Assembly: GCF_004361855.1 (NCBI RefSeq)
Contig: NZ_SNWQ01000007.1
Span: 1-64,000 of the forward strand
Source: Kribbella caucasensis
Lineage (GTDB): Bacteria; Actinomycetota; Actinomycetes; Propionibacteriales; Kribbellaceae
Reading direction: 5' to 3'
DNA: 64,000 bases
Within the stretch, counting starts at the first letter, position 1; each line of letters begins with the position of its first letter. Position numbers and translations under genes: made by a program. This document shows, piece by piece, positions 1 to 64,000 of the stretch. Under the pieces are notes generated by a model. That model worked only from the letters and a program-made list of their open reading frames with translations, was not told the origin of the DNA and ran no database searches.

Positions 1-75
1 CTGCGACGACCCCAAACCACTGAAACCGACCCGCTCGACCCAAACCCGTCCGTCGAGACCGACCCGGAAACGCAC
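1..75 (-). CDS. Possible 5' end of an unknown gene, cut by the window edge
   Basis: A reading frame on the minus strand opens at a GTG (positions 73-75) and stays open to the window edge. A perfect AGGAGG lies at 88-93, twelve bases before the GTG, which is a little far for a ribosome binding site. The 25 visible codons contain no recognisable motif. The frame lies just past the strong hairpin at 102-131, a natural place for a new transcript to start. The call is tentative because so little is visible. Confidence 0.3.
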   Translation of the reverse strand, partial: MRFRVGLDGRVWVERVGFSGLGSSQ

Positions 76-101
76 CTATTTCAGCGGCCTCCTAGAAACC
101 A

Positions 102-131
102 AACGGGGCGCCACCATTGTGGCGCCCCGTT
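102..131 (-). terminator. Strong GC-rich hairpin, likely terminator
   Basis: Arms at 102-114 and 119-131 are perfect complements (13 bp) around the loop CATT. On the minus strand the hairpin is followed by TTTGGTTT, as in a Rho-independent terminator. It would end the transcript of the minus-strand gene that stops at position 340. I see no gene or tRNA cloverleaf between 132 and 339. Confidence 0.7.
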
Positions 132-339
132 CAGCAAGATTGTGGCGTCGGACCGGGAGCGCCTCACGGCGCGTGGCCGCTCGTAGCGGCTTAATTTGGG
201 ACCCGGGGCTACCGCGGTCCGACACCTCGAACAGTGTAGCGGGTGTCCAAATGCCTTGTCCTGTTGACGTTTCGGATCGTGGCAGCCGTAGCATCAACAC
301 CCGGTCGAGCGCAAGAGGCCTTACCGAACTGCCAGCGAA

Positions 340-945
340 CTACCAGAGTTGGCCGGCCCGCTCCGTGCGCGCGGCGGTCTGCAACTGGTCCGCCATCTCG
401 ACCAGTTTGGACGCCGACCGGACCTGGTCGTGCCCGTCGTCGGCGAGATGGGCGCGACCGGTCGCGACGATCCTGGCGAACGCCGCGGCCCGATCCAGAG
501 TCGTGGCGAAGTCACCCGTCGCCACGCCTCGCAGTACGGCGTCGACCATGTCCTTGACCTCGGTCGGGCCGGGCGGATCGGCGACGCCGGCGACCACGGC
601 ATGCACTTCGGCGTAGTCGCGGCCGGTGGCGTACTCGCGGGAGACGTCCTCGGCGCTCCCGTGCACCCAGGACCGGAGGAGATAGAGCCGCCAGAGTGTG
701 CCTGGCAGCGAGTCGGCGGGAGCGTCGGACCACAGGTCGGCGAGCTCGTCCAGGCCGTAGTCGTCGGCCAGCTTCACCACCCGGGCGACCACGTCCTCGT
801 CCTCGCTCGACCGGGCGCCGCGCACCAGCAGCTCCGCGGTCCGGTGCGCGACCTCGGCCGCGGTGGCCGGATCGACTGCGCCGGGCAGCGACTCGAACAG
901 CTGGTTGCCGGGCAGGATCGGCCGGCGCGGACTGGAAGCGCTCAC
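340..945 (-). CDS. Conserved unknown protein, 201 aa
   Basis: The protein is soluble, acidic and helix-rich, with no membrane segment and no catalytic motif I recognise. The open frame extends upstream to 1689, but that extension is arginine/proline-rich and antisense to the gene at 1012. I therefore take the GTG at 943-945, which begins V-S-A-S-S-P. The conserved-looking body starts soon after, at 'GNQLFESLPGAVDP'. It is divergent from the small gene at 1012 and probably ends at the hairpin at 102-131. No function is assigned. Confidence 0.6.
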   Translation of the reverse strand: MSASSPRRPILPGNQLFESLPGAVDPATAAEVAHRTAELLVRGARSSEDEDVVARVVKLADDYGLDELADLWSDAPADSLPGTLWRLYLLRSWVHGSAEDVSREYATGRDYAEVHAVVAGVADPPGPTEVKDMVDAVLRGVATGDFATTLDRAAAFARIVATGRAHLADDGHDQVRSASKLVEMADQLQTAARTERAGQLW

Positions 946-1011
946 GAAGCCATGATCCCTGACAGCTGTGAACACCCCATTTCGACCCGGCGGGGTCAGT
1001 ACCCTCGATTT

Positions 1012-1410
1012 ATGGCAGCAGGTGGCGGGCGGGGTCGGTTGGCGAAGAATCTGGTCAAGTACGGCGTGCGGTACGGGCCGGTGGCGTTCGAGGCGGTGAA
1101 GCACGGACGGGAACCGGCCCAGCAGGCGATCCAGGCCGCGCTGGCCAAGCGGACCGCCCGGAAGAAGGCCGTCGAGCACGCTCTCACCGTGCGCGAGGGG
1201 TCGCTGCTCAAGGTGATCAAGGACGGCCAGGCGATCTTCTTCGTGTTCAGCGGCGACGCCATCGTCACCACCTATCCGCCCGTCCCACAGGCCACCTATC
1301 CGGAGCTGCTCCGGCACGCCGACCTGGATCGCCGCGAGCCCGCCGTGGTCCTCGCCGCCCAGCGCCGGAAGCTCACAGCCCGGCTGCCGAAACCGCGCCG
1401 CCGCAGCTGA
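1012..1410 (+). CDS. Small basic protein of unknown function, 132 aa
   Basis: Both ends are rich in Arg and Lys; a more hydrophobic centre contains 'AIFFVFSGDAIVTTYPP'. There is no signal peptide or known motif. The start ATG at 1012 has no Shine-Dalgarno sequence, but TACCCT (1000-1005) fits a -10 box six bases upstream, so the mRNA is probably leaderless. The open frame extends back to 349, but the upstream part is antisense to the neighbouring gene and has shadow composition. Function unknown. Confidence 0.6.
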   Translation: MAAGGGRGRLAKNLVKYGVRYGPVAFEAVKHGREPAQQAIQAALAKRTARKKAVEHALTVREGSLLKVIKDGQAIFFVFSGDAIVTTYPPVPQATYPELLRHADLDRREPAVVLAAQRRKLTARLPKPRRRS

Positions 1411-1531
1411 GCTCACGGCTTTCCCACGCGTTTCAGCTTGAAGGTTGACGCGTGCGTAACATTCCGGACCCGGTTGGGCAACACCCTCATCGCACAGTGG
1501 AAGCACGTTTTCACGAGGGAGGGCGTTCCGC

Positions 1532-2647
1532 ATGCTCTGGAAGATCAGGACCGAACTCGCCGACCGGCCCGGTGCCCTGGCCGAACTCGCTGCACGGTGT
1601 GGTGCGGACGACATCAACATCCTCAGCCTCGAGGTCTTCACCGCCGAAACCGGAGCGGTCGACGAACTGGTCGTGTCCACCGGAGTCAACTGGACCGCCG
1701 AAGCCCTGACCGCGCTGATCGCCGAAGCCGGCTGCGGCCGTACGACGGTCCGCCCGTGTCAGGCCGACGTACTGAGCGACGCCCCGACCCGGTATCTGCG
1801 GGCCGTGCTCCGGCTGATCGACGACCCGATCGCCGTCGACGAGGAACTGGAGAGCCTGCAGGGGTTCGAGGAGTACACCCCGGCCGAGTGGGCCCGCGCC
1901 GACGCCCTGGTCGAGATCGCGGGCCGGCTGGCCGAGCGGTTCGACGGGACCGTGGTCGAGGGCCCGCGCCCTGGCAGCGCCGTACCGGAGCTGCGTAAGG
2001 CGACCGTGGACGATGCGCAGGCGGTTGTCGACATGCACGAGCGCTGTTCGTACGAGAGCCGCACCCGCCGGTACCACGTGCCGATGCCGAAGCTGACCGC
2101 CCGGACCGCGCGCCACCTGTCCGCACCGGCCGGAGGGGTCTCCCTCGTCGCCGCTGTCGATGACGCTGTGATCGGGATGGCGACGGCCGCTCCGTGGGAG
2201 GAGCTGGACGGCACCGCGATGGAGGTCGCGGTACTGATCGAGGACGGCTGGCAGCGGCAGGGTCTGGGCTCGCAGTTGCTGCGGAAGGTCATCCGCGAGG
2301 CGCAGCTGCTCGGGGCCGACCGCGTGGTGTGCATGGTCCAGCCCGAGAACCTGGCGATGCTCCGCACGATCGAAGGACTGCGGATGCGGACCCGGGTCGT
2401 CCAGGACGGCGACAACCTGATGGTCACGGTGGCTCTGTCCGACGAGAGCTTGTCGCATTCCGTGGATCGGCCGCCGGTGGCCTATCGTCAGAACCGTGCC
2501 CTCCCTGCCCACCGGACGCCATCCACACGGTCTTCTGGTCAACCTGCCCGCGACCACTCGCTCGCCGGCCTTGCAGCTGTTCCAGCGCTTCCTGCTCGCG
2601 CTGGGACTGCTGACCGTGATGGTGCTCATCGTGGTGGTCGACCGTGA
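1532..2647 (+). CDS. ACT domain-GNAT acetyltransferase fusion
   Basis: The N-terminal ~80 residues form an ACT domain ('ELADRPGALAELAARCGADD', an amino-acid-binding regulatory fold). Residues ~150-305 form a GNAT acetyltransferase, with the acetyl-CoA loop recognisable in 'EDGWQRQGLGSQLL'. ACT-GNAT fusions are known in actinobacteria, where an amino acid allosterically controls protein lysine acetylation; that role is inferred here. The last ~60 residues, after 'VTVALSDES', are rich in Arg, Pro, Ser and His and run 152 bp into the next gene in another frame. This tail may be non-conserved read-through after an ancestral stop was lost. Confidence 0.8.
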   Translation: MLWKIRTELADRPGALAELAARCGADDINILSLEVFTAETGAVDELVVSTGVNWTAEALTALIAEAGCGRTTVRPCQADVLSDAPTRYLRAVLRLIDDPIAVDEELESLQGFEEYTPAEWARADALVEIAGRLAERFDGTVVEGPRPGSAVPELRKATVDDAQAVVDMHERCSYESRTRRYHVPMPKLTARTARHLSAPAGGVSLVAAVDDAVIGMATAAPWEELDGTAMEVAVLIEDGWQRQGLGSQLLRKVIREAQLLGADRVVCMVQPENLAMLRTIEGLRMRTRVVQDGDNLMVTVALSDESLSHSVDRPPVAYRQNRALPAHRTPSTRSSGQPARDHSLAGLAAVPALPARAGTADRDGAHRGGRP

Positions 2648-3569
2648 TGGTTACCGCGACAGTTATGACGGCCGCGTCGACCTGATCGACAGCATCTACT
2701 ACGCAACCGTCACGCTCACCACCACGGGCTACGGCGACATCACCCCGGTGACGCCGGCCGCCCGGCTGGTGAACGCCTTCATCGTCACACCGCTGCGGAT
2801 CGCGTTCCTGGTGGTACTGGTCGGCACGACCCTGGAAGTATTGGCGACCGAAGGTCGACGCATCATGCGCGACTCGCGATGGAGGAAGCGCATGAAGGAT
2901 CACACAGTCGTCATCGGCTACGGCACCAAGGGCAGGTCGGCCGTGCAGACCCTGCTCAGCAACGGGGTGAAGCGCGAGAACATCGTGGTGATCGACCCGC
3001 GCGCCACGGCGATCGGGGATGCGGGCAACGACCAGATGGCCGCGTTCCACGGTGACGCGACCAACCGGACCGTACTGCGGCGCGCCGAGGTGGGGCTGGC
3101 CCGCGAGGTGATCGTGACGACGGATCGGGACGACGCGGCTGTTCTGGTGACGTTGGCCGTGCGGCAGTTGAATCCGAACGCGCACATCGTGGTCGCGGTC
3201 CGGGAGGAGGACAACGTTCCCCTGCTGCGGCAGAGCGGCGCGGACGCGGTGGTTACGTCGTCGGAGGCGGTTGGTCGGTTGATGGGGCTGTCGGCTGTCA
3301 GCCCGAATCTGGGCGAGGTGATGGAGGACCTGCTGACGTACGGCGAGGGTCTTGAGGTGGCCGAACGGCCGGTTCTCGGCCGCGAGGTCGGCAAGCCCCC
3401 GTCGGCGGTGCCGGACCGGGTCGTCTCAGTCGTCCGCGACGGCAAGGTCCACCGGTACTACGACTCGTCCGTGTCGGTGCTGGCCGCGGGCGACAAACTC
3501 ATCGTGGTCCGGCCGGCGAAGGAGACCCCCTGGGCCGAGCGGCCCGGCGCCGACGAAGACGACGAGTAA
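2496..3569 (+). CDS. Two-TM potassium channel with RCK/TrkA domain
   Basis: This is a membrane K+ channel subunit of 357 aa. TM1 lies at about residues 29-49, and the pore loop carries the selectivity filter T-T-G-Y-G-D (76-81). TM2 at about 90-116 is followed by a cytoplasmic RCK domain whose Rossmann loop is 'VIGYGTKGRS' (138-147), and the C-terminus resembles TrkA-C. The family forms tetramers gated by ligand binding to the RCK ring. The only start that keeps TM1 intact is GTG 2496, which places the first 152 bp inside the upstream ACT-GNAT frame. Confidence 0.9.
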   Translation: MPSLPTGRHPHGLLVNLPATTRSPALQLFQRFLLALGLLTVMVLIVVVDRDGYRDSYDGRVDLIDSIYYATVTLTTTGYGDITPVTPAARLVNAFIVTPLRIAFLVVLVGTTLEVLATEGRRIMRDSRWRKRMKDHTVVIGYGTKGRSAVQTLLSNGVKRENIVVIDPRATAIGDAGNDQMAAFHGDATNRTVLRRAEVGLAREVIVTTDRDDAAVLVTLAVRQLNPNAHIVVAVREEDNVPLLRQSGADAVVTSSEAVGRLMGLSAVSPNLGEVMEDLLTYGEGLEVAERPVLGREVGKPPSAVPDRVVSVVRDGKVHRYYDSSVSVLAAGDKLIVVRPAKETPWAERPGADEDDE

Positions 3570-3666
3570 GGCCCCGCTGTACGGCGGACGGTCCCGGGTA
3601 GCGCTCGGCACCCGATACGAGTGGTTGGGCGGGGACGGAGCGGGTGGGGTTCGTCGACCGGTGGTC

Positions 3667-3695
3667 TTGACCGGTGGGGGATGGCGTCCTAGTGT
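3667..3695 (+). promoter_or_regulatory. SigA-type promoter of the lacI-led operon
   Basis: TTGACC (3667-3672) and TAGTGT (3690-3695) are separated by 17 bp, a good vegetative promoter. The predicted transcription start is near 3702, inside the LacI operator, which suits direct repression. Confidence 0.6.
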
Positions 3696-3699
3696 CTGA

Positions 3700-3727
3700 C
3701 TTGTAAACGATTACAAGAACGATTACA
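3700..3727 (+). promoter_or_regulatory. LacI-family operator with an extra half-site
   Basis: CTTGTAAACGATTACAAG (3700-3717) is an inverted repeat centred on CG, as expected for LacI/GalR operators (TGTAA-wCGw-TTACA). AACGATTACA is then repeated directly (3706-3715 and 3718-3727, 12 bp apart), giving an additional half-site. The site sits between the -10 box and the GTG of the adjacent regulator gene, implying autoregulation and control of the whole downstream operon. Confidence 0.7.
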
Positions 3728-3730
3728 GGG

Positions 3731-4768
3731 GTGCTTGTGAGTCGGCCGACGATCGCTAGGGTGGCCCGGGCTGCGGGGGTTTCGGTGGCCTCGGTGTCGC
3801 GGGTGCTGAACGGGTTGCCGGCGACGGAGGAGATGGCGGAGCGGGTTCGGCGGGCGGTTGAAGAGCTGGGGTACGTGCCGGACGCCCGGGCTCGGTCGCT
3901 GAAGGTGGGGCGGACGTTTCAGTTGACGCTGGCGGTCGCGGACGTCGGGAACCCGGTGTACGTGACGATGATGCGGGCGGTGGAGGAAGTGGTCTCGGCG
4001 GCCGGGTATCGGCTGGTGGTGACGACGACCGGGCCTGATGTCGTCGATGAGGTCGCGCTGGTTCGGGGGATGGCGCGCGGGTATGCCGACGGGTTGGTGA
4101 TCAGTCCGTTGCGGGTGGATGACGACCTGATCAAGTCGATCCGCGAGTGCGACGTACCGGTGGTCGTCGCGGGTAACGTGCCGGCCCGGGCTGGGGTGGA
4201 CACGGTGCGGGCGAACTCGCCGAAGGGGATGTTGCTCGCGGTCGAGCATCTACTGGCGAAGGGGCGGCGGCGGATCGCGTTCGTGAACGGGCCGGTGGAC
4301 ACCGTGCCGGGTTCGGCGCGGGCGAAGGGGTTCCGCGAGGCGATGAAGGCGAATGAGTTGCAGGCGGTGGGCGAGGTCGAGGCTGCCGATTTCACCTTCG
4401 CCGCCGGGCGCGCCGCCGGGAAGGAACTGCTCGGGGAGAGCGCGTACGAGGCGGGCTCGCGCGGAGATGGTCCGGCTGCGACGGCGAGGTTGGATGCGGT
4501 GATCTGTGCGAATGACTTGCTTGCCGTGGGCATCATGCACGAGCTGGGCGCGCGCGGTCTCGCCGTACCGGCTGAGGTTGCGGTGATCGGGATGGATGAC
4601 AGTGAGCTGGCGGAGCAGTCGTTTCCGCCGCTGACGAGTGTGAACCTCGGTTCGGCCGAGCGGGGGCGGCGGGCCGCGGAGTTGCTGCTGGCAAGGATCG
4701 AGGACGACAGCCGGCCGCCGCGGCGGATCGTCGTTCAGCCGACCCTGAGTGTTCGGAGTTCGACATGA
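3731..4768 (+). CDS. LacI-family transcriptional regulator
   Basis: The protein (345 aa) is full length for the family. The N-terminal helix-turn-helix and hinge helix are visible in 'TIARVARAAGVSVASVSRVL' (residues 7-26), followed by a periplasmic-binding-protein-like sugar sensor ending near residue 345. GTG 3731 and GTG 3737 are both possible starts. It is the first gene of a chain of overlapping genes (ATGA with the next permease) and is preceded by its own operator, so it probably represses the operon until the imported sugar or nucleoside binds. The inducer cannot be told from sequence. Confidence 0.9.
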   Translation: MLVSRPTIARVARAAGVSVASVSRVLNGLPATEEMAERVRRAVEELGYVPDARARSLKVGRTFQLTLAVADVGNPVYVTMMRAVEEVVSAAGYRLVVTTTGPDVVDEVALVRGMARGYADGLVISPLRVDDDLIKSIRECDVPVVVAGNVPARAGVDTVRANSPKGMLLAVEHLLAKGRRRIAFVNGPVDTVPGSARAKGFREAMKANELQAVGEVEAADFTFAAGRAAGKELLGESAYEAGSRGDGPAATARLDAVICANDLLAVGIMHELGARGLAVPAEVAVIGMDDSELAEQSFPPLTSVNLGSAERGRRAAELLLARIEDDSRPPRRIVVQPTLSVRSST

Positions 4769-5697
4769 CCACGCAAGTCGCGGCCGCGCCGGAACGGGCG
4801 GCCGGGAAGCCGCCCAATCGCGGCCGGCCGAAGCAGAACCGGGAAGCGATCATCCTGTTCCTGCCCGCGTTGCTGCCGGTGCTGTTGCTCAGCGTTTACC
4901 CACTGGTGAGGGGTATAGCGCTCGGCTTCACCGACGCCCGGGCCGGCCTGAACGTCGACACGAACTTCATCGGCTTCGGCAACTTCGGCAAGCTGTTGCA
5001 GAACGACCTGTTCTGGGACTCGTTCCGGATCGGCATCATCTGGACCCTGTCGGTCACCATCCTGCAGTTCGTCGCGGCGCTCGGCCTGGCGTTGCTGCTG
5101 AACACCGACATCAAGTTCCGCGGTGTCGCCCGGACGCTGGCGCTGATCCCGTGGGCGATGCCGCCGGTGGTGGTCGCGATCATGTGGCGCCTGTTGCTGC
5201 ACCCGACCAACGGCCCGGTCAACGAGATCCTGCAGAACCTGAACCTGACCAGCCAGCCGATCAACTTCCTCGGCGACTTCAGTACGGCGCTGCCGGCGGT
5301 GATCGTGGTCGGCATCTGGGTCGGTATGCCGATGACGACGGTCACCCTGCTCGCCGGGTTGCAAGGGATCGACCGGTCCCTGTACGAGGCGGCCGCGGTG
5401 GACGGCGCGAGCGCGTGGAGCCAGTTCTGGAACATCACGCTGCCGCAGCTGAGGACCGTGATCGTCGCGATCACCAGCCTGGACATGATCTGGAACTTCA
5501 ACTCGTTCGGCCTGGTCTACGTGCTCACAGCCGGCGGTCCGGGCGGCAAGACGATGCTGCCGATGCTGTTCGCCTACAACGAGGCGTTCCGGTACGGGAA
5601 CTTCGGGATGGCGGCGGCGATGGGTGACGTGATGGTCGTGATCATCATCGTGTTCCTCGCCTTCTACCTGCGGAACCGGTTGAGGAGCCAGGCATGA
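4765..5697 (+). CDS. Sugar ABC transporter permease (MalF/UgpA type)
   Basis: This is an inner-membrane permease of the carbohydrate uptake (CUT1) family, 310 aa, with six predicted TM segments. The first is at about residues 31-52. The ABC-ATPase contact loop 'EAAAVDGASAWSQFWNITLP' fits the EAA motif. The start codon overlaps the lacI stop (ATGA). It would form a heterodimeric channel with the next gene product. No ATPase gene is present in the operon, so a shared MsiK-type ATPase, as known in Streptomyces, is expected. Confidence 0.92.
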   Translation: MTTQVAAAPERAAGKPPNRGRPKQNREAIILFLPALLPVLLLSVYPLVRGIALGFTDARAGLNVDTNFIGFGNFGKLLQNDLFWDSFRIGIIWTLSVTILQFVAALGLALLLNTDIKFRGVARTLALIPWAMPPVVVAIMWRLLLHPTNGPVNEILQNLNLTSQPINFLGDFSTALPAVIVVGIWVGMPMTTVTLLAGLQGIDRSLYEAAAVDGASAWSQFWNITLPQLRTVIVAITSLDMIWNFNSFGLVYVLTAGGPGGKTMLPMLFAYNEAFRYGNFGMAAAMGDVMVVIIIVFLAFYLRNRLRSQA

Positions 5698-6527
5698 GGA
5701 CCCGACCGGCGGCCCGCGCCGCGCAGTACGTCGCGGTGGTGTGTTACCTGATCTTCCTCGGCTTCCCGTTGCTCTGGCTGATCTCCAGTTCGCTGAAGTC
5801 GCCGCAGGAGTTCGCCAGCATCACGCCGTCGTTCCTGCCGAAGAACGTGGACTTCTCCAACTACACGGACGCGCTGGAGGAACAAGGGCTGGTCCGCGGA
5901 CTGATGAACAGCCTGCAGATCTCGGTCGCCTCGACCATCCTGGTGCTGGTCGTGTCGTTGCCGGTGTCCTACGCGCTGGCCCGGTTCCGCAGCCGGCTGC
6001 GGCCGATCACCAACGGCTGGATCCTGGTCAGCCAGGTGTTCCCGGTGATCCTGATCGTGATCCCGCTGTTCATGATCCTGCGGCCGCTGCACCTGACCAA
6101 CACGATCCCCGGCGTGGTGATCGTCTACATGGTCTGGTCGATGCCGTTCGCGCTGTGGATGCTGCAGGGCTACGTCGCCGCAGTACCGCGGGAGCTGGAG
6201 GAAGCCGCGTCGGTTGATGGCGCGAGCCGGCTGCGAACCATCGTGTCGATCGTGATGCCGCTGCTGCGGCCGGGGCTGATCGCGACCGCGATGTTCACCT
6301 TCATCTCGGCGTGGAACGAATTCTTCTTCGCCCTGGTCCTGTTGCAGGACCCGGAACTCAAGACGCTGCCGTTGGTGCTCGCCCGCTTCGTCGGGGCCGA
6401 GGGCCAGGTCCAGTTCGGACCACTCGCGGCCGCGTCCGTACTGGCCACCGTGCCGAGCCTGGTGTTCTTCGCCTTCTTGCAGCGCCGGTTGACATCCGGC
6501 CTGCTGAGCGGCGCCGTGAAGGGCTGA
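5694..6527 (+). CDS. Sugar ABC transporter permease (MalG/UgpE type)
   Basis: This second CUT1 permease has 277 aa and six TM segments. Its EAA loop is 'EEAASVDGASRLRTIVSIVM', near residues 165-184. The gene overlaps the previous one by ATGA, so the two partner permeases are translationally coupled. The Pro-rich periplasmic segment after TM1 ('SITPSFLPKNVDFSNYTDAL') is typical of the family. The substrate is not predictable from the permease. Confidence 0.92.
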   Translation: MRTRPAARAAQYVAVVCYLIFLGFPLLWLISSSLKSPQEFASITPSFLPKNVDFSNYTDALEEQGLVRGLMNSLQISVASTILVLVVSLPVSYALARFRSRLRPITNGWILVSQVFPVILIVIPLFMILRPLHLTNTIPGVVIVYMVWSMPFALWMLQGYVAAVPRELEEAASVDGASRLRTIVSIVMPLLRPGLIATAMFTFISAWNEFFFALVLLQDPELKTLPLVLARFVGAEGQVQFGPLAAASVLATVPSLVFFAFLQRRLTSGLLSGAVKG

Positions 6528-6550
6528 GCCCATCCCCTGAGGAGAGAATT

Positions 6551-7831
6551 ATGAAGAAAGTAGTGACCGCTCTGATGGCGGCGGGTGCTCTGGTGGCACT
6601 CGCGGCCTGTGGCGGAGGTAGTGACGACAGCTCGGGCGGTGGCGCTTCGGGCGAGAAGGTGACGCTGAAGTTCCAGAGCCTCGCCTTCCAGAAGTCGACC
6701 GTGGCCGCGACCAAGAAGATCGTCGCGGACTGGAACGCGGCCAACCCGAACATCCAGGTCGAGTACGTCCAGGGCAGCTGGGACTCGGTGCACGACCAGC
6801 TGGTCACCCAGTTCCAGGGCGGCACCGCGCCGGACATCATCCACGACGAGTCCGCCGACATCACCGGCTTCGCGAACCAGGGCTACCTCGCCGACCTCTC
6901 GCCGTACCTGAGCCAGGAAACCAAGGACGCCGTCCCGCAGGGCGTCTGGGACAGCGTCTCCAGCGACGGCAAGGTGTACGCAGCGCCGACGCTGCTGCAG
7001 TCGTACGTCGTGTTCGGCAACTCCGCGTTGCTCAAGCAGGCGGGTGTCTCGACGACGGGTGACTCGCTCAGCTGGGATCAGCTGGCCGCGGACGCCAAGA
7101 AGCTGACGGCGGGCGGCAAGTACGGGCTCGGCTGGGGCCTGAAGAGCCCGACCGCGACCGTGCTGAACCTCGGAATGAACTTCGACGCGCAGTTCTTCGA
7201 GGGGTCCGGCAAGGACGCCACCGCGAAGATCGGCGACGCCGAGCTGGAGGTGCCGAAGCGGATCCACGCGATGGCCTATACCGACAAGTCGATCGACCCG
7301 ACCTCGCTGACCCAGAGCGGTTCGGACGCGCTGCCCGGATTCTTCGGCGGCAAGTACGCGATGGTTGTCGCGGGCAACTTCACCGCCCAGCAGATGGTCG
7401 AGCAGGCGCCGAAGGGCTTCCAGTGGGAGGTGCTTCCGCCGCTGAAGGGTACGTCCAGCAAGCAGGCGGCCAACCCGCAGACGCTGTCGGTGCCGGCCGA
7501 GGGCAAGCACATCGAGCAGGCGGCGAAGTTCATCGACTACTTCATGAAGGCTGACAACCTGGCCGCGGTCGGTCAGGGTGACTGGCTGATCCCGACCACC
7601 CAGGCGGCCCGCGACGTCATCTCGCAGCAGACCGGTGGCAAGAACGGCTGGGCGCAGACGCTGGCCAGCGGTACGGAGCTGACCAAGGCGCCGTTCCAGA
7701 GCGTGGAGAACTACCCGAAGTGGAAGGACCAGATCGCGACGCCGGCGCTGCAGGAGTTCCTGGCGAACAAGATCGACCTCGCGGCCCTGGGCAAGAAGCT
7801 GAGCGACGGATGGGGTCAGGTCAACAGCTGA
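6551..7831 (+). CDS. ABC transporter sugar-binding lipoprotein
   Basis: This 426-aa extracellular solute-binding protein (SBP family 1) begins with a lipoprotein signal: Lys-Lys, a hydrophobic core and the lipobox L-A-A-C (Cys20), then a Gly/Ser linker. The mature domain has the usual two-lobe pattern, including 'GGTAPDIIHDESADITGFAN'. The ATG at 6551 follows GAGGAGAG (6538-6545). Its stop TGA shares a base with the next gene's ATG. It delivers ligand to the two upstream permeases; the enzymes downstream suggest a ribosyl- or glycosyl-containing ligand (inference). Confidence 0.92.
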   Translation: MKKVVTALMAAGALVALAACGGGSDDSSGGGASGEKVTLKFQSLAFQKSTVAATKKIVADWNAANPNIQVEYVQGSWDSVHDQLVTQFQGGTAPDIIHDESADITGFANQGYLADLSPYLSQETKDAVPQGVWDSVSSDGKVYAAPTLLQSYVVFGNSALLKQAGVSTTGDSLSWDQLAADAKKLTAGGKYGLGWGLKSPTATVLNLGMNFDAQFFEGSGKDATAKIGDAELEVPKRIHAMAYTDKSIDPTSLTQSGSDALPGFFGGKYAMVVAGNFTAQQMVEQAPKGFQWEVLPPLKGTSSKQAANPQTLSVPAEGKHIEQAAKFIDYFMKADNLAAVGQGDWLIPTTQAARDVISQQTGGKNGWAQTLASGTELTKAPFQSVENYPKWKDQIATPALQEFLANKIDLAALGKKLSDGWGQVNS

Positions 7832-8967
7832 TGCCCCTGCTCGAAGAGAAGTCGGTAGGAGCCCTCGTCGGCTCGGCGGTCGGTGACGCGATCGGCGGTG
7901 CCGTCGAGGGCTGGACCCCGGAGGCGATCCGGGAGCGGCACGGCGGCTGGGTGACCGGCATCGTCGGCCCGTGGTACGACGACTGGCGCAACGCACGCCC
8001 GATCGCGCCGTACCACAAGGGCGACGGGCACATCACCGACGACACGTTGATGACGCACGCGCTGGTCGAGGTGTACGACGAACGCCGCGAGCACCTGGAC
8101 GCGTATGCGATCGCCGAGTCGCTGGTCCCGAAGATGCTGACCGGCCGCCGCTGGGTCCCCGAGCTCGAGGCGGATGCGCTGTTGCTGCAACGGGTCTTCC
8201 TGGCCGAGAAATGGCTGGTGGCACGGTTGCACTACGGGCACGTCGACCCGCGCGAGGCGGGTGTCGGCAACATCGTGAACTGCGGTGCGGCGATGTACGT
8301 GGCGCCGGTCGGGATCGCCAATGCCGGTGATCCCGCCGGGGCCTACGCCGAGGCGATCGACCTGGCCGGCGCGCACCAGTCGAGTTTCGGGCGGGAGGCG
8401 GCGGGCGTGTTCGCGGCCGCCGTCGCCGCCGCGATGATGCCGGAGGCAACGGCTCCGTGGGCGGTGGCAGCGGCGTTGGAGTTGGCCAAGGACGGCACTC
8501 GGGATGCCGTCGAGGCGGTCGCGTCGGCGGCTGACGGGGTGACCGACTGGGAGGCGGCGATTCCGCTGCTGCGGAAGGCGATCGAGCCGTTCGACACGGT
8601 CGGCCCGGACTACCGGAACCAGTCGCTGGACGCGCGCCGCCCGAGCCGGACGAAGGCGATCGAGGAACTGCCGGTGGCACTGGGATTCGTCCTGGTGTCC
8701 GGTGGCGACGTCCGCGAGGCGGTGCTCGGCGGGACGAACTACGGCCGCGACGCCGACTCGATCGCGTCGATGGCGGGTGCCATCACCGGTGCGCTGAGCG
8801 GGCAGGCCGGCGTACCGGCGGAGTGGGCGACCGAGATCGCCGCCGCCAGCAAGACAGATCTGGAACAGCCCGGCCGGGTCATGGCCGACGTCGCGAAGGA
8901 CTTGCGAACGGCCGACGCGGAGCGCTGGACCCGGCGGAGCGAAGCAATGGAGAGACTCGCCGAATGA
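7831..8967 (+). CDS. ADP-ribosylglycohydrolase family protein (first copy)
   Basis: The family cleaves N- or O-glycosidic ADP-ribose bonds using two Mg ions. Metal-site motifs are present: 'GSAVGDAIGG' (14-23), D-D-T at 70-72, and 'GRDADS' near residue 306 before the closing Gly/Ala-rich helix. Length is 378 aa. The start overlaps the binding-protein stop (TGATG), so transport and hydrolysis are coupled. Members in sugar operons have been annotated as acting on ribosylated small molecules or nucleosides; the substrate here is unknown. Confidence 0.85.
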   Translation: MPLLEEKSVGALVGSAVGDAIGGAVEGWTPEAIRERHGGWVTGIVGPWYDDWRNARPIAPYHKGDGHITDDTLMTHALVEVYDERREHLDAYAIAESLVPKMLTGRRWVPELEADALLLQRVFLAEKWLVARLHYGHVDPREAGVGNIVNCGAAMYVAPVGIANAGDPAGAYAEAIDLAGAHQSSFGREAAGVFAAAVAAAMMPEATAPWAVAAALELAKDGTRDAVEAVASAADGVTDWEAAIPLLRKAIEPFDTVGPDYRNQSLDARRPSRTKAIEELPVALGFVLVSGGDVREAVLGGTNYGRDADSIASMAGAITGALSGQAGVPAEWATEIAAASKTDLEQPGRVMADVAKDLRTADAERWTRRSEAMERLAE

Positions 8968-10259
8968 GAATGACCTGGGTGCAGCCGGAGGACCTGCTGC
9001 CGCACCAACTGGTCCAATCCGCGGCCGAAGGAGTCGACGTCGCCGACGTCGCCGCCCGCTGGCAGGAAGCCGGCGGTACGACGGACGCTCCGGCCTCGGG
9101 TGCCTCGGACAAACCGGCCTCGGCCGAGCTCCGGGCCCTGGCGCGGGAGTTGCTCGAGGAACTGGACACTCGATCGGGGGAGTGGCCAGAGCCGGTGATC
9201 CCAGTGGTGGACCAGCTCGGTGAGGCGGCCGACCTGGATCAGCGCGTGCTGAACGGCTGGTTCGGCCGGGCCGCGGGGAACCTGCTGGGGAAGCCGGTCG
9301 AGAAGATCCCGCGGGAAGGGATCAGGGAGATCCTGGCGAGCTCCGGGCAGTGGCCGCTGACGCAGTACATCACCGCGGTCGGCGTACCGGACGAGGTCCA
9401 GGCCCGCTGGCCGTGGAACCGGCGGTCGAAGCCGACCAGCCTGCGCGAGGTCATCGACGGGATGCCCGAGGACGACGACCTCAACTTCGCGATCCTCGCC
9501 CTGCAACTGGTGGAGAAGCACGGCTCTGGACTGACTACGGAGGACGTCGCGCAGGCGTGGCTGAGCGATCTGCCTGCGGGCCGGGTGTTCACCGCCGAGC
9601 GGGTTGCCTACCGCAACCTTCTCGACGGGGTCCCGCCGGAGCGGGCGGCAGTGGTGCGGAACCCGTTCCGCTGGTGGATCGGCGCGCAGATCCGGACCGA
9701 CATCTACGGCTGGGCCAACCCGGGCGACCGTACTGCGGCCGCTCGGCTCGCGCTGGTCGACGCACGGTTGAGTCACACCGGTGTCGGCGTGGACGGCGCC
9801 CTCTGGGTGGCCGCGATGTCCGCTGCCGCGGTGGTGCTCGACGATCCCGTCGCGGTGGCGGAGGCCGGTCTGGACGTGATCGCCGCTGATGGTGAGCTGG
9901 CGCGCGCCGTACGGTTCGGGTTGTCGCTGAAAGATGTTGCTCTGGACAACGCGTTGGACGCGCTGCACGCGGAGTACGGGCATTTGCACTGGGTGCACGC
10001 GGTCAACAACAGCGCGCTCACGGCGTACGCGCTGACTGCCCCGGACTTCGCCACGGCGGTCGGTCAGGCGGTGATGGGCGGGTGGGACACCGACTCGGTC
10101 GGCGCGACTGTCGGCGCTGTGTTTGGCGCTGTGCTCGGTGTTCCGGCAGAGTGGACCAGACCACTGAACGACCGGCTGGCCACAAGCTTGCCGGGGATGG
10201 ATCAGGTCGCGATCAGCGAGCTGGCAAGACGGACCCTGGAGGTGGCCAGACGTGGCTGA
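8964..10259 (+). CDS. ADP-ribosylglycohydrolase family protein with N-terminal extension (second copy)
   Basis: The product has 431 aa. The first ~90 residues ('VQPEDLLPHQLVQSAAEGVD' onward) are Ala/Glu-rich and not part of the core family. The catalytic domain follows: 'NGWFGRAAGNLLGKPVEKIP', an acidic E-D-D-D-L-N metal motif, and 'GGWDTDSVGATVGAVFGAVL' near the C-terminus. The gene overlaps the first copy by ATGA. The two copies are divergent, so they probably have different substrates or act as a heteromer rather than being a recent duplication. Confidence 0.83.
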   Translation: MRMTWVQPEDLLPHQLVQSAAEGVDVADVAARWQEAGGTTDAPASGASDKPASAELRALARELLEELDTRSGEWPEPVIPVVDQLGEAADLDQRVLNGWFGRAAGNLLGKPVEKIPREGIREILASSGQWPLTQYITAVGVPDEVQARWPWNRRSKPTSLREVIDGMPEDDDLNFAILALQLVEKHGSGLTTEDVAQAWLSDLPAGRVFTAERVAYRNLLDGVPPERAAVVRNPFRWWIGAQIRTDIYGWANPGDRTAAARLALVDARLSHTGVGVDGALWVAAMSAAAVVLDDPVAVAEAGLDVIAADGELARAVRFGLSLKDVALDNALDALHAEYGHLHWVHAVNNSALTAYALTAPDFATAVGQAVMGGWDTDSVGATVGAVFGAVLGVPAEWTRPLNDRLATSLPGMDQVAISELARRTLEVARRG

Positions 10260-11148
10260 CGTCGTAGTCGTGGGTAGCGCGAATGTGGACCTGGTGTTGC
10301 CGGTCCAGCGGATCCCACGACCCGGCGAGACCGTGCTGGCCAGCGGACTGACCCGCGGACCGGGTGGCAAGGGTGCGAACCAGGCGGTCGCCTCGGCCCG
10401 GGCGGGCGCCGCCACCGCGTTCGTCGCCGCGCTCGGCAAGGACGATGGCGGCGCGTTGCTCCGGGAGGCGCTGAGCGGGTCGGGGGTCGACCTGTCGCTG
10501 GTCTCGTCGGTCGACGCGCCGACCGGGACGGCCATCATCACGGTCGACGCGGCCGGCGAGAACGCGATCACAGTGGCACCCTCGGCGAACGCGACGCTGA
10601 CGCTGTCCGAGGCCGCGCGGACGGCCGTACGCGAGGCGAAAATTGTCCTTTCCCAACTGGAGATCCCGTTCGGCACCGTACAGGCGGCGGCCGAGGCGAG
10701 CGGGTACTTCATCCTGAACGCCGCGCCGGCGGCCGAGCTGTCCGACGAGTTGCTGGGGCACGTCGACCTGCTGGTCGTGAACGAGACGGAGGCCGAGGCG
10801 GTTGGTGGACCGAAACTGGCGTCACTGCTGGATCGGGTACCAGCAGCGGTGGTGACCCTGGGCGCGGAAGGCGCGGTGATCCTGACCCGGACGGCCGACG
10901 AGATCCGGGTGCCGGGCGTGCGGGTGGAGGTGGTCGACACGACCGCCGCCGGGGATACTTTCTGTGGGGTGCTGGCGGCCACGCTGGCCACCTCGTCAAG
11001 AACAGGCCCAGTTACGGAAAGCGATCTGACGAATGCGGTCCGACGCGCTAACGTTGCTGCTTCATTGAGTGTTCAAGCCGCGGGGGCCATCCCTTCGGTG
11101 CCTCACGGGGATGCAATCGACGCGCGTTGTGCGGAGGTATACCTGTGA
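10252..11148 (+). CDS. PfkB-family sugar kinase (ribokinase-like)
   Basis: The kinase has 298 aa. The N-terminal ribokinase signature 'GSANVDLVLPVQRIPRPGET' and the substrate-binding 'GGKGANQAVASARAGA' are intact. The C-terminal catalytic motif is 'DTTAAGDTFCG', with Asp as base; the first Gly of the usual G-A-G-D anion hole is Ala. It starts at GTG 10252, overlapping the previous gene by 8 bp. It most simply phosphorylates the ribose or other sugar released by the glycohydrolases encoded upstream. Ribokinase itself cannot be distinguished from nucleoside or other sugar kinases. Confidence 0.87.
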   Translation: MADVVVVGSANVDLVLPVQRIPRPGETVLASGLTRGPGGKGANQAVASARAGAATAFVAALGKDDGGALLREALSGSGVDLSLVSSVDAPTGTAIITVDAAGENAITVAPSANATLTLSEAARTAVREAKIVLSQLEIPFGTVQAAAEASGYFILNAAPAAELSDELLGHVDLLVVNETEAEAVGGPKLASLLDRVPAAVVTLGAEGAVILTRTADEIRVPGVRVEVVDTTAAGDTFCGVLAATLATSSRTGPVTESDLTNAVRRANVAASLSVQAAGAIPSVPHGDAIDARCAEVYL

Positions 11149-13136
11149 ACCCGTTGGAGCCGAGGCCGATCGATCTGCCCGCGAGGGTGGATCTCGGCCT
11201 GCGCGCCGATCTGTCGTTCCTGGACGACGCCAAGATCCTCGGTGCGCCCGACGACCCGGCCGACCTGCCGCGCTGGCGGGGCAAGCTGGCCGAGTGGCTG
11301 ATGGGGGCCTACGACCGGACCGGGTACGACGGTGGCTCGCACTACACCGAGCCCGGCCGCGAGTGGACCCAGACGGCGTACTCGGTGGCCCTGGTCTGGC
11401 TCTGGGACGACCTGCTGTACGACGTGCGGACCGGCCGGTTCACGCCGGACGAGTTCGTCCAGCGAGCGGACTCCGACTTCGGCGGGTACGACGCGGTGGT
11501 GCTCTGGCATGCGTACCCGGTGATCGGGATCGACTCGCGGAACCAGTTCGACTTCTACCGCGACGTACCGGGCCTGGCCGAATTGGTCGCCGACCTGCAC
11601 CGGCTCGGGCTGAAGGTGTTCTTCGACTACAACCCGTGGGACGTCGGGACCCGCCGGGCCGCGCGACCGGATGCCGCGGAGTTCGCCGCATTGGTGGCCG
11701 ACTACGACGTCGACGGGGTCTTCCTGGACACGCTGAAGGAGGGCGACCCGGCCTTCACCAAGGCGCTGCGCAAGGCGAATCCGGCGATCGCCTTCGAGGG
11801 CGAGTCGCGGTTGCCGCTGGCAAGGATCTCGGATCACGCGCTGTCCTGGGCGCAGTGGTTCGCCGACACGGAGGCGCCCGGAGTCCTGCGGGCACACCTG
11901 TTCGAGCGCCGGCACATGATGCACCACACCCGCCGATGGAACCGCGACCACAGCGACGAACTGCAGTCCGCCTGGGTGAACGGCGTCGGCATCCTCGTCT
12001 GGGAGAGTGTCTTCTCCGCCTGGGTCGGGTGGAACGCCCGGGACCGGGCCACGCTCCGCCGGATGGTCGCGGCCCAGCGGGCGTTCTCGCCGGTGCTGAT
12101 CAACGGCGACTGGATCCCGCTCACCCCGGAGATCCCGGACAAGGCCCGCACGCATGGCGTGTACGGCTCGCGGTTCGAGCTGGCCGACATCACCTTCTGG
12201 ACCCTGATCAACCGTGACGACGAGGACTTCGAAGGCGTCGTACTGCGCTCCGAGGATCAGGTGGGCGACTGGTACGACGTGACCTCGGGCGTGCCGATCA
12301 CGGCGGACGACGACGGGGTGCATCTCGTCGTACCGGGCCGTGGGGTGGCCGGGATCGTCCGGGTCGGCGCGACTGCGGGTGCTTCGTGTCGCGCGACCGC
12401 TCGACGGTTGGGGACGATGCCGCGGCCGCATGTGCGGGAGTGGGCATTCCCGATGGCGCCGGCCGAGCGGGTCGCCGTACGGGAGGTAGCTGGGGAGGCA
12501 TCGTTCGGTCCCGTGGTCGTTGTCCCGGCCGGGGAGCGGAAGTTGGTGGTCAAGCACCGGCGGCGCGAGACCGGGTTGTACGACCAGGCGCCGTACGTGG
12601 AGGAGTGGAAGCCGTTGCCGCCGCGCCTGCACGACGAGCAGAGCCTCGTGCGTGAGGTGTCGCTGGCCGAGGTTTCGGTCGCGATCCGGGAGGTGACGAA
12701 CGCGGAGTACGCTGAGTTCCTGGCGGCAACGGGGTACCGGCCGCGGATCCCGAACCGGTTCCTCGCGCACTGGGTCGACGGGGCTCCGGCGGCGGGGACC
12801 GAGGACCAGCCGGTGACGTATGTCGACCTGGTCGACGCGCGGGCGTACGCCGACTGGCGGGGTGGGCGGTTGCCGACCGAGGACGAGTGGCAGGTGGCCG
12901 CCGGGCTGGACGGCTTCACCCGCGGCGAGCCGCTGGTCTGGAACTGGACCGAGAGCGAGCACCGCGACGGCCGGAGCCGGTTCTGCATCCTCAAGGGCGG
13001 CTCGTGGTACGCCGCCGAGGGATCGGACTGGTATGCCGACGGCGGGCCGAAGGAGCCCGAGGTGAGTTTCAAGCTGGTACTGACCGGTGGTGGGCTGGAT
13101 CGCTCGGAGACCATCGGTTTCCGGTGTGCGAGATGA
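11145..13136 (+). CDS. TIM-barrel glycosidase-like protein fused to an FGE/SUMF1-type domain
   Basis: The product has 663 aa. Residues ~50-330 look like a glycosidase-type barrel, with strands 'LKVFFDYNPWDVG' and 'VDGVFLDTLKEG' whose Asp residues sit at strand ends. A beta-rich region follows. From about residue 505 the protein matches the formylglycine-generating-enzyme (FGE) fold: 'RLPTEDEWQVAAG', 'LKGGSWY' and the terminal 'GFRCAR'. The paired active-site cysteines of true FGE are absent (S-D-W-Y there), so sulfatase activation is unlikely. GTG 11145 is chosen because it overlaps the kinase stop and follows a GGAGG. Confidence 0.7.
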   Translation: MNPLEPRPIDLPARVDLGLRADLSFLDDAKILGAPDDPADLPRWRGKLAEWLMGAYDRTGYDGGSHYTEPGREWTQTAYSVALVWLWDDLLYDVRTGRFTPDEFVQRADSDFGGYDAVVLWHAYPVIGIDSRNQFDFYRDVPGLAELVADLHRLGLKVFFDYNPWDVGTRRAARPDAAEFAALVADYDVDGVFLDTLKEGDPAFTKALRKANPAIAFEGESRLPLARISDHALSWAQWFADTEAPGVLRAHLFERRHMMHHTRRWNRDHSDELQSAWVNGVGILVWESVFSAWVGWNARDRATLRRMVAAQRAFSPVLINGDWIPLTPEIPDKARTHGVYGSRFELADITFWTLINRDDEDFEGVVLRSEDQVGDWYDVTSGVPITADDDGVHLVVPGRGVAGIVRVGATAGASCRATARRLGTMPRPHVREWAFPMAPAERVAVREVAGEASFGPVVVVPAGERKLVVKHRRRETGLYDQAPYVEEWKPLPPRLHDEQSLVREVSLAEVSVAIREVTNAEYAEFLAATGYRPRIPNRFLAHWVDGAPAAGTEDQPVTYVDLVDARAYADWRGGRLPTEDEWQVAAGLDGFTRGEPLVWNWTESEHRDGRSRFCILKGGSWYAAEGSDWYADGGPKEPEVSFKLVLTGGGLDRSETIGFRCAR

Positions 13137-14320
13137 GACCTGCACCGCTGGAGGGCGTCAAGGTTCTCGAAGCGGCGACGTTGTTCGCGGGGCCGCTGGC
13201 GGCGACGTTCCTGGCGGACTTCGGCGCGGACGTGACGAAGATCGAGCACCCGGCCCGGCCGGACGCGGCTCGCACGCACGGCGCCGCGAAGGACGGGGTC
13301 GGGCTGTGGTTCAAGACGCTCGGCCGGAACAAGCGGCTGGCGACTCTTGATCTGTCCCGTGGCCGCGAGGTCTTCCTCGACTTGGTGCGCACGCATGACG
13401 TGCTGGTGGAGAACTTCCGCCCGGGGACGCTGGAGCGTTGGGGGCTCGGGCCGGAGGTGTTGCTTGCTGCCAACCCGCGACTCGTCATCGCCCGGGTGAC
13501 GGCGTTCGGTCAGGTCGGGCCGTGGTCGAACCGGCCGGGGTTCGGCTCGCTGGCCGAGGCGATGAGCGGGTTCGCCGCGGTCACCGGTGAACCGGACGGG
13601 CCGCCGACGTTGCCGCCGTTCGGACTGGCCGACGGGATCACCGCCCTCGCGACCGCGTACGCCGTACTGGTGGCGCTGCGCGAACGGGATCGGTCGGGCC
13701 AGGGACAGGTGATCGACCTGGCGATCATCGAGCCGATCCTGATGATGCTCGGCGGGCAGATCACGGCGTACCAGCAGACCGGCTACGTGCAGCCGCGGCT
13801 GGGCAACCGGTCGTCGAACAACGCGCCGCGGAACGTCTACCAGACCGCTGACGGCCGATGGGTCGCCGTCTCGACCAGCTCGCAAAGCATCGCGGAACGC
13901 GTGGTCACGCTGGTGGGCCGGCCGGATCTGGTCGAGCAGCCGTGGTTCGCGACCGGGCGGGAGCGGGCCCAGCACGCGGACGAGCTGGACGAGGCTGTCG
14001 GGTCGTGGATCAGCGAGCGGTCGCTCGACGAGGTGATGCTCGCCTTCGAGAAGGCCGAGGCCGCGGTCGGGCCGGTGCACGACATTCGCGGGATCATGAC
14101 CGACCCGCAGTACGCGGCGCTCGGCACGATCGTTGCCGTGGACGACGAAGAGCTCGGGGGATCGGTGCAGATGCAGAACGTGTTGTTCCGCCTGTCGGAA
14201 TCGCCTGGCTCGATCCGCTGGGCCGGCCGGCCGCACGGCGCGAACACGGACGAGGTGCTGGCCGAGATCGGCGTGACGCCGGAACAGTTGGCCGCCTTGC
14301 GTGAGGCCGGCGTGGTCTAG
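13133..14320 (+). CDS. CaiB/BaiF family CoA-transferase (class III)
   Basis: The 395-aa product contains the family's N-terminal 'TLFAGPLAATFLADFGADVT', the 'NPRLVIARVTAFGQVGPW' segment around the active site, and 'RNVYQTADGRWVAVS'. Class III enzymes move CoA between carboxylic acids through an aspartyl-CoA intermediate. The start overlaps the previous stop (ATGA) and the next gene begins directly after its stop. Pairing with a CitE-like lyase suggests activation of a hydroxy-acid to its CoA ester and then cleavage, as with malate or citramalate; the acid is not known. Confidence 0.88.
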   Translation: MRPAPLEGVKVLEAATLFAGPLAATFLADFGADVTKIEHPARPDAARTHGAAKDGVGLWFKTLGRNKRLATLDLSRGREVFLDLVRTHDVLVENFRPGTLERWGLGPEVLLAANPRLVIARVTAFGQVGPWSNRPGFGSLAEAMSGFAAVTGEPDGPPTLPPFGLADGITALATAYAVLVALRERDRSGQGQVIDLAIIEPILMMLGGQITAYQQTGYVQPRLGNRSSNNAPRNVYQTADGRWVAVSTSSQSIAERVVTLVGRPDLVEQPWFATGRERAQHADELDEAVGSWISERSLDEVMLAFEKAEAAVGPVHDIRGIMTDPQYAALGTIVAVDDEELGGSVQMQNVLFRLSESPGSIRWAGRPHGANTDEVLAEIGVTPEQLAALREAGVV

Positions 14321-15148
14321 GTGTTGACTGCGCTTTATGTGCCGGCGAATCGGCCGGATCGGTTTGCGAAAGCCGTTGCCGCAGGCCCCGATCTGGTGGT
14401 GTTCGACCTCGAGGACGCCGTACCGGTGGGGGACAAGGCGGAGGCCCGTGGGTGGGCAGTGGCGTGGATCGCGGCGCGGTCGTCGGGAGCGTTCGAGGTA
14501 CGGGTGAACGCGCCGGGGTCGCCGTGGATCGAGGACGACCTGGCCGCGCTGGCCGCCGTACCGGCGATCCGGGTGCGGGTGCCGAAGGTGGAGAGCGCGG
14601 ACGACATCCGGGCCGTGCTCGACCAGGTGCCGACGGCAAGGATCACGGCGCTGATCGAGTCACCGCTCGGGCTGGAACGCGCCTTCGAGATCGCGTCGGC
14701 GGATCCGCGGGTGGTCGCGGTCGCGCTCGGCGAGGCGGATCTGGCCAGCTCGTTGGGTGTGGATGGTCCGGAAGGGCTCGCATGGGCGCGGGGGCGGCTG
14801 GTGTCGGCTTCCCGGGCGGCGGGGCTCGGTGCGCCGATGCTCTCGGTCTATCCGCACGTCAACGACGAGGACGGGCTGCGGCGGACCTGCCTGGAAGGGC
14901 GTGCGCTGGGCTTCGTTGGACGGACCGCGATTCACCCGCGGCAGCTGGTACCGATCGTCGAGTCCTTCACCCCGACCGCAGTGGAGTTGTCCAAGGCTGC
15001 CGATCTGTTGGCTGCTGTCGAAAAGGCGGGCGTCTCCGAAGGCGGAGTGATCGTCTTGCCCGACGGCAGGATGGTCGATCCCGCGATGCTCGGCCGGGCG
15101 CGCGAGTTGACCACGCTGATGCAGGAGATCGAGTCCCGCCAAAGCTGA
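14321..15148 (+). CDS. CitE/HpcH-type CoA-ester lyase
   Basis: The protein has 275 aa, the usual size for stand-alone CitE-like lyases. Key family residues are seen in 'DLVVFDLEDAVPVGDK' (acidic metal site), 'VRVNAPGSPW' (Arg for substrate), 'ALIESPLG' (catalytic Glu) and 'VALGEADLASSLG' (metal Asp). Members split (S)-citramalyl-, malyl- or hydroxymethylglutaryl-type CoA esters into acyl-CoA plus a keto acid. It starts with GTG directly after the TAG of the CoA-transferase gene and is the last gene of the lacI-led operon. Confidence 0.87.
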   Translation: MLTALYVPANRPDRFAKAVAAGPDLVVFDLEDAVPVGDKAEARGWAVAWIAARSSGAFEVRVNAPGSPWIEDDLAALAAVPAIRVRVPKVESADDIRAVLDQVPTARITALIESPLGLERAFEIASADPRVVAVALGEADLASSLGVDGPEGLAWARGRLVSASRAAGLGAPMLSVYPHVNDEDGLRRTCLEGRALGFVGRTAIHPRQLVPIVESFTPTAVELSKAADLLAAVEKAGVSEGGVIVLPDGRMVDPAMLGRARELTTLMQEIESRQS

Positions 15149-15165
15149 TCGGTTAGTGTCGAGGC

Positions 15166-16752
15166 ATGCTTCCTCGCAGGGTGGATGCCGTCGTGGTCGG
15201 GTCGGGGCCGAACGGGCTGGTGAGCGCGGCCGCACTGGCCGACGCGGGCTGGGACGTGCTGGTGCTGGAGGCGTCGGACACCCTCGGCGGCGCGGTGCGG
15301 TCGACCGAGTCCGACGGCTGGGTGAGCGACCGGTTCAGTTCGAATTACCCACTCGGCGTGGCCTCGCCGGTACTGCGCGCGCTGGAACTGGAGAACTACG
15401 GTCTGCGCTGGTCCCATGCGCCGTTGCCGTTGTCCCACCTGCTCGATCCGGAGACGTCGGCGACGATCCACCCGGACCCGAACGACACGGCCGCCTCGAT
15501 CTCCGCCGAGTACCCGGCCGACGGGGATGCGTGGCTGGAGCTCTACTCGGCGTACGTGAAGATCCGGGAGCCGTTGCTCCAGGCGTTGCTGACGTCTTGG
15601 CCGCCGGTGGTCCCTGGTGTACGGCTGGCCCGTCGGCTCGGGTCGGCGGGGGAGCTGGTCAGGTTCGCGCGGTTCATGGCGATGCCGATGCATCGGATGG
15701 GCCAGGAGCTGTTCGAGGGGCCGGCCGGACGCGCGTTGCTCGCGGGGAACGCGTTCCATGCCGACGCGTCGTTGACCGGCAGCGTGAGCGGGACGATGGG
15801 CTGGCTGCTCGCGATGCTGGCCCAGGACGTCGGCTTCCCCGTGGCGGAAGGTGGTTCGAGTTCGCTCTCGGGTGCGCTGGTACGCCGCGCCGAACGTGCG
15901 GGCGCCCTGTTCGTCACCGGTACGCCGGTGACTGGGATCGAGGTGTCCGGCGGGAAGGTCACCGGGGTCCGGGCCGCTTCGGGCGAACGCGTCTCCGTCA
16001 GCCGCGCGGTCATCGCCGACGTCTCCGCCGAGTCCATGTACGGCGAACTGTTGCCGAGCGCGACTGTTCCGTCGGGGCTGCGGCGCGACCTGGATCGGTT
16101 CGAATGGGACTACCCGACGGTGAAGCTGAACTTCCGGCTGAGCGGGCCGATCCCGTGGCAGGCGAAGGACGCGCACACGGCGGGCGTCGTACATCTCGGT
16201 GGGACCGCGGACGAGCTGGTGCACACGTCGGCCGATCTGGACACCGGACGGTTGCCGTCGGCACCTTTCCTGCTGATCGGGCAGACCAGCAAGTCGGACT
16301 CGTCCCGGTCGCCGGAGGGGAGTGAGGCCGTCTGGGCGTACTCGCACCTGCCGCGGGGTGTCGCCGACGACGCGGCGGCGGAGAAGCTCGGCGATCGGAT
16401 GGAGCGGTTGATCGAGCGGTTCGCGCCCGGGTACTCAGCGCTGGTGGTCGATCGGGATCTGCAGAAGCCGAGCGACTTCACCCGGGGCAACTCGGCGCTC
16501 GGGTTGGGGGCGCTCGGCGGCGGGACCTCGCAGCTGCATCAGCAGTTGATCTTCCGGCCGACGGTCGGGCTCGGCAGTCCGCGGACGTATGTCTCCGGGT
16601 TGTACCTCGGCAGCTCCGCGATCCACCCGGGACCCGGCGTACACGGCGCTTGCGGGCACCTCGCGGCCCGGACCGCCCTCCGCGACGCTTCCCTGGTCGG
16701 CCCGCTCACCCGAGTTCTCCCTACCACAGCCCTCCGCCGTCTTCAGCGCTGA
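15166..16752 (+). CDS. FAD-dependent oxidoreductase, phytoene-dehydrogenase-like
   Basis: The N-terminal dinucleotide fold is clear ('VVVGSGPNGLVSAAALADAG' then an acidic 'LVLEAS'). The 528-aa length and C-terminal 'HPGPGVHGACGHLAA' FAD contact fit the CrtI/PYROXD2-like amine-oxidase group. Substrate is unknown; no carotenoid genes are nearby. TAGTGT (15154-15159) lies six bases before the ATG with no ribosome binding site, suggesting a separate, leaderless transcript. The gene ends within the first copy of a tandem repeat that continues downstream. Confidence 0.83.
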   Translation: MLPRRVDAVVVGSGPNGLVSAAALADAGWDVLVLEASDTLGGAVRSTESDGWVSDRFSSNYPLGVASPVLRALELENYGLRWSHAPLPLSHLLDPETSATIHPDPNDTAASISAEYPADGDAWLELYSAYVKIREPLLQALLTSWPPVVPGVRLARRLGSAGELVRFARFMAMPMHRMGQELFEGPAGRALLAGNAFHADASLTGSVSGTMGWLLAMLAQDVGFPVAEGGSSSLSGALVRRAERAGALFVTGTPVTGIEVSGGKVTGVRAASGERVSVSRAVIADVSAESMYGELLPSATVPSGLRRDLDRFEWDYPTVKLNFRLSGPIPWQAKDAHTAGVVHLGGTADELVHTSADLDTGRLPSAPFLLIGQTSKSDSSRSPEGSEAVWAYSHLPRGVADDAAAEKLGDRMERLIERFAPGYSALVVDRDLQKPSDFTRGNSALGLGALGGGTSQLHQQLIFRPTVGLGSPRTYVSGLYLGSSAIHPGPGVHGACGHLAARTALRDASLVGPLTRVLPTTALRRLQR

Positions 16753-16897
16753 CCCGGCCCGGATCCTCCCCACCACCGTCGGCAGCCGCCTCCAACGCTG
16801 ACCCGGCCCGGATCCTCCTCCCTACCACCGCCGGCAGCCGCCTCCAACGCTGACCGTCCGAGCCGGACCTGCCACCACGCTCCTCCGCCGCGTCAAC
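16748..16897. repeat. Tandem repeat of ~50 bp, three units
   Basis: Unit 1 (16748-16796, 49 bp) and unit 2 (16797-16848, 52 bp) both begin GCTGACCCGGCCCGGATCCT and end GCAGCCGCCTCCAAC, differing mainly by a 3-bp insertion. Unit 3 (16849-16897) is degenerate but again starts GCTGACC and ends GTCAAC. The first unit contains the stop codon of the oxidoreductase gene, so the repeats grew from its 3' end. Confidence 0.8.
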
Positions 16898-16917
16898 GCT
16901 GTCCTACCGGTCAGTTG

Positions 16918-16998
16918 CCGGGACCGTGAGCCCCAACGCGGGACCTTGAACAGGTTGCAAGCCTGTCCGAGGTCCCGCGAGGTTGTTCACGGTCCCGG
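16918..16998. repeat. Nested 81-bp hairpin
   Basis: Three stacked inverted repeats share one centre. The outer arms CCGGGACCGTGA / TCACGGTCCCGG (16918-16929, 16987-16998) and the middle arms CGCGGGACCT / AGGTCCCGCG (16937-16946, 16970-16979) are perfect. The inner arms are ACAGG / CCTGT (16950-16954, 16962-16966) around the loop TTGCAAG. There is no T-run, and the structure ends 40 bp before the sigma factor start. It could be a folded 5' leader or a cruciform or protein-binding element. Confidence 0.75.
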
Positions 16999-17038
16999 GA
17001 GGGGTACTGCGGGGTGGAAGGGGTGAGAGGGTGGTGGG

Positions 17039-18289
17039 GTGAGCGAGGAGCGGGTGGAGGGGCTGCTGCGGGAGTTGGCGCCGCAGGTGCTGGGGTATCT
17101 GGCTCGGCGGAACGGGCAGTTCGATCTGTGTGAGGACGCCGTGCAGGAGGCGCTGCTCGCGGCGGCGACGCAGTGGCCGGTCGATGGGGTGCCATCGAAT
17201 CCGCGGGGCTGGCTGATCACGGTCGCGAGCCGGAAGTTGACCGATGCGTTCCGTAGTGAGAGTGCTCGCCGGCGGCGTGAGGACAGCGTGGCCGCGATGG
17301 GCGGTGCGGAGGAATTGGTCGCGCCGGCCGCCGATCACGATCAGCAGCCGGAGTCCGATGACACGCTCACGTTGCTCTTCCTGTGCTGCCATCCCGCGGT
17401 CACGCCAGCGTCCCAGGTCGCGCTGACGCTCCGGGCGGTCGGTGGTTTGACGACGGCCGAGATCGCGCGGGCGTTCATGGTGCCGGAGGCAACGATGGCG
17501 CCGCGGATCAGCCGGGCGAAGAAGAGCATCAAGGCGGCCGGCAGCCGGTTCGTCCTGCCGCCCGAGGAGGAACGCGCCGACCGGCTGCGCGTCGTACTGC
17601 AAGTGCTGTACTTGATCTTCAACGAGGGCTACACCGCGAGCTCGGGCGAAGAGTTGCAGCGGGTGGAGCTGACCGCCGAGGCGATCCGGCTGACCCGTAT
17701 GCTGCACGAACTGCTGCCCGACGACGGTGAGGTCGCGGGTCTGCTGGCGTTGATGCTGCTGACGGACTCCCGCCGTACGGCGCGAACGACCGCGGACGGC
17801 AGTCTGGTCCCGATCGACGAGCAGGATCGATCGTTGTGGGACCGCAAGCAGATCGAGGAAGGGGCCGAACTCATCCTGCGGACCCTCGCGCGCGGCGCCG
17901 TCGGGCCGTACCAGGTGCAGGCGGCGATCGGGGCGATCCACGCCGAGGCGCCGACGACCGAGGAGACCGACTGGCGGCAGATCCTCGGCCTCTATCTCCT
18001 GCTGGAGAGGCTCGCACCGAACCCGATGGTGACGCTCAACCGCGCGATCGCCCTGGCTCAGGTGGCGGGTCCGCAGGCCGGCCTCGAGCTGCTCGCCACC
18101 CTCGACGACGACAAGAACCTCACCGAGACCCACCGGCTGGACGCCGTCCGCGCGCACCTGCTCGAACGCGCCGGCGACCTCCCCGCCGCCCGCGATCACT
18201 ACCTCGCCGCGGCCCGCCGTACGACGAGCCTCCCCGAACAGCGCTACCTCACCGCCAAAGCCGCCGGGCTCTCTCAGGGGAGCAGCTGA
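17039..18289 (+). CDS. ECF42-type sigma factor with long C-terminal extension
   Basis: The 416-aa protein has sigma region 2 ('FDLCEDAVQEALLAAATQWP') and region 4 ('GLTTAEIARAFMVPEATMAP'), followed by ~200 residues matching the DUF6596/TPR-like extension of ECF42 factors ('LDAVRAHLLERAGDLPAARD'). ECF42 factors normally sit beside a YciI/DGPF-domain gene; none is found here. The start is GTG 17039, just below a large nested hairpin. The 3' end overlaps the convergent methyltransferase gene by 16 bp. Confidence 0.88.
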   Translation: MSEERVEGLLRELAPQVLGYLARRNGQFDLCEDAVQEALLAAATQWPVDGVPSNPRGWLITVASRKLTDAFRSESARRRREDSVAAMGGAEELVAPAADHDQQPESDDTLTLLFLCCHPAVTPASQVALTLRAVGGLTTAEIARAFMVPEATMAPRISRAKKSIKAAGSRFVLPPEEERADRLRVVLQVLYLIFNEGYTASSGEELQRVELTAEAIRLTRMLHELLPDDGEVAGLLALMLLTDSRRTARTTADGSLVPIDEQDRSLWDRKQIEEGAELILRTLARGAVGPYQVQAAIGAIHAEAPTTEETDWRQILGLYLLLERLAPNPMVTLNRAIALAQVAGPQAGLELLATLDDDKNLTETHRLDAVRAHLLERAGDLPAARDHYLAAARRTTSLPEQRYLTAKAAGLSQGSS

Positions 18290-19368
18290 TAGAAGCGCCA
18301 GAAGTCGGTTCGGAGCGGGAGGACCTGCAGGTCGCGGAAGCCCGCCTCGATCGCGTACCGGCGAAGGGTTGACGGACGCATCACCGCTCCCGTCGCCGCC
18401 GTCTGAGGATCTCCCATCGCGTCGGGCAGGCACGACAGGACGCTCCAGCTGTAGACCTGCCGCTCGACCTCTGTGGTCGGCACGGTGAACTCTTCTTCGA
18501 CGTTTTCGTCGGCGATCAGCAGGGTGCCACCCTCAGCCAGCATCTGCCGGGCGCTCCGGAGCGCCTCAACCGGACGCGACATGTCGTGCAAGGCCTCGAA
18601 GATCGTCACCAGGTCGTATCGGGCGGTCTGCGCCGGGTCGGCGGCGTCCACGACCGAGAAGCTCACCCGGTCGGCCAGACCCGTCTCCTCGGCATGCCCG
18701 CGCGCCGCGGCGATGGCGTCCTCGTCGAGGTCGAAACCGTGCACCGTGACTCGGGGATAGGCCTGGGCGATGGCGATGGCAGCCCACCCGGTCCCACAGG
18801 CCACGTCGGCCACTCGGGCCGGTGGCTCGGCGCGGAGCCGCCGGTCGACGTCCGGGATCGCCGGAAGCCACTGCTTCCCCAGGAGGTTCACGAACTGCGG
18901 CCTGTTGAACTCTGCCCGTCCTTCCGGTTCCCAGACCTGGGGAGGCGGTGCGCCACCGGTCCTGAAGGCCTCGACCAACTGGGGGAGCCGGCGTGCGGCG
19001 CGGGCGATCTCCACGCCCTTATAGGCCTCGTAGCTGAGGTCGTCCGGATCGGCCAGGACTGGGACGTACTCAGGCGGCAGGCGGTACCGCCGGAGTCCCG
19101 GCTCCGCCTTTGTGTCGTCGACCTCGAGCAGTTCGCTCGCGGCGTGGTGCTCGAGCCACTCCCGCACGTAGCGCTCCGCCGTACCGGTGCGTTCGGCGAG
19201 CTCCGACGAGGTGGCGGGACCATGCTCGGCGAGCGCCCGGTACAGGCCGAGCCGTTCGCCGAGGTAGATGGTGTAGAGCTCGAGGGCCGCGCCGGAGTCC
19301 TTGAAGAGTCGATCGGCCAGTTCCCGTGTCCGGTCGGGTCGGCTCCTGTTGTCCCCCGTGGTGCCCAT
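18274..19368 (-). CDS. SAM-dependent methyltransferase with N-terminal winged helix
   Basis: The product has 364 aa. The N-terminal ~100 residues resemble a winged-helix dimerisation domain as in Rv2258c-type methyltransferases ('RLGLYRALAEHGPATSSELA'). The Rossmann core follows, with SAM motif I 'VADVACGTGWAAIAIA' and 'YDLVTIFEALHDMSRP'. The ATG (19366-19368) gives an N-terminus just before the conserved helix; the open frame upstream is antisense to the acyl-CoA dehydrogenase. The methyl acceptor is unknown. Confidence 0.83.
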   Translation of the reverse strand: MGTTGDNRSRPDRTRELADRLFKDSGAALELYTIYLGERLGLYRALAEHGPATSSELAERTGTAERYVREWLEHHAASELLEVDDTKAEPGLRRYRLPPEYVPVLADPDDLSYEAYKGVEIARAARRLPQLVEAFRTGGAPPPQVWEPEGRAEFNRPQFVNLLGKQWLPAIPDVDRRLRAEPPARVADVACGTGWAAIAIAQAYPRVTVHGFDLDEDAIAAARGHAEETGLADRVSFSVVDAADPAQTARYDLVTIFEALHDMSRPVEALRSARQMLAEGGTLLIADENVEEEFTVPTTEVERQVYSWSVLSCLPDAMGDPQTAATGAVMRPSTLRRYAIEAGFRDLQVLPLRTDFWRFYQLLP

Positions 19369-19404
19369 GGAGGGATCGTACGGCCGGGGTGTGGGCTGGG
19401 TCAC

Positions 19405-19434
19405 GTGACTTGGGTTGTAACTTCGGTTTACAGT
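19405..19434 (+). promoter_or_regulatory. Promoter with embedded palindrome before acyl-CoA dehydrogenase genes
   Basis: GTGACT (19405-19410), an 18-bp spacer and TACAGT (19429-19434) form a vegetative-type promoter. TACAGT is seven bases before the ATG, so the mRNA is likely leaderless. TGTAA-N7-TTACA (19416-19432) overlaps the -10 box and resembles a TetR-type operator. GTCACGTGAC (19400-19409), a perfect palindrome, overlaps the -35. Confidence 0.5.
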
Positions 19435-19441
19435 TGCCGGT

Positions 19442-20758
19442 ATGAGCGGGCAGGTAGGGACGAGGAGCCGGCGGGACGCGATCGGGGTGGGCGTCGCGTT
19501 GCTGAACCGGGTGGCGCGGTCCCGGGCGATCGACCGGTTCGGGTTGCGGAAGCGGACCGAGCGGGTGGTGTTCGAGGCGACCAAGACCGGGTTCCGGACC
19601 GCGGGCGCGCTGACCAGGAGCTTCACCGCGGCGAGCAAGCTGGGCAAGCCCGCCCGGTTGCCGGCGACGCGATCGACCGGCCGGTTCGACCTGACGCCGA
19701 CCGAGGACCAGCAGTTGATGGTCGGGGTGGTCAGCGAGTTCGCGGCCGAAGTACTGCGTCCCGCGTCCGCCGCAGCCGACACAGCCTGTACGACGGACGC
19801 GCGTGTGCTGGCGCAGTCTGCCGAGCTCGGGCTCAGCCTGATCGAGGTCCCCGAGGAACTGGGCGGCATCGTCACCGAGCGGTCCGCCATGACCGGCGTA
19901 CTGGTCGCCGAGGCGATGGCGCACGGCGATCTGGGGCAGGCGGTCGCGTGTCTCGCGCCATCGGCGGTGAGTACGGCGATCTCGTTGTGGGGCGACGAGA
20001 CCCAGCAGGCGACGTACCTGCCTGCCTTCACCGGCTCGTCGGTGCCGGCGGCTGCGTTGGCGATCCTGGAACCGCGGCCGCTCTTCGACCCGTTCGACTT
20101 GCGGACTCGCGCGACCCCGCACGGTGGCGGATACCTGCTCAACGGTGTGAAGTCCCTGGTACCACGGGGCGCCGCGGCCGAGTTGTTCGTGATCGCGGCC
20201 CGATCGGCGGACGGGCCGGCGTTGTTCCTGGTCGAGTCCGGGCATCCGGGCGTGACGATCGAGGCCGAGCCGTCGATGGGTCTCCGTGCGGCCTCGCTTG
20301 CGCGGGTGTTGCTGGCCGACGTACCGGCCGTGCAGCTCGGCACTCTTGCGGACTACGCGGACTGTGTACGACTGTCCCGGCTCGGGTGGTGTGCGTTGTC
20401 CCTCGGTACTGCGAAGGCGGTGCTCGACTACGTCACGCCGTACGTGAACTCGCGTGTGGCCTTTGGCGAGCCGATCAGTCATCGGCAGTCGGTGGCGTTC
20501 ATGGTGGCGAACATCGGGATCGAGCTCGAGGGGATGCGGCTCGTCACATATCGGGCCGGATCGCGTGCGGAACAAGGGCTTCCGTTCGCCCGCGAGGTCG
20601 CCTTGGCCCGGCGGCTCTGCACTGAGTACGGGATGAAGATCGGGACCGACGGGGTGCAATTGCTCGGCGGGCATGGGTTCGTGAAGGAGCATCCGGTCGA
20701 GCGGTGGTACCGCGATCTCCGGGCGATCGGCGTGATGGAAGGCGGGGTGCTCGTCTGA
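19442..20758 (+). CDS. Acyl-CoA dehydrogenase
   Basis: The 438-aa protein has an atypical basic N-terminal ~75 residues before the conserved fold begins at 'LTPTEDQQLMVGVVSEFAAE'. The C-terminal signature 'LLGGHGFVKEHPVERWYRDL' (FAD and tetramer contacts) is intact. It catalyses alpha,beta-dehydrogenation of an acyl-CoA. It overlaps the second acyl-CoA dehydrogenase by one base (TGATG), so the two are probably co-expressed and may form a heteromer. This pair is common in high-GC actinomycetes. Confidence 0.9.
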   Translation: MSGQVGTRSRRDAIGVGVALLNRVARSRAIDRFGLRKRTERVVFEATKTGFRTAGALTRSFTAASKLGKPARLPATRSTGRFDLTPTEDQQLMVGVVSEFAAEVLRPASAAADTACTTDARVLAQSAELGLSLIEVPEELGGIVTERSAMTGVLVAEAMAHGDLGQAVACLAPSAVSTAISLWGDETQQATYLPAFTGSSVPAAALAILEPRPLFDPFDLRTRATPHGGGYLLNGVKSLVPRGAAAELFVIAARSADGPALFLVESGHPGVTIEAEPSMGLRAASLARVLLADVPAVQLGTLADYADCVRLSRLGWCALSLGTAKAVLDYVTPYVNSRVAFGEPISHRQSVAFMVANIGIELEGMRLVTYRAGSRAEQGLPFAREVALARRLCTEYGMKIGTDGVQLLGGHGFVKEHPVERWYRDLRAIGVMEGGVLV

Positions 20759-21969
20759 TGATTAACCTGGAGACGCCGCGGAAGTTTCGTGCCTTCGTCC
20801 ACCAGGCCCACCAGGTCGCGGCTGAGATGCTGCGGCCGAACTCGCGGCGTTACGACCTCGCGGAGCACGCTTATCCGAAGGAACTCGACATGCTCGCGGC
20901 GATGGTCGACGGGCTCGGCGCGAGCGGGACGGGCTCGGGTGCGGGAGCGGGCGGCGTACGGCGTCCTGAGGCTGACGAAGACGGCAAGGTGAAGAACGGG
21001 TCCAATCTCTCGTCGGTGCTGTCGGTCACGGAGATGTCGTGGGGCGATGTCGGGCTGCTGCTGTCGATGCCGCGGCAGGGACTCGGCAACTCCGCGATCG
21101 CGTCGGTCGCGTCGGATGAGCAGCTGCGGCGGTTCGACGGGGTTTGGGCCGGGATGGCGATCACCGAGCCGGGATGTGGGTCGGATTCGGCGAACATCCA
21201 GACCACCGCGCGCCGCGATGGTGATGTGTATGTGATCGACGGCGAGAAGATCTTCGTCACCGCGGGCGGTCGGTGCGACGCCGTGGTGGTGTGGGCGACG
21301 CTGGACAAGTCGCTGGGGCGGGCCGCGATCAAGTCGTTCGTGGTGTTCAAGGACACGCCGGGGATGACGGTCGAGCGGCTGGAACACAAGCTCGGCATCC
21401 GTTCGTCCGACACCGCGACGATCCGGTTCGAGAACTGCCGGGTGCCGGCCTCGAACCTGCTTGGATCGCCGGAAGTCGATGGTGAGAAGGGTTTTGCCGG
21501 GGTCATGCAGACCTTCGACAACACCCGTCCACTGGTCGCCGCGATGGCCGTCGGCGTCGCCCGCGCATCGCTGGAGGCGACCCGCGACCTGCTGGCCGAG
21601 GCCGGGGTCACGGTCGACTATGACCGTCCGATCCACCTCCAGCCGGCCGCGGCTGCGTCGTACCTGCAGATGGAAGCCGACTGGGAAGCCGCCCACCTGC
21701 TCACCCTGCAGGCGGCCTGGATGGCCGACAACGGCAAGCCGAATTCGTTGCAGGCCTCCATGGCCAAAGCCAAAGCCGGCCGAGCAGGCAACGACATCAC
21801 CCTCCGCTGCATCGAGTTGGCCGGCACCCTCGGCTACTCCGAACACCACCTGCTGGAAAAGTGGTCCCGAGACTCCAAAATCTTGGACATCTTCGAAGGC
21901 ACCCAGCAGATCCAGCAGTTGATCGTCGCTCGCCGCTTGCTGGGCAAGACCTCAGCCGAACTGAAGTAG
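20758..21969 (+). CDS. Acyl-CoA dehydrogenase (second subunit)
   Basis: The product has 403 aa. The family's flavin-binding motif is 'AITEPGCGSDSANIQTTA', the middle beta domain has 'VYVIDGEKIFVTAGGR', and the C-terminal 'DIFEGTQQIQQLIVARRLLG' carries the usual Glu-Gly-Thr-x-Gln motif. ATG 20758 overlaps the previous stop. A diverged copy of its last 13 codons reappears 1.03 kb downstream, beyond the inserted methyltransferase gene (see 22999-23037). Confidence 0.92.
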   Translation: MINLETPRKFRAFVHQAHQVAAEMLRPNSRRYDLAEHAYPKELDMLAAMVDGLGASGTGSGAGAGGVRRPEADEDGKVKNGSNLSSVLSVTEMSWGDVGLLLSMPRQGLGNSAIASVASDEQLRRFDGVWAGMAITEPGCGSDSANIQTTARRDGDVYVIDGEKIFVTAGGRCDAVVVWATLDKSLGRAAIKSFVVFKDTPGMTVERLEHKLGIRSSDTATIRFENCRVPASNLLGSPEVDGEKGFAGVMQTFDNTRPLVAAMAVGVARASLEATRDLLAEAGVTVDYDRPIHLQPAAAASYLQMEADWEAAHLLTLQAAWMADNGKPNSLQASMAKAKAGRAGNDITLRCIELAGTLGYSEHHLLEKWSRDSKILDIFEGTQQIQQLIVARRLLGKTSAELK

Positions 21970-22034
21970 CAGGGCGCGCTCCCGTTGCGCCGGTTGGCAC
22001 AACGGGAGCGGTAGCCATCTGGTCGCTGCCTGGG

Positions 22035-22844
22035 CTAGGGCTTTCGGGCGACGGCGCAGTAGGCCGAGATCGGTCTTGCTTCGCTCGCTTCGTCGTCCTC
22101 ATCAGTGCCGTCGGCCCACCACTGAGTGAGCGACACAAAGCCAGGCGACACCATCTCCAGGCCATCGAACACCGCGCGGATCTCCTCCCGCGGCCGAGGT
22201 ATGTAGGGAACACCGCCCGTCTTGGCGTAGTTCTCGCAGAGCGTCACGTATGCCTGGCTGTCGATGGTGCCATCCCACAAGGTGAGGTAGCTCCCCGAAG
22301 GGACAGCGTCCATCACCGTGGAAACGATTCGGCGCATGTCCTCGTAGGTGCGGGCGTGGCCGAGCACTCCCATGAACATGACGCCGATCGGCTGACTGAA
22401 GTTCAGCACGTTATGGGCATCGGCGATGATCTGCTCGGGCTGGTGGTAGTCACAGTCGATGTAGGTGGTCACCCCCTCAGGCGTGGTGTTGACCAACAAT
22501 GCGCGGGCGTGCGCAAGAACCATCGGGTCATTGTCGACGTAGACGATCTTCGAGTCTTGTGCCACGCTCTGGGCGACTTCATGGGTGTTCTGCATCGTTG
22601 GCAGGCCCGTTCCGATGTCGAGGAACTGGCGGATACCTTCCTCGGCGGCCAGGTAGCGCACAGCACGAACCAGGAACTGCCGAGATTCCACAGCCATCGT
22701 CACGATGTCCGGATCGACTTCCGCGCCGGCGTCTCCCGCGACCCGGTCGATATCAAAGTTGTCCTTCCCTCCCATCCAGTAGTTCCAGATCCGTGCCGAG
22801 TGTGGAATGTCCGTTCGGATGACTGGGCTGAAGTCGTCGGGCAT
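22035..22844 (-). CDS. SAM-dependent methyltransferase, Methyltransf_19 (DUF574) type
   Basis: The family hallmark 'ARIWNYWMGGKDNFDIDR' lies near the N-terminus, followed by 'FLDIGTGLPTMQNTHEVAQ' (SAM loop) and 'IVYVDNDPMVLAHARALL'. ATG 22844 is chosen because GAGGAG lies nine bases upstream and the resulting 269 aa match the family; ATGs at 22865 and 22904 are alternatives. Codon use is less GC-biased than in the neighbours, and the gene sits between the acyl-CoA dehydrogenase and an echo of its 3' end, both suggesting acquisition. The methyl acceptor is unknown. Confidence 0.85.
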   Translation of the reverse strand: MPDDFSPVIRTDIPHSARIWNYWMGGKDNFDIDRVAGDAGAEVDPDIVTMAVESRQFLVRAVRYLAAEEGIRQFLDIGTGLPTMQNTHEVAQSVAQDSKIVYVDNDPMVLAHARALLVNTTPEGVTTYIDCDYHQPEQIIADAHNVLNFSQPIGVMFMGVLGHARTYEDMRRIVSTVMDAVPSGSYLTLWDGTIDSQAYVTLCENYAKTGGVPYIPRPREEIRAVFDGLEMVSPGFVSLTQWWADGTDEDDEASEARPISAYCAVARKP

Positions 22845-22998
22845 AGGCGCGAGCTCCTCGGTCATAGAGGCGTACGACGCCACGCGGCGGAGCGCAGTAG
22901 TCATCGCACAAAGTGGCTGCCGCGTCGGCAGACTGTGACAATACAAGATACTTGGCTACCGATCGACAAGCACCTGTTTCTCTTCCTCCGGAGGGACG

Positions 22999-23037
22999 CG
23001 GCGGCTGCTGGGAAAACGTCTGCGGAGCTGAAAGTAG
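22999..23037 (+). pseudogene. Diverged duplicate of the acyl-CoA dehydrogenase 3' end
   Basis: These 39 bp align with the last 39 bp of the gene ending at 21969. Eight consecutive codons (23010-23033) translate to G-K-T-S-A-E-L-K, identical to the gene's C-terminus, and every codon except CTG uses a different third base. A one-base deletion lies before and a one-base insertion after. It looks like the original gene end, displaced when the methyltransferase segment was inserted. Confidence 0.55.
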
Positions 23038-23054
23038 CCCTTTTCCGGAAGGGA

Positions 23055-23966
23055 TTACTGGCGTCCCCGCTTGCGGGTGGGACGGGGTGGGAGGCGGTGG
23101 GACTGGAGGGCGTCGGCGGTTCGTTCCAGTACGTCGACGATGCCGGGGTGGGTTAGTTGGGCGATTCGGGCGTAGATGACGTCGACCAGGAGGAACTGGG
23201 CGTGGCGGTCGGCCATGGATTGGGCTGGTTGGTCGCCGGTGGGGGCGGCGGTGGTGAGGAGTAGGTCCGCGTGTTCTGCCAGGGGTGATGCGGCGTCGTG
23301 GGTGATTACGACGGTGGTGGCACCTCGGGTGGCTGCGGCGGTGATGACCTCGATGGTCTCGGTTACGCGGCCGGAGAAGGAGACTCCGACCACTACGTCG
23401 CGGTTGTCGGACTGGGCTGCCGCGATGAGGGCTGAGTGGACGTCGGGCCAGACCCAGCAGGGGATCTCGATCCGGCGGAGTCTGATGGCGAGTTCCTCCG
23501 CGGTGATTGCGCTGGTGCCGACTCCGAAGAAGTGGCAGTGACGTGCGCCGATCAGGGCCGCGCTCACGTTGTCGACAATCTGCGGGTCGAGGCGCTCCGC
23601 CGTACTGAACATTGCGTGGCTGTTGGCCGACACCAGCACCTGGAGGACTCGGTCGAGCGGATCTTCGGGGTGGATCTCGTGGCCGATGTCGCTCGCCCAA
23701 CGGTTCGCGGTGGTCCGGCCCGCGGCTTCCTCCGCGATCGCGACCCGGAGGTCGGCGTACCCGGTCAGGCCGCAAGCCCGGCTGAACCGGGTGATCGTGC
23801 CGGGGGAGGTGCCGGTGCGGTCGGCCAGTTCGACGATGGTCATCCGGGCGGCGGCCGCGGGATCGGCCAGGACGAAGTCCGCGATCGCGCGCAGCGCACC
23901 CGGGAAGGCATCGGCCGGCCCTTCGAGCCGCCGGAGCACACCCGGCGCAGCCTCAGTACTGGTCAT
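23055..23966 (-). CDS. MurR/RpiR-family regulator with SIS domain
   Basis: The product has 303 aa. The N-terminal helix-turn-helix contains 'MTIVELADRTGTSPGTITRF', and the C-terminal sugar isomerase (SIS) domain has 'CHFFGVGTSAITAEELAIRL' and 'DVVVGVSFSGRVTETIEVIT'. Such regulators sense phosphosugars. The ATG (23964-23966) is preceded by GAGGTGG; longer starts lack support. It is divergent from the secreted hydrolase gene at 24131, and the inverted repeat GACGA-TCGG-TCGTC (23984-23997) between them is a candidate binding site. Confidence 0.87.
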   Translation of the reverse strand: MTSTEAAPGVLRRLEGPADAFPGALRAIADFVLADPAAAARMTIVELADRTGTSPGTITRFSRACGLTGYADLRVAIAEEAAGRTTANRWASDIGHEIHPEDPLDRVLQVLVSANSHAMFSTAERLDPQIVDNVSAALIGARHCHFFGVGTSAITAEELAIRLRRIEIPCWVWPDVHSALIAAAQSDNRDVVVGVSFSGRVTETIEVITAAATRGATTVVITHDAASPLAEHADLLLTTAAPTGDQPAQSMADRHAQFLLVDVIYARIAQLTHPGIVDVLERTADALQSHRLPPRPTRKRGRQ

Positions 23967-24130
23967 CGGCCACCTCACGCAACGACGATCGGTCGTCAAA
24001 AGAATTATCACGAGCGGACGAGATTTCGGAAGGATCTGGAAAAAATACTCGGCGAGTTCTTGTCAAGCCGCTCGGCCGGGGCCCATCATCGGTGGCCAGG
24101 ACTTCCCGCCCCCGAAGGAGTTCGACAAGC

Positions 24131-25315
24131 ATGTCCAGACCACGAAAAGTCGCCGCGATCGTCTCCGCCCTGGCAGCCGCCGCGGCAATGACGACCGGCG
24201 CGGCAGCCTTCTCCTCCGCCACGACAGCCGCCACGACAACCACTACGGTCGCCGACTGCGGCGTGCTGTTCGACGACTTCCACTACGACTCCATCAACGA
24301 TGCGGACTTCCAGTCCCATGGCTGGAACGCCCGTACCGAGGCCGGCGGACCAGGGGTGCCAGGAGCGTCCTGGCCGGCCGGCAACATCACCTTCAGCAGT
24401 TCGGACGGCGACCAGGTCGCTCAGTTGCGGGCGTCGACCGACGGCACCGCGGCCGGTACGACGCATGCCGAGTTGCGGACGACCCAGCGCCGGTTCCGGG
24501 AAGGGACGTATGCGACCCGGGTGCGGTTCACGGACGCACCGGCGAGCGGGCCGGACGGCGATCACATCAACCAGACGGCGTTCACGATCACGCCGCTGCG
24601 CTACGACTACGACCCGCTGTACAGCGAACTGGACTTCTCGGAGTACCTGCCGAACGGCGGTTGGGGTGAGACGGGCCCGGTCAACTTCCACACGAGTTGG
24701 TACACCTATCGTCCGGAGCCTTGGGACGGGTTGCGGGCGACCACGACCGACCGTAGGTCCGTGGCCGGCTGGCGTGACTTGGTGACCCAGGTCGCCGATG
24801 GGCATGTGAAGTACTACGTGGACGGCGTACTGATCGCCGATCACACCGTGGACGACCAGGGCAACACGGTCTATCCGCGCCAGGACATGTCGCTCAACTA
24901 CAACCAATGGTTCATCGACCTGAATGGTCACTCGGCCGGAACCAGCGTGTACCACCAGCAGATCGACTGGACCTACTACGCCAAGAACGAGGTGGTCGCC
25001 CCGGCCGACGCCACCGCCCGGGCTGCTGCCCTGCGCGCCGAAGGGACCGACTTCCGCGACACGCTGGTTGCTGACGGCAACTGCACAACCCCGCCGACCA
25101 CCCCGCCCACGACGCCGCCGACCACGCCGCCGACGACCCCACCCACCACGCCGCCCGCGGATTGTGCGTCGGCGACGGCGTGGAATTGGTCCACGGTCTA
25201 CCTGGAAGGCCAGCGCAGCAAGCACAACGGTCACCTCTGGCAGGCGAACTGGTGGACGCAAGGCTCGGAGCCCGGTCTCACCGCCCAATGGAAGGACCTC
25301 GGCGCCTGCAGCTAA
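24131..25315 (+). CDS. Secreted GH16-like glycoside hydrolase with CBM5/12
   Basis: The product has 394 aa. A Sec signal peptide with a long Ala-rich core lies at about residues 1-27. The jelly-roll domain follows, with the GH16 catalytic signature E-L-D-F-S-E at 166-171 (first Glu nucleophile, last Glu acid/base in that family). A Pro-Thr linker (P-T-T-P repeats) leads to a C-terminal chitin-binding type 5/12 module ('HNGHLWQANWWTQGSEPG'). ATG 24131 follows AAGGAG. The substrate may be a beta-glucan or similar polysaccharide. It is divergent from the RpiR regulator and convergent with the sulfatase. Confidence 0.82.
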   Translation: MSRPRKVAAIVSALAAAAAMTTGAAAFSSATTAATTTTTVADCGVLFDDFHYDSINDADFQSHGWNARTEAGGPGVPGASWPAGNITFSSSDGDQVAQLRASTDGTAAGTTHAELRTTQRRFREGTYATRVRFTDAPASGPDGDHINQTAFTITPLRYDYDPLYSELDFSEYLPNGGWGETGPVNFHTSWYTYRPEPWDGLRATTTDRRSVAGWRDLVTQVADGHVKYYVDGVLIADHTVDDQGNTVYPRQDMSLNYNQWFIDLNGHSAGTSVYHQQIDWTYYAKNEVVAPADATARAAALRAEGTDFRDTLVADGNCTTPPTTPPTTPPTTPPTTPPTTPPADCASATAWNWSTVYLEGQRSKHNGHLWQANWWTQGSEPGLTAQWKDLGACS

Positions 25316-27549
25316 TCGACGGTTTCGAACAGGGGCACCTCGTCGTCGTCGAGTTCGATCACGACACGGTCGAGGTGTCCCTGGTAGGGGAAGGTGTCGT
25401 CGTACTCCGATGAGACCGGGGATGCGCCGTCCTGGCCGACGTCGAGGCCCTCCCATCCGTGGAAGTTGGGGAGTACGGCGTCGAGCTTGCCGGCGGCAAC
25501 CTCCTTCGCGTCCATCAACAGCCGTACGGATGCGGCGCACTCGCCGGCTTTCTCGATGCTCACCGCGAGCTCCGTCGTACCCACTGGAGTGGGCGAGGGG
25601 GAGCGGATGACGGTGTGCTGACCAAGGTAGTTGTGGTCGAACACCAGACAGCCGTCCTTGACGAACAAGGAGAACCCGGTGGCCACGCCGCCCAGGGCCA
25701 CCAGCACTCCGTCACCGTCCGACGCGGATCGCTCGACGAAGGCAGTGATGCGGTGCGAGCGATTCATCGTCGGCGGGCACGCAGCGGCCGGCAGGTGAGG
25801 CATCCCGCGGTAGTAGACGAACCGGCGGCGCGCGCGGACCGATCCCGGCCTGGCCACCTTGGCCCGTACGGCGAAACCACGGTCATCGAGCGGCAACACG
25901 TCGTACTTACCTGCCTCGGCCCAGAACCGCTGCTGGAGCTCGATGAGCTTCTCCGGATTACGGGCGGCGACGTCGTCGGACTCGGACCAGTCGGCCGTAG
26001 TGTCGAACAGCTCCCACCGGTCGTCGTCGTACTGCGTGCCGCGCTGGTGGTAGGCGACGGCTTTCCACCCGTCGTGCCAGATCGCGCGGTGACCGAACAT
26101 CTCGAAGTACTGGGTGCGGTGACGGGTCGGCGCCGTGCCCTCGTTGAAGGTGTACGTCAGCGGAGTGCCGTGGATGGGGAGCTGCGGCACACCCCGGTAC
26201 GCCGCCGGCGCCTCGACTCCGACGACGTCGAGCACCGTCGGAGTGATGTCGATGACGTGGTGGAACTGGGACCGGATCCCGCCGGGCTCGGCGATCGTCG
26301 AGGGGTGCCGCACGATCAGCGGTACCCGTACGCCGCCCTCGTGCGTGTTCTGTTTGTACCGACGGAACGGTGTGTTCCCCGCCTGCGCCCAGCCCCATGG
26401 GTAGTTCGAGTGACCGCGTGGTCCGCCGATCTCGTCGAGGTGGTCCAGGTTCCAGGCGAAGTCCGGTTCGATGCCGTTCTGGAAGGCGGCCGGGTTGAGC
26501 GATCCCCGCCGGCCGCCCTCCTGGCTAGCACCGTTGTCGGACAGGACCACGATCATCGTGTTGTCGAGCCGGCCGAGTGCCGCCAAGGCGTCGACGAACC
26601 GTCGCAGCTGGGCATCGGTGTGTTCGAGCATCGCGGCGTACGCCTCCTGCAGGCGAGCGAACAGCCGGCGCTCGTCGGCGGTGAGATCCACCCATGGCTC
26701 AACCCCGTCGTTGCGAGGTGGCAGCCGGGTCTCGGGCGGAATGACACCGAGCTCCTTCTGCCGGGCGAACCGGGCCTCCCGGACGACGTCCCAGCCCTCG
26801 TCATAGCGACCGCGGTACTTGTCGAGGTACTCCTGCGGGGCCTGATGGGGTGCGTGCGCGGCGGCGAACGCGAGATGGAGGAAGAACGGCCTGTCCGGCG
26901 TCACCGAGGTCTGGGCCCGGACGAAGGAGATCGCCTGGTCGACCAGGTCGGTGGTCAGGTGATAGCCGTCTTCCGGCCGCCCCGGAGCCTCGATCGCGTG
27001 GTTGTCGGAGTAGAGCTCGGGGTAGAAGCAGTCGGTCTCGGCCTCGAGGAAGCCGTAGTACCGCTCGAAGCCCCGCCCGAGCGGCCACTGATCGTACGGA
27101 CCGGAAGCGGTGGTGTGCTCCGTCGGTGCGAGGTGCCACTTCCCGACGCACATCGTGTTGTAGCCGGTGTCGACCAGCATCTCGGCCAAGGTCGCGGCGG
27201 CCTTCGTCACGTGGCCACGCCCGTTCGGGTAGCCGGTGTCGAGGTTCGAGAGCAGGCGCATGCCGACCGAGTGGTGGTTCCGCCCGGTCAGCAGCGACGC
27301 CCGGGTCGGCGAGCACAACGGCGTCGCGTGGAAGTTGACGTACCGCAGCCCCTCGGCGGCGAGACCGTTGATCGTCGGCGTGTTGATCTCCGACCCGAAG
27401 CACCCGAGATCCGCGAACCCGACGTCATCGAGAACCACGTAGACAACGTTCGGCGCCGACGCTCCCGGTGTCCGGACAGGCGCCCAGTACGGCACCGACT
27501 CCAGATGCGTCAGCCCGATCCGCCCCTGAAACCCCTGGCTCTCACTCAT
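25312..27549 (-). CDS. Type I (formylglycine-dependent) sulfatase
   Basis: The 745-aa length is that of large arylsulfatases. The metal site begins 'VVLDDVGFADLGCFG', and the active-site signature C-S-P-T-R-A is in 'LCSPTRASLLTGRNHHSVGM', where Cys is oxidised to formylglycine. No signal peptide is seen, so it is probably cytoplasmic. It follows GGAGGG at the ATG and overlaps the hydrolase stop by 4 bp, tail to tail. No competent FGE gene is present in this window. The site at 27573 suggests regulation by a FadR/GntR-type repressor. Confidence 0.92.
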   Translation of the reverse strand: MSESQGFQGRIGLTHLESVPYWAPVRTPGASAPNVVYVVLDDVGFADLGCFGSEINTPTINGLAAEGLRYVNFHATPLCSPTRASLLTGRNHHSVGMRLLSNLDTGYPNGRGHVTKAAATLAEMLVDTGYNTMCVGKWHLAPTEHTTASGPYDQWPLGRGFERYYGFLEAETDCFYPELYSDNHAIEAPGRPEDGYHLTTDLVDQAISFVRAQTSVTPDRPFFLHLAFAAAHAPHQAPQEYLDKYRGRYDEGWDVVREARFARQKELGVIPPETRLPPRNDGVEPWVDLTADERRLFARLQEAYAAMLEHTDAQLRRFVDALAALGRLDNTMIVVLSDNGASQEGGRRGSLNPAAFQNGIEPDFAWNLDHLDEIGGPRGHSNYPWGWAQAGNTPFRRYKQNTHEGGVRVPLIVRHPSTIAEPGGIRSQFHHVIDITPTVLDVVGVEAPAAYRGVPQLPIHGTPLTYTFNEGTAPTRHRTQYFEMFGHRAIWHDGWKAVAYHQRGTQYDDDRWELFDTTADWSESDDVAARNPEKLIELQQRFWAEAGKYDVLPLDDRGFAVRAKVARPGSVRARRRFVYYRGMPHLPAAACPPTMNRSHRITAFVERSASDGDGVLVALGGVATGFSLFVKDGCLVFDHNYLGQHTVIRSPSPTPVGTTELAVSIEKAGECAASVRLLMDAKEVAAGKLDAVLPNFHGWEGLDVGQDGASPVSSEYDDTFPYQGHLDRVVIELDDDEVPLFETVD

Positions 27550-27572
27550 GACCCTCCAGCTCGACCGGCGCT

Positions 27573-27587
27573 ACTGGTCCGACCAGT
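27573..27587 (-). promoter_or_regulatory. FadR/GntR-like operator upstream of the sulfatase
   Basis: ACTGGTCCGACCAGT is a perfect 7-1-7 palindrome 24 bp upstream of the sulfatase ATG. It matches the FadR/PdhR/LldR-type operator core TGGTC-N-GACCA. No GntR regulator gene is present in the window. Confidence 0.6.
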
Positions 27588-27635
27588 GCACTCAGCAGCG
27601 ACAGATGCCCAGGATTTCTCCGCCGCGTGCCGGTG

Positions 27636-28313
27636 TCAAGTGCCGTTGATGGCGGGTTGGACCAGGCCGGACTCGTAGGCGAGGACGACTAGCTGGGCTC
27701 GGTCGCGCGCCTGGACTTTGGTCATCGCCCGGCTGACGTGGGTCTTCGCCGTCGCTGGGCTGATCACCATCTTGCGGGCGATCTCGTCGTTGGACAGGCC
27801 GCGGGCGACCAGGGTGACCACTTCGCGCTCCCGGTTCGTCAGCACTTCCGGTCCGGTCTTGCCGGGCGCTGGGCCGCGGGCGACGAACTCGCCGATGAGC
27901 CGGCGGGTGATGCCGGGGGAGAGCAGCGCATCGCCCCGAGCGGCGACTCGTACGCCGTGCAGGAGGTCGGCCGGCTCGGTGTCCTTGACCATGAATCCGC
28001 CCGCGCCCGCCCGGAGCGCCTCGAAGACGTACTCGTCGAGGCCGTAGTTGGTCAGGATCACCACGTGTACGCCGGCCAGCGCCGGGTCGGCCGCGATCAG
28101 CCGGGTCGCCTCGATCCCGTCGAGCACCGGCATCTGCACGTCGAACAGCGCGACGTCGGGGAGGTGCTCCGAGGCGAGCTCGACTCCGCGCCGCCCATCG
28201 CCTGCCTCGGCGACCACCTCGATGTCGTCCTCGGCCTCGAGCAGGGCGCGGAATCCCGCCCGGATCAGGGCCTGATCGTCGACGAGCAGCACCCGGATCG
28301 GTGTCCCGGTCAT
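27636..28313 (-). CDS. NarL/LuxR-family response regulator
   Basis: The product has 225 aa. The receiver domain starts 'IRVLLVDDQALIRAGFRALL' (acidic pair) with the phospho-acceptor Asp in 'VALFDVQMPVLDGIEATRL'. The output helix-turn-helix is 'LTNREREVVTLVARGLSNDE'. Its ATG overlaps the kinase stop by 4 bp, so kinase and regulator are coupled. The pair is divergent from the DrrAB-like exporter, its likely target. Confidence 0.93.
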   Translation of the reverse strand: MTGTPIRVLLVDDQALIRAGFRALLEAEDDIEVVAEAGDGRRGVELASEHLPDVALFDVQMPVLDGIEATRLIAADPALAGVHVVILTNYGLDEYVFEALRAGAGGFMVKDTEPADLLHGVRVAARGDALLSPGITRRLIGEFVARGPAPGKTGPEVLTNREREVVTLVARGLSNDEIARKMVISPATAKTHVSRAMTKVQARDRAQLVVLAYESGLVQPAINGT

Positions 28314-29458
28314 GTCGGCAGCTCCACTGGTAGCTCGGCCCGCACGGTGAAACCGCCGTCGGGTCGCGGTGCCGCCCGCAGCCGCCCACCGAGTGCGGTG
28401 ACCCGCTCCTGCATTCCGGTCAGCCCGACGCCGGGGACCGGTACGGCGTCCGGCGTCGCGTGGCCGTCGTCGTCGATCTGCACGGTGACCGCGGATTCGT
28501 CGTACCGGATGTGGACGGCGGCCGAGGCGGAACCAGCGTGCCGGGTGACGTTCGTCAGCGCCTCCTGGACGATCCGGTAGGCGGCCTGGTCGACGTCCGG
28601 CGGCAGCGGTCGCGGCGGCCCACTGATCTCGACGGTCGCGGGCACGCCGGCGGATCTGGCTCGATCAACAAGTTCGGGCAGCCGGGCCAGCCCATTGCAG
28701 GTGTCGGTGCTGTCGGCCCGTAATACCTCCAGCGTCGACCGCAACTCGCGCATCGCCTCCCGGCTCGCCTCCTGGATGGCCAGCAGCGCCTCGGGCACCG
28801 CCTCGCCACGCTTCTGAGCCAGGTGAACCGCGACCCCGGCGTGCACCTTGATCACCGAGATGTTGTGGGTGAGCGAGTCGTGCAGGTCCCGGGCGATCCG
28901 CAGCCGTTCCTCGCCGGCCCGGCGCAGCGCCGCCTCCTCCCGGGTCCGTTCGGCGTCCAGTGCGCGCTGTTCGACCTCGCGGAGATAGCCGCGGCGGTGC
29001 CGCATGACCTCGGCGAGGATTTTCGCCGAGATCAGCCAGCCGGCCAGCAATGCCCACCGCTGGATGATCTCGCGACTCGTCTCGGCCCCTGGCAACGCGA
29101 GGTTGATGCCGAGACTGCCGGACAGGGCCGTCGTGGAGACGAGCAGCGTGGTCTTGCGATAGCCGGCGTCGACGGAGGTGTAGAGCGCCACGAGCAGTGG
29201 GAAGGCCGGAGTCACGCCCGGATACCCGATCAACGGGTAGAGGAGCAGGCCGGCGGCAGCCACGACCAGCACCGGCACCGGCCAAACGCGCCGAACGACG
29301 AGCGCGAGGGCTGTGGACAGCGGGATCAGATATCCGACGAGATCGAGCGGATGACGAGACGGTGTCTGGAGCAGGGTCCCGGCGAGCACGAGCACGACTG
29401 CCCCGGCCGCGACAGCGAGATCCTGCCGTTGCACACGCGCGCCGTCCCCGATGGTCAT
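28310..29458 (-). CDS. Membrane sensor histidine kinase (HisKA_3/DesK type)
   Basis: The product has 382 aa. About five TM helices occupy residues 15-160 with no sizeable extracellular loop, suggesting intramembrane sensing. The dimerisation/phosphoacceptor helix is 'RLRIARDLHDSLTHNISVIK' (His in D-L-H-D-S). The ATPase domain follows, with 'EALTNVTRHAGSASAA' and 'GVGLTGMQERVTALGG'. The ATG (29456-29458) is preferred over the longer frame, whose N-terminus is antisense filler. It phosphorylates the regulator encoded directly downstream. Confidence 0.92.
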   Translation of the reverse strand: MTIGDGARVQRQDLAVAAGAVVLVLAGTLLQTPSRHPLDLVGYLIPLSTALALVVRRVWPVPVLVVAAAGLLLYPLIGYPGVTPAFPLLVALYTSVDAGYRKTTLLVSTTALSGSLGINLALPGAETSREIIQRWALLAGWLISAKILAEVMRHRRGYLREVEQRALDAERTREEAALRRAGEERLRIARDLHDSLTHNISVIKVHAGVAVHLAQKRGEAVPEALLAIQEASREAMRELRSTLEVLRADSTDTCNGLARLPELVDRARSAGVPATVEISGPPRPLPPDVDQAAYRIVQEALTNVTRHAGSASAAVHIRYDESAVTVQIDDDGHATPDAVPVPGVGLTGMQERVTALGGRLRAAPRPDGGFTVRAELPVELPT

Positions 29459-29529
29459 GCCAGCACAGTAGACCGGCAGGCGATCGTCCGCGTCCTCCGC
29501 TGGTGGTGCTTCTGCCCTACTCCCAGCGT

Positions 29530-29568
29530 GGTACGCCGGCGGCCGCTTGCCCCGGGCACGGTACGCCG
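29530..29568. promoter_or_regulatory. Direct repeats in the kinase/exporter divergent region
   Basis: GGTACGCCG occurs at 29530-29538 and again at 29560-29568, exactly 30 bp apart (about three helical turns). The pair lies in the 196-bp gap between the sensor kinase and the ABC exporter genes, a plausible site for the NarL-type regulator. Confidence 0.35.
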
Positions 29569-29654
29569 AAGAGCCTCCGGCTGGACGACGACCGCGAGGG
29601 GCTGGTGCGGACAACATCTAACCGCGAGAGCCCGACGACCAGGAGGTCCTCACG

Positions 29655-30464
29655 ATGACACGTTCGCAGCACGGCATTCCAGCCACCGAGGTAGGTACGA
29701 GTGAATGGGCGATCCGCACGACCGGCCTGGTGAAGTCGTTCGGCGGGACCCGGGCGGTGGACGCCCTCGACCTCGCGGTACCGGCCGGCGGAGTCTACGG
29801 TTTCCTCGGTCCGAACGGCGCGGGCAAGACGACCACGATCCGGATGCTGGCGACCTTGTTGCGCCCGGACTCCGGAACCGCGGAAGTGTTCGGTCACGAC
29901 GTGGTGGCCGACGCCGACGCGGTCCGTCACCGGATCAGCCTGACGGGGCAGTTCGCCTCGATCGACGAGGACCTCACCGGTGTCGAGAACCTGGTGCTGC
30001 AGGCACGGCTGCTCGGCTTCTCGCGTCGATTCGCGCGAACCCGGGCCGACGAGCTGCTCGACGCCTTCGATCTGACCGACGCGGCCGGCAAGCAGGTGAA
30101 GGGATATTCCGGCGGGATGAAGCGACGGCTCGACGTCGCCGCCAGCATCGTCGTCACGCCCGACCTGCTCTTTCTCGACGAACCCACCACCGGCCTGGAC
30201 CCACGCAGCCGGAATCAGGTCTGGGAGATCGTCGCGACGCTGGTCGAACACGGCTCGACCGTGCTGCTGACGACCCAGCACATGGACGAGGCGGACCGGC
30301 TCGCCGACCTGATCGCCGTGATCGACCACGGACGCGTGATCGCCGAGGGCACACCCGCCCAGCTGAAGGTCTCGGTCGCAGCCGACTCCGATGCGCAGCC
30401 CACTCTCGACGATGTGTTCCTGGCGCTCACCGGGCACCCAGCCGACAAGGAGTTCGCACTGTGA
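29655..30464 (+). CDS. ABC exporter ATP-binding protein (DrrA-like)
   Basis: The product has 269 aa with intact nucleotide-binding motifs: Walker A '[10 protein letters not shown]', signature '[12 protein letters not shown]', Walker B '[13 protein letters not shown]' and the switch His in '[17 protein letters not shown]'. The C-terminus resembles DrrA-type drug-export ATPases ('[12 protein letters not shown]'). AGGAGG precedes the ATG. It overlaps the permease gene (GTGA), forming a two-component exporter probably under the divergent two-component system. Confidence 0.94.
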
Positions 30465-31282
30465 CCGCATCTCTTGCCACCGGCAACCTTCATGACGCCC
30501 TCTCACCGATCGCGCGGCAGACGCTACCCGGTCGGCTGTCGACCACTGGAGTATTCGCTTGGCGCGCGTTGGTGAAGCTCAGGCGCGTGCCCGAGCAGAT
30601 GACTGACGCGATCGTCCTCCCGGTCCTCTTCACCCTCATGTTCACCTACCTGTTCGGCTCGGCGCTGTCGGGATCCACGGGCGCTTACCTCCACGAGTTG
30701 CTACCCGGCACGCTGGTGTTCACCGCCTTGCTGGTCACCGTCTACACCGGCCTGGTGCTGAAGACCGACCTCGACCGCGGCGTACTCGACCGGTTCCGGT
30801 CCATGCCGATGTGGCGGCCAGCGCTCATCGCCGGCAGCCTGCTCGGTGACGCCGGACGCTACCTGGTCTCCACCACGATCGTGATCGGCCTCGGCCTGCT
30901 GATGGGTTTCCGACCCGCAGGCGGGATCACCGGCGTCCTGTCCGGGATCGCGCTTGTATTGCTGTTCGCCTACAGCCTGTCCTGGATCTGGACGACGCTG
31001 GCGCTGCTGGTACGGACCCCCGCCACCTTGACGATGGCAAGCTTCCTGGTCCAGTTCCCGCTGACCTTCATGAGCAACGTGTTCGTCGACCCGGCAACCA
31101 TGCCGGGCTGGCTGCGGACCTTCGTCGAGGCGAATCCGGTCAGCCATCTGGTGACCACCGAGCGAGCGTTGATGGACGGGACCGCGACCACCGGACAGGT
31201 GGTCGGCGTACTGCTGGCGGCAGCGGCAGTGACCGCGGTGTTCGCGCCGTTGACCATGTACCTGTACCGGAGTCAGCGATGA
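30461..31282 (+). CDS. ABC-2 type exporter permease (DrrB-like)
   Basis: The product has 273 aa and six predicted TM segments. The ABC-2 segment '[20 protein letters not shown]' after an amphipathic N-terminus and the conserved '[15 protein letters not shown]'-like loop ('[20 protein letters not shown]') are typical. It starts with GTG overlapping the ATPase stop. It exports small lipophilic molecules in the DrrAB family; the substrate here is unknown. The next gene, a methyltransferase, is also coupled by ATGA. Confidence 0.92.
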
Positions 31283-31971
31283 CGCCGCCGATCGTGATGA
31301 CCGCGGCCGATACGTGGCTCGGTACCTTGTGGCCGTGGGTGCGGTCGCACCTCCCTGCGGCGCCGGCCCGGGTCGTCGAAATCGGCTGCGGTCCTCGAGG
31401 CGGCTTCGTCCCGATGCTCAATGCGGCTGGGTACGAAGCGGTCGGCGTCGATCCCGAGGCGCCGGGCGAGCCCGGCTTCCATCGCACCGATTTCGAGCTG
31501 TACGTCGTGCGCCGGCCGGTGGACGCGATCATCGCCTGCACGTCTCTTCATCACGTTGCCGATCTGGATGACGTCGCCGACCGGATGGCAGCAGCACTGG
31601 TCCCTGGTGGTGCTCTGATCGTGGTCGAGTGGGCCGTCGAACTGTTCGACGAACCGACCGCCCGCTGGTGTTTCGACCGCCTCAGCGACGTGGACGACGA
31701 GACGAACTGGCTGCAGCGACACCGAGAGGCTTGGTGGAACTCTGGTGGCCCCTGGGATTTCTACCTCGGACGGTGGGCGCGGGAGAACGGCATTCACACC
31801 GCCAAGGCCATCCAGCACGCACTGGACACACGGTTCCAGGCCCTGCAGGTCACCCCGGAACCGTACTTCTTCGCCGAGCTCGACGGTACGACGTACACCG
31901 ACGAGCAGGCCGCGATCGACACCGGCGAGATCCGTGCCACCGGCATCCGCTACGTGGCCCGGTATGTGTGA
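31279..31971 (+). CDS. SAM-dependent methyltransferase (class I)
   Basis: The product has 230 aa. SAM motif I is 'RVVEIGCGPRGGFVPML', the acidic strand end is 'AVGVDPEAPGE', and 'DAIIACTSLHHVADLDDVAD' matches the UbiE/Methyltransf_11 pattern. ATG 31279 overlaps the permease stop, so it belongs to the exporter operon and may modify the exported compound or confer resistance (inference). The acceptor is unknown. Confidence 0.86.
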   Translation: MTPPIVMTAADTWLGTLWPWVRSHLPAAPARVVEIGCGPRGGFVPMLNAAGYEAVGVDPEAPGEPGFHRTDFELYVVRRPVDAIIACTSLHHVADLDDVADRMAAALVPGGALIVVEWAVELFDEPTARWCFDRLSDVDDETNWLQRHREAWWNSGGPWDFYLGRWARENGIHTAKAIQHALDTRFQALQVTPEPYFFAELDGTTYTDEQAAIDTGEIRATGIRYVARYV

Positions 31972-31985
31972 GGAATTCCTGTAGG

Positions 31986-32012
31986 TGTCACAGTTCGGGA
32001 ACCTGGGCTGTC
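31986..32012 (+). promoter_or_regulatory. Candidate ECF41 promoter 1
   Basis: TGTCACA (31986-31992), 16 bp, TGTC (32009-32012). It is upstream of the diiron protein gene (start 32046). The arrangement resembles the reported ECF41 promoter consensus (TGTCACA with a CGTC-like -10) and recurs at 33285 and 35605. Confidence 0.6.
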
Positions 32013-32045
32013 TTTAGTGGTGATCTGATTGAACGGCGGAGGGAG

Positions 32046-32951
32046 GTGACCCAATTGCATACCAAGTTGGAAGAGAGTGTTGCGCCCAAGCGGGCTTCCA
32101 GGGAAGGGCTTCGGCGGTTTGTCGAGACATTTGCCGAGGAGCATCCGCCGTTGTCGTTGGGTGCCGCCGATCTGACGATCAAGGATCCGGACCGGGTCCG
32201 CGGCCGGTACGGCGAGGTGTTCAACTATCTGACCCGGGTCGAGCTTGAGGTCGAGCGGAACGTGCTGGAGTTGCGCGCGCTCATGCCCGACGCCACCGAG
32301 ACGGACCGGTTCTTCTACCAGGACGTGTGGTCGCCACAGGAATTGCAGCACGGCATTCTTCTCGATGCGGTCCAACAGGGTTTCGGGATGGCGCCGGCGG
32401 CGACCGATCTGGCGGTCAGCGCCAGGATCCGGCTGGTCGGGGTGCTCTCGCATCTGCCCGGCATGCTCGGCGTCGTCCGGCTGCTCTACTACCTGACCGG
32501 CGCGGCCACCGAGCGGTCGGCGGTGATCGCGTACTCGCGCCTGGTCGACGGGCTTCGCACGATGGGCGAGCACGCGATCGCGGAGACGGTCATCGCACCC
32601 ATCCGGCGGCAGGAGCCAGGGCACTTCGCGTTCTACCGTATGTCGGCCGAGGTGCTGGTGGGCGAGGAAGGACTGAGCGACTGGCAGCTCCAGCTCGCGC
32701 GGATCCTGCGCCGCCGGACGTTCGACCTCGTCGGCGTGACCAATCGCCGGCAGCTGGCTGACTTCGGTGAAGTCGCTCATGCACTCGAGTTCGACCGGGA
32801 TCTCCTGACCGTCGCACGACAGATCAGCCTGGTGGAACGGGAACTCCTCTGGGCTCAACAGCAGGGGATGAAGGTCCCCGGTTACATCCTTGCGGCGCTC
32901 AACGAAGCGATCAGGCTGGGTACCGTCCGGAGAGCGGGACTCGAGTTCTGA
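32046..32951 (+). CDS. Ferritin-like diiron protein (desaturase-like)
   Basis: The product has 301 aa and is all-helical, with the diiron set spread over four helices: a Glu-rich helix 'TRVELEVERNVLELRAL', E-x-x-H in 'SPQELQHGILLDAV', a Glu in 'GEHAIAETVIAP', and a second E-x-x-H in 'RRQEPGHFAFY'. This E, ExxH, E, ExxH layout matches acyl-ACP desaturase/AurF-type enzymes. A hydroxylase, N-oxygenase or desaturase role is possible. Start GTG 32046 abuts a purine-rich GGAGGGAG; TTG 32055 has better spacing. The ECF41-type promoter lies 34 bp upstream of GTG 32046. Confidence 0.75.
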   Translation: MTQLHTKLEESVAPKRASREGLRRFVETFAEEHPPLSLGAADLTIKDPDRVRGRYGEVFNYLTRVELEVERNVLELRALMPDATETDRFFYQDVWSPQELQHGILLDAVQQGFGMAPAATDLAVSARIRLVGVLSHLPGMLGVVRLLYYLTGAATERSAVIAYSRLVDGLRTMGEHAIAETVIAPIRRQEPGHFAFYRMSAEVLVGEEGLSDWQLQLARILRRRTFDLVGVTNRRQLADFGEVAHALEFDRDLLTVARQISLVERELLWAQQQGMKVPGYILAALNEAIRLGTVRRAGLEF

Positions 32952-33000
32952 CGAACCGTCGGAGCGGGTCAGACGTACGGTGATCCCAAGGGGGACCGCC

Positions 33001-33192
33001 ATGCGCCGTCAGGTTTTCACTCGGTGGCTTGGGATTTGCCTTGGGGCGGTCTTTGTTCTGCTCGGCGTGGCGGAGACCATTCGCGTCTTCGTGAGTGGTG
33101 ATGGTGGGCTGGTGTTGCCGGTGCTCGCGCTGCTGTTGATCGCCTTGCGGGTGATGGGCCCGTCCGAGCGTCCCGGCGGCCTCAAACAGTAG
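33001..33192 (+). CDS. Small membrane protein, 63 aa
   Basis: Two hydrophobic helices ('WLGICLGAVFVLLGVAETI' and 'LVLPVLALLLIALRVM') are joined by a short Gly-rich turn, with basic residues at the N-terminus and a polar tail. The ATG is preceded by AAGGGGGA. No family recognised. It lies between the diiron protein and the second ECF41-type promoter and may be transcribed with the former. Confidence 0.55.
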   Translation: MRRQVFTRWLGICLGAVFVLLGVAETIRVFVSGDGGLVLPVLALLLIALRVMGPSERPGGLKQ

Positions 33193-33284
33193 CGATCTTG
33201 CGGTGGGCCAGGACGCGGGTGAGCACACGCATGCCGGGCTGGAGTTGCATCACCTACGTCAGCGCTTCGGCCGACCACAGCGGG

Positions 33285-33311
33285 TGTCACAGAGCAGGCG
33301 GCTGTCCTGTC
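33285..33311 (+). promoter_or_regulatory. Candidate ECF41 promoter 2
   Basis: TGTCACA (33285-33291), 16 bp, TGTC (33308-33311), 42 bp before the hydrolase ATG. An inverted repeat GTCTG-N5-CAGAC (33315-33329) lies directly downstream. Confidence 0.6.
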
Positions 33312-33352
33312 TATGTCTGGTGAACAGACCGCCAAGCAGAAAGAGCAGAGCC

Positions 33353-34072
33353 ATGAGTGAGCAGAAGCCGGCCGTCGTACTCGTCCACGGGGCGTTCGCG
33401 GAGTCGGCGAGTTGGAACGGCGTCATCGAGCAGTTGCAAGAACAGTCCCTGTACGTCGTCGCAGCCGCCAACCCGTTGCGCAGTGTCGCCGGCGACGCGG
33501 CGTACGTAAAGGATGTGATCGCCGGAATCGGCCGGCCGGTGGTGCTCGTCGCGCACTCGTACGGCGGCATGGTGATCACCGAGGCCGCGGCCGGCAACGA
33601 GTCCGTGCTCGGCCTCGTCTACGTCGACGCGTTCGTCCCCGATCATGGTGAGAACGCCTTCGAGCTGTCCGCCAAGTTCCCCGGCAGCACCCTCGGTGAT
33701 GCCCTCACCGCGTACCCGGTCGCGACCGGCGGGGTCGAGCTCGCGATCAGGCAGGACGTGTTCCACCAGCAGTTCGCGGCCGATGTCCCCGCGGAGCAGG
33801 CCGCGCTGATGGCCGCCACGCAGCGTCCCGTCACCCAGACGGCACTGACGGACGGACTGCCCACCGACACACCCGCGTGGAAGACCATCCCCTCGTGGTT
33901 CGTGATCAGCGACCAGGACCTCAACATCCCGGTCGCCTTGCACCGCTTCTTCGCCGAGCGCGCCGGTTCCAAGGACGTCCGCGAGGTAGCGGGCGCCTCG
34001 CATGCGCTCAGCGTGTCCCAGCCCGCCGCGGTCGCGGCCACCATCCTCGACGCCATCAACGCAGTATCCTGA
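33353..34072 (+). CDS. Alpha/beta hydrolase
   Basis: The product has 239 aa. The oxyanion strand is 'VVLVHGAFAESASWN', the nucleophile elbow is 'VAHSYGGM' (Ser), the acid is in 'VISDQDLNIP' and the catalytic His in 'GASHALSVSQP'. It resembles small actinobacterial esterases close to haloperoxidase-fold enzymes. It is first in a three-gene run with an NmrA-like protein and a methyltransferase, behind an ECF41-type promoter. Confidence 0.88.
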   Translation: MSEQKPAVVLVHGAFAESASWNGVIEQLQEQSLYVVAAANPLRSVAGDAAYVKDVIAGIGRPVVLVAHSYGGMVITEAAAGNESVLGLVYVDAFVPDHGENAFELSAKFPGSTLGDALTAYPVATGGVELAIRQDVFHQQFAADVPAEQAALMAATQRPVTQTALTDGLPTDTPAWKTIPSWFVISDQDLNIPVALHRFFAERAGSKDVREVAGASHALSVSQPAAVAATILDAINAVS

Positions 34073-34086
34073 TCGGAAGGATTGTC

Positions 34087-34842
34087 ATGAAGATCGTGGT
34101 TATCGGCGGTACCGGCCTGATCGGGTCGAAACTCGTGACCAAGCTCGGCGAGCACGGCCACGACGCGGTCGCGGCCTCGCCCAACACCGGGGTCAACACC
34201 CTGACCGGCGAAGGACTGGCCGAGGCCCTGGAAGGTGCGTCGGTGGTCATCGACGTGTCGAACTCACCATCCTGGGAAGACGCGGCGGTCATGGAGTTCT
34301 TCGACACGTCCACCCGCAATCTGCTCGCGGCCGAAGAGGCGGCCGGTGTGGGCCACCACGTCGCGTTGTCGGTGGTCGGTACCGAACTGCTGCTCGAGAG
34401 CGGGTACTTCCGGGCGAAACTCGCGCAGGAGAAGCTGATCGAGAGCTCGCCGATGCCGTACTCGATCGTGCGTGCGACCCAGTTCTTCGAGTTCGTGCCG
34501 GCCATCGCGGACGCGGCCACGGACGGTACGACGGTGCGGCTGGCCCACGTGCTCTTCCAGCCCATGGCCGGCGATGATGTGGCGCAGGCAGTCGGCCGGA
34601 CCGCGGTCGGTACGCCTGTGAACGGGCGGGTCGAGGTCGCAGGCCCCGACCGGTACCGAATGGACGAGTTCTTCCGGAAGGCACTTGCCGCCCACAACGA
34701 TCCCCGTGAGCTCGTCACAGACCCGAAGGCCGTGTACTTCGGAGTCTCACCGTCCGAGAGTGCGCTGGTGCCCGGCGACGGCGCGACCCTCGGCGAAACC
34801 CACTACGCGGACTGGATCGGGGACTCCAGCCGCAAGCACTGA
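34087..34842 (+). CDS. NmrA-like NAD(P)-binding SDR protein
   Basis: The product has 251 aa. The Rossmann loop 'IVVIGGTGLIGSKLV' is at the very N-terminus. 'HHVALSVVGTELLLESGYFR' lies where atypical short-chain dehydrogenases carry Tyr-Lys, but the Y-x-x-x-K set is modified to Y-F-R-A-K. This group often reduces quinones or epimerises sugars. ECF41 sigma genes are typically accompanied by such oxidoreductase/epimerase (COE) genes, and an ECF41 gene lies 0.8 kb downstream. Confidence 0.83.
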   Translation: MKIVVIGGTGLIGSKLVTKLGEHGHDAVAASPNTGVNTLTGEGLAEALEGASVVIDVSNSPSWEDAAVMEFFDTSTRNLLAAEEAAGVGHHVALSVVGTELLLESGYFRAKLAQEKLIESSPMPYSIVRATQFFEFVPAIADAATDGTTVRLAHVLFQPMAGDDVAQAVGRTAVGTPVNGRVEVAGPDRYRMDEFFRKALAAHNDPRELVTDPKAVYFGVSPSESALVPGDGATLGETHYADWIGDSSRKH

Positions 34843-34861
34843 ACCGAACGGGGGGTGCGTT

Positions 34862-35638
34862 GTGACCGCAGTGGCGATGGTTGCTGAGTTCAACGATGTT
34901 GCGGGGTGGACCGCGGACGCGGTGGAGCAGCTCGGGGACCGGTACGCGATACCTGCCGCCTGTCGCGGCAGTTCGAGTCCGGCCGCGCTCGCCTGGCTGG
35001 CCGAGGCCTGTGAGCTCTCGGCCGGCACCCGGCTGCTGGACGTCGGCGCGGGTGTCGGCGGTCCGGCAGCGTGGGCGGCCGAGCGGTTCGGCGTCCGGCC
35101 GCTCTTGCTGGAACCGATGCAGACCGCCTGCCGAGCGGCCGCACGGCTCTTCGGACTGCCGGTCATCACCGCTGACGGAGCGCGGATCCCACTGCGGACG
35201 GGTTCGATCGACGCTGCCTGGTGCCTGGGGGTGCTTTGTACGGTCGAGGACAAGGCTGTTCTGCTCGGCGAGATCCACCGGGTCCTGAGGCCCGGTGCCT
35301 CGCTGGGTCTCCTGGTGGCTGTTGCTCGAGGACCGGCGAGTCAGGCCGCTCCGGACGGCAACTACTTCCCGACTCAGCGTGAACTCGTGAGCTTGCTCAC
35401 CCGCGCTGGGTTCAGATTGACGGAGCAGACCAACCGACCTGGTGACGCACCGCTGTCCTGGTCACGGCGTGCCGAGGAAGTCACTGCGCTGGTCACGGCC
35501 ACGCACCGTGCGACTCGCGCCTACAAGCTGGCCGCTCGTCAGGGCCGGCGCCTCAACCACCTGTTGGCCACGGACCAGATCTCGATGCAACTGATCCACG
35601 CGGTTGTCACAGAACGGGAGGCTGTCTGGTCCTATTGA
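34862..35638 (+). CDS. SAM-dependent methyltransferase (class I)
   Basis: The product has 258 aa. Motif I is 'LLDVGAGVGGPAAWAAERFG' and the family loop 'AAWCLGVLCTVEDKAVLLGE' follows. GTG 34862 has a G-run (34850-34855) at ribosome-binding distance. The C-terminal ~60 residues are basic and helical. The ECF41 autoregulatory promoter lies inside its 3' end, so its transcript probably runs into, or interferes with, sigma gene expression. The acceptor is unknown. Confidence 0.82.
   Translation: MTAVAMVAEFNDVAGWTADAVEQLGDRYAIPAACRGSSSPAALAWLAEACELSAGTRLLDVGAGVGGPAAWAAERFGVRPLLLEPMQTACRAAARLFGLPVITADGARIPLRTGSIDAAWCLGVLCTVEDKAVLLGEIHRVLRPGASLGLLVAVARGPASQAAPDGNYFPTQRELVSLLTRAGFRLTEQTNRPGDAPLSWSRRAEEVTALVTATHRATRAYKLAARQGRRLNHLLATDQISMQLIHAVVTEREAVWSY
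35605..35631 (+). promoter_or_regulatory. Candidate ECF41 promoter 3 (autoregulatory)
   Basis: TGTCACA (35605-35611), 16 bp, GGTC (35628-35631), inside the end of the methyltransferase gene. It would start transcription near 35638, about 35 bases before the chosen sigma start. Confidence 0.55.
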
Positions 35639-35673
35639 GCGACGAGCAGACAGACGGGGTAGGAGCGATGGCG

Positions 35674-36582
35674 ATGACGGACGGCGTCACGGCGAACGAT
35701 TCCGGCGACTTGGAGGATCTCGAGCAGGCTGTGGCGGTGTTCGCGGAGGTGCGGCCGCGGCTGTTCGGGATCGCCTACCGGATGCTGGCGAGCGCCACCG
35801 AGGCCGAGGACCTGGTCCAGGAAGTCTGGGTGCGCTGGCAGCTCTGTGATCGCAGCGCGGTGGTCAACCCGGCGGCGTACCTCGCGACCACGACCACGAG
35901 GCTGGCAATCAACGCTGCCCAGTCCGCCCGGGTACGCCGGGAGACCTACGTCGGCCAATGGCTTCCCGAACCGGTCGACACAAGTGCGGACCCGCACCTC
36001 GGTGCCGAACGGGGTGAGGCCCTGGGATTCGCGGTCCTGCTCCTGCTGGAAAAACTCTCACCCAACGAGCGGGCGGCGTACGTGCTGCGGGAGGCGTTCG
36101 ACTACCCGTACGCGCAGATCGCCGACATCCTCCAGACGAGCGGGGCCGCGGTCCGTCAACTGGTCAGCCGTGCGCGTAAGCACGTGGTCGCCGAGCGGCG
36201 GGCGCCGGTGAAGGGATCCGAACAGCGCCGGCTGCTGACCGCCTTCGTCACCGCGGCTCGCTCGGGCGATCTGTCGGCGCTGGAGAAGCTGTTCGCCGCG
36301 GATGTGGTCAGCCTCTCCGACGGTGGTGGTGTCGTCACGGCTGCTCGCTTCCCCTTGGTCGGCGGGCAGCGGGTGGCGAAGTTCGTGACGGCCATCGCGC
36401 GCTGGTTCTGGGTCGGCGCCGACATCGAGTGGGCGCAGGAGAACGGACAGACGGCAGCGGTCCTGAGTCGCGACGGCGTCGTCTTCGCCGTGGTCACGGT
36501 CGACGCCACGGCGGACGGAATCGACCGTCTGCTCTGGATGATGAACCCAGCCAAGTTCGGCGCCGTCTCCGTCGCGACCTGA
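35674..36582 (+). CDS. ECF41-type sigma factor with SnoaL-like domain (SigJ-like)
   Basis: The product has 302 aa. Sigma region 2 has 'ASATEAEDLVQEVWVRWQLC' and region 4 'YAQIADILQTSGAAVRQLVS'. The ECF41 linker motif W-L-P-E-P is present, and the C-terminal SnoaL/NTF2-like domain ends with 'MNPAKF', matching the regulatory NPDKL position. In ECF41 this fused domain replaces an anti-sigma factor. ATG 35674 is preferred over TTG 35635 and ATG 35668 because AGGAG is eight bases upstream and the -10 region of its own promoter lies at 35628. Confidence 0.9.
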   Translation: MTDGVTANDSGDLEDLEQAVAVFAEVRPRLFGIAYRMLASATEAEDLVQEVWVRWQLCDRSAVVNPAAYLATTTTRLAINAAQSARVRRETYVGQWLPEPVDTSADPHLGAERGEALGFAVLLLLEKLSPNERAAYVLREAFDYPYAQIADILQTSGAAVRQLVSRARKHVVAERRAPVKGSEQRRLLTAFVTAARSGDLSALEKLFAADVVSLSDGGGVVTAARFPLVGGQRVAKFVTAIARWFWVGADIEWAQENGQTAAVLSRDGVVFAVVTVDATADGIDRLLWMMNPAKFGAVSVAT

Positions 36583-36651
36583 CCCGGCCGCTGTCCAGCA
36601 TCGGACAATATTGACGACGGACCGGCCGGATCTGGCATAGGTTGACTGCTC

Positions 36652-37665
36652 ATGGCTATGTTCGATCTCTCCCTCGACAAGCTCCGCGAGTACCGGCCCG
36701 ACGTGGCCGCCCCCGCCGACCTGGTCGACTTCTGGCGCCGGTCCATCGAGAAGGCGCGTACCGACGAGCTCGCCGCGTCGTTCACCGAGGTGGACAACAA
36801 GCTGGCCGTCATCGACACCTACGACGTGACGTATGCGGGCTTCGGCGGTGCGCCGATCAAGGGCTGGCTGCACGTTCCGGCGGGTGCGACCGGCCCGCTG
36901 CCGACCGTCGTCCAGTACCACGGCTACTCCGGCGGCCGCGGCTTCCCGCACGCCACGAACCTGTGGGCGCAGGCCGGATACGCCCACTTCGTGATGGACA
37001 CCCGCGGGCAGGGCTACAGCGCCGGCGGACCGAGCAACACGGCCGACGACAGCGCGTACGCCGGCCTCAACCACACGCCCGGCTTCATGACCGCCGGCAT
37101 CAGCGACCCAGAGACGTACTACTACCGCCGGGTCTACATCGACGCCGTCCGCGCACTCGAAGCGGTGCGGACCTCCCCGTTCGTGGATCCGGACAAAATC
37201 GTCGTCACCGGCGGCAGCCAGGGCGGCGGCATCTCGATCGCGGCGGCCGGCCTCGCGGGCCTGGCCGGCATCAACCTGCTCGGCTGCGCGCCGGACGTCC
37301 CGTTCCTGTGCCATTTCCAGCGCGCCGTGGAGATCACCGACAAGGAGCCGTACGCCGAGATCACCCGGTACCTGAAGGGCTTCCGCGACCAGGTCGAACC
37401 GGTCTACCGCACCCTCGGCTACTTCGACGGTGTCAACCTCGGCAGCCTCGCCACCGCGCCGGCCCTCTTCTCGGTCGCCCTGATGGACCAGACCTGCCCG
37501 CCGTCGACGGTCTACGCCGCCTACAACTCGTACGGAACCTCGTCGGGCGTCGAGGTCGGCAAGGACATGAAGGTCTACAGCCACAACAACCACGAGGGCG
37601 GCCAGACCTACCAGCAGGACGCCCAGCTCGACTGGTTCGCGAGCGTGTTCGGCACGACGTCCTGA
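36652..37665 (+). CDS. Acetyl xylan esterase / cephalosporin-C deacetylase family esterase
   Basis: The product has 337 aa, the family's usual size. The Ser nucleophile is in 'VTGGSQGGGISIAAAGL', the Asp in 'ALMDQTCPPSTVYAAYN' and the His in 'NNHEGGQTYQ'. There is no signal peptide, so a cytoplasmic carbohydrate-esterase family 7 enzyme deacetylating imported xylo-oligosaccharides or similar esters is likely. A TTGACG at 36611 may be a -35 box. ATG 36652 and ATG 36658 are both possible starts. Confidence 0.9.
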   Translation: MAMFDLSLDKLREYRPDVAAPADLVDFWRRSIEKARTDELAASFTEVDNKLAVIDTYDVTYAGFGGAPIKGWLHVPAGATGPLPTVVQYHGYSGGRGFPHATNLWAQAGYAHFVMDTRGQGYSAGGPSNTADDSAYAGLNHTPGFMTAGISDPETYYYRRVYIDAVRALEAVRTSPFVDPDKIVVTGGSQGGGISIAAAGLAGLAGINLLGCAPDVPFLCHFQRAVEITDKEPYAEITRYLKGFRDQVEPVYRTLGYFDGVNLGSLATAPALFSVALMDQTCPPSTVYAAYNSYGTSSGVEVGKDMKVYSHNNHEGGQTYQQDAQLDWFASVFGTTS

Positions 37666-37682
37666 CAGGATCATCGCCTGCC

Positions 37683-37711
37683 CGATGAGTTTGGCCGCCG
37701 CTGTCGTTTCA
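37683..37711 (+). repeat. Copy A of a dispersed 29/30-bp sequence
   Basis: CGATGAGTTTGGCCGCCGCT continuing to TGTCGTTTCA. It matches 49746-49775 with one indel and one substitution. Here it lies between two convergent gene ends, with no plus-strand gene behind it. Confidence 0.65.
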
Positions 37712-38671
37712 GTTGACCGGGAGGATGCGGCACCAGCCGTCAGAGACGAGGGTGGGGTTCATGCCGACCGACAGATAGAGGCCAAGGGCTGGGGCTGAGT
37801 TGTCGGTGTCGACGTTGAGGATGGTGCCTGCCCGCCCATCAGCGGCGTCGCGGGCGAAGGCTTCGCGCAGCAGGAATTTCGCAAGACCACGCCCGCGGAA
37901 CTCGTCGAGTACGGCGAGCATGCCGATCGAGCCGCAGTTCTCTGTCTCGACGAACTCGTTGTTGCAGATGCGAATCGCGACCGCGCGCCCGTCGATCTCG
38001 AGCAGGGTGATCTGGGACCAGTCGAAGCTGGCAGTGGCCTCGAGGTACTCGATCCACTCCTCGTGTGGGCGGGCGACGAAGCCGAGCTGGCCGCGGAAGC
38101 TGTCGATGATGATCTCGTGAGCAGTCCAGCGGGTGGCATCATCGAAGGCCCCGCGTCGGACTACGACGTCTGCCGGCTCCTCCGGGGTGGCGACCGGGCC
38201 GGTGTGATCGATCCGCATCCGCTGGTACGTCGTACTCGCGGTGAAATCATGATCGGCCAACAGTGCGCGTAATGATTCGTCGGCGCGGTACACGTCGGAG
38301 TCGACGGTGATCTCGGCATGGCCGCGCTCACGTCCCATCTCCCGGGCGCGTTGCAATGTCTGCTCGAACAGCCAGTCGGCCACCGTGGGCTTCTGCGACC
38401 ACACCTGGATTCCGACGACCTGACGGTCGCCTCTGCCGAACGCTGTCCCGTATCCGACCGGCAGGCCGTCCCCGGCGAGCACGAGGAAACCGTCGGAGCG
38501 GCGGTCGAAGCCGGGCTCGACGATGCGGTCGGCAACGTCGTCCACCGTGCCGTCTGCGATCCCGATCAACGCCGTGTTGTAGGCCGCGAGCATATCGAAC
38601 AGTGCCTCGGCGTCAGTTGGCTCAGGTGGACGGACGGTGTAGCCGTGCGGCAGTACAGCGGTGGTATTCAC
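37709..38671 (-). CDS. Double GNAT-family acetyltransferase
   Basis: The 320-aa product carries two GNAT-like halves. The C-terminal one is complete, with acetyl-CoA loop 'LDEFRGRGLAKFLLREAFAR'. The N-terminal half ('GYTVRPPEPTDAEALFDMLA') is degenerate at its binding loop, resembling mycothiol-synthase-like tandem GNATs. The substrate is unknown. The stop overlaps the end of the dispersed repeat at 37683. The 217 bp beyond its start (38672-38888) hold nothing I recognise. Confidence 0.85.
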   Translation of the reverse strand: MNTTAVLPHGYTVRPPEPTDAEALFDMLAAYNTALIGIADGTVDDVADRIVEPGFDRRSDGFLVLAGDGLPVGYGTAFGRGDRQVVGIQVWSQKPTVADWLFEQTLQRAREMGRERGHAEITVDSDVYRADESLRALLADHDFTASTTYQRMRIDHTGPVATPEEPADVVVRRGAFDDATRWTAHEIIIDSFRGQLGFVARPHEEWIEYLEATASFDWSQITLLEIDGRAVAIRICNNEFVETENCGSIGMLAVLDEFRGRGLAKFLLREAFARDAADGRAGTILNVDTDNSAPALGLYLSVGMNPTLVSDGWCRILPVN

Positions 38672-38888
38672 ACCTCACAGTGGTCGCACCCTGCCGAATA
38701 GTCCAGTGCTTGACCCCAACGGCTGCGTGACCGTCGACGTGGGCCTGGTCGGCACCCTAGGCTGCACTCCATCGTCCGGAGGACGGCCGATGTCAACGGC
38801 GGGCTCCAGCCGCGGGCCTCGCAGGACCAAGCCTCATCGGCAGGCTGAAGTGGTTGCGGCTGGCAACGAACGACGCGAGTCCGGGCGC

Positions 38889-41663
38889 TTACCAGCGGAC
38901 GAGCTTCCACACCTCCGGACGGGGTTCGTCACCGCTGCCGATGTCCGTGCCGTGCGGGGCGCCCACCTCGGCGAAGATCGCCACGGCCGACTTCAGGTGC
39001 CGCATCGTCTCGTCGGGGTGGCCCAGGGCGTGGTGCAGGTCGGCGAGGTTGTTGTGCAGCGCGGCCTCGCGGTGGCGGTCGCCCTCCTCGGTACAGAGGG
39101 CGAGAGCGGTGGTGGCGAGTTCGAGCGCGGGCTCCAGTTCCCCGTGGGCGCGATGGGCGAGGGCGAGGTTGTTCAGGGCCGCCACCCGGCCGGGCAGATC
39201 GCCGATCTGCTCAGCGAGGTCGCGGCCGGCCCGCAGATGCTGGAAGGCGTCGTCGATGCGGCCGTCGGCGGTCGCGAGCATCCCGAGCATGTTGTGTGCC
39301 TGGCCAAGGGCTCGCCTGTCGCCTGACTCGGTGGCGAACATGAGTGCCTGGCGGGCGAGTTCCGTTGCACCTGCCGCGTCACCGGCGTCGTGGCGGGTGA
39401 GGCTCAGGTCGGCAGTGACGCGGGCGTGCTCGGTGGGCTGGTCGGGAGGCAGGGTTTCCAGTGCGGCGCGGAAGTGTGCCTCCGCGAGTGCCCACTCCCC
39501 GCGCCGGTGACGCAGACGCCCCAGCCGGTGTTCGATCCCCGGCAGGTCGGCCGTGGGTGCGTCGGCGGCCGCGAGCTCGTAGCTGCTCACCGCGGCGGCG
39601 TAGTCCCCGGCAAGCGTCTCGAGGTCTCCGATCGAGGCGTGCAGGGTGGACGGCTTGTCGTGCCCGAGCGCCAGCGCCGCGTGCAGGTGTTCGAGGGCCT
39701 CAGCGTTGGCGTAAACCTTGCGGGCTTGCTCGGCGGCGGCAGCGTAGGCCTGGGCGGCTTCCTCGTCATGGCCGGCGAGTTGGAGGTGGTGGGCAACGAC
39801 TGCTGCCGGGCCGTGGACGGCGCGGGCCGCCCGGGCGTGCAACAGTCGGCGCCGGGCGAGGCTGGTGTCGTCGGATACGAGCCTTCGCAGTTGGTCGTGG
39901 ACGAAGTCGTAGTCGAGGGCCCCTTCGCGGATCAGCCCGCGGCGTACCAGTTCCTCCAGCGACGCGACGGTCTCCTCGTCAGTGCGCCCGCTGACCGCAC
40001 GGACCGTGTCGACGTCGAACGATCGCCCGAGGACTGCCGCGGCGGCCAGTACTTGGCTGCCGGGGTCGCTCACCCTGTCGAGGCGTGCGCGCAGGAGGTC
40101 GTTGACGCCGGTCGGCACCGGCCAGTTCTCATCGGCACCTGTTGTGAGGGCGTTGAGGTATTCGACGACCAGCAGCGGCACGCCCTCCGTCTCGTCATAC
40201 AACCTGCGCGACAGCTCGTGGTCCATCGAGGGTCGCGTGGTGGCGAGCAGCTCAGCTATCGCGTCCACGTCCAGCCGTCCGAGCCGGCGTACGGCGCCAC
40301 CGCCTCGCGCGACCTCCGCGACAACACTGCCGACCGGGTGCTCGGCGGGGGTTCGCCAGGTGAGCGTGATCAGCAGAGTCCGGCCCGCGAGCCGGCGGAG
40401 GCCGTACCTGAGCAGTACCAAGGACGCCTCGTCCAGCCAGTGCGCGTTGTCGATGTGGATCACGCCGGGGACCGGCCCGGACACCGCCGCCGCGAGGGTG
40501 TCCCACACGGCGGCCAGGAACCTGGCTTCGGCGCCCGGGCCTTCGGCCCGGGGTTCGGAGCGGGCGTCCGCGATCTCTGGCAGGAGCCGGGACACCTCGG
40601 CGATCGTCTGCGCCGGTACGTCGTCGACCCAGCGGGCGTTCTCGCGCAGCCGGGCCCGCAGCGCATCGACCAGTGGCGCGTACGCCAGCGCTGCCTCGTC
40701 CTCGTACGCCCGGCCGGCCAGTACGGCGGCGCCGTTCTTGTGTAGGTCGAGGAGCAGCTCCTCGACCAGGCGGGTCTTGCCGATGCCGGCCTCGCCCTCG
40801 ACCACGACCAGCCGGCCGTCGTGATCGATCGCGTCGTAGACCGCCCGGACGGCACGGATGTCGTCGTACCGTCCGACGAACGGTGTCTGGGGCGGCTCGG
40901 TCTCCTGCTCCGCAGTCTCCGCGGTCTCCGCGGTAGGCAGCGACCCGGCCGCGACCAGTGTGCCCGTGTTGACGGCCTCGTAGAGCTTGGTGGTCTCGGG
41001 GAGCGGCGAAACCCCCAGCTCGCGTGAGAGCGTGCGGACGCACTGGCGGTACTGGACCAGTGCCGCGGCCCGATCCCCGGTGAGCGCGTACAACCGGATG
41101 AGCGCGCTATGCGCCGGCTCGTGCAGGGGATCGAGCGACAGCCAGCGGCGTACGTGAACAAGCGCGGCCGGATGGTTGCCGGCCTCTTCCAAGCCGGCCG
41201 CCAGTCGTGCAAGGGCGCCCGTCAGCTCGCGGCGGAGCGTGTCGGCCTGGTTACGTGCCCAATCCTCGAAGTCGGGGGCGTCCCGCAGACCGAAGCCCTC
41301 CAGGAAATCGCCGCGGAACAGACCGACCGCCGTGTCCAGGTCGCCTTCGGTCACCAGGTCCCGGAAGCGGTCGACATCGACGTACAGGCCCGGGCTTTTG
41401 ATCAGGCGGACGTGATCGCGGGTGGTCTCCAGGGACTCGGGCCCGATCGCGGCGCGCAGCGTGGACAGGGTCCGCCGTAGCGCACCGCGGGCGTGCTCGA
41501 TGTCGTTGTCCGGCCACAGCAGATCAGCCAGGGCGTCCCGTGGGCGCGGCCGGTCGGCCAGCGCCAGATGGGCGAGCAGCGCCACCGCCTTCCGGGTGTC
41601 GAACCCGACAAGCGTTCCCGCCCGCTCGACCCGAGGCGGACCCAACAGGCTGACCTCGATCAC
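38889..41663 (-). CDS. AfsR/SARP-type regulator: BTAD, AAA ATPase and TPR
   Basis: The product has 924 aa. An OmpR-like winged helix ('VIEVSLLGPPRVERAG' onward) and a BTAD domain occupy about 1-245. An NTPase module with Walker A 'VEGEAGIGKTRLVEELL' and Walker B 'GVIHIDNAHWLDEAS' follows, and then TPR repeats to the end ('GQAHNMLGMLATADGRIDDA'). GTG 41663 starts at the domain edge behind a G-rich ribosome binding site. It is divergent from the four-receptor operon at 41787, which is a plausible target. Confidence 0.9.
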   Translation of the reverse strand: MIEVSLLGPPRVERAGTLVGFDTRKAVALLAHLALADRPRPRDALADLLWPDNDIEHARGALRRTLSTLRAAIGPESLETTRDHVRLIKSPGLYVDVDRFRDLVTEGDLDTAVGLFRGDFLEGFGLRDAPDFEDWARNQADTLRRELTGALARLAAGLEEAGNHPAALVHVRRWLSLDPLHEPAHSALIRLYALTGDRAAALVQYRQCVRTLSRELGVSPLPETTKLYEAVNTGTLVAAGSLPTAETAETAEQETEPPQTPFVGRYDDIRAVRAVYDAIDHDGRLVVVEGEAGIGKTRLVEELLLDLHKNGAAVLAGRAYEDEAALAYAPLVDALRARLRENARWVDDVPAQTIAEVSRLLPEIADARSEPRAEGPGAEARFLAAVWDTLAAAVSGPVPGVIHIDNAHWLDEASLVLLRYGLRRLAGRTLLITLTWRTPAEHPVGSVVAEVARGGGAVRRLGRLDVDAIAELLATTRPSMDHELSRRLYDETEGVPLLVVEYLNALTTGADENWPVPTGVNDLLRARLDRVSDPGSQVLAAAAVLGRSFDVDTVRAVSGRTDEETVASLEELVRRGLIREGALDYDFVHDQLRRLVSDDTSLARRRLLHARAARAVHGPAAVVAHHLQLAGHDEEAAQAYAAAAEQARKVYANAEALEHLHAALALGHDKPSTLHASIGDLETLAGDYAAAVSSYELAAADAPTADLPGIEHRLGRLRHRRGEWALAEAHFRAALETLPPDQPTEHARVTADLSLTRHDAGDAAGATELARQALMFATESGDRRALGQAHNMLGMLATADGRIDDAFQHLRAGRDLAEQIGDLPGRVAALNNLALAHRAHGELEPALELATTALALCTEEGDRHREAALHNNLADLHHALGHPDETMRHLKSAVAIFAEVGAPHGTDIGSGDEPRPEVWKLVRW

Positions 41664-41786
41664 CGCACCCCCACCCCGCGTGCCGGCTGCGCGGCGGACA
41701 GCGCACCGAAACCGTAACGATTCTTGCACGGTGGAGCGCGAACATGTCTCCACAGGTGGATCGTGCGTGAAGGGGGAGGGGAGTCC

Positions 41787-42998
41787 ATGGGGGTTCGAGT
41801 GGGTGCTGCCCGCCTGGCCTGGCCTGTGTGGGGGCTGTGTGTCGCGCTCACCGCAGTTGCGCTCGTACTCTTCGTCATCAACGGGGATGCCAGGCCGGAC
41901 GGGTCTTACGGCTCCTTGGATGCCGTCATCGACGTGGCGATCCTGGGCTTTCCGACGGTCGGCGTGGCGATAACGCTACGGCAACCGGGCAACGCGATCG
42001 GCTGGCTGTTCCTCGCCACCGGGCTGGGCAACAGCCTCGGGCAGGCCCTGCTCGAGTACGGCGCCTACGCCCTGCTCCGGGCGCCGGGTACGGTCCCTGG
42101 CGGCGCCTGGGCCGGCATCGTCGCCCAGGCGGTGATCTGGCCCGCTGTCGCGGCTACCTCGCTCCTGGTGTTCGTGCTCTTCCCGACCGGGCACGTGCCG
42201 TCGCGAAGGTGGCGGTGGCTCGTGTGGGCGGTGGCGATCGACGTAGCGGCCTACGTTGCCGGGACATTCCTCGCACCGGGGGAGCTGCACTACTTCCCGA
42301 CGGTCTCGAACCCGTTCCCGGTATCCGTCCCCATCCTGTCGGTGGTCGGCGGTCTCGCCGCACCCGCCCTGGCCGTCGGGCTCGTCTTCGGGCTGGTGGC
42401 ACTGGCGGTGCGCTTCCGGCGATCGCGCGGGGTGGAACGACAGCAGATCTCCTGGATGTTCTACCTCGGAGCCCTGCTGATCGGGTCATTTCCCGTCACG
42501 ACGGCGCTGTCCTTCACCAACCTTCACGTCGGCGGCATCCCGGTATCCGAACTGGCTCTCGCGGGTTTGGTGCTGGCCATCCCCCTGGCCGTCGGTATTG
42601 CGATCCTTCGTTATCGCCTGTACGACGTGGACGTCGTCGTCAACCGGACACTGGTGTACGGCGCTCTGTCCGTGACACTGGGTGCGGCGTACATCGGCAG
42701 TGTCTTGTTGCTGCAGCTGGTGTTGAGTCCGGTGACGCGGGGATCGGGCCTGGCGGTGGCGGTGTCGACGCTCGTGGTGGCGGGGCTGTTCCGCCCGGCG
42801 CGGTCACGGATCCAGGCAATGGTCGACCGGCGATTCTTCCGGCGCCGGTACGACGCGACCAGGACCCTGGAGGCGTTCGGTGCACGGTTGCGAGAGCAGT
42901 TGGATCTCGATGCCCTCGGCACTGATCTGCAGGCCGTGGCGCGGGACACCATGCAGCCGGTCCACGTGTCGCTGTGGCTGCGGAGCGGCGACCGATGA
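41787..42998 (+). CDS. Receptor-like polytopic membrane protein, paralog 1 of 4
   Basis: The product has 403 aa and about ten predicted TM segments. A soluble C-terminal stretch follows: 'DRRFFRRRYDATRTLEAFGA', then 'LDLDALGTDLQ' and 'DTMQPVHVSLWLR'. In large actinobacterial sensor kinases this membrane domain and linker precede a GAF or histidine-kinase domain; here translation stops where that domain would begin. It looks like a stand-alone input module. A purine-rich GGGGGAGGGGAG precedes the ATG. The inverted repeat GTGGAG/CTCCAC (41731-41753) lies in the divergent gap with the SARP gene. Confidence 0.8.
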   Translation: MGVRVGAARLAWPVWGLCVALTAVALVLFVINGDARPDGSYGSLDAVIDVAILGFPTVGVAITLRQPGNAIGWLFLATGLGNSLGQALLEYGAYALLRAPGTVPGGAWAGIVAQAVIWPAVAATSLLVFVLFPTGHVPSRRWRWLVWAVAIDVAAYVAGTFLAPGELHYFPTVSNPFPVSVPILSVVGGLAAPALAVGLVFGLVALAVRFRRSRGVERQQISWMFYLGALLIGSFPVTTALSFTNLHVGGIPVSELALAGLVLAIPLAVGIAILRYRLYDVDVVVNRTLVYGALSVTLGAAYIGSVLLLQLVLSPVTRGSGLAVAVSTLVVAGLFRPARSRIQAMVDRRFFRRRYDATRTLEAFGARLREQLDLDALGTDLQAVARDTMQPVHVSLWLRSGDR

Positions 42999-44197
42999 GC
43001 GCCCGGGTCGCCAAGTGGCTCGCCTGGAGCCTGTTCGGGCTCTTCGTCGGGCTGGCCGCGGCAACGCCTGTGCTCGTGGCGGTTCGCCACGGCAACGCGT
43101 CCGACGCGCTGGTCGCGATCGGGATCGGCTTCGCACTCGTCGGTGCGCTGGTGGCGTCACGGCACCCCACGAACGCGGTGGGATGGCTGCTTCTCGTTGC
43201 CGCTGTCGCCCTGGGCCTGGACACGTTCATGACCGTCTACGTCAGCCGGGCGTCGTTGCCCGGCGCGGCGTTCGCGGGGTGGTTCAGCAGTTGGTTGCTC
43301 TTCGTATGGCTCTATCTCCCCGCGCTGTTCCTCACCCTGGTGTTCCCGGCGGGCCGGCTGCTGTCGCGCCGGTGGCGGACAGTCGTCTGGCTCGGGGTGG
43401 GCGCTGTCGCGGCCAACGTCGTCGGCACCGCCTTCGCCCCGGGCGTTCTCGATATCAGCGCCGACCGCCCGATCCGCAACCCGCTCGGCGTCGAAGGACC
43501 GGTCGGCCGTGCGCTTCCCTGGGTGTCCGGGGCGGGCGAGGTGCTCGCCGGCGCCGCACTCGTTCTCGGTGGGCTCTGTCTTGTCCTGCGACTGCGGCGA
43601 TCGCGCGGGCGCGAGCGTCAGCAGGTCACTTGGTTCGCCTATGTCTGCATGCTGGCGCTCGTCCCGTTCGTCGTCCTCGTGTGGGTCAGCGTGCTCGCCG
43701 GCGATCAGGACGCTCCATGGCTGAACGCACTCGCCCTGATCGCCTGGTGGTCACTCGTCGTCCTGATCCTGGTCGGCCTGCCGTCGGCCATCGGCATCGC
43801 GATCCTGCGTCATCAGCTGTACGACATCGCCGTCGTCATCAACCGGACCCTCGTGTACGGCGCCCTGACCCTGACACTCGGTGCGTCGTACCTCGGGAGC
43901 GTGCTGCTCCTCCAAGTGGTGCTGAACCCGTTGACGCAGGGGTCGGGTCTGGCCGTGGCGGTGTCGACCCTGGCGGTGGCGGGCTTGTTCCGTCCGGCGC
44001 GGCGCCGGATCCAGCTGGTGGTGGATCGGCGGTTCTTCCGGCACAAGTACGACGCCGCGCGGACCCTGCAGGCCTTCGGATCCCGGCTGCGAGACCAGCT
44101 GGATGTCGATGCGCTGGGCAACGATCTGCAAGTCGTGGTGCGCGACACCATGCAACCGGCTCACGTGTCCCTCTGGCTGCGGAGGGCCGACCGATGA
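42995..44197 (+). CDS. Receptor-like polytopic membrane protein, paralog 2 of 4
   Basis: This 400-aa protein is coupled to paralog 1 by ATGA. Its N-terminal membrane half differs strongly from the others ('GLFVGLAAATPVLVAVRHGN'), while the second half is conserved: 'LRHQLYDIAVVINRTLVYGA', 'VDRRFFRHKYDAARTLQAF' and 'DTMQPAHVSLWLRR'. This pattern suggests different sensing ends joined to a common output end. No catalytic motif is present. Confidence 0.8.
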   Translation: MSARVAKWLAWSLFGLFVGLAAATPVLVAVRHGNASDALVAIGIGFALVGALVASRHPTNAVGWLLLVAAVALGLDTFMTVYVSRASLPGAAFAGWFSSWLLFVWLYLPALFLTLVFPAGRLLSRRWRTVVWLGVGAVAANVVGTAFAPGVLDISADRPIRNPLGVEGPVGRALPWVSGAGEVLAGAALVLGGLCLVLRLRRSRGRERQQVTWFAYVCMLALVPFVVLVWVSVLAGDQDAPWLNALALIAWWSLVVLILVGLPSAIGIAILRHQLYDIAVVINRTLVYGALTLTLGASYLGSVLLLQVVLNPLTQGSGLAVAVSTLAVAGLFRPARRRIQLVVDRRFFRHKYDAARTLQAFGSRLRDQLDVDALGNDLQVVVRDTMQPAHVSLWLRRADR

Positions 44198-45372
44198 GCG
44201 CCCGTACCGCAGCGCTCCTGGCCTGGAGTCTCGGTGGCGTGGCCGTGGCGCTGACCGCGATCGCCATCGGTCTGACTGCCGCCGCCGGGACGATCGGGTT
44301 GGGCTGGGGAGACCTGACTGTTGTGATGGTGCTGGTGTTCTGCACCGTCGGGATCCTGATCGCGCGACGGCATCCGCGGAATCCGATCGGCTGGATCTTC
44401 TGCGCGTCCGCGGTGGTCAACGGCCTCGGATCCTTGGCCAGGAGCTACGCGGACTACCGGCAGGCCGGGGCAGGTTCGGCCGGCTCCTTGGCGGAGGCTG
44501 CGGCGTCGTACGCCACCGTCTCGTGGATTCCGGCAATCCTGGTGCCGGCGACGTACCTGCCCTTGCTGTTCCCGGACGGCCGGCTGCTCTCCGGACGATG
44601 GCGACCGGTGGCGTGGTGTGGCGTGCTTGGTATCGCCGGACTCTTCGTTGCCAGCGCCACGAGGCCGGGTGCGCTCGAGGATTTCCCCACCCTGACGAAC
44701 CCGTACGCGGTCGACAGCGTGGTACGAACGATCAGCGAGGGTGTGACCGCGCTGACGGTACTGGGCGTCCTCGTCGCCTCGTCGCTGTCGCTGATCCTGC
44801 GGTTCCGCAGAGCCGGCTACGAGCAGCGCCAGCAGATCAAATGGCTGGTCTGGGCCGGCGCCCTGGCTGCCGCGACGATCGCGATCGGCACAGCCGGCTA
44901 CGAGCTTCTCACTCCCGCAGTGGCCAACGCCGCGATCCTGCTCAGCGTTCTCGGTCTGCCCGTCGCGACAGGTATCGGCATCCTGCGCCATCGCCTGTAC
45001 GACGTCGACGTGGTGATCAACCGCACGATCGTGTACGGCGCCCTGACCGTGACGCTGGCCGCCGGATATCTGGGCAGTGTGCTGCTGCTCCAACTGCTGT
45101 TGCGTCCGGTGACGCAGGGCTCGGGACCGGCCGTGGCGGTGTCGACTCTGGCGGTCGCGGCCCTGTTCCGCCCGGTGCGCTCGCGGATCCAGGCGGGGGT
45201 CGACCGACGCTTCTTCCGGCGCCGGTACGACGCGGCGCGGACCCTCGAGGCGTTCGGGGTACGGTTGCGTGAGCAACTGGATCTCGATGCACTGGGCAAC
45301 GACCTGCAAGTCGTGGTGCGTGACACGATGCAGCCGACCCAGGTGACGCTGTGGCTGCGGAGTCGGCGATGA
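44194..45372 (+). CDS. Receptor-like polytopic membrane protein, paralog 3 of 4
   Basis: The product has 392 aa and overlaps paralog 2 by ATGA. The N-terminal half carries its own loops ('RSYADYRQAGAGSAGSLAEA'). The shared output segment has 'LRHRLYDVDVVINRTIVYGA', 'VDRRFFRRRYDAARTLEAF' and a final 'DTMQPTQVTLWLRSRR'. The protein ends within a few residues of the same point as its paralogs, so truncation before a kinase is a fixed feature rather than damage. Confidence 0.8.
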   Translation: MSARTAALLAWSLGGVAVALTAIAIGLTAAAGTIGLGWGDLTVVMVLVFCTVGILIARRHPRNPIGWIFCASAVVNGLGSLARSYADYRQAGAGSAGSLAEAAASYATVSWIPAILVPATYLPLLFPDGRLLSGRWRPVAWCGVLGIAGLFVASATRPGALEDFPTLTNPYAVDSVVRTISEGVTALTVLGVLVASSLSLILRFRRAGYEQRQQIKWLVWAGALAAATIAIGTAGYELLTPAVANAAILLSVLGLPVATGIGILRHRLYDVDVVINRTIVYGALTVTLAAGYLGSVLLLQLLLRPVTQGSGPAVAVSTLAVAALFRPVRSRIQAGVDRRFFRRRYDAARTLEAFGVRLREQLDLDALGNDLQVVVRDTMQPTQVTLWLRSRR

Positions 45373-46574
45373 GACGCCGGCTGCCTTGGTTGGTGTGGGC
45401 CCCGACGATCCTGCTCGTACTGCTGGGCACCGTTGGGCTCACGGTCACGACCTGGAGCGGTCCGGCGGACCTGGCGTGGGCGATCGCCTTCGGACTCCTC
45501 GGCCTCGCCTCGGCCAGCACGGGGGCGGTTGTCGCGAGCCGTATTCCGCACAACGCCGTGGGCTGGATCCTGCTCGCACTCGGTGCCGGGGTCGGGTGGC
45601 TGTTCGCGCCGGAGGCCTATGCCGAGCTGAGCCGGGTCAGGGAGGCCGGTCCGCTGCCGGGCGCCCAGTGGGCAGCATGGGTCGGCAGTTGGGCCGGCGT
45701 TCCGGTGATCTTCGGGCTCACCACCTTCCTGTTCTTGCTCTTCCCCACCGGCCGGCTGCCGTCGCGACGATGGCGTTGGGCCGGTTGGTTCGTCGCTGTC
45801 TGCATCACCCTGGCGACGGTCGCCGTGGCACTCGCACCGGACGAGATCGACACCGGCTACGACAACCCGGTCACGCCTGCGGGCGAGGGAGCCGAGCTCG
45901 TCCGCTGGCTGTTGGACATCACCGACCTGCTCGCTCTTCCGGTGCTGGTGACCGCCGCGGCCGCCTTGGTCGTACGCCTGCGACGATCGCGAGGCGTCGA
46001 ACGCCAACAGCTCAAATGGTTCACCTACGCCGCCTTGATCGCCGGCGTGGGGCTCGGCGGCGGCAGCGCAATCCCTGCCGGGTCGGCGGCGGACGCCGCC
46101 TTCCTTGCCGGGCTGCTGGCTGTGGCAGGGCTGCCGGTCGCCGCCGGGCTGGCGATCCTGCGATACCGCCTCTACGACATCGACGTGGTGATCAACAGAA
46201 CGTTGGTGTACGGCGCCCTGACGGTGACGCTGGGTACGGCATACCTCGGGAGTGTCCTGCTGCTGCAATTGGTGTTGCGGCCGGTGACACAGGGCTCGGG
46301 TCTGGCTGTGGCGGTGTCGACGCTGGCAGTGGCGGGACTGTTCCGCCCCGTGCGGTCGCGGATCCAGGCGGGGGTCGACCGGCGCTTCTTCCGACGCCGG
46401 TACGACGCGGCGCGGACGCTGGCTGCGTTCGGCGTACGGCTGCGCCACGAGCTCGACTTGCAGGCGCTGGCCGCCGATCTGCGCAACGTCGTTCACGACA
46501 CCATGCAGCCGACCCATGTGTCGCTGTGGCTGCGAACCGACGACCGTAACGATTCCCGGACGACGCATCAGTAG
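45369..46574 (+). CDS. Receptor-like polytopic membrane protein, paralog 4 of 4
   Basis: The product has 401 aa and overlaps paralog 3 by ATGA. It shares 'LRYRLYDIDVVINRTLVYGA', 'VDRRFFRRRYDAARTLAAFG' and 'DTMQPTHVSLWLR', then a short polar tail ('TDDRNDSRTTHQ'). An external loop contains 'APDEIDTGYDNPVTPAGEGA'. The PP2C/HATPase gene begins 13 bp after its stop, so all four receptors and the phosphatase are probably on one mRNA. Confidence 0.8.
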   Translation: MRRRLPWLVWAPTILLVLLGTVGLTVTTWSGPADLAWAIAFGLLGLASASTGAVVASRIPHNAVGWILLALGAGVGWLFAPEAYAELSRVREAGPLPGAQWAAWVGSWAGVPVIFGLTTFLFLLFPTGRLPSRRWRWAGWFVAVCITLATVAVALAPDEIDTGYDNPVTPAGEGAELVRWLLDITDLLALPVLVTAAAALVVRLRRSRGVERQQLKWFTYAALIAGVGLGGGSAIPAGSAADAAFLAGLLAVAGLPVAAGLAILRYRLYDIDVVINRTLVYGALTVTLGTAYLGSVLLLQLVLRPVTQGSGLAVAVSTLAVAGLFRPVRSRIQAGVDRRFFRRRYDAARTLAAFGVRLRHELDLQALAADLRNVVHDTMQPTHVSLWLRTDDRNDSRTTHQ

Positions 46575-46586
46575 AAAGGGCTTGTG

Positions 46587-48221
46587 ATGGTCGCATTGAG
46601 CAGCACTTTCCGCCGCCTCCGCAGGCGAACCGCCGCCGGGGCCGGTAACCCGATGCCCGAGCACCGCGCGCAACCGGCTCAGGGCGACGAGGCGTCGCCG
46701 GTCGACATCGCACCCAACGATCCGCTCCTGGCGTACCTGCAGAGCGCGAGCGGCGCGGTGGACGTGGAGGCGCTGGAGCTCGACTCGCCGGCCCTGGCAG
46801 AGCTCAAGGCCGCGGGCGTCAAGCTCGCCGTGCCGCTGGTGAGCCAGGGCGAGCTGATCGGCGTGCTGAACCTCGGGCCGCGCCGGTCCGAGCAGGAGTA
46901 CTCCAGCGACGACCGCAAACTGCTCGACAACCTCGCCGCGCAGGCTGCGCCGGCCCTGCGGGTCGGCCAGTTGGTCCGCCAGCAACAGGCCGAGGCCCGC
47001 ACCCGCCAGCGCTTCGAACAAGAGCTCGAGGTCGCCCGGCTGATCCAGCAGAACTTCCTGCCCAAACAACTTCCTGAGCTGTCCGGCTGGCAGGTCGCGG
47101 CCTGCTACCAGCCTGCGCGCGAGGTGGGCGGCGACTTCTATGACGTGATCGCTCTGGCCGGCGGCCAGGTCGGCTTCGTCATCGGCGATGTCACCGACAA
47201 GGGCGTACCGGCAGCGCTGGTGATGGCCGCCACCCGCAGCGTGCTGCGTGCCTCCGCCCAGCGACTGGTCGACCCCGGCGAGGTGCTCGAGCGGGTGAAC
47301 GAGCACCTCTGCCCGGACATGCCCGCAAAGATGTTCGTCACCTGCCTGTACGGCGTTCTCGACCCGGCCACCGGCCACTTCCGGTTCGCCAATGCCGGGC
47401 ACGACCTGCCGTACGTCAAGACAGCCCTGGGCTCGGTCGAGCTGCGCGCCCGCGGCATGCCGCTGGGTCTGATGACCGGGATGAAGTACGAGGAGCGAGA
47501 GACGATGCTTGCGCCCGGCGACTCGTTGCTGCTGCACTCCGACGGCATCGTCGAGGCGCACGATCCACAGGGACAGATGTTCGGCTTCCCGCGCCTCAAG
47601 GAGGCGGTGGCGCGGTACCCGGGCGGTGGCGAGCTCATCGACCTCGTGCTTGCGGACCTGCATGTCCATACCGGACCTGATGCCGAGCAGGAGGACGACA
47701 TCACCATGGTCGTGCTGCAACGGGAGCCGGCTCACGGCGACAGCCCCAACGGCAAGGTCATCGGGAAGCTGCTCGCCGAGTTCGAGGTGCCGAGTGTCCA
47801 GGGCAACGAGCGGATGGCTCTCGAACGAGTCGCCGCCACGGTGGCTCCGCTCGGCCTCGCACCCGCCCGGCTCCGCCGCCTGGAGACCGCGGTCGCCGAG
47901 GCCACGATGAACGCGATGGAGCACGGCAACTCCTACCGCGCCGACCGCCCGGTCACGGTCCGTGTGTACGCCGAGCCCGGCAGGATCCGCGTCGAGGTCG
48001 CCGACCTCGGTGGTGCCCGGTCGGCCCCCGACCAGGTCGAGGTGCCGGACCTGGAGGCGAAGCTCGCAGGCCTCCAACGGCCGCGCGGCTGGGGACTGTT
48101 CCTGATCAAGAACATGGTCGACGAGGCGCGCGAGTCCGGCGACGGGGAACGCCACACCGTCGAGCTCGTCATGCACCTCGAACCGAAGCTGAAGGAAGGA
48201 GACGACGATGACGACACGTGA
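46587..48221 (+). CDS. GAF-like, PP2C (SpoIIE/RsbU) phosphatase and HATPase (RsbW-like) fusion
   Basis: The product has 544 aa. Residues ~40-130 resemble a GAF domain. A coiled-coil linker ('QQQAEARTRQRFEQELEVAR') leads to a PP2C domain with metal-binding 'PAREVGGDFYDV' (177-188) and 'IGDVTDKGVPAAL' (199-211). The C-terminal ~160 residues are a GHKL ATPase with N-box 'AVAEATMNAMEHGNSYRADR' and G-box 'RGWGLFLIKNMVDE'. Phosphatase and kinase of a partner-switching module therefore share one chain. ATG 46587 is used; GTG 46584 would add one residue. It overlaps the first STAS gene. Confidence 0.9.
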   Translation: MVALSSTFRRLRRRTAAGAGNPMPEHRAQPAQGDEASPVDIAPNDPLLAYLQSASGAVDVEALELDSPALAELKAAGVKLAVPLVSQGELIGVLNLGPRRSEQEYSSDDRKLLDNLAAQAAPALRVGQLVRQQQAEARTRQRFEQELEVARLIQQNFLPKQLPELSGWQVAACYQPAREVGGDFYDVIALAGGQVGFVIGDVTDKGVPAALVMAATRSVLRASAQRLVDPGEVLERVNEHLCPDMPAKMFVTCLYGVLDPATGHFRFANAGHDLPYVKTALGSVELRARGMPLGLMTGMKYEERETMLAPGDSLLLHSDGIVEAHDPQGQMFGFPRLKEAVARYPGGGELIDLVLADLHVHTGPDAEQEDDITMVVLQREPAHGDSPNGKVIGKLLAEFEVPSVQGNERMALERVAATVAPLGLAPARLRRLETAVAEATMNAMEHGNSYRADRPVTVRVYAEPGRIRVEVADLGGARSAPDQVEVPDLEAKLAGLQRPRGWGLFLIKNMVDEARESGDGERHTVELVMHLEPKLKEGDDDDDT

Positions 48222-48573
48222 AGCGCTCGCCCACGTACGCCGGCGGGACGGCGTAGCGGTCATCGAACTGGTCGGTGATCTCAACGCCGCTGCCGAGTCC
48301 GCACTGGACGAAGCCTGGACCGCCGCGACGTCCGTGCGGCCCGATGCCGTGGTGCTCAGCTTCGAGAACAGCGGCTACATCAACTCGACCGGCATCGCCC
48401 TCGTGGTCGGCCTGCTCGCCAGCGCGCGGCTACACCGCATCCCGATCCGGGCGTACGGCCTCACCGACCACTACCGCGAGATCTTCGAGATCACCCGGCT
48501 GGCCGACTTCATGGCGATCGACACCGACGAGGACAGCGCAGTACAGGGCGCGGGAGGGGACAGAGATGGCTGA
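48208..48573 (+). CDS. STAS-domain protein (anti-sigma antagonist type), phosphorylatable
   Basis: The product has 121 aa. The STAS phosphorylation loop reads Y-I-N-S-T-G (57-62); Thr61 occupies the place of Ser58 of SpoIIAA (D-S-S-G), so it should be a kinase/phosphatase substrate. The gene overlaps the end of the PP2C/HATPase gene by 14 bp and the second STAS gene by 8 bp, implying coupled synthesis of the three proteins. Confidence 0.88.
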   Translation: MTTREALAHVRRRDGVAVIELVGDLNAAAESALDEAWTAATSVRPDAVVLSFENSGYINSTGIALVVGLLASARLHRIPIRAYGLTDHYREIFEITRLADFMAIDTDEDSAVQGAGGDRDG

Positions 48574-48916
48574 GGCAACAGCGACGTTCGACGTACGCCG
48601 GAAAGGGACGGCCGGCGTGGTCGACATCCAAGGCGACGTCACGGCAGGCTCGGAGGAGGTGCTCATGAACGCCTACGAGAGCACCGGCGATGTCACGGCG
48701 GTGATCCTCAACTTCGCGGGACTGTCGTACATGAACAGCGGCGGCATCGGCCTGCTGGTCACCCTGCTGGTGCGCGCCAGGCGGCGTTCGCAACGGCTGC
48801 TGGCGTTCGGCCTGTCCGAGCACTACCGCCAGATCTTCGAGCTGACCCGCCTCGACGAGGCGATCGGCATCCACGACACCGAGCAGGATGCGCTGGCCGC
48901 GGCCGGCGCGGCATGA
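48566..48916 (+). CDS. STAS-domain protein lacking the phospho-acceptor
   Basis: The product has 116 aa and is paralogous to the preceding STAS protein. Its loop is Y-M-N-S-G-G: Gly59 stands where the partner has Thr61, so canonical phosphorylation is not possible unless the adjacent Ser58 is used. It may be a permanently active antagonist or a scaffold. The ATG follows GGGAGGGG. Confidence 0.87.
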   Translation: MAEATATFDVRRKGTAGVVDIQGDVTAGSEEVLMNAYESTGDVTAVILNFAGLSYMNSGGIGLLVTLLVRARRRSQRLLAFGLSEHYRQIFELTRLDEAIGIHDTEQDALAAAGAA

Positions 48917-48929
48917 AGGAGCGCACGCC

Positions 48930-49751
48930 ATGACCAAGGGCAGCGATGACAAGCCCGCCGGCAGCAACGACGACGACAAGCCCGCGGCAGCGGCCAACCG
49001 TGACGCGGCCAACTGGGCCAAGACGGTCTCGCGGCTGAAGGTCTCGCAGGTGCCCGAAGGCGCCATGAACCTCAACGTGGACGGCCGGCAGCTCACCAGC
49101 CCGATCCAGGGCTTCGGGAAGATGTGGCAGAAGACCTACGAGGTGCGGCTGCCGGGTGAGCGGGTCGCACCGACCGAGCTGATCGCCACCTGGCGTCAGC
49201 ACTTCGGGGAGTTCTGGCCACCGGGCAACTACTTCTACGCACCGCTCACCGGCATCGAGCCCGGTGACGTCGCTCTCCTCAACATGCGGATGCCCGGCGG
49301 CAGCAAGCTGTCGACCGGCGTGATGGTGCTGTACGCCGACGAGGAGTCGTTCACGCTGATGACGCCGCAGGGGCACATGTTCGCCGGCTGGATCACGTTC
49401 AGCGCAGCGCAGCACGACGGCGCGACCGTCGTACAGACGCAGGTGCTGATGCGCGCCTCCGACCCGATCTTCGAACTGGCCATGATGATGGGCGGCCACG
49501 GCCAGGAGGACCGATTCTGGGGCCGGACACTCGGCAACCTGGCGGCGCACTTCGGCCATCCGGGGGCAGCTGTCGACACCAAGGTCGTCTGCGTGGACAA
49601 GAGGCGCCAATGGTCGAGGTGGCGCAACGTCTGGCACTCCTCGGCGATCCGCTCCACGATCTACCTGCTGGACGCCCCCGTCCGCGGCGCCCGGGACCTC
49701 GCACACCGGCAACGGGCCGGCAAGGGAAGGCCGTCATCGGTGGACCGATGA
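48930..49751 (+). CDS. Unknown protein of the STAS/receptor cluster, 273 aa
   Basis: The N-terminus is a charged, disordered stretch (Lys/Asp/Asn-rich, residues 1-30). A mixed alpha/beta domain follows, with aromatic-rich segments such as 'FGEFWPPGNYFYAPLTGIEP' and 'LMTPQGHMFAGWITFSAAQ'. The C-terminus is basic. The fold may be SRPBCC/START-like or a DUF1990 relative, but I cannot identify it. AAGGAG lies upstream and the gene begins 13 bp after the second STAS gene, so it belongs to the same operon and is a candidate partner or output of the system. Confidence 0.7.
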   Translation: MTKGSDDKPAGSNDDDKPAAAANRDAANWAKTVSRLKVSQVPEGAMNLNVDGRQLTSPIQGFGKMWQKTYEVRLPGERVAPTELIATWRQHFGEFWPPGNYFYAPLTGIEPGDVALLNMRMPGGSKLSTGVMVLYADEESFTLMTPQGHMFAGWITFSAAQHDGATVVQTQVLMRASDPIFELAMMMGGHGQEDRFWGRTLGNLAAHFGHPGAAVDTKVVCVDKRRQWSRWRNVWHSSAIRSTIYLLDAPVRGARDLAHRQRAGKGRPSSVDR

Positions 49752-49775
49752 GTTTTGGCCGGCGCTGTCGTTTCA
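49746..49775 (+). promoter_or_regulatory. Copy B of the dispersed 30-bp sequence, before the VOC/ECF operon
   Basis: CGATGAGTTTTGGCCGGCGC continuing to TGTCGTTTCA. It lies at the end of the preceding gene, 55 bp before the VOC gene that is coupled to an ECF sigma gene. The position suits an autoregulated ECF promoter. Copy A is at 37683. Confidence 0.45.
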
Positions 49776-49829
49776 CCATTCGACAGCGTCGGTCAGACTG
49801 TGACCGACCCGAACCGCGGGAGGCCGCAA

Positions 49830-50255
49830 ATGGACTGGAAGCTCGAACTCGTCATCGTCCCGGTGTCGGATGTGGACCGGGCCAAGAAGTTCTACACCGA
49901 GCAGCTCGGCTTTCGTGAGGACGTCGACCATCGCGCCGGCGACTCGTTCCGGGTGGTGCAGCTGACCCCACCGGGCTCGGCCTGCTCGATCACGATCGGC
50001 ACCGGCCTGACCAAGGCGGCGCCCGGGACGTACCAGGGCACCCATCTGGTGGTGAACGACATCGAGGCCGCCCGGGCGGAACTGGTCGAGCGCGGGGTCG
50101 AGGTGAGCGAGCCGTTCCACTTCACCGCCGAAGGGCAGCAGAACGGGCTGGACCCGAACCGGGCCGACTACGGGACGTTCTTGTCCTTCGAGGACCCGGA
50201 CGGCAACGGCTGGACGGTTCAGGAGGTCCATAAGACCAACCCCGACCGGCTGTGA
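49830..50255 (+). CDS. VOC-family (glyoxalase/bleomycin-resistance fold) protein
   Basis: The 141-aa protein holds paired beta-alpha-beta-beta-beta modules: 'VSDVDRAKKFYTEQLGFRED' and 'VVNDIEAARAELVERGVEVS', with 'FLSFEDPDGNGWTVQEV' at the end. Such proteins bind a metal or small molecules; the substrate is unknown. GGGAGG precedes the ATG. The stop overlaps the ECF sigma start (GTGA). VOC proteins are common partners of this sigma group. Confidence 0.88.
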   Translation: MDWKLELVIVPVSDVDRAKKFYTEQLGFREDVDHRAGDSFRVVQLTPPGSACSITIGTGLTKAAPGTYQGTHLVVNDIEAARAELVERGVEVSEPFHFTAEGQQNGLDPNRADYGTFLSFEDPDGNGWTVQEVHKTNPDRL

Positions 50256-51214
50256 GAACGCTCGAGGAGGCGGCGTTCGCGGGTGACGAGGCCGCGTTCG
50301 CCGATCTGGCCGGCCGGCATCGGCGGGAGCTCCACGTGCACTGTTACCGGATGCTGGCGTCCTTCGACGATGCGGAGGACGCCGTACAGGAGACGCTGTT
50401 GAAGGCCTGGCGCGGCCGGGACTCTTACGACGGCCGGACCTACTTCCGCGCTTGGCTCTACCGGATCGCCACCAACGTCTGCCTGGACGTGTCCCGGCGG
50501 CACGCCAGACGGCAGGCCGCGTCGCCGGGGGAGATGGTGTGGCTGCAGCCGTACCCGGACCAGTTGCTGGACGAGATCGCACCGCCGACCGATCAGCCGG
50601 ACGCGGTGGCGGTTGATCGGGAGACGATCGAACTCGCCTTCCTGGTCGCGCTGCAGTCGTTGCCGCCTCGGCAGCGGGCCGCGCTGATCGCCCGGGACGT
50701 GCTCGGCTGGCCGGCCGGTGACACGGCCGCGCTGCTGGAAACCAGCGTGGCGGCGGCGAACAGTGCCTTGCAACGAGCCCGTACGACGATGCAGCAGCAA
50801 CTGCCGGCTCGTCGTACGGACTGGAGTGCGCCGCGGCCGAGTGCCGAGGAGCGGGAACTCCTGGATCGGTTCATCGAGGCGCACGAGCGGTGCGACGCGG
50901 CGGCGGCGATCGCGATCGCGGCCGAGGACATCCGGGTCTCCATGCCGCCGGACCAGCTGACCTTCGAAGGGCTCGACGCGGTCCGTCCGTTGATGGAGCG
51001 GGCGTTCGGGCCGGACCGGGACGGCGACTGGCGGTTGGTGGCGACCTCGGCCAACCGGCTGCCGGCCGCGGCCAGCTACCTGCGCCGGCCGGGGGACACG
51101 GTGTTCCGGGCGTTCAAACTCGACGTACTCCGGATCGCCGACGGCGAGGTCGCCGAGATCACGACGTTCGGCTACTCGCGCTTCCCAGCCTTCGGCCTAC
51201 CGCAGACCCTCTGA
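50252..51214 (+). CDS. ECF sigma factor with SnoaL-like C-terminal domain (TIGR02960-like)
   Basis: The product has 320 aa. Region 2 is 'YRMLASFDDAEDAVQETLLK' and region 4 'PPRQRAALIARDVLGWPAGD'. The C-terminal ~120 residues form a SnoaL/NTF2-like domain ('ERCDAAAAIAIAAEDIRVSM'). It starts with GTG overlapping the VOC stop. No anti-sigma gene is adjacent, so the fused domain probably controls activity. The shared sequence at 49746 is its candidate target. Confidence 0.9.
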   Translation: MRTLEEAAFAGDEAAFADLAGRHRRELHVHCYRMLASFDDAEDAVQETLLKAWRGRDSYDGRTYFRAWLYRIATNVCLDVSRRHARRQAASPGEMVWLQPYPDQLLDEIAPPTDQPDAVAVDRETIELAFLVALQSLPPRQRAALIARDVLGWPAGDTAALLETSVAAANSALQRARTTMQQQLPARRTDWSAPRPSAEERELLDRFIEAHERCDAAAAIAIAAEDIRVSMPPDQLTFEGLDAVRPLMERAFGPDRDGDWRLVATSANRLPAAASYLRRPGDTVFRAFKLDVLRIADGEVAEITTFGYSRFPAFGLPQTL

Positions 51215-51263
51215 GCAACTGCGGCTGTGAGCAACCTCCGCGGCAACTTTGAGCAAACTGGCA

Positions 51264-51286
51264 GGCCCGCACTTCTCGTGCGGGCC
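51264..51286. terminator. Perfect 9-bp hairpin
   Basis: GGCCCGCAC-TTCTC-GTGCGGGCC. It lies 50 bp after the ECF sigma stop and 18 bp past the minus-strand YeaQ-like remnant, so it may terminate from both sides. There is no long T-run. Confidence 0.6.
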
Positions 51287-51304
51287 CGCTTACGAAGGCG
51301 GCTG

Positions 51305-51401
51305 TCAGCGCTTGGTACGGGCCGCCAGGCCTTCCGCGGTGCCTACCGGCATGACGGAGGCGATGACGGCGACGACGACGCTGAGGACGTTCAGCATGGT
51401 C
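51305..51401 (-). pseudogene. 3' fragment of a small membrane protein gene (YeaQ/GlsB-like), split by an IS
   Basis: On the minus strand the codons read T-M-L-N-V-L-S-V-V-V-A-V-I-A-S-V-M and continue to 'PVGTAEGLAARTKR' before TGA (51305-51307). This is a membrane-helix end without its own Shine-Dalgarno. Joined across the IS at the shared GGTC it continues the frame of the fragment at 53134-53234. It could alternatively be read as an independent 30-aa peptide from the ATG at 51397. Confidence 0.5.
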
Positions 51402-51421
51402 TAGCGAGGAACCCCGGGTGT

Positions 51422-51868
51422 TCACGCGCTGGGGAAGTCGCGTCTGTGGTCTGCTTTGACCCGGAGCCTATGAGGGTGTTTCTGCTGCTCGATGTACTCG
51501 TTGATGATCGACAGGGGGGCGCCGCCGCAGGAGGGTGACCAGAAGTGTTCGCCCGACAGGTACTTGTGGATGTGGTCGGGGTAGTCCAAGCGGAGCCGTC
51601 GGGCGGACACGCCCTTGAGTGAACCGACCAGCTTGGACAGGCCGACTTTCGGCGGGCAGTGGCCGAGGAGGTGGACGTGATCCCGTCCGCCGTTGAACTC
51701 GAGCCGCTCTGTGTCGGGGTCCGCGCACACGTTCCGCATGACCTCCTCGCACCGGGTCAGGATCTCGTCGGTGAACGGTCCGTGCCGGTGCTTGGGTGTG
51801 AAGACCAAATGCGCGTGGAGGATGGAGGCGATCGTTCGTCGCCTGCGAATGCCGGTGTTTGGTCCCAT
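51422..51868 (-). CDS. tnpA: IS200/IS605 Y1 transposase TnpA
   Basis: The product has 148 aa. The HUH metal motif is H-V-H at 64-66 ('GRDHVHLLGH'), and the catalytic tyrosine is Tyr125 in 'IINEYIEQQ'. Both are intact, so the enzyme may be active. It cuts and rejoins single-stranded element ends. The ATG at 51868 faces the tnpB start 34 bp away, with an inverted repeat between them. Longer frames upstream lie antisense to tnpB. Confidence 0.92.
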   Translation of the reverse strand: MGPNTGIRRRRTIASILHAHLVFTPKHRHGPFTDEILTRCEEVMRNVCADPDTERLEFNGGRDHVHLLGHCPPKVGLSKLVGSLKGVSARRLRLDYPDHIHKYLSGEHFWSPSCGGAPLSIINEYIEQQKHPHRLRVKADHRRDFPSA

Positions 51869-51872
51869 CGAG

Positions 51873-51892
51873 GTAACAGAGAGTGATGTTAC
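51873..51892. promoter_or_regulatory. Inverted repeat between tnpA and tnpB
   Basis: GTAACA-N8-TGTTAC lies centrally in the 33-bp gap between the two divergent start codons. It is a candidate operator or translational hairpin limiting transposase expression. Confidence 0.45.
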
Positions 51893-51901
51893 GATCGCGT
51901 C

Positions 51902-53059
51902 GTGAAGCTCGTCGTGCAGGTCAAACTGATCCCGGATGCCGGGCAGGCGCCGGTACTCGGCGCGACCCTGCGCACGGTCAACGAGCGGGCGAACTGGGTG
52001 TCGGGCGTGGCGTTCGAGCGGGGTGTTCCGCGGGAGTATGAGCTGCGCAAGCACACCTATGCCGAGCTGAAGGTGGCCGGGCTGGGAGCCCAGGCCGCGC
52101 AGCAGACGATCAAGAAGGTCCGCGACGCCTACACCACGCTGACGGCGAACATCCGCGCTGGGAACCTCGGCAAGCCGGGATCGAAGCGCCGGACCAGGGC
52201 CGAATCCAGGCCCATCGTCTTCCGGCCAGATGCCGCACACCCCTACGACGACCGGTGTCTGTCCTGGCAGTACGACGCGCAGACCGTCAGCATCTGGACG
52301 GTGGCCGGGCGGCTCAAGAACCTGCGGTTCGCCTGCTCCGCCGACCAGCTCAAGACGCTGCGCGAGTACCGGCAAGGCGAGTCCGATCTGCTCGAGCGCG
52401 ATGGCGTGTTCTTCCTGATCGCCGTGTGCGAGGTCCCCGAGGCCGAGCAGTACACCCCGGATGGGTTTGTCGGTGTGGACCTCGGCATCGTCAACATCGC
52501 CACCACGTCCACCGGCTACCGGGCCGCCGGTCGCAGCCTGAACCGGCACCGCACGCGGCAGCTCGACCTGCGCAAGAAGCTCCAGGCCAAGCACACCAAG
52601 TCCGCGAAGCGACGGCTGAAGAACCGCCGCCGCAAGGAACGGCGGCACGCCGCGAACGTCAACCACATCATCGCCAAACAGATCGTGACCGAGGCTGAAC
52701 GCACCTCGTCCGGTATCGCCCTGGAAGACCTGGGCGGCATCCGGCAGAGGGTACGGCTCCGCAAGCCCCAACGGGTCACACTCCACTCCTGGGCCTTCCA
52801 CCAGCTCGGCGCCTTCATCGAGTACAAGGCCCGACGGGCCGGTGTCCCACTGGAGTACGTCGACCCGGCCTACACCAGCCAGGAATGCGCCGAGTGCCAT
52901 CACATCGACAAGAACAACCGGGCCACCCAGGCCCTCTTCGTCTGCCGGGCGTGCGGGGTCGTTGCCCACGCCGACCGGAACGCCTCCCGCAACATCGCCG
53001 CCCGCGGCGAGACCGCGTGGATAGCGGGGCGTGAGTCACGCGTCCCCGCCACCCCATAG
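51902..53059 (+). CDS. tnpB: TnpB RNA-guided nuclease, IS605 type
   Basis: The 385-aa length is that of compact TnpBs. The RuvC core is complete: Asp in 'VGVDLGIVNIATT', Glu in 'SGIALEDLGGIRQR' and the last Asp in 'HADRNASRNIAARG'. The zinc ribbon has two C-x-x-C pairs ('CAEC' and 'CRAC'). TnpB proteins use an omega RNA made from the element's right end to cut DNA next to a short motif. The stop codon sits inside a hairpin (53050-53064). Confidence 0.92.
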   Translation: MKLVVQVKLIPDAGQAPVLGATLRTVNERANWVSGVAFERGVPREYELRKHTYAELKVAGLGAQAAQQTIKKVRDAYTTLTANIRAGNLGKPGSKRRTRAESRPIVFRPDAAHPYDDRCLSWQYDAQTVSIWTVAGRLKNLRFACSADQLKTLREYRQGESDLLERDGVFFLIAVCEVPEAEQYTPDGFVGVDLGIVNIATTSTGYRAAGRSLNRHRTRQLDLRKKLQAKHTKSAKRRLKNRRRKERRHAANVNHIIAKQIVTEAERTSSGIALEDLGGIRQRVRLRKPQRVTLHSWAFHQLGAFIEYKARRAGVPLEYVDPAYTSQECAECHHIDKNNRATQALFVCRACGVVAHADRNASRNIAARGETAWIAGRESRVPATP

Positions 53060-53099
53060 GGGTGTCCGGACGGAGGAGGCCACACCACACCCAGTGGTG
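53050..53099 (+). ncRNA. Right-end hairpins, candidate omega-RNA scaffold
   Basis: CACCCC-ATA-GGGGTG (53050-53064) overlaps the tnpB stop, and CACCAC-ACCCA-GTGGTG (53083-53099) follows 34 bp before the inferred right end. In IS605-type elements the omega RNA spans the tnpB 3' end and the right end, with the guide beginning at the host junction (about 53134). The RNA boundaries are inferred. Confidence 0.45.
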
Positions 53100-53133
53100 C
53101 CCTACCTCCAAGCCCAGCCCTCACGGCCGGGTC

Positions 53134-53234
53134 AAGATGACTTCGAAGATGCTGCCGGTGCCGAGGGGGTTGGCGATCATGCCGCCGATCACGGAGCCGG
53201 CGAGGCCGAGCAGCAGCGTGGCGAAGAGGCCCGC
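53134..53234 (-). pseudogene. 5' fragment of the split YeaQ/GlsB-like membrane protein gene
   Basis: The minus-strand frame reads 'AGLFATLLLGLAGSVIGGMI' and then 'ANPLGTGSIFEVILT' up to the IS junction. The Gly-rich helix followed by G-T-G-S-I-F-E matches the GlsB/YeaQ/YmgE (transglycosylase-associated) family. The N-terminal part is lost: an in-frame TGA (53235-53237) precedes it and no start is found. The region 53238-53440 holds no other gene that I can support. Confidence 0.6.
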
Positions 53235-53440
53235 TCACCAGACGGCCGACACTCACCCTGCTCGCACCCGGAGGCGACCCCCAGAAGACCCGCGCCTCGT
53301 TCCTGACCGGTCGGGTCCGGCCCTCTGACCAGGACCACTCGGCTGGTGTCGTCCGGTCATGCCAAGATGTGCAGGATGACCGACTGGGCCGGCACCCGTG
53401 GAGTGGCGGCTCGACCACCGAGTCGCCCGGAGGAGCGAAG

Positions 53441-53794
53441 ATGTCCAGTGTGGGGATCGATCCGAAGGTAGCGCCTAGTGGGCCTGGGTGCGGGGACTGC
53501 GACAACGAACAGCCGCCCGGATGGTGGGTGCACCTGCGTCGCTGCGCCGAGTGTGGGCACGTCGGCTGCTGCGACACCTCGCCCGCGCAGCACGCGACGG
53601 CACATGCGAAGTCGACCGGTCATCGCTACATCCGGAGCTTCGAGCCCGGTGAGGACTGGTTCTACGACTACGAGACCGGCGAGATCCTGGACGGTCCGGA
53701 GCTGGCGCCGCCCCTCGCCCGCCCGGAGGACCAGCCGTCACCGGGACCCGCGGGGCGCGTCCCCGAGGACTGGAAGCAGCACATCAACCGCTGA
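53441..53794 (+). CDS. UBP-type zinc finger protein, 117 aa
   Basis: The Cys/His pattern of a ZnF-UBP domain is intact: 'CGDCDNEQPPGW', 'RRCAECGHVGCCDTSP', 'QHATAHAKSTGHRYIRSF', then 'DWFYDYETGEILDGPEL'. In eukaryotes the fold binds ubiquitin tails; stand-alone actinobacterial versions have no settled role. AGGAG precedes the ATG. It is convergent with pcaC, two bases apart. Confidence 0.85.
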   Translation: MSSVGIDPKVAPSGPGCGDCDNEQPPGWWVHLRRCAECGHVGCCDTSPAQHATAHAKSTGHRYIRSFEPGEDWFYDYETGEILDGPELAPPLARPEDQPSPGPAGRVPEDWKQHINR

Positions 53795-53795
53795 G

Positions 53796-54158
53796 TCAGT
53801 CGTCTTCCAGTACCGAGCGGGCGATCCGGAAGGCCGTGTTCGCGTCCGGTACGCCGCAGTAGACCGCGGTCTGCAGGAGTACCTCGGTGATCTCCTCGAT
53901 GGTGACGCCGTTGGTCAGTGCGGCGCGCAGGTGCATCGCGAGTTCCTCATGGTGGCCTCGGGCAACCAACGCGGTCAGGGTCACGATCGAGCGGGTCCGT
54001 CGGTCGAGCCCTGGCCGCGTCCAGATCCCACCCCAGGCGTACTCGGTGATGAAGTCCTGGAAGTCGCGGGTCAGGTCGGTCCGCTCGGCGAGCGCCCGGT
54101 CGACATGGGCGTCGCCGAGCACCTCGCGGCGTACCCGCAGGCCGTCTTCGTAACTCAT
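53796..54158 (-). CDS. pcaC: 4-carboxymuconolactone decarboxylase
   Basis: The product has 120 aa, the family size. Typical segments are 'RREVLGDAHVDRALAE', 'EYAWGGIWTRPGLDRRTRSI' and 'ARGHHEELAMHLRAALTNGV' with the proton-transfer His and Glu. It converts 4-carboxymuconolactone to 3-oxoadipate enol-lactone. Many actinobacteria have PcaC fused to PcaD (PcaL); here they are separate. It is the last gene of the operon and overlaps pobA by ATGA. Confidence 0.9.
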   Translation of the reverse strand: MSYEDGLRVRREVLGDAHVDRALAERTDLTRDFQDFITEYAWGGIWTRPGLDRRTRSIVTLTALVARGHHEELAMHLRAALTNGVTIEEITEVLLQTAVYCGVPDANTAFRIARSVLEDD

Positions 54159-55345
54159 AGCACCCTCTCGTCGGGCCAGCCGGTGTAGCCCTCGGCCAGG
54201 TAGGCGGATCCGGCCGCGGACGACACCAGCCAGCTGAGTTCGCCCAGTTGCCTGCGCTCGTCGAAGTCGCTGCCGTTGGCCTCACGGTGGAGCATCGTGG
54301 TCATCCAGTAGGAGAAGTGCTGAGCCTTCCACACCCGGTCCAGCGCGCGTGGGGTGTAGGCGTCGAGTACGTCGAGGTCCTGGCGCCCCAATGCATCCAC
54401 GACGATGTCGGCGAGCACACGGGCGTCGGCCAGCGCGAGGTTGAGGCCCTTCGCCCCGGTCGGTGGGACGGTGTGGGCGGCATCTCCCGCCAGCAGGAGG
54501 CGACCGTGCCGCATCGGGCTCTGTACGAAGCTGCGGAACGGCAGGACGGTTCGCTCGATCACCGGTCCCTCCTTGAGCTGGAACCCGTCCTCGCCACTGA
54601 GCCGCGAGTGCAGTTGGTCCCAGATCCGGTCGTCGGACCAGTCCTCCGGCTGCTCGTTCGGGTCGCACTGGAAGTACATCCGCTGCACGTCCTCGGTGCG
54701 CTGGCTGATCAACGCGAACCCTTGTGGTGAACGGGTGTAGATCAGCTCGGGCGCACTCGGCGGAGCTTCGACGAGTACGCCGAACCAGGCGTACGGATAC
54801 TCCCGGAAGTACTGATTGCGATCGGCAACGAGTTCGCGGCAGATACTGCGGGAGCCGTCGCACCCGATCACCAGGTCCGCCTGGATCTCGTACGTCGCGC
54901 CGTCGGCCACGTACCGGACGTTCGGCCGATCGAGAACACCGTCGATCCGCGTGCCGGCGATCCCATACCGCAGGTCGGCGCCGGCACGGGATCGAGTCCG
55001 GTACAAGTCGGCGAAGACCGCGGTCTGCGGGTAGAGCCAGACCGATGCGCCGACCAGTTTCTGGAAGTCGATGCGATGACTCACACCGCCGAAGCGCAGT
55101 GCGATGCCTTCGTGTTCGTGGCCGTCCTTCAGTACCCGGTCGGACGCCCCCGAGTCGTTGAGCAGCCGGACGCTGCCCGCCTCGAGGATGCCGGCCCGAT
55201 GGGTGGTCTCGATCTGCTCCACCGTGCGGTGGTCGACCACGACGGACTCGACGCCCGCAAGGTGCAGGAGATGGGACAGCATCAGCCCGGCGGGACCGCC
55301 GCCGACGATTGCGACCTGGGTCCGGGTCGTCCTGTGGTCGGTCAC
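54155..55345 (-). CDS. pobA: 4-hydroxybenzoate 3-monooxygenase
   Basis: The product has 396 aa. FAD motifs are 'VAIVGGGPAGLMLSHLLHLA' at the N-terminus and 'LLLAGDAAHTVPPTGAKGLN' in the C-terminal half. The substrate/NADPH region has 'DLVIGCDGSRSICRELV'. It hydroxylates 4-hydroxybenzoate to protocatechuate, feeding the pca genes around it. It overlaps pcaD and pcaC by 4 bp each, so it is embedded within the pca operon. Confidence 0.93.
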   Translation of the reverse strand: MTDHRTTRTQVAIVGGGPAGLMLSHLLHLAGVESVVVDHRTVEQIETTHRAGILEAGSVRLLNDSGASDRVLKDGHEHEGIALRFGGVSHRIDFQKLVGASVWLYPQTAVFADLYRTRSRAGADLRYGIAGTRIDGVLDRPNVRYVADGATYEIQADLVIGCDGSRSICRELVADRNQYFREYPYAWFGVLVEAPPSAPELIYTRSPQGFALISQRTEDVQRMYFQCDPNEQPEDWSDDRIWDQLHSRLSGEDGFQLKEGPVIERTVLPFRSFVQSPMRHGRLLLAGDAAHTVPPTGAKGLNLALADARVLADIVVDALGRQDLDVLDAYTPRALDRVWKAQHFSYWMTTMLHREANGSDFDERRQLGELSWLVSSAAGSAYLAEGYTGWPDERVL

Positions 55346-56109
55346 AGCGCGGCCTTTGCGCTCAGGAGGGTGGTCAGGAGCTCGGCCGTCGCTGCCGGGT
55401 CCTCGGCGGGTGGCAGATGCGCACAGCTCTGCAGGACGTGGGCAGTCCCGGTGGCAGTCCTGGCGAGCTCGGGGGTGACCACCTGGTCGTGTCCACCCGC
55501 CATGACGGCGACGGGGACCCGGCCACGAACAAGCTGGTCCCGGAGGTCGAAGTACGCGAGTGCCTCGCAGACCCAGGCGTAGGAGAACTTGTCGGTGTCG
55601 GAGAGGGAACGCAACAAGGTGTCTACCGTTCTAGGGGCTCGGTCGGTGAAGCCGGGAGCGAACCATCGCAGTACGGAGCCGGCCACCAGCACCGGAGTGC
55701 CGGCCCGCCGGACCAGTTCGGCCCGCTCGAGCCAATCGGATGTTTGGCCGATCTTCGGCGCGGAGGCAATCGCGACCGTGGCGGCGAACGGCCCGGGATC
55801 GAGCGTGAGCTGGAAGCCGACCGCACCCCCGACCGAGACCCCCGCGTACGCCGTGGGCCGGTCGCGGGCCAGGTCGGCAGAAAAGCCGCGGACAGCATCG
55901 GCGAGATCATCAATGGTGAAAGGGCTGAGCGCAGGCCCGCTTCGACCGTGACCGGGCAGATCCCAGCCGACGACCTCCCACTCCGGCGCCAGCAGTCGGG
56001 CGCATTCGCCCCAGAGAGCTTCGACCGACGTTCCCAGTGACGGGCCGACGACGAGCAGACGCCGGCTGTTGTCGCCGCCGGCGAGCCGGGTGAAGGTGAG
56101 CTCAAGCAT
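55342..56109 (-). CDS. pcaD: 3-oxoadipate enol-lactonase
   Basis: The product has 255 aa with an alpha/beta hydrolase fold. It shows the oxyanion strand 'LLVVGPSLGTSVEALWGE', nucleophile 'YAGVSVGGAVGFQL' (Ser), and acid/His near 'MAGGHDQVVTPE' and 'SCAHLPPAEDP'. It hydrolyses the enol-lactone to 3-oxoadipate. The ATG at 56107-56109 overlaps the pcaB end by 8 bp; the longer frame would run far into pcaB. Confidence 0.9.
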   Translation of the reverse strand: MLELTFTRLAGGDNSRRLLVVGPSLGTSVEALWGECARLLAPEWEVVGWDLPGHGRSGPALSPFTIDDLADAVRGFSADLARDRPTAYAGVSVGGAVGFQLTLDPGPFAATVAIASAPKIGQTSDWLERAELVRRAGTPVLVAGSVLRWFAPGFTDRAPRTVDTLLRSLSDTDKFSYAWVCEALAYFDLRDQLVRGRVPVAVMAGGHDQVVTPELARTATGTAHVLQSCAHLPPAEDPAATAELLTTLLSAKAAL

Positions 56110-57295
56110 CGCGAGACCCCCGCCAGCGAACCAGCACAGCGTCGACGAACGCGTCGGAAGCCCCGAGGTACGACGCCGGCCCACCGCCAACCTCCCCACG
56201 CTCGGCCAGCAGATGAGTTGCCGCTGACTCTGCATGTCGGGTCATCGTGTCGGGGTCGACCTCAAGCCCGGCCACGAGCTCGGCGGTCTGGGAGGCTGCG
56301 GTTGCCGTCAGGAGCAGCAGCTGCCGACAGGACGCCCACTCGGCATGCCACGCGCCGTCGGGACGCTGGTCGACCGCCTGCGCGGCGCACAAGTGCAGTT
56401 GCGCACCGAGACCCGGTGCCTGGAGAGCAGCACTGCGGATCAGGACGGCGAGCACCGGATTCTGCTTGTGCGGCATCGTCGAGGATCCGCCACGACCCTC
56501 GACTGCGCGTTCCCGGACCTCGGCGATCTCGGGACGTCCGAGCATCAGGATGTCCGCGGCGATCACACCGAGCGCGTCCACGGTCTGGGTGAGCGCATCG
56601 CCGAGCCGCGTGACCGGCGTACGGCGGGTGTGCCACGGAAGGCCGGGCCATCTCAGGTCGAGCTGCCGGGCGAAGTCTTCAGCGAGCGCCACCGGATCAG
56701 CCACCAACTCACCGGCGAGGGACAGCGTTCCGGCAGCGCCACCGCACTGGATCGGGAGAGCAGACCGCACAGTGGCGACGGCGTCACGAGCATCGAGTAT
56801 GCCGGCGAGCCACTGGGCCGCCGTGAGTCCGAAGGTGACGGGTACGGCGTACCGGGTGAGCGTCCGTCCGGGCATGACCGAGCCACGATGATCGTCGGCC
56901 AGGCGGGCCAGGTCGGCGGCCGCCGCGGTGAGTGAGCCGGTGACGTGGTCCAGCACGTTCCTTGCCATCAGCATCAATGCGGTGTCGAGGACATCCTGGC
57001 TGGTGAGGCCGCGGTGCAGCTGTGCGCTCACTTCGGGAAGCGCCGCACGGAGGGCGTCGACGAGAGGTTTGACCGGGTTTCCGGACGACTCGACCGCAGC
57101 AGGATCTATAACGGGGCTTGGCAGTTGCTGCTCGGCCGCGGCCACCTGCTCGGGCTTGAGCAAGCCCGCTCCGGACAGAGCCCGCAACCACGCGAGCTCC
57201 ACCCGCACCATCGCGGTCAGCAGCGCCGCGTCGTCGGCGAGGTGAGCGACGCGATGCCGGCCGGGTTCGAGCAGCGACACCGATTCACCCCACAT
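56102..57295 (-). CDS. pcaB: 3-carboxy-cis,cis-muconate cycloisomerase
   Basis: The 397-aa protein belongs to the fumarase/aspartase superfamily, with signature 'GSSTMPHKQNPVLAVLI'. 'LHRGLTSQDVLDTALMLMAR' also marks the family. It cyclises 3-carboxymuconate to 4-carboxymuconolactone. It overlaps pcaG by 11 bp and pcaD by 8 bp. Confidence 0.92.
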   Translation of the reverse strand: MWGESVSLLEPGRHRVAHLADDAALLTAMVRVELAWLRALSGAGLLKPEQVAAAEQQLPSPVIDPAAVESSGNPVKPLVDALRAALPEVSAQLHRGLTSQDVLDTALMLMARNVLDHVTGSLTAAAADLARLADDHRGSVMPGRTLTRYAVPVTFGLTAAQWLAGILDARDAVATVRSALPIQCGGAAGTLSLAGELVADPVALAEDFARQLDLRWPGLPWHTRRTPVTRLGDALTQTVDALGVIAADILMLGRPEIAEVRERAVEGRGGSSTMPHKQNPVLAVLIRSAALQAPGLGAQLHLCAAQAVDQRPDGAWHAEWASCRQLLLLTATAASQTAELVAGLEVDPDTMTRHAESAATHLLAERGEVGGGPASYLGASDAFVDAVLVRWRGSRDA

Positions 57296-57851
57296 GCCGT
57301 GGATATGCCAGGAAGACGGATTCCTGGTCGCCCTGCAGGTGAAGGTCGAAGCGCAGACTGCCGTCGTCGTCGCGAACCGCGATCATCCGGCGCCGCAACT
57401 CGGCGTCGAGCGTGGCCAGCAGCGGATCCGCGGCCAGAACCTCGGGGTCCGCGGGGAGGTAGATCCTCGTGAAGAGCCGGTCGAGCAGGCCACGGGCGAA
57501 GACGGTGACGGCGAAGAACGGTGCGGCCCCCGGATGGGTCGGACCGGGCTCGACGGTGCTGAACCAATAGTGACCTTCCGAGTCCGTGCCGCTGCGCCCC
57601 CAACCGGTGAACGACGATCCATCGCGGCGCAAGGATCCTTCGACTCTTGGAACAACTCCTGATGCATCACACTGCCGGATCTCGAGCATCGCGTCCGGGA
57701 CCACGTTGCCTCCGCCGTCGTACACATGACCGTGCAGGCGGACCGAGCCCGGGCTGTCCAGCGGCACCAGCACCCGGTCGTCGGGCATGGGCATCGCATA
57801 GTGGAAGAACGGGCCGATCGTCTGCCCAGGCGTGACACCGAGCTCACTCAT
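57285..57851 (-). CDS. pcaG: Protocatechuate 3,4-dioxygenase alpha subunit
   Basis: The product has 188 aa. It shows the conserved start 'GVTPGQTIGPFFHYAM', the beta-sandwich 'VRLHGHVYDGGGNVVPDAML' and 'FTRIYLPADPEVLAADPLL'. The alpha subunit lacks iron ligands and shapes the active site with the beta subunit encoded directly upstream (8-bp overlap). Confidence 0.92.
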   Translation of the reverse strand: MSELGVTPGQTIGPFFHYAMPMPDDRVLVPLDSPGSVRLHGHVYDGGGNVVPDAMLEIRQCDASGVVPRVEGSLRRDGSSFTGWGRSGTDSEGHYWFSTVEPGPTHPGAAPFFAVTVFARGLLDRLFTRIYLPADPEVLAADPLLATLDAELRRRMIAVRDDDGSLRFDLHLQGDQESVFLAYPRHVG

Positions 57852-58617
57852 CGCCGGGCTCCAGATACGTCGCGTGGGTGCCGGTCAGCACGATGTCCCA
57901 TCGATAGCCGAGGAGCCACTCGTGCTCCGAAAGCTCATGCTCGCACGTCGCCACCAAGCGGTCGCGTGCCCGTTGATCGGTGATCGACTGGAGGATCGGG
58001 TCCAGCGCGAACAGCTGATCGCCGGGAAAGTACATCTGGGTGATCAACCGTTGGGTGAACTCCGTGCCGAACAAGGAGAAGTGGATGTGCGCAGGCCGCC
58101 AGGCGTTGCGGTGATTGCGCCAGGGGTAGGGACCGGGCTTGATCGAGGTGAACGAGTACCAGCCGTCGTCATCGGTGAGGCAGCGGCCGACACCGGTGAA
58201 GTTCGGGTCGATCGGCGCCGGATGCTGGTCGCGTTGGTGGATGTACCGGCCGGACGCGTTGGCCTGCCAGATCTCCACGAGTTGCCCGCGGACCGGCCGG
58301 CCGTCTCCGTCGAGGACCCGGCCGGTCACCTTGATCCGCTCGCCGATCGGTTCGCCGCCCGGCTGGACGGTCAGATCGGATTCGAGCTCGCCGATGTCGG
58401 TCTGGCCGAAGACGGGCGCGACCAGTTCGGCGCCCTCGGGGTCGGCGTACCGGAGGGTCTTGGTCGGGTGCCGCAGGAGTGAGCTGCGGTACGGCGGCCA
58501 GTCCAGTCGCGGTTGCGCGTCGCCGGGGCGTGTCTCGGCCTGGAGCTGCTTGATCTCCGCGGTGAGGTCCGCCTGACTCTCCAGGTCGGCAGGTACCGGG
58601 GTCCGAAGGCTCGTCAC
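57844..58617 (-). CDS. pcaH: Protocatechuate 3,4-dioxygenase beta subunit
   Basis: The product has 257 aa and carries the Fe(III) ligands: Tyr in 'ANASGRYIHQ', Tyr in 'KPGPYPWRNH', and the His pair in 'RPAHIHFSLFG'. It performs intradiol cleavage of protocatechuate. I take GTG 58617, which yields 'TSLRTPVPADL'; upstream residues would overlap the operator of the divergent regulator. It is the first gene of the pca/pob operon. Confidence 0.93.
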   Translation of the reverse strand: MTSLRTPVPADLESQADLTAEIKQLQAETRPGDAQPRLDWPPYRSSLLRHPTKTLRYADPEGAELVAPVFGQTDIGELESDLTVQPGGEPIGERIKVTGRVLDGDGRPVRGQLVEIWQANASGRYIHQRDQHPAPIDPNFTGVGRCLTDDDGWYSFTSIKPGPYPWRNHRNAWRPAHIHFSLFGTEFTQRLITQMYFPGDQLFALDPILQSITDQRARDRLVATCEHELSEHEWLLGYRWDIVLTGTHATYLEPGDE

Positions 58618-58660
58618 GACTTCGACACTAAGTTCACGGGCTGGTCGAGGCGATGGCAGA

Positions 58661-58677
58661 CTTTCACTGAGCGAAAG
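58661..58677. promoter_or_regulatory. IclR-type operator in the pcaH/regulator divergent gap
   Basis: CTTTCACTGAGCGAAAG is a 17-bp near-perfect palindrome (CTTTC-n-CT-n-AG-n-GAAAG) lying eight bases before the regulator ATG and 43 bp from the pcaH start. It is well placed for control in both directions. Confidence 0.6.
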
Positions 58678-58685
58678 GACAGCGC

Positions 58686-59450
58686 ATGGCTGGGAACTCC
58701 TCGGCACCGGGGGCCACGGTCACATCCCGGGTCCTTGCCCTGCTCTACGCGTTCGACGAGCACCACCGCCGGCTGACCCTCACCGAACTCGCCGGTCGCG
58801 CCGGTCTCGCACTGCCGACGGCACACCGGCTGGTGGGTGAACTGGTCGCCGGGGGAGCGCTGGTACGGCGGCCGTCCGGCGAGTACGTCGTCGGCCGCCG
58901 ACTGTGGGACCTCGGCATGGTCGCGCCGGTGCAGAGTGGACTCCGCGAGACCGCTTCCCCGTTCCTGAACGACATCCACGCCGCCACCCGGGCGACCGTT
59001 CACCTCGCCGTCCGCGACGGTATGCAGGCCCTCTACCTCGACCGGCTGTCGGGCCGTGCGTCCGTCCCGGTCGTCAGCACCATCGGCTCACGACTGCCCC
59101 TTCATGCGACCGGCGTGGGGAAGGTCTTGCTGGCACACGCTCCCGATGAGGTCCGAGCCGCCGTTCTCGCCCACCTGCCTCGGATCACGACGTACACGAT
59201 CACCGAACCGAGGCGGCTGGATCAGCAGTTGGAAAAGGTCCGGCGCGAGGGCTATGCGACCACGGTCGAGGAGATGAGCCTGGGAGCCTGCTCGATCGCT
59301 GTTCCCATCCGGGCTGCGGCCGGTGACGAGTCCGTGGTCGCTTCGGTCGGCGTCGTCGTACCGAACCTGCGCCGGGACCGGGCCCGGCTGCTGGCCGCGC
59401 TGCAGGTCGCGGCGCAGGGAATCGGCCGCAGCCTGACAGCGCCGCGCTAG
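58686..59450 (+). CDS. IclR-family regulator of the pca/pob operon
   Basis: The product has 254 aa. The winged helix-turn-helix includes 'LTLTELAGRAGLALPTAHRL', followed by the IclR effector domain ('LPLHATGVGKVLLAHAPDEV', 'EEMSLGACSIAVPIRAA'). IclR proteins (PcaR, PcaU, PobR) commonly control protocatechuate and 4-hydroxybenzoate genes, responding to protocatechuate, 3-oxoadipate or 4-hydroxybenzoate. Divergent placement supports this. Its 3' end meets the PadR-like remnant tail to tail. Confidence 0.9.
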   Translation: MAGNSSAPGATVTSRVLALLYAFDEHHRRLTLTELAGRAGLALPTAHRLVGELVAGGALVRRPSGEYVVGRRLWDLGMVAPVQSGLRETASPFLNDIHAATRATVHLAVRDGMQALYLDRLSGRASVPVVSTIGSRLPLHATGVGKVLLAHAPDEVRAAVLAHLPRITTYTITEPRRLDQQLEKVRREGYATTVEEMSLGACSIAVPIRAAAGDESVVASVGVVVPNLRRDRARLLAALQVAAQGIGRSLTAPR

Positions 59451-59719
59451 GACTCCAGTTCGTCGATCAGTGCGAGGCCGCGCTTAGCCCAGGACACCTC
59501 GTTCGACGCCTGGTCGATCAGCCCGTCGTACGCGAACACCTTGTAGCGCACGATCCGCGCATGCTCCTCCGCCGGGAACTTGTCGAGCCGGTACCTCAAC
59601 GTCGGATGAGTCTCGTCGAGGAGCGACTGCCGGGTCCGCTTCAGCAGGGCGAGATGGTTGGACCAGTACTCGAGGTGCTGGCCGAGCTGGGCCCGGGCGG
59701 CGTCGGGGTCGGCCCATTT
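59447..59719 (-). pseudogene. C-terminal fragment of a PadR-like regulator
   Basis: The minus-strand frame, open and coding-like, reads 'KWADPDAARAQLGQHLEYW', 'SNHLALLKRTRQSLLDETH' and ends 'SNEVSWAKRGLALIDELES'. This all-helical pattern resembles the C-terminal dimerisation domain of PadR-family regulators. No start codon exists in this frame; upstream it runs directly into the IS607 element, whose tnpB stop is in the same frame. The DNA-binding N-terminus is not found anywhere in the window. Confidence 0.55.
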
Positions 59720-59770
59720 CTTTTTTCCGTGGTACTCCTTCTTCGTCCGTTGAGTGAACCTCAGCGATTC

Positions 59771-61099
59771 TCACACCAAGATTCTTCCTGCTTCATCGAC
59801 CGCTGCCGACTCCGGAGAGTCAGGTCTTACGTGGTCTCCACAGGCGTTTCGGTTCTCCGGGCAACTTCCCGGCGAGGTCGTACTTGTTCGGTCTGCGAGC
59901 ATAGCGGCGAGCAGGTTGCCTGCCGCGTTCTGGTCTCGGTCGTGCAGGACGCCGCAGCCGGGACACACCCAGGTGCGGTCGGCGAGGACCAGGGCGCGGT
60001 TGATGCGTCCGCAGTCCCCGCAGGTCTTGGACGACGGGAACCACCGGTCCGCTTTCCATACGGTCGAGCCGTACCAGTCGGCCTTGTAGTCCAACTGGCG
60101 AACGAACTCGCCGAACCCGGCATCACTGATGGCGCGGGCGAGCCGGCGGTTCTTCACCATGCCCCTGATGTGCAGGGTCTCCACCGCGATAGCCGACTTG
60201 GTTCTCGTCAGCCTCGTGGTGGTCTTGTGCAGGAAATCCCGCCGGCGGTCGGCCACCCTCAAATGGAGTCGGCCGACACGCTGACGGGCTTTGGCCCGGT
60301 TCTTGGAGTCGTTCGCGCTGCGGGCGAGCTTGCGGTTGGCGCGTTTCAACGCGCGCTGTGCGGCCTTGAGTGGTTTGGGTGCGTGGACCTCCTCGGTGGT
60401 GCCGTCACTGTTCTTGATGACGGCGAACGTCTTCAGGCCCAGGTCGATCCCGCACGCGGGAGCCTCGGCGTCGGCCTGACGGTGCTTGTTGAGGTCGTCG
60501 CGGTCCACCTCGATCTGGAACGAGATCCACCAGCGCCCGGCCTGCTCCCGGACAGTCGCCCCGAGGATCCGCGCCTGACCTGTGGCGATGCGGCCGGTGA
60601 GCCAGGACATGTCTTCACGGGTTGCGACATCGCCGATGGCGGGCAGGCGCACGGTGCGGGCATCCAGCGGCTTGGCCCGGTCGGCGTCGTAGCGGAACCG
60701 GGAGCCGTGCTTGCGTTTGCGCCACGTGGGGAAGCCCATCCTCGCGCCCCGGCGTACGCCCTTCTTCGACATGAGATAGTTGGAGAACCCGGCGGCACGA
60801 ACCCGGCACGCCTCCTTCGGTACACGAGACGAAAGCTTGTTCTCGGCGAACCACGGGAACCGCTTGGGGTGGGCGGCGCGCCACTCCTTCTCCAGCGCAG
60901 GCGCCGACCACGGAACCTCGGTCAGGTCGTCGCCCGTGATGCCGTAGGACTCCTCCGCTTTGCGCTGCGACCACTTCTTGACGACGGTCTCCAGGCAGAA
61001 GTTCTCCACCACCCGCGACAGGCCACAGTGCCGGCCCATGAGTACGGACTGATCGGCGTCGGGAGCGAGTTCAACTCGGAAGCCTTGCTTATGACTCAC
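59771..61099 (-). CDS. tnpB: TnpB RNA-guided nuclease, IS607 type
   Basis: The product has 442 aa and an intact RuvC core: Asp in 'CGIDLGLKTFAVIKNSD', Glu in 'SAIAVETLHIRGMVKN' and Asp in 'LHDRDQNAAGNLLAAML'. The zinc ribbon is 'CGDCG' plus 'CPGCG'. It has a longer N-terminal recognition part than the IS605-type TnpB at 51902, and little shared sequence, so the two elements arrived independently. The ATG overlaps the recombinase stop. Confidence 0.92.
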   Translation of the reverse strand: MSHKQGFRVELAPDADQSVLMGRHCGLSRVVENFCLETVVKKWSQRKAEESYGITGDDLTEVPWSAPALEKEWRAAHPKRFPWFAENKLSSRVPKEACRVRAAGFSNYLMSKKGVRRGARMGFPTWRKRKHGSRFRYDADRAKPLDARTVRLPAIGDVATREDMSWLTGRIATGQARILGATVREQAGRWWISFQIEVDRDDLNKHRQADAEAPACGIDLGLKTFAVIKNSDGTTEEVHAPKPLKAAQRALKRANRKLARSANDSKNRAKARQRVGRLHLRVADRRRDFLHKTTTRLTRTKSAIAVETLHIRGMVKNRRLARAISDAGFGEFVRQLDYKADWYGSTVWKADRWFPSSKTCGDCGRINRALVLADRTWVCPGCGVLHDRDQNAAGNLLAAMLADRTSTTSPGSCPENRNACGDHVRPDSPESAAVDEAGRILV

Positions 61100-61512
61100 C
61101 CGCCCTCACCGGCCGCAGCGGCGAGGGCCTTCATCGCCCGGTTCCGGGCGGCGCGCTTGCCGTACAGGCGGACGCAGAACGAGGTGAGCGCGTCGGTCAT
61201 GTCACGCACCAGGTCGTCTTCGACTTCGCCTTCGTCCACGACACGCACGGTACGGCCCTGCGCCGACAAAGCGGCCTCGATGTAGTCCACCCCGAACCGG
61301 GTCGGCCGATCACGGTGCTCAACCACGATCACGGACCCGTCCGGATCCGAGAGAAGCCGCTTGAGCTTCGGCCGGGCACCGTGGACTGCCGAGCCCACTT
61401 CGCACACCACGCGGGTGACCGGCAGACCGCTGGATGTCGCCCGATCGATCAACCGGGCAACCTGCCGGTCAAGATTCGGCTGCTGGTCGGCGGAGGATAC
61501 CCGCGCGTACAA
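61096..61512 (-). CDS. tnpA: IS607 serine recombinase, lacking the N-terminal DNA-binding domain
   Basis: The 138-aa catalytic domain begins directly with 'YARVSSADQ' (nucleophile Ser6) and has the Arg-rich 'EHRDRPTRFG' and 'KRAARNRAMKAL'. Full IS607 recombinases are about 200 aa with a MerR-like helix-turn-helix first. Here the frame extends only 15 codons further up before TGA (61558-61560), so that domain is missing. The start used is TTG 61512. It is probably unable to place itself on DNA unaided. Confidence 0.82.
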   Translation of the reverse strand: MYARVSSADQQPNLDRQVARLIDRATSSGLPVTRVVCEVGSAVHGARPKLKRLLSDPDGSVIVVEHRDRPTRFGVDYIEAALSAQGRTVRVVDEGEVEDDLVRDMTDALTSFCVRLYGKRAARNRAMKALAAAAGEGG

Positions 61513-61532
61513 GGCGGCAACCGCACCGGCCG

Positions 61533-61599
61533 GTCGCGTTTTGACCGCCAGTGTGAGTCAGCGGTCAATCGGACCGCGGCCGAGCGGTCAAAACGCGAC
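61533..61599. repeat. Nested inverted repeats at the IS607 left end
   Basis: GTCGCGTTTTGACCGC (61533-61548) and its exact complement GCGGTCAAAACGCGAC (61584-61599) flank a second palindrome, GCGGTC-AATCG-GACCGC (61561-61577). The hexamer GACCGC/GCGGTC thus occurs four times in alternating orientation, as for a recombinase- or regulator-binding array. Confidence 0.75.
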
Positions 61600-61619
61600 G
61601 AATGAACGCAGGGACATGG

Positions 61620-62507
61620 TCACCTCAGGCCGAGCAGTCGGGCCGCGTTCTCCTTGTAGATCAGGGGTTTGGCGTCGTCCGTGACCGGCAGTTCGGCGAA
61701 CGATTGGAGCCAGCGATCCGGCGTGATCACCGGGAAGTCCGATCCGAACATCACCTTGGTCCGCAGCAGGGTGCTGAGCTGCCGGACGAGCTGTGCCGGG
61801 AAGTACTTCGGCAACCAGCCGGACAGATCCATGTGCACGTTGGCCTTGTGTGTCGCGACGGAGATGGCGGCGTCCGCCCAGGGGACACCCGGGTGCGCCA
61901 TCACGATCTTGAGGTCGGGGAAGTCGGCCGCCACGTCGTCCAGCAGCATCGGATCGGAGTACCGGAGCTTGATCCCGCGTCCGCCGGGCAGGCCGGCCCC
62001 GATCCCGGTCTGCCCGGTGTGGAAGAGCGCAACCACACCGAGATCGCTCAGCGTCTGGTAGAGCGGATAGAACCGCTCGTCGTTGGGCCGGAAGGCCTGC
62101 AGGCTGGGATGGAACTTCAGACCCAGTGCACCGCAGTCCTCGATCAGGTGTTGAGCCTTCTGGATCGCGGCCTCGCCGGCGCGCGGATCGACGGACCCGA
62201 ACGGGATCAGGATGTCGTTGTGCCGGGCCGCACCTTCGATGATCTCCTCGCTCGACAGCGCCGGGTGTCCGGTCGCCGTCTCCGAGTCCACCGTGAAGAC
62301 CACGGCGGCGATCCGCCGGGACCGATAGTGCTCCGCGATGTCGTCGATCGTCGGCGTCCGCGGCTGGCCGGCCTTGAAGTACGCCGCTGAGGCGTCCATC
62401 AGCTCCTGGTCGAGGGAGAAGTGACCGTGGGCATCGGCCTCCACGTGGGTGTGCATGTCGATGGCGTCGATCGCGTCGAGGTCGATCGCCGGCTCATAGC
62501 GGACCAT
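61620..62507 (-). CDS. Amidohydrolase-2 family protein (CouO-like candidate)
   Basis: The product has 295 aa. Metal-site motifs are D-M-H-T-H near the N-terminus, 'GLKFHPSLQAF', 'ALFHTGQTG', 'IVMAHPGVPW' and the closing 'MFGSDFPVITPDRW'. The family holds decarboxylases and hydrolases. A member (CouO) hydrolyses 4-hydroxyphenyl-beta-ketoacyl-CoA in p-hydroxycinnamate catabolism, which would suit the nearby pob/pca genes; this assignment is inferred. It overlaps the dehydrogenase gene by 14 bp. Confidence 0.78.
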   Translation of the reverse strand: MVRYEPAIDLDAIDAIDMHTHVEADAHGHFSLDQELMDASAAYFKAGQPRTPTIDDIAEHYRSRRIAAVVFTVDSETATGHPALSSEEIIEGAARHNDILIPFGSVDPRAGEAAIQKAQHLIEDCGALGLKFHPSLQAFRPNDERFYPLYQTLSDLGVVALFHTGQTGIGAGLPGGRGIKLRYSDPMLLDDVAADFPDLKIVMAHPGVPWADAAISVATHKANVHMDLSGWLPKYFPAQLVRQLSTLLRTKVMFGSDFPVITPDRWLQSFAELPVTDDAKPLIYKENAARLLGLR

Positions 62508-63432
62508 TCGTGCGGACCTCCTTCTTTGCTGTCAGCAACTGAACGAGCAAGGAGTCCCGCTGCCGGATCAGGTCGTCCTGGTCGCAGTCCGCGAGCTCCT
62601 CGTTCACCCCACGAACGAGCAGTTCCGCAAGCTGTGGTGTCAGTTGCGGTGCGCCGAGGTCGTCCATCAGCACCTGGGTCGGCGGGCCGAGGTGCTCCAG
62701 TACGTGTGCCAGTCCGCCTTGCCCACCGGAGAGATGCTGGTTCACCAACGGACCCAGCAGCGCCCAGCGCAGGCCTGGTCCGTGGGCGATGGCGGTGTCG
62801 ATGTCGGCGACGCTCGCGACTCCACGTTCGACCAATGAGTACGCCTCCCGCCAGAGCGCCGCCTGCAACCGGTTCGCAAGGTGACCGGGGAGCTCGGCCC
62901 GCAGCCGGACCGGCTTCTTGCCGACGCTGGCGTAGAACGACATGGCGTGATCGACGAGCCGCGGATCGGTACGGACGCCGCCGACCACCTCGACCAGCGG
63001 AATCAGGTGGACGGGGTTGAACGGATGACCTACCAGAACGCGCTCGGGATGCCGTTCACACATGTCGGCGAGAGTGCTGGGCTGCAGACTCGACGTACTG
63101 CTCGCGATCACGACGCCAGGGGGAGCCGCATCGTCCAACTCTTTCAACAGGGCGGCCTTTGACGGTGCCGATTCCGGCCCGTTCTCCTGGACGAAGTCCG
63201 CGCGATCGACGGCCTGTTGGACCGTGTCGGCCACGGTCAGGCGGCTCTCCCATCCAGTGAGGTCGCCGCCGAGTGCCGTGACGACTTCGGCCGCCGCTTC
63301 GACCTGCGCGCTGAGGCGTTCGCGGGCCGTCGGTGCTGGGTCGAACGCGGAGACGGTCAGCCCGCGGCTGAGGAATTGAACGACCCAGCCGGCGCCGATG
63401 ACGCCAGCTCCCACAACCGCTACCTGCTTCAC
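62494..63432 (-). CDS. 3-hydroxyacyl-CoA dehydrogenase-like / L-carnitine dehydrogenase-like protein
   Basis: The product has 312 aa. The NAD-binding loop is 'VAVVGAGVIGAGWVVQFLSR', and the catalytic region has 'VLVGHPFNPVHLIPLVEVVG' (His with the following Asn/Pro). The C-terminal helical domain lacks a hydratase part. Carnitine dehydrogenases and 3-hydroxyacyl-CoA dehydrogenases share this layout. Overlap with both neighbours (4 and 14 bp) places it in one operon with an acetoacetyl-CoA synthetase-like gene, so oxidation of a 3-hydroxy intermediate is likely. Confidence 0.83.
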   Translation of the reverse strand: MKQVAVVGAGVIGAGWVVQFLSRGLTVSAFDPAPTARERLSAQVEAAAEVVTALGGDLTGWESRLTVADTVQQAVDRADFVQENGPESAPSKAALLKELDDAAPPGVVIASSTSSLQPSTLADMCERHPERVLVGHPFNPVHLIPLVEVVGGVRTDPRLVDHAMSFYASVGKKPVRLRAELPGHLANRLQAALWREAYSLVERGVASVADIDTAIAHGPGLRWALLGPLVNQHLSGGQGGLAHVLEHLGPPTQVLMDDLGAPQLTPQLAELLVRGVNEELADCDQDDLIRQRDSLLVQLLTAKKEVRTNGPL

Positions 63433-64000
63433 GTCCGGCCCCGGGCGAATTGCGCGAACGCGTCAAGCGAGTGTGGGTCGGCCAGCGAATCGATGGCGGC
63501 GACCTCGCTCGCCGGCCGTCCTTGCAGGATGCGCTTCACGGGCAGTTCCAGCTTCTTGCCGGTCCGATTCCGGGGGACGGCCGGAACAGCCACGACCAGG
63601 TCCGGCACGTGCCGGGGTGACAGCGCCTGCTTCAGCTCACCGGCCAGCCGCCGTTCGAGGTCCTCGTCCAGGCTGTTGCCCTGGGCAAGGACGACGAACA
63701 ACACCAGCTCGCCGTTACCGCCCTGTGGGTCCTCGAGGTGAACGACGAGCGAGTCCTCCACCTCCGGCAGTTCCTCGAGTACCTGATAGAACTCGGCCGT
63801 CCCGAGTCGTACTCCGCCTCGGTTCAGCGTGGCGTCGGAGCGACCGGCGATCACGCAACTGCCCGACTCGGAGAACCGGATCCAGTCCCCGTGCCGCCAG
63901 ACGCCAGGCCACCGGTCGAAGTACGTCGTGCGATACCGCTCGCCGGTCGAATCACCCCAGAAACCGATCGGCATCGAGGGGACCGGACGGGTGATCACCA
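63429..64000 (-). CDS. Acetoacetyl-CoA synthetase-like ligase, 3' part
   Basis: Only the last ~190 residues are visible. They include 'GRSDATLNRGGVRLGTAEFY' (hinge/motif region), 'LSPRHVPDLVVAVPAVPRNR' and the adenylation Lys in 'TGKKLELPVKRIL', followed by a tail typical of acetoacetate-CoA ligases. The start lies beyond the window. It would activate a keto- or aryl-acid to its CoA ester for the two enzymes downstream. Confidence 0.85.
   Translation of the reverse strand, partial: VITRPVPSMPIGFWGDSTGERYRTTYFDRWPGVWRHGDWIRFSESGSCVIAGRSDATLNRGGVRLGTAEFYQVLEELPEVEDSLVVHLEDPQGGNGELVLFVVLAQGNSLDEDLERRLAGELKQALSPRHVPDLVVAVPAVPRNRTGKKLELPVKRILQGRPASEVAAIDSLADPHSLDAFAQFARGRT

What the first reader, a model, noticed from the sequence alone, without database searches (positions are those of the whole stretch)
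51305..53234. IS605-type element precisely splitting a small YeaQ/GlsB-like gene
Deleting 51402-53133 joins two minus-strand fragments in one frame at a shared GGTC, giving a membrane protein with a Gly-rich helix, G-T-G-S-I-F-E and a second hydrophobic helix. This fixes both ends of the element, suggests GGTC (or ATGGTC) as the insertion motif and therefore the probable TnpB target-adjacent motif, and puts the guide at 53134 onward.
Basis: partly seen in the sequence, partly recalled or inferred. Interest (0 to 1): 0.56.

Follow-up and report, generated by a model that had tools for sequence, protein, structure and literature searches.

The report
IS605-family transposon splitting a glsB-like gene
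A common kind of bacterial jumping gene, with its RNA-guided cutter TnpB, sits exactly inside a small membrane-protein gene; comparison with undisturbed relatives shows where it starts and ends and predicts that it inserts, and should cut, next to TTCAG rather than GGTC.

Summary
The core observation is right: an IS200/IS605 element with Y1 TnpA (51422-51868, minus) and TnpB (51902-53059, plus) splits a GlsB/YeaQ-like gene. The element is 51395-53141 (1747 bp), inserted 3' of TTCAG (51390-51394), without target duplication. The TnpA target, and by precedent the TnpB motif, is therefore predicted to be TTCAG, with the guide from 53142. A covarying RNA structure ends at 53141, as expected for an omega RNA. 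The host gene is a remnant: its first ~27 codons are missing. TnpA and TnpB look intact, but this copy's terminal hairpins are weak and its right cleavage site is altered (GATGAC, not GTTGAC), so excision may be impaired. A TnpA-deleted sister copy lies elsewhere in the genome. New member of a known kind.

The parts
51308..51394 (-). C-terminal piece of the GlsB/YeaQ-like gene (stop codon at 51305-51307)
   Evidence: aligns to same-genus orthologues
51390..51394 (+). TTCAG: insertion target / left cleavage site, kept in the left flank; predicted TnpB TAM
   Evidence: empty site in orthologues; same pentamer before other copies
51395..53141 (+). whole IS200/IS605 element, 1747 bp
   Evidence: empty-site alignment (L059) and shared ends of other copies
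51412..51434 (+). remnant of the left subterminal hairpin; does not form the family hairpin in this copy
51422..51868 (-). TnpA, Y1 HUH transposase, 148 aa, HVH and Tyr present
   Evidence: Pfam Y1_Tnp, NCBIfam transpos_IS200, alignment to ISHp608 TnpA
51902..53059 (+). TnpB, 385 aa, GTG start, RuvC residues and zinc ribbon present
   Evidence: NCBIfam guided_TnpB, Pfam Cas12f1-like_TNB
53024..53132 (+). structured 3' end of tnpB and right end: candidate omega RNA scaffold (hairpins about 53024-53049, 53050-53064, 53072-53109, 53112-53132)
   Evidence: fold z -3.5, covariation in 23 sequences
53136..53141 (+). right end GATGAC (family GTTGAC): right cleavage site, altered in this copy
53142..53161 (+). 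predicted start of the TnpB guide (right flank); length by analogy with ISDra2
   Evidence: position; guide concept from PMC8612924
53142..53231 (-). N-side remnant of the GlsB/YeaQ-like gene; first ~27 codons missing, homology ends at 53231

Best explanation
An IS200/IS605-family element of 1747 bp (51395-53141) inserted 3' of TTCAG into a GlsB/YeaQ-like gene, without target duplication. By precedent with ISDra2 and IS608, TnpA would peel out one strand as a single-stranded circle and join it 3' of TTCAG elsewhere; TnpB, carrying an RNA made of the structured right end plus the first bases of the right flank (from 53142), would cut the resealed empty site TTCAG+TTCGAAGATG..., so that the element is copied back. 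Shown here: ends, target, gene content, conserved RNA structure. Inferred: activity, TAM identity, guide length. Reduced mobility of this copy is inferred from its weak terminal hairpins and altered right cleavage site.
For: Empty site: 24 loci in 23 same-genus genomes match at least 57 of 59 residues of the joined protein, and their DNA runs through FE|LN without a gap; BLAST of L059 is contiguous across 53142|51394. Family ends: 48 of 55 distinct right-end matches end in GTTGAC and 38 of 52 distinct left-end matches have TTCAG just upstream. Two other copies in different genes join cleanly at the same points: L083 in an IS6 transposase, ungapped at the junction against two named Streptomyces plasmids at DNA level, and L105 in an acetamidase, ungapped at the junction against PDB 5ubu. 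Proteins. RNA. Model: PMC8612924 and PMC5934647 (passages).
Against: 14 of 52 left-end matches lack TTCAG. Some are chance or wrong picks (L091 and L100, where one search finds a TTCAG left end; L088 looks like chance); others are real left ends with TTCAA, TTCAC or TTCGG, so the last bases can vary. No Rfam family matches the RNA. The left hairpin does not form in this copy. The sister copy in the same genome has TTCGG where TTCAG is expected. No activity was measured.
Confidence: 0.93

Rival explanations
1. One reading: the element is 51402-53133, target GGTC or ATGGTC, guide from 53134.
For: GGTC is present at both places and the join is in frame.
Against: It adds VILTM to a protein that is ungapped in 24 orthologue loci; related copies carry the bases between the two sets of ends although their flanks differ.
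Confidence: 0.02
2. The element landed in a gene that had already lost its 5' end, so the insertion broke nothing functional (a question of order, compatible with the best explanation).
For: The 5' ~27 codons are missing, with an in-frame TGA upstream; the own genome shows no N-terminal part of a close copy.
Against: Equally possible that the 5' loss came after the insertion; the two pieces have no stops or frameshifts within the aligned parts.
Confidence: 0.45
3. The ends are right but the TnpB motif is not identical to TnpA's target.
For: Not tested here; relatives vary at the last bases (TTCAA, TTCAC).
Against: In ISDra2 the two are the same, TTGAT (PMC8612924).
Confidence: 0.15

Closest known systems
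ISDra2 (Deinococcus radiodurans), IS200/IS605 family
   Same: Y1 TnpA plus TnpB; insertion 3' of a pentanucleotide kept in the left flank; no target duplication; guide RNA from the right end (PMC8612924).
   Different: Target TTCAG instead of TTGAT.
IS608 (Helicobacter pylori)
   Same: Same transposase type (TnpA matches ISHp608) and same layout of ends (PMC5934647).
   Different: Tetranucleotide target TTAC.
Unnamed actinobacterial IS605 copies in Streptomyces, Nonomuraea, Streptosporangium and Actinopolymorpha
   Same: TnpB about 75-85% identical in the closest loci; shared ends TTCAG|C ... GTTGAC.
   Different: Most copies checked have the left hairpin and an unaltered GTTGAC end.

Membership tests
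IS200/IS605 transposon | Y1 HUH transposase with catalytic Tyr | tested here: met
   Pfam Y1_Tnp 99.6 bits; HVH and Tyr aligned to ISHp608 TnpA
IS200/IS605 transposon | insertion 3' of a short motif, no target duplication | tested here: met
   empty sites
IS200/IS605 transposon | subterminal hairpins at both ends | tested here: inconclusive
   clear in most relatives; in this copy the left hairpin does not form and the right one is the weakest of 30 distinct sequences
IS200/IS605 transposon | single-strand excision and circle formation | not testable with these tools
   needs bench work
TnpB RNA-guided nuclease | RuvC D-E-D and zinc ribbon | tested here: met
   NCBIfam guided_TnpB 187 bits over a cut-off of 100; D193, E275, D358 lie in VDLGI, LEDL, HADRN (residue roles recalled)
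TnpB RNA-guided nuclease | structured right-end RNA running into the flank | tested here: inconclusive
   structure and covariation found; the transcript itself could not be tested
GlsB/YeaQ (Transgly_assoc, PF04226) | passes the family cut-off | tested here: not met
   joined remnant 19.9 bits and an intact orthologue 17.5 bits, cut-off 25.3; NCBIfam PRK10457 26.9 bits, cut-off 129. Hence 'GlsB/YeaQ-like' only

The most novel reading that the evidence does not exclude
An actinobacterial IS605 clade in which the last target base differs between sublineages (TTCAG, TTCAA, TTCAC) on closely related TnpA, TnpB and RNA: a natural series for learning how transposase target and TnpB motif change together; the window copy would be an immobilised member that keeps an intact TnpB and RNA.
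Probability: 0.4. Interest if true: 0.42.

Novelty: new member of a known kind. Interest (0 to 1): 0.27.

Why it matters
The empty site turns a guess into an exact, testable prediction: ends, TnpA target TTCAG, TnpB TAM TTCAG and guide start 53142. In the held library a search for TnpB with TTCAG returned one paper, on enterococcal resistance genes (search listing only). It also shows that an in-frame join can look right while being off by 15 nt.

Tried and rejected
Rejected: GGTC as target. Rejected: that copy L036 is nested in another copy's right end; it carries a second, 17-base right-end-like sequence, but nothing element-like was seen to its left. No result: Rfam scan of 51300-53300; paper search for Kribbella with IS605; right flank of L034 in its genus, 1 of 6 genomes, its own. 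Guide sequences GL/GR as in IS608 were looked at by eye only and not settled.

Limits of the counts: one search used loose patterns on 93 sequences (window, 80 loci, 12 loci); 52 distinct left-end and 55 distinct right-end matches, the latter including three chance ones (L112, L123, L142). One search kept the best 80 of 148. One search selected left ends by TTCA[G/A], so it is no count of targets. One search used 22 loci out of 46 looked at (near-duplicates and those not fitting the pattern dropped), plus the window. One search oriented 20 of 23 orthologue loci (L047, L048 and L062 failed a motif look-up; L075 was not included).

Full report
What is there. Between 51395 and 53141 lies an element with a Y1 transposase on the minus strand (51422-51868; Pfam Y1_Tnp 99.6 bits; NCBIfam transpos_IS200 98.3 bits; best PDB match ISHp608 TnpA with HVH and Tyr aligned) and a TnpB on the plus strand (51902-53059; NCBIfam guided_TnpB 187.3 bits; Cas12f1-like TNB domain). 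Both reading frames look intact. The layout is that of IS200/IS605.

Ends. Searches found one other copy in the same genome and others in the same genus and order, and 80 kept loci in named actinobacterial genomes. By loose patterns on 93 sequences, 38 of 52 distinct left-end matches have TTCAG just upstream and 48 of 55 distinct right-end matches end in GTTGAC; the window is the only GATGAC. Of the 14 left ends without TTCAG, some are wrong picks (L091 and L100 have a TTCAG left end), while L110, L112 and L126 have TTCAA, L156 TTCAC and the sister copy L032 TTCGG.

Empty site. Of 38 genomes of the genus, the own one included, 28 had some match to the joined remnant; 24 loci in 23 genomes other than the window's own cover at least 57 of 59 residues. 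The DNA of all 24 passes through the codons for FE/FD-LN without a gap. The best case, L059, aligns base 1590 to 53142 and base 1591 to 51394. 17 of 24 loci carry TTCAG at the site; the other 7 have TTGAG, a synonymous change.

Independent empty sites. Copy L083 (Streptomyces sp. NBC_01446) splits an IS6-family transposase: its joined flanks align without a gap at the junction to two named Streptomyces plasmids (a three-base gap lies elsewhere). Copy L105 splits an acetamidase gene; the joined protein aligns across the junction without a gap to PDB 5ubu. Both give TTCAG|element|flank.

RNA. The last 140 bases before 53141 fold better than all 200 shuffles (z -3.51). In 23 right ends, 28 pairs in four helices are standard in 98.0% of cells, with both-sided changes at 4 pairs; no shuffle of 500 reached the covariation score, and all slid versions fall to at most 49.3% paired. 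The first helix overlaps the tnpB coding end, so its conservation may be partly protein-driven. No Rfam family matched at E 1.

Host gene. The joined remnant and an intact orthologue resemble Transgly_assoc but score below the Pfam cut-off, and the remnant resembles YeaQ (PRK10457) below the NCBIfam cut-off. Orthologues begin MIGFI(I/V)AGL... about 27 codons before the shared part; in the window homology ends at 53231 and an in-frame TGA precedes it. In its own genome no other close copy was found; the next match is 33% identical. Whether the 5' loss came before or after the insertion is open.

State of this copy. The family left hairpin does not form here and the right one is the weakest of 30 distinct sequences. 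With GATGAC in place of GTTGAC, excision may be impaired. This is inference. The sister copy in contig C11 has lost part of TnpA (the match skips about 51535-51809) but keeps TnpB open.

How it works. In ISDra2 the TnpA target TTGAT is also the TnpB motif, and the guide is the first ~16 nt of the right flank (PMC8612924, passages); in IS608 the target stays in the left flank (PMC5934647, passages). By the same logic TTCAG is the predicted TAM here and the guide starts at 53142. The empty site in relatives is TTCAG followed by a near match to this guide: one mismatch in 20 in seven of the 17 TTCAG-bearing orthologues.

Verdict. A well-placed but ordinary IS200/IS605 element; the value is the corrected boundary and the TAM prediction.

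Noticed in passing
L032 (G000 contig C11, about 29713-31202): Sister copy, 95% identical over tnpB, lacking part of tnpA but with tnpB open; TTCGG at the expected TTCAG.
   Followed up: partly
L110, L112, L126, L156 (left ends): Related elements with TTCAA or TTCAC where this family has TTCAG: the target may drift between sublineages.
   Followed up: partly
L036, just right of the element: A second 17-base right-end-like sequence (GGCCGGGTCAAGTTGAC) follows the right end directly; origin unclear.
   Followed up: partly
window 53232-53418: No strong match in the same genus between the gene remnant and the zf-UBP gene (matches start near 53418): a likely rearrangement breakpoint.
   Followed up: partly
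window 53796-56235, minus strand: Carboxymuconolactone decarboxylase, FAD-binding monooxygenase and alpha/beta hydrolase genes in a row, as in aromatic-acid breakdown (Pfam; pathway from recall).
   Followed up: no
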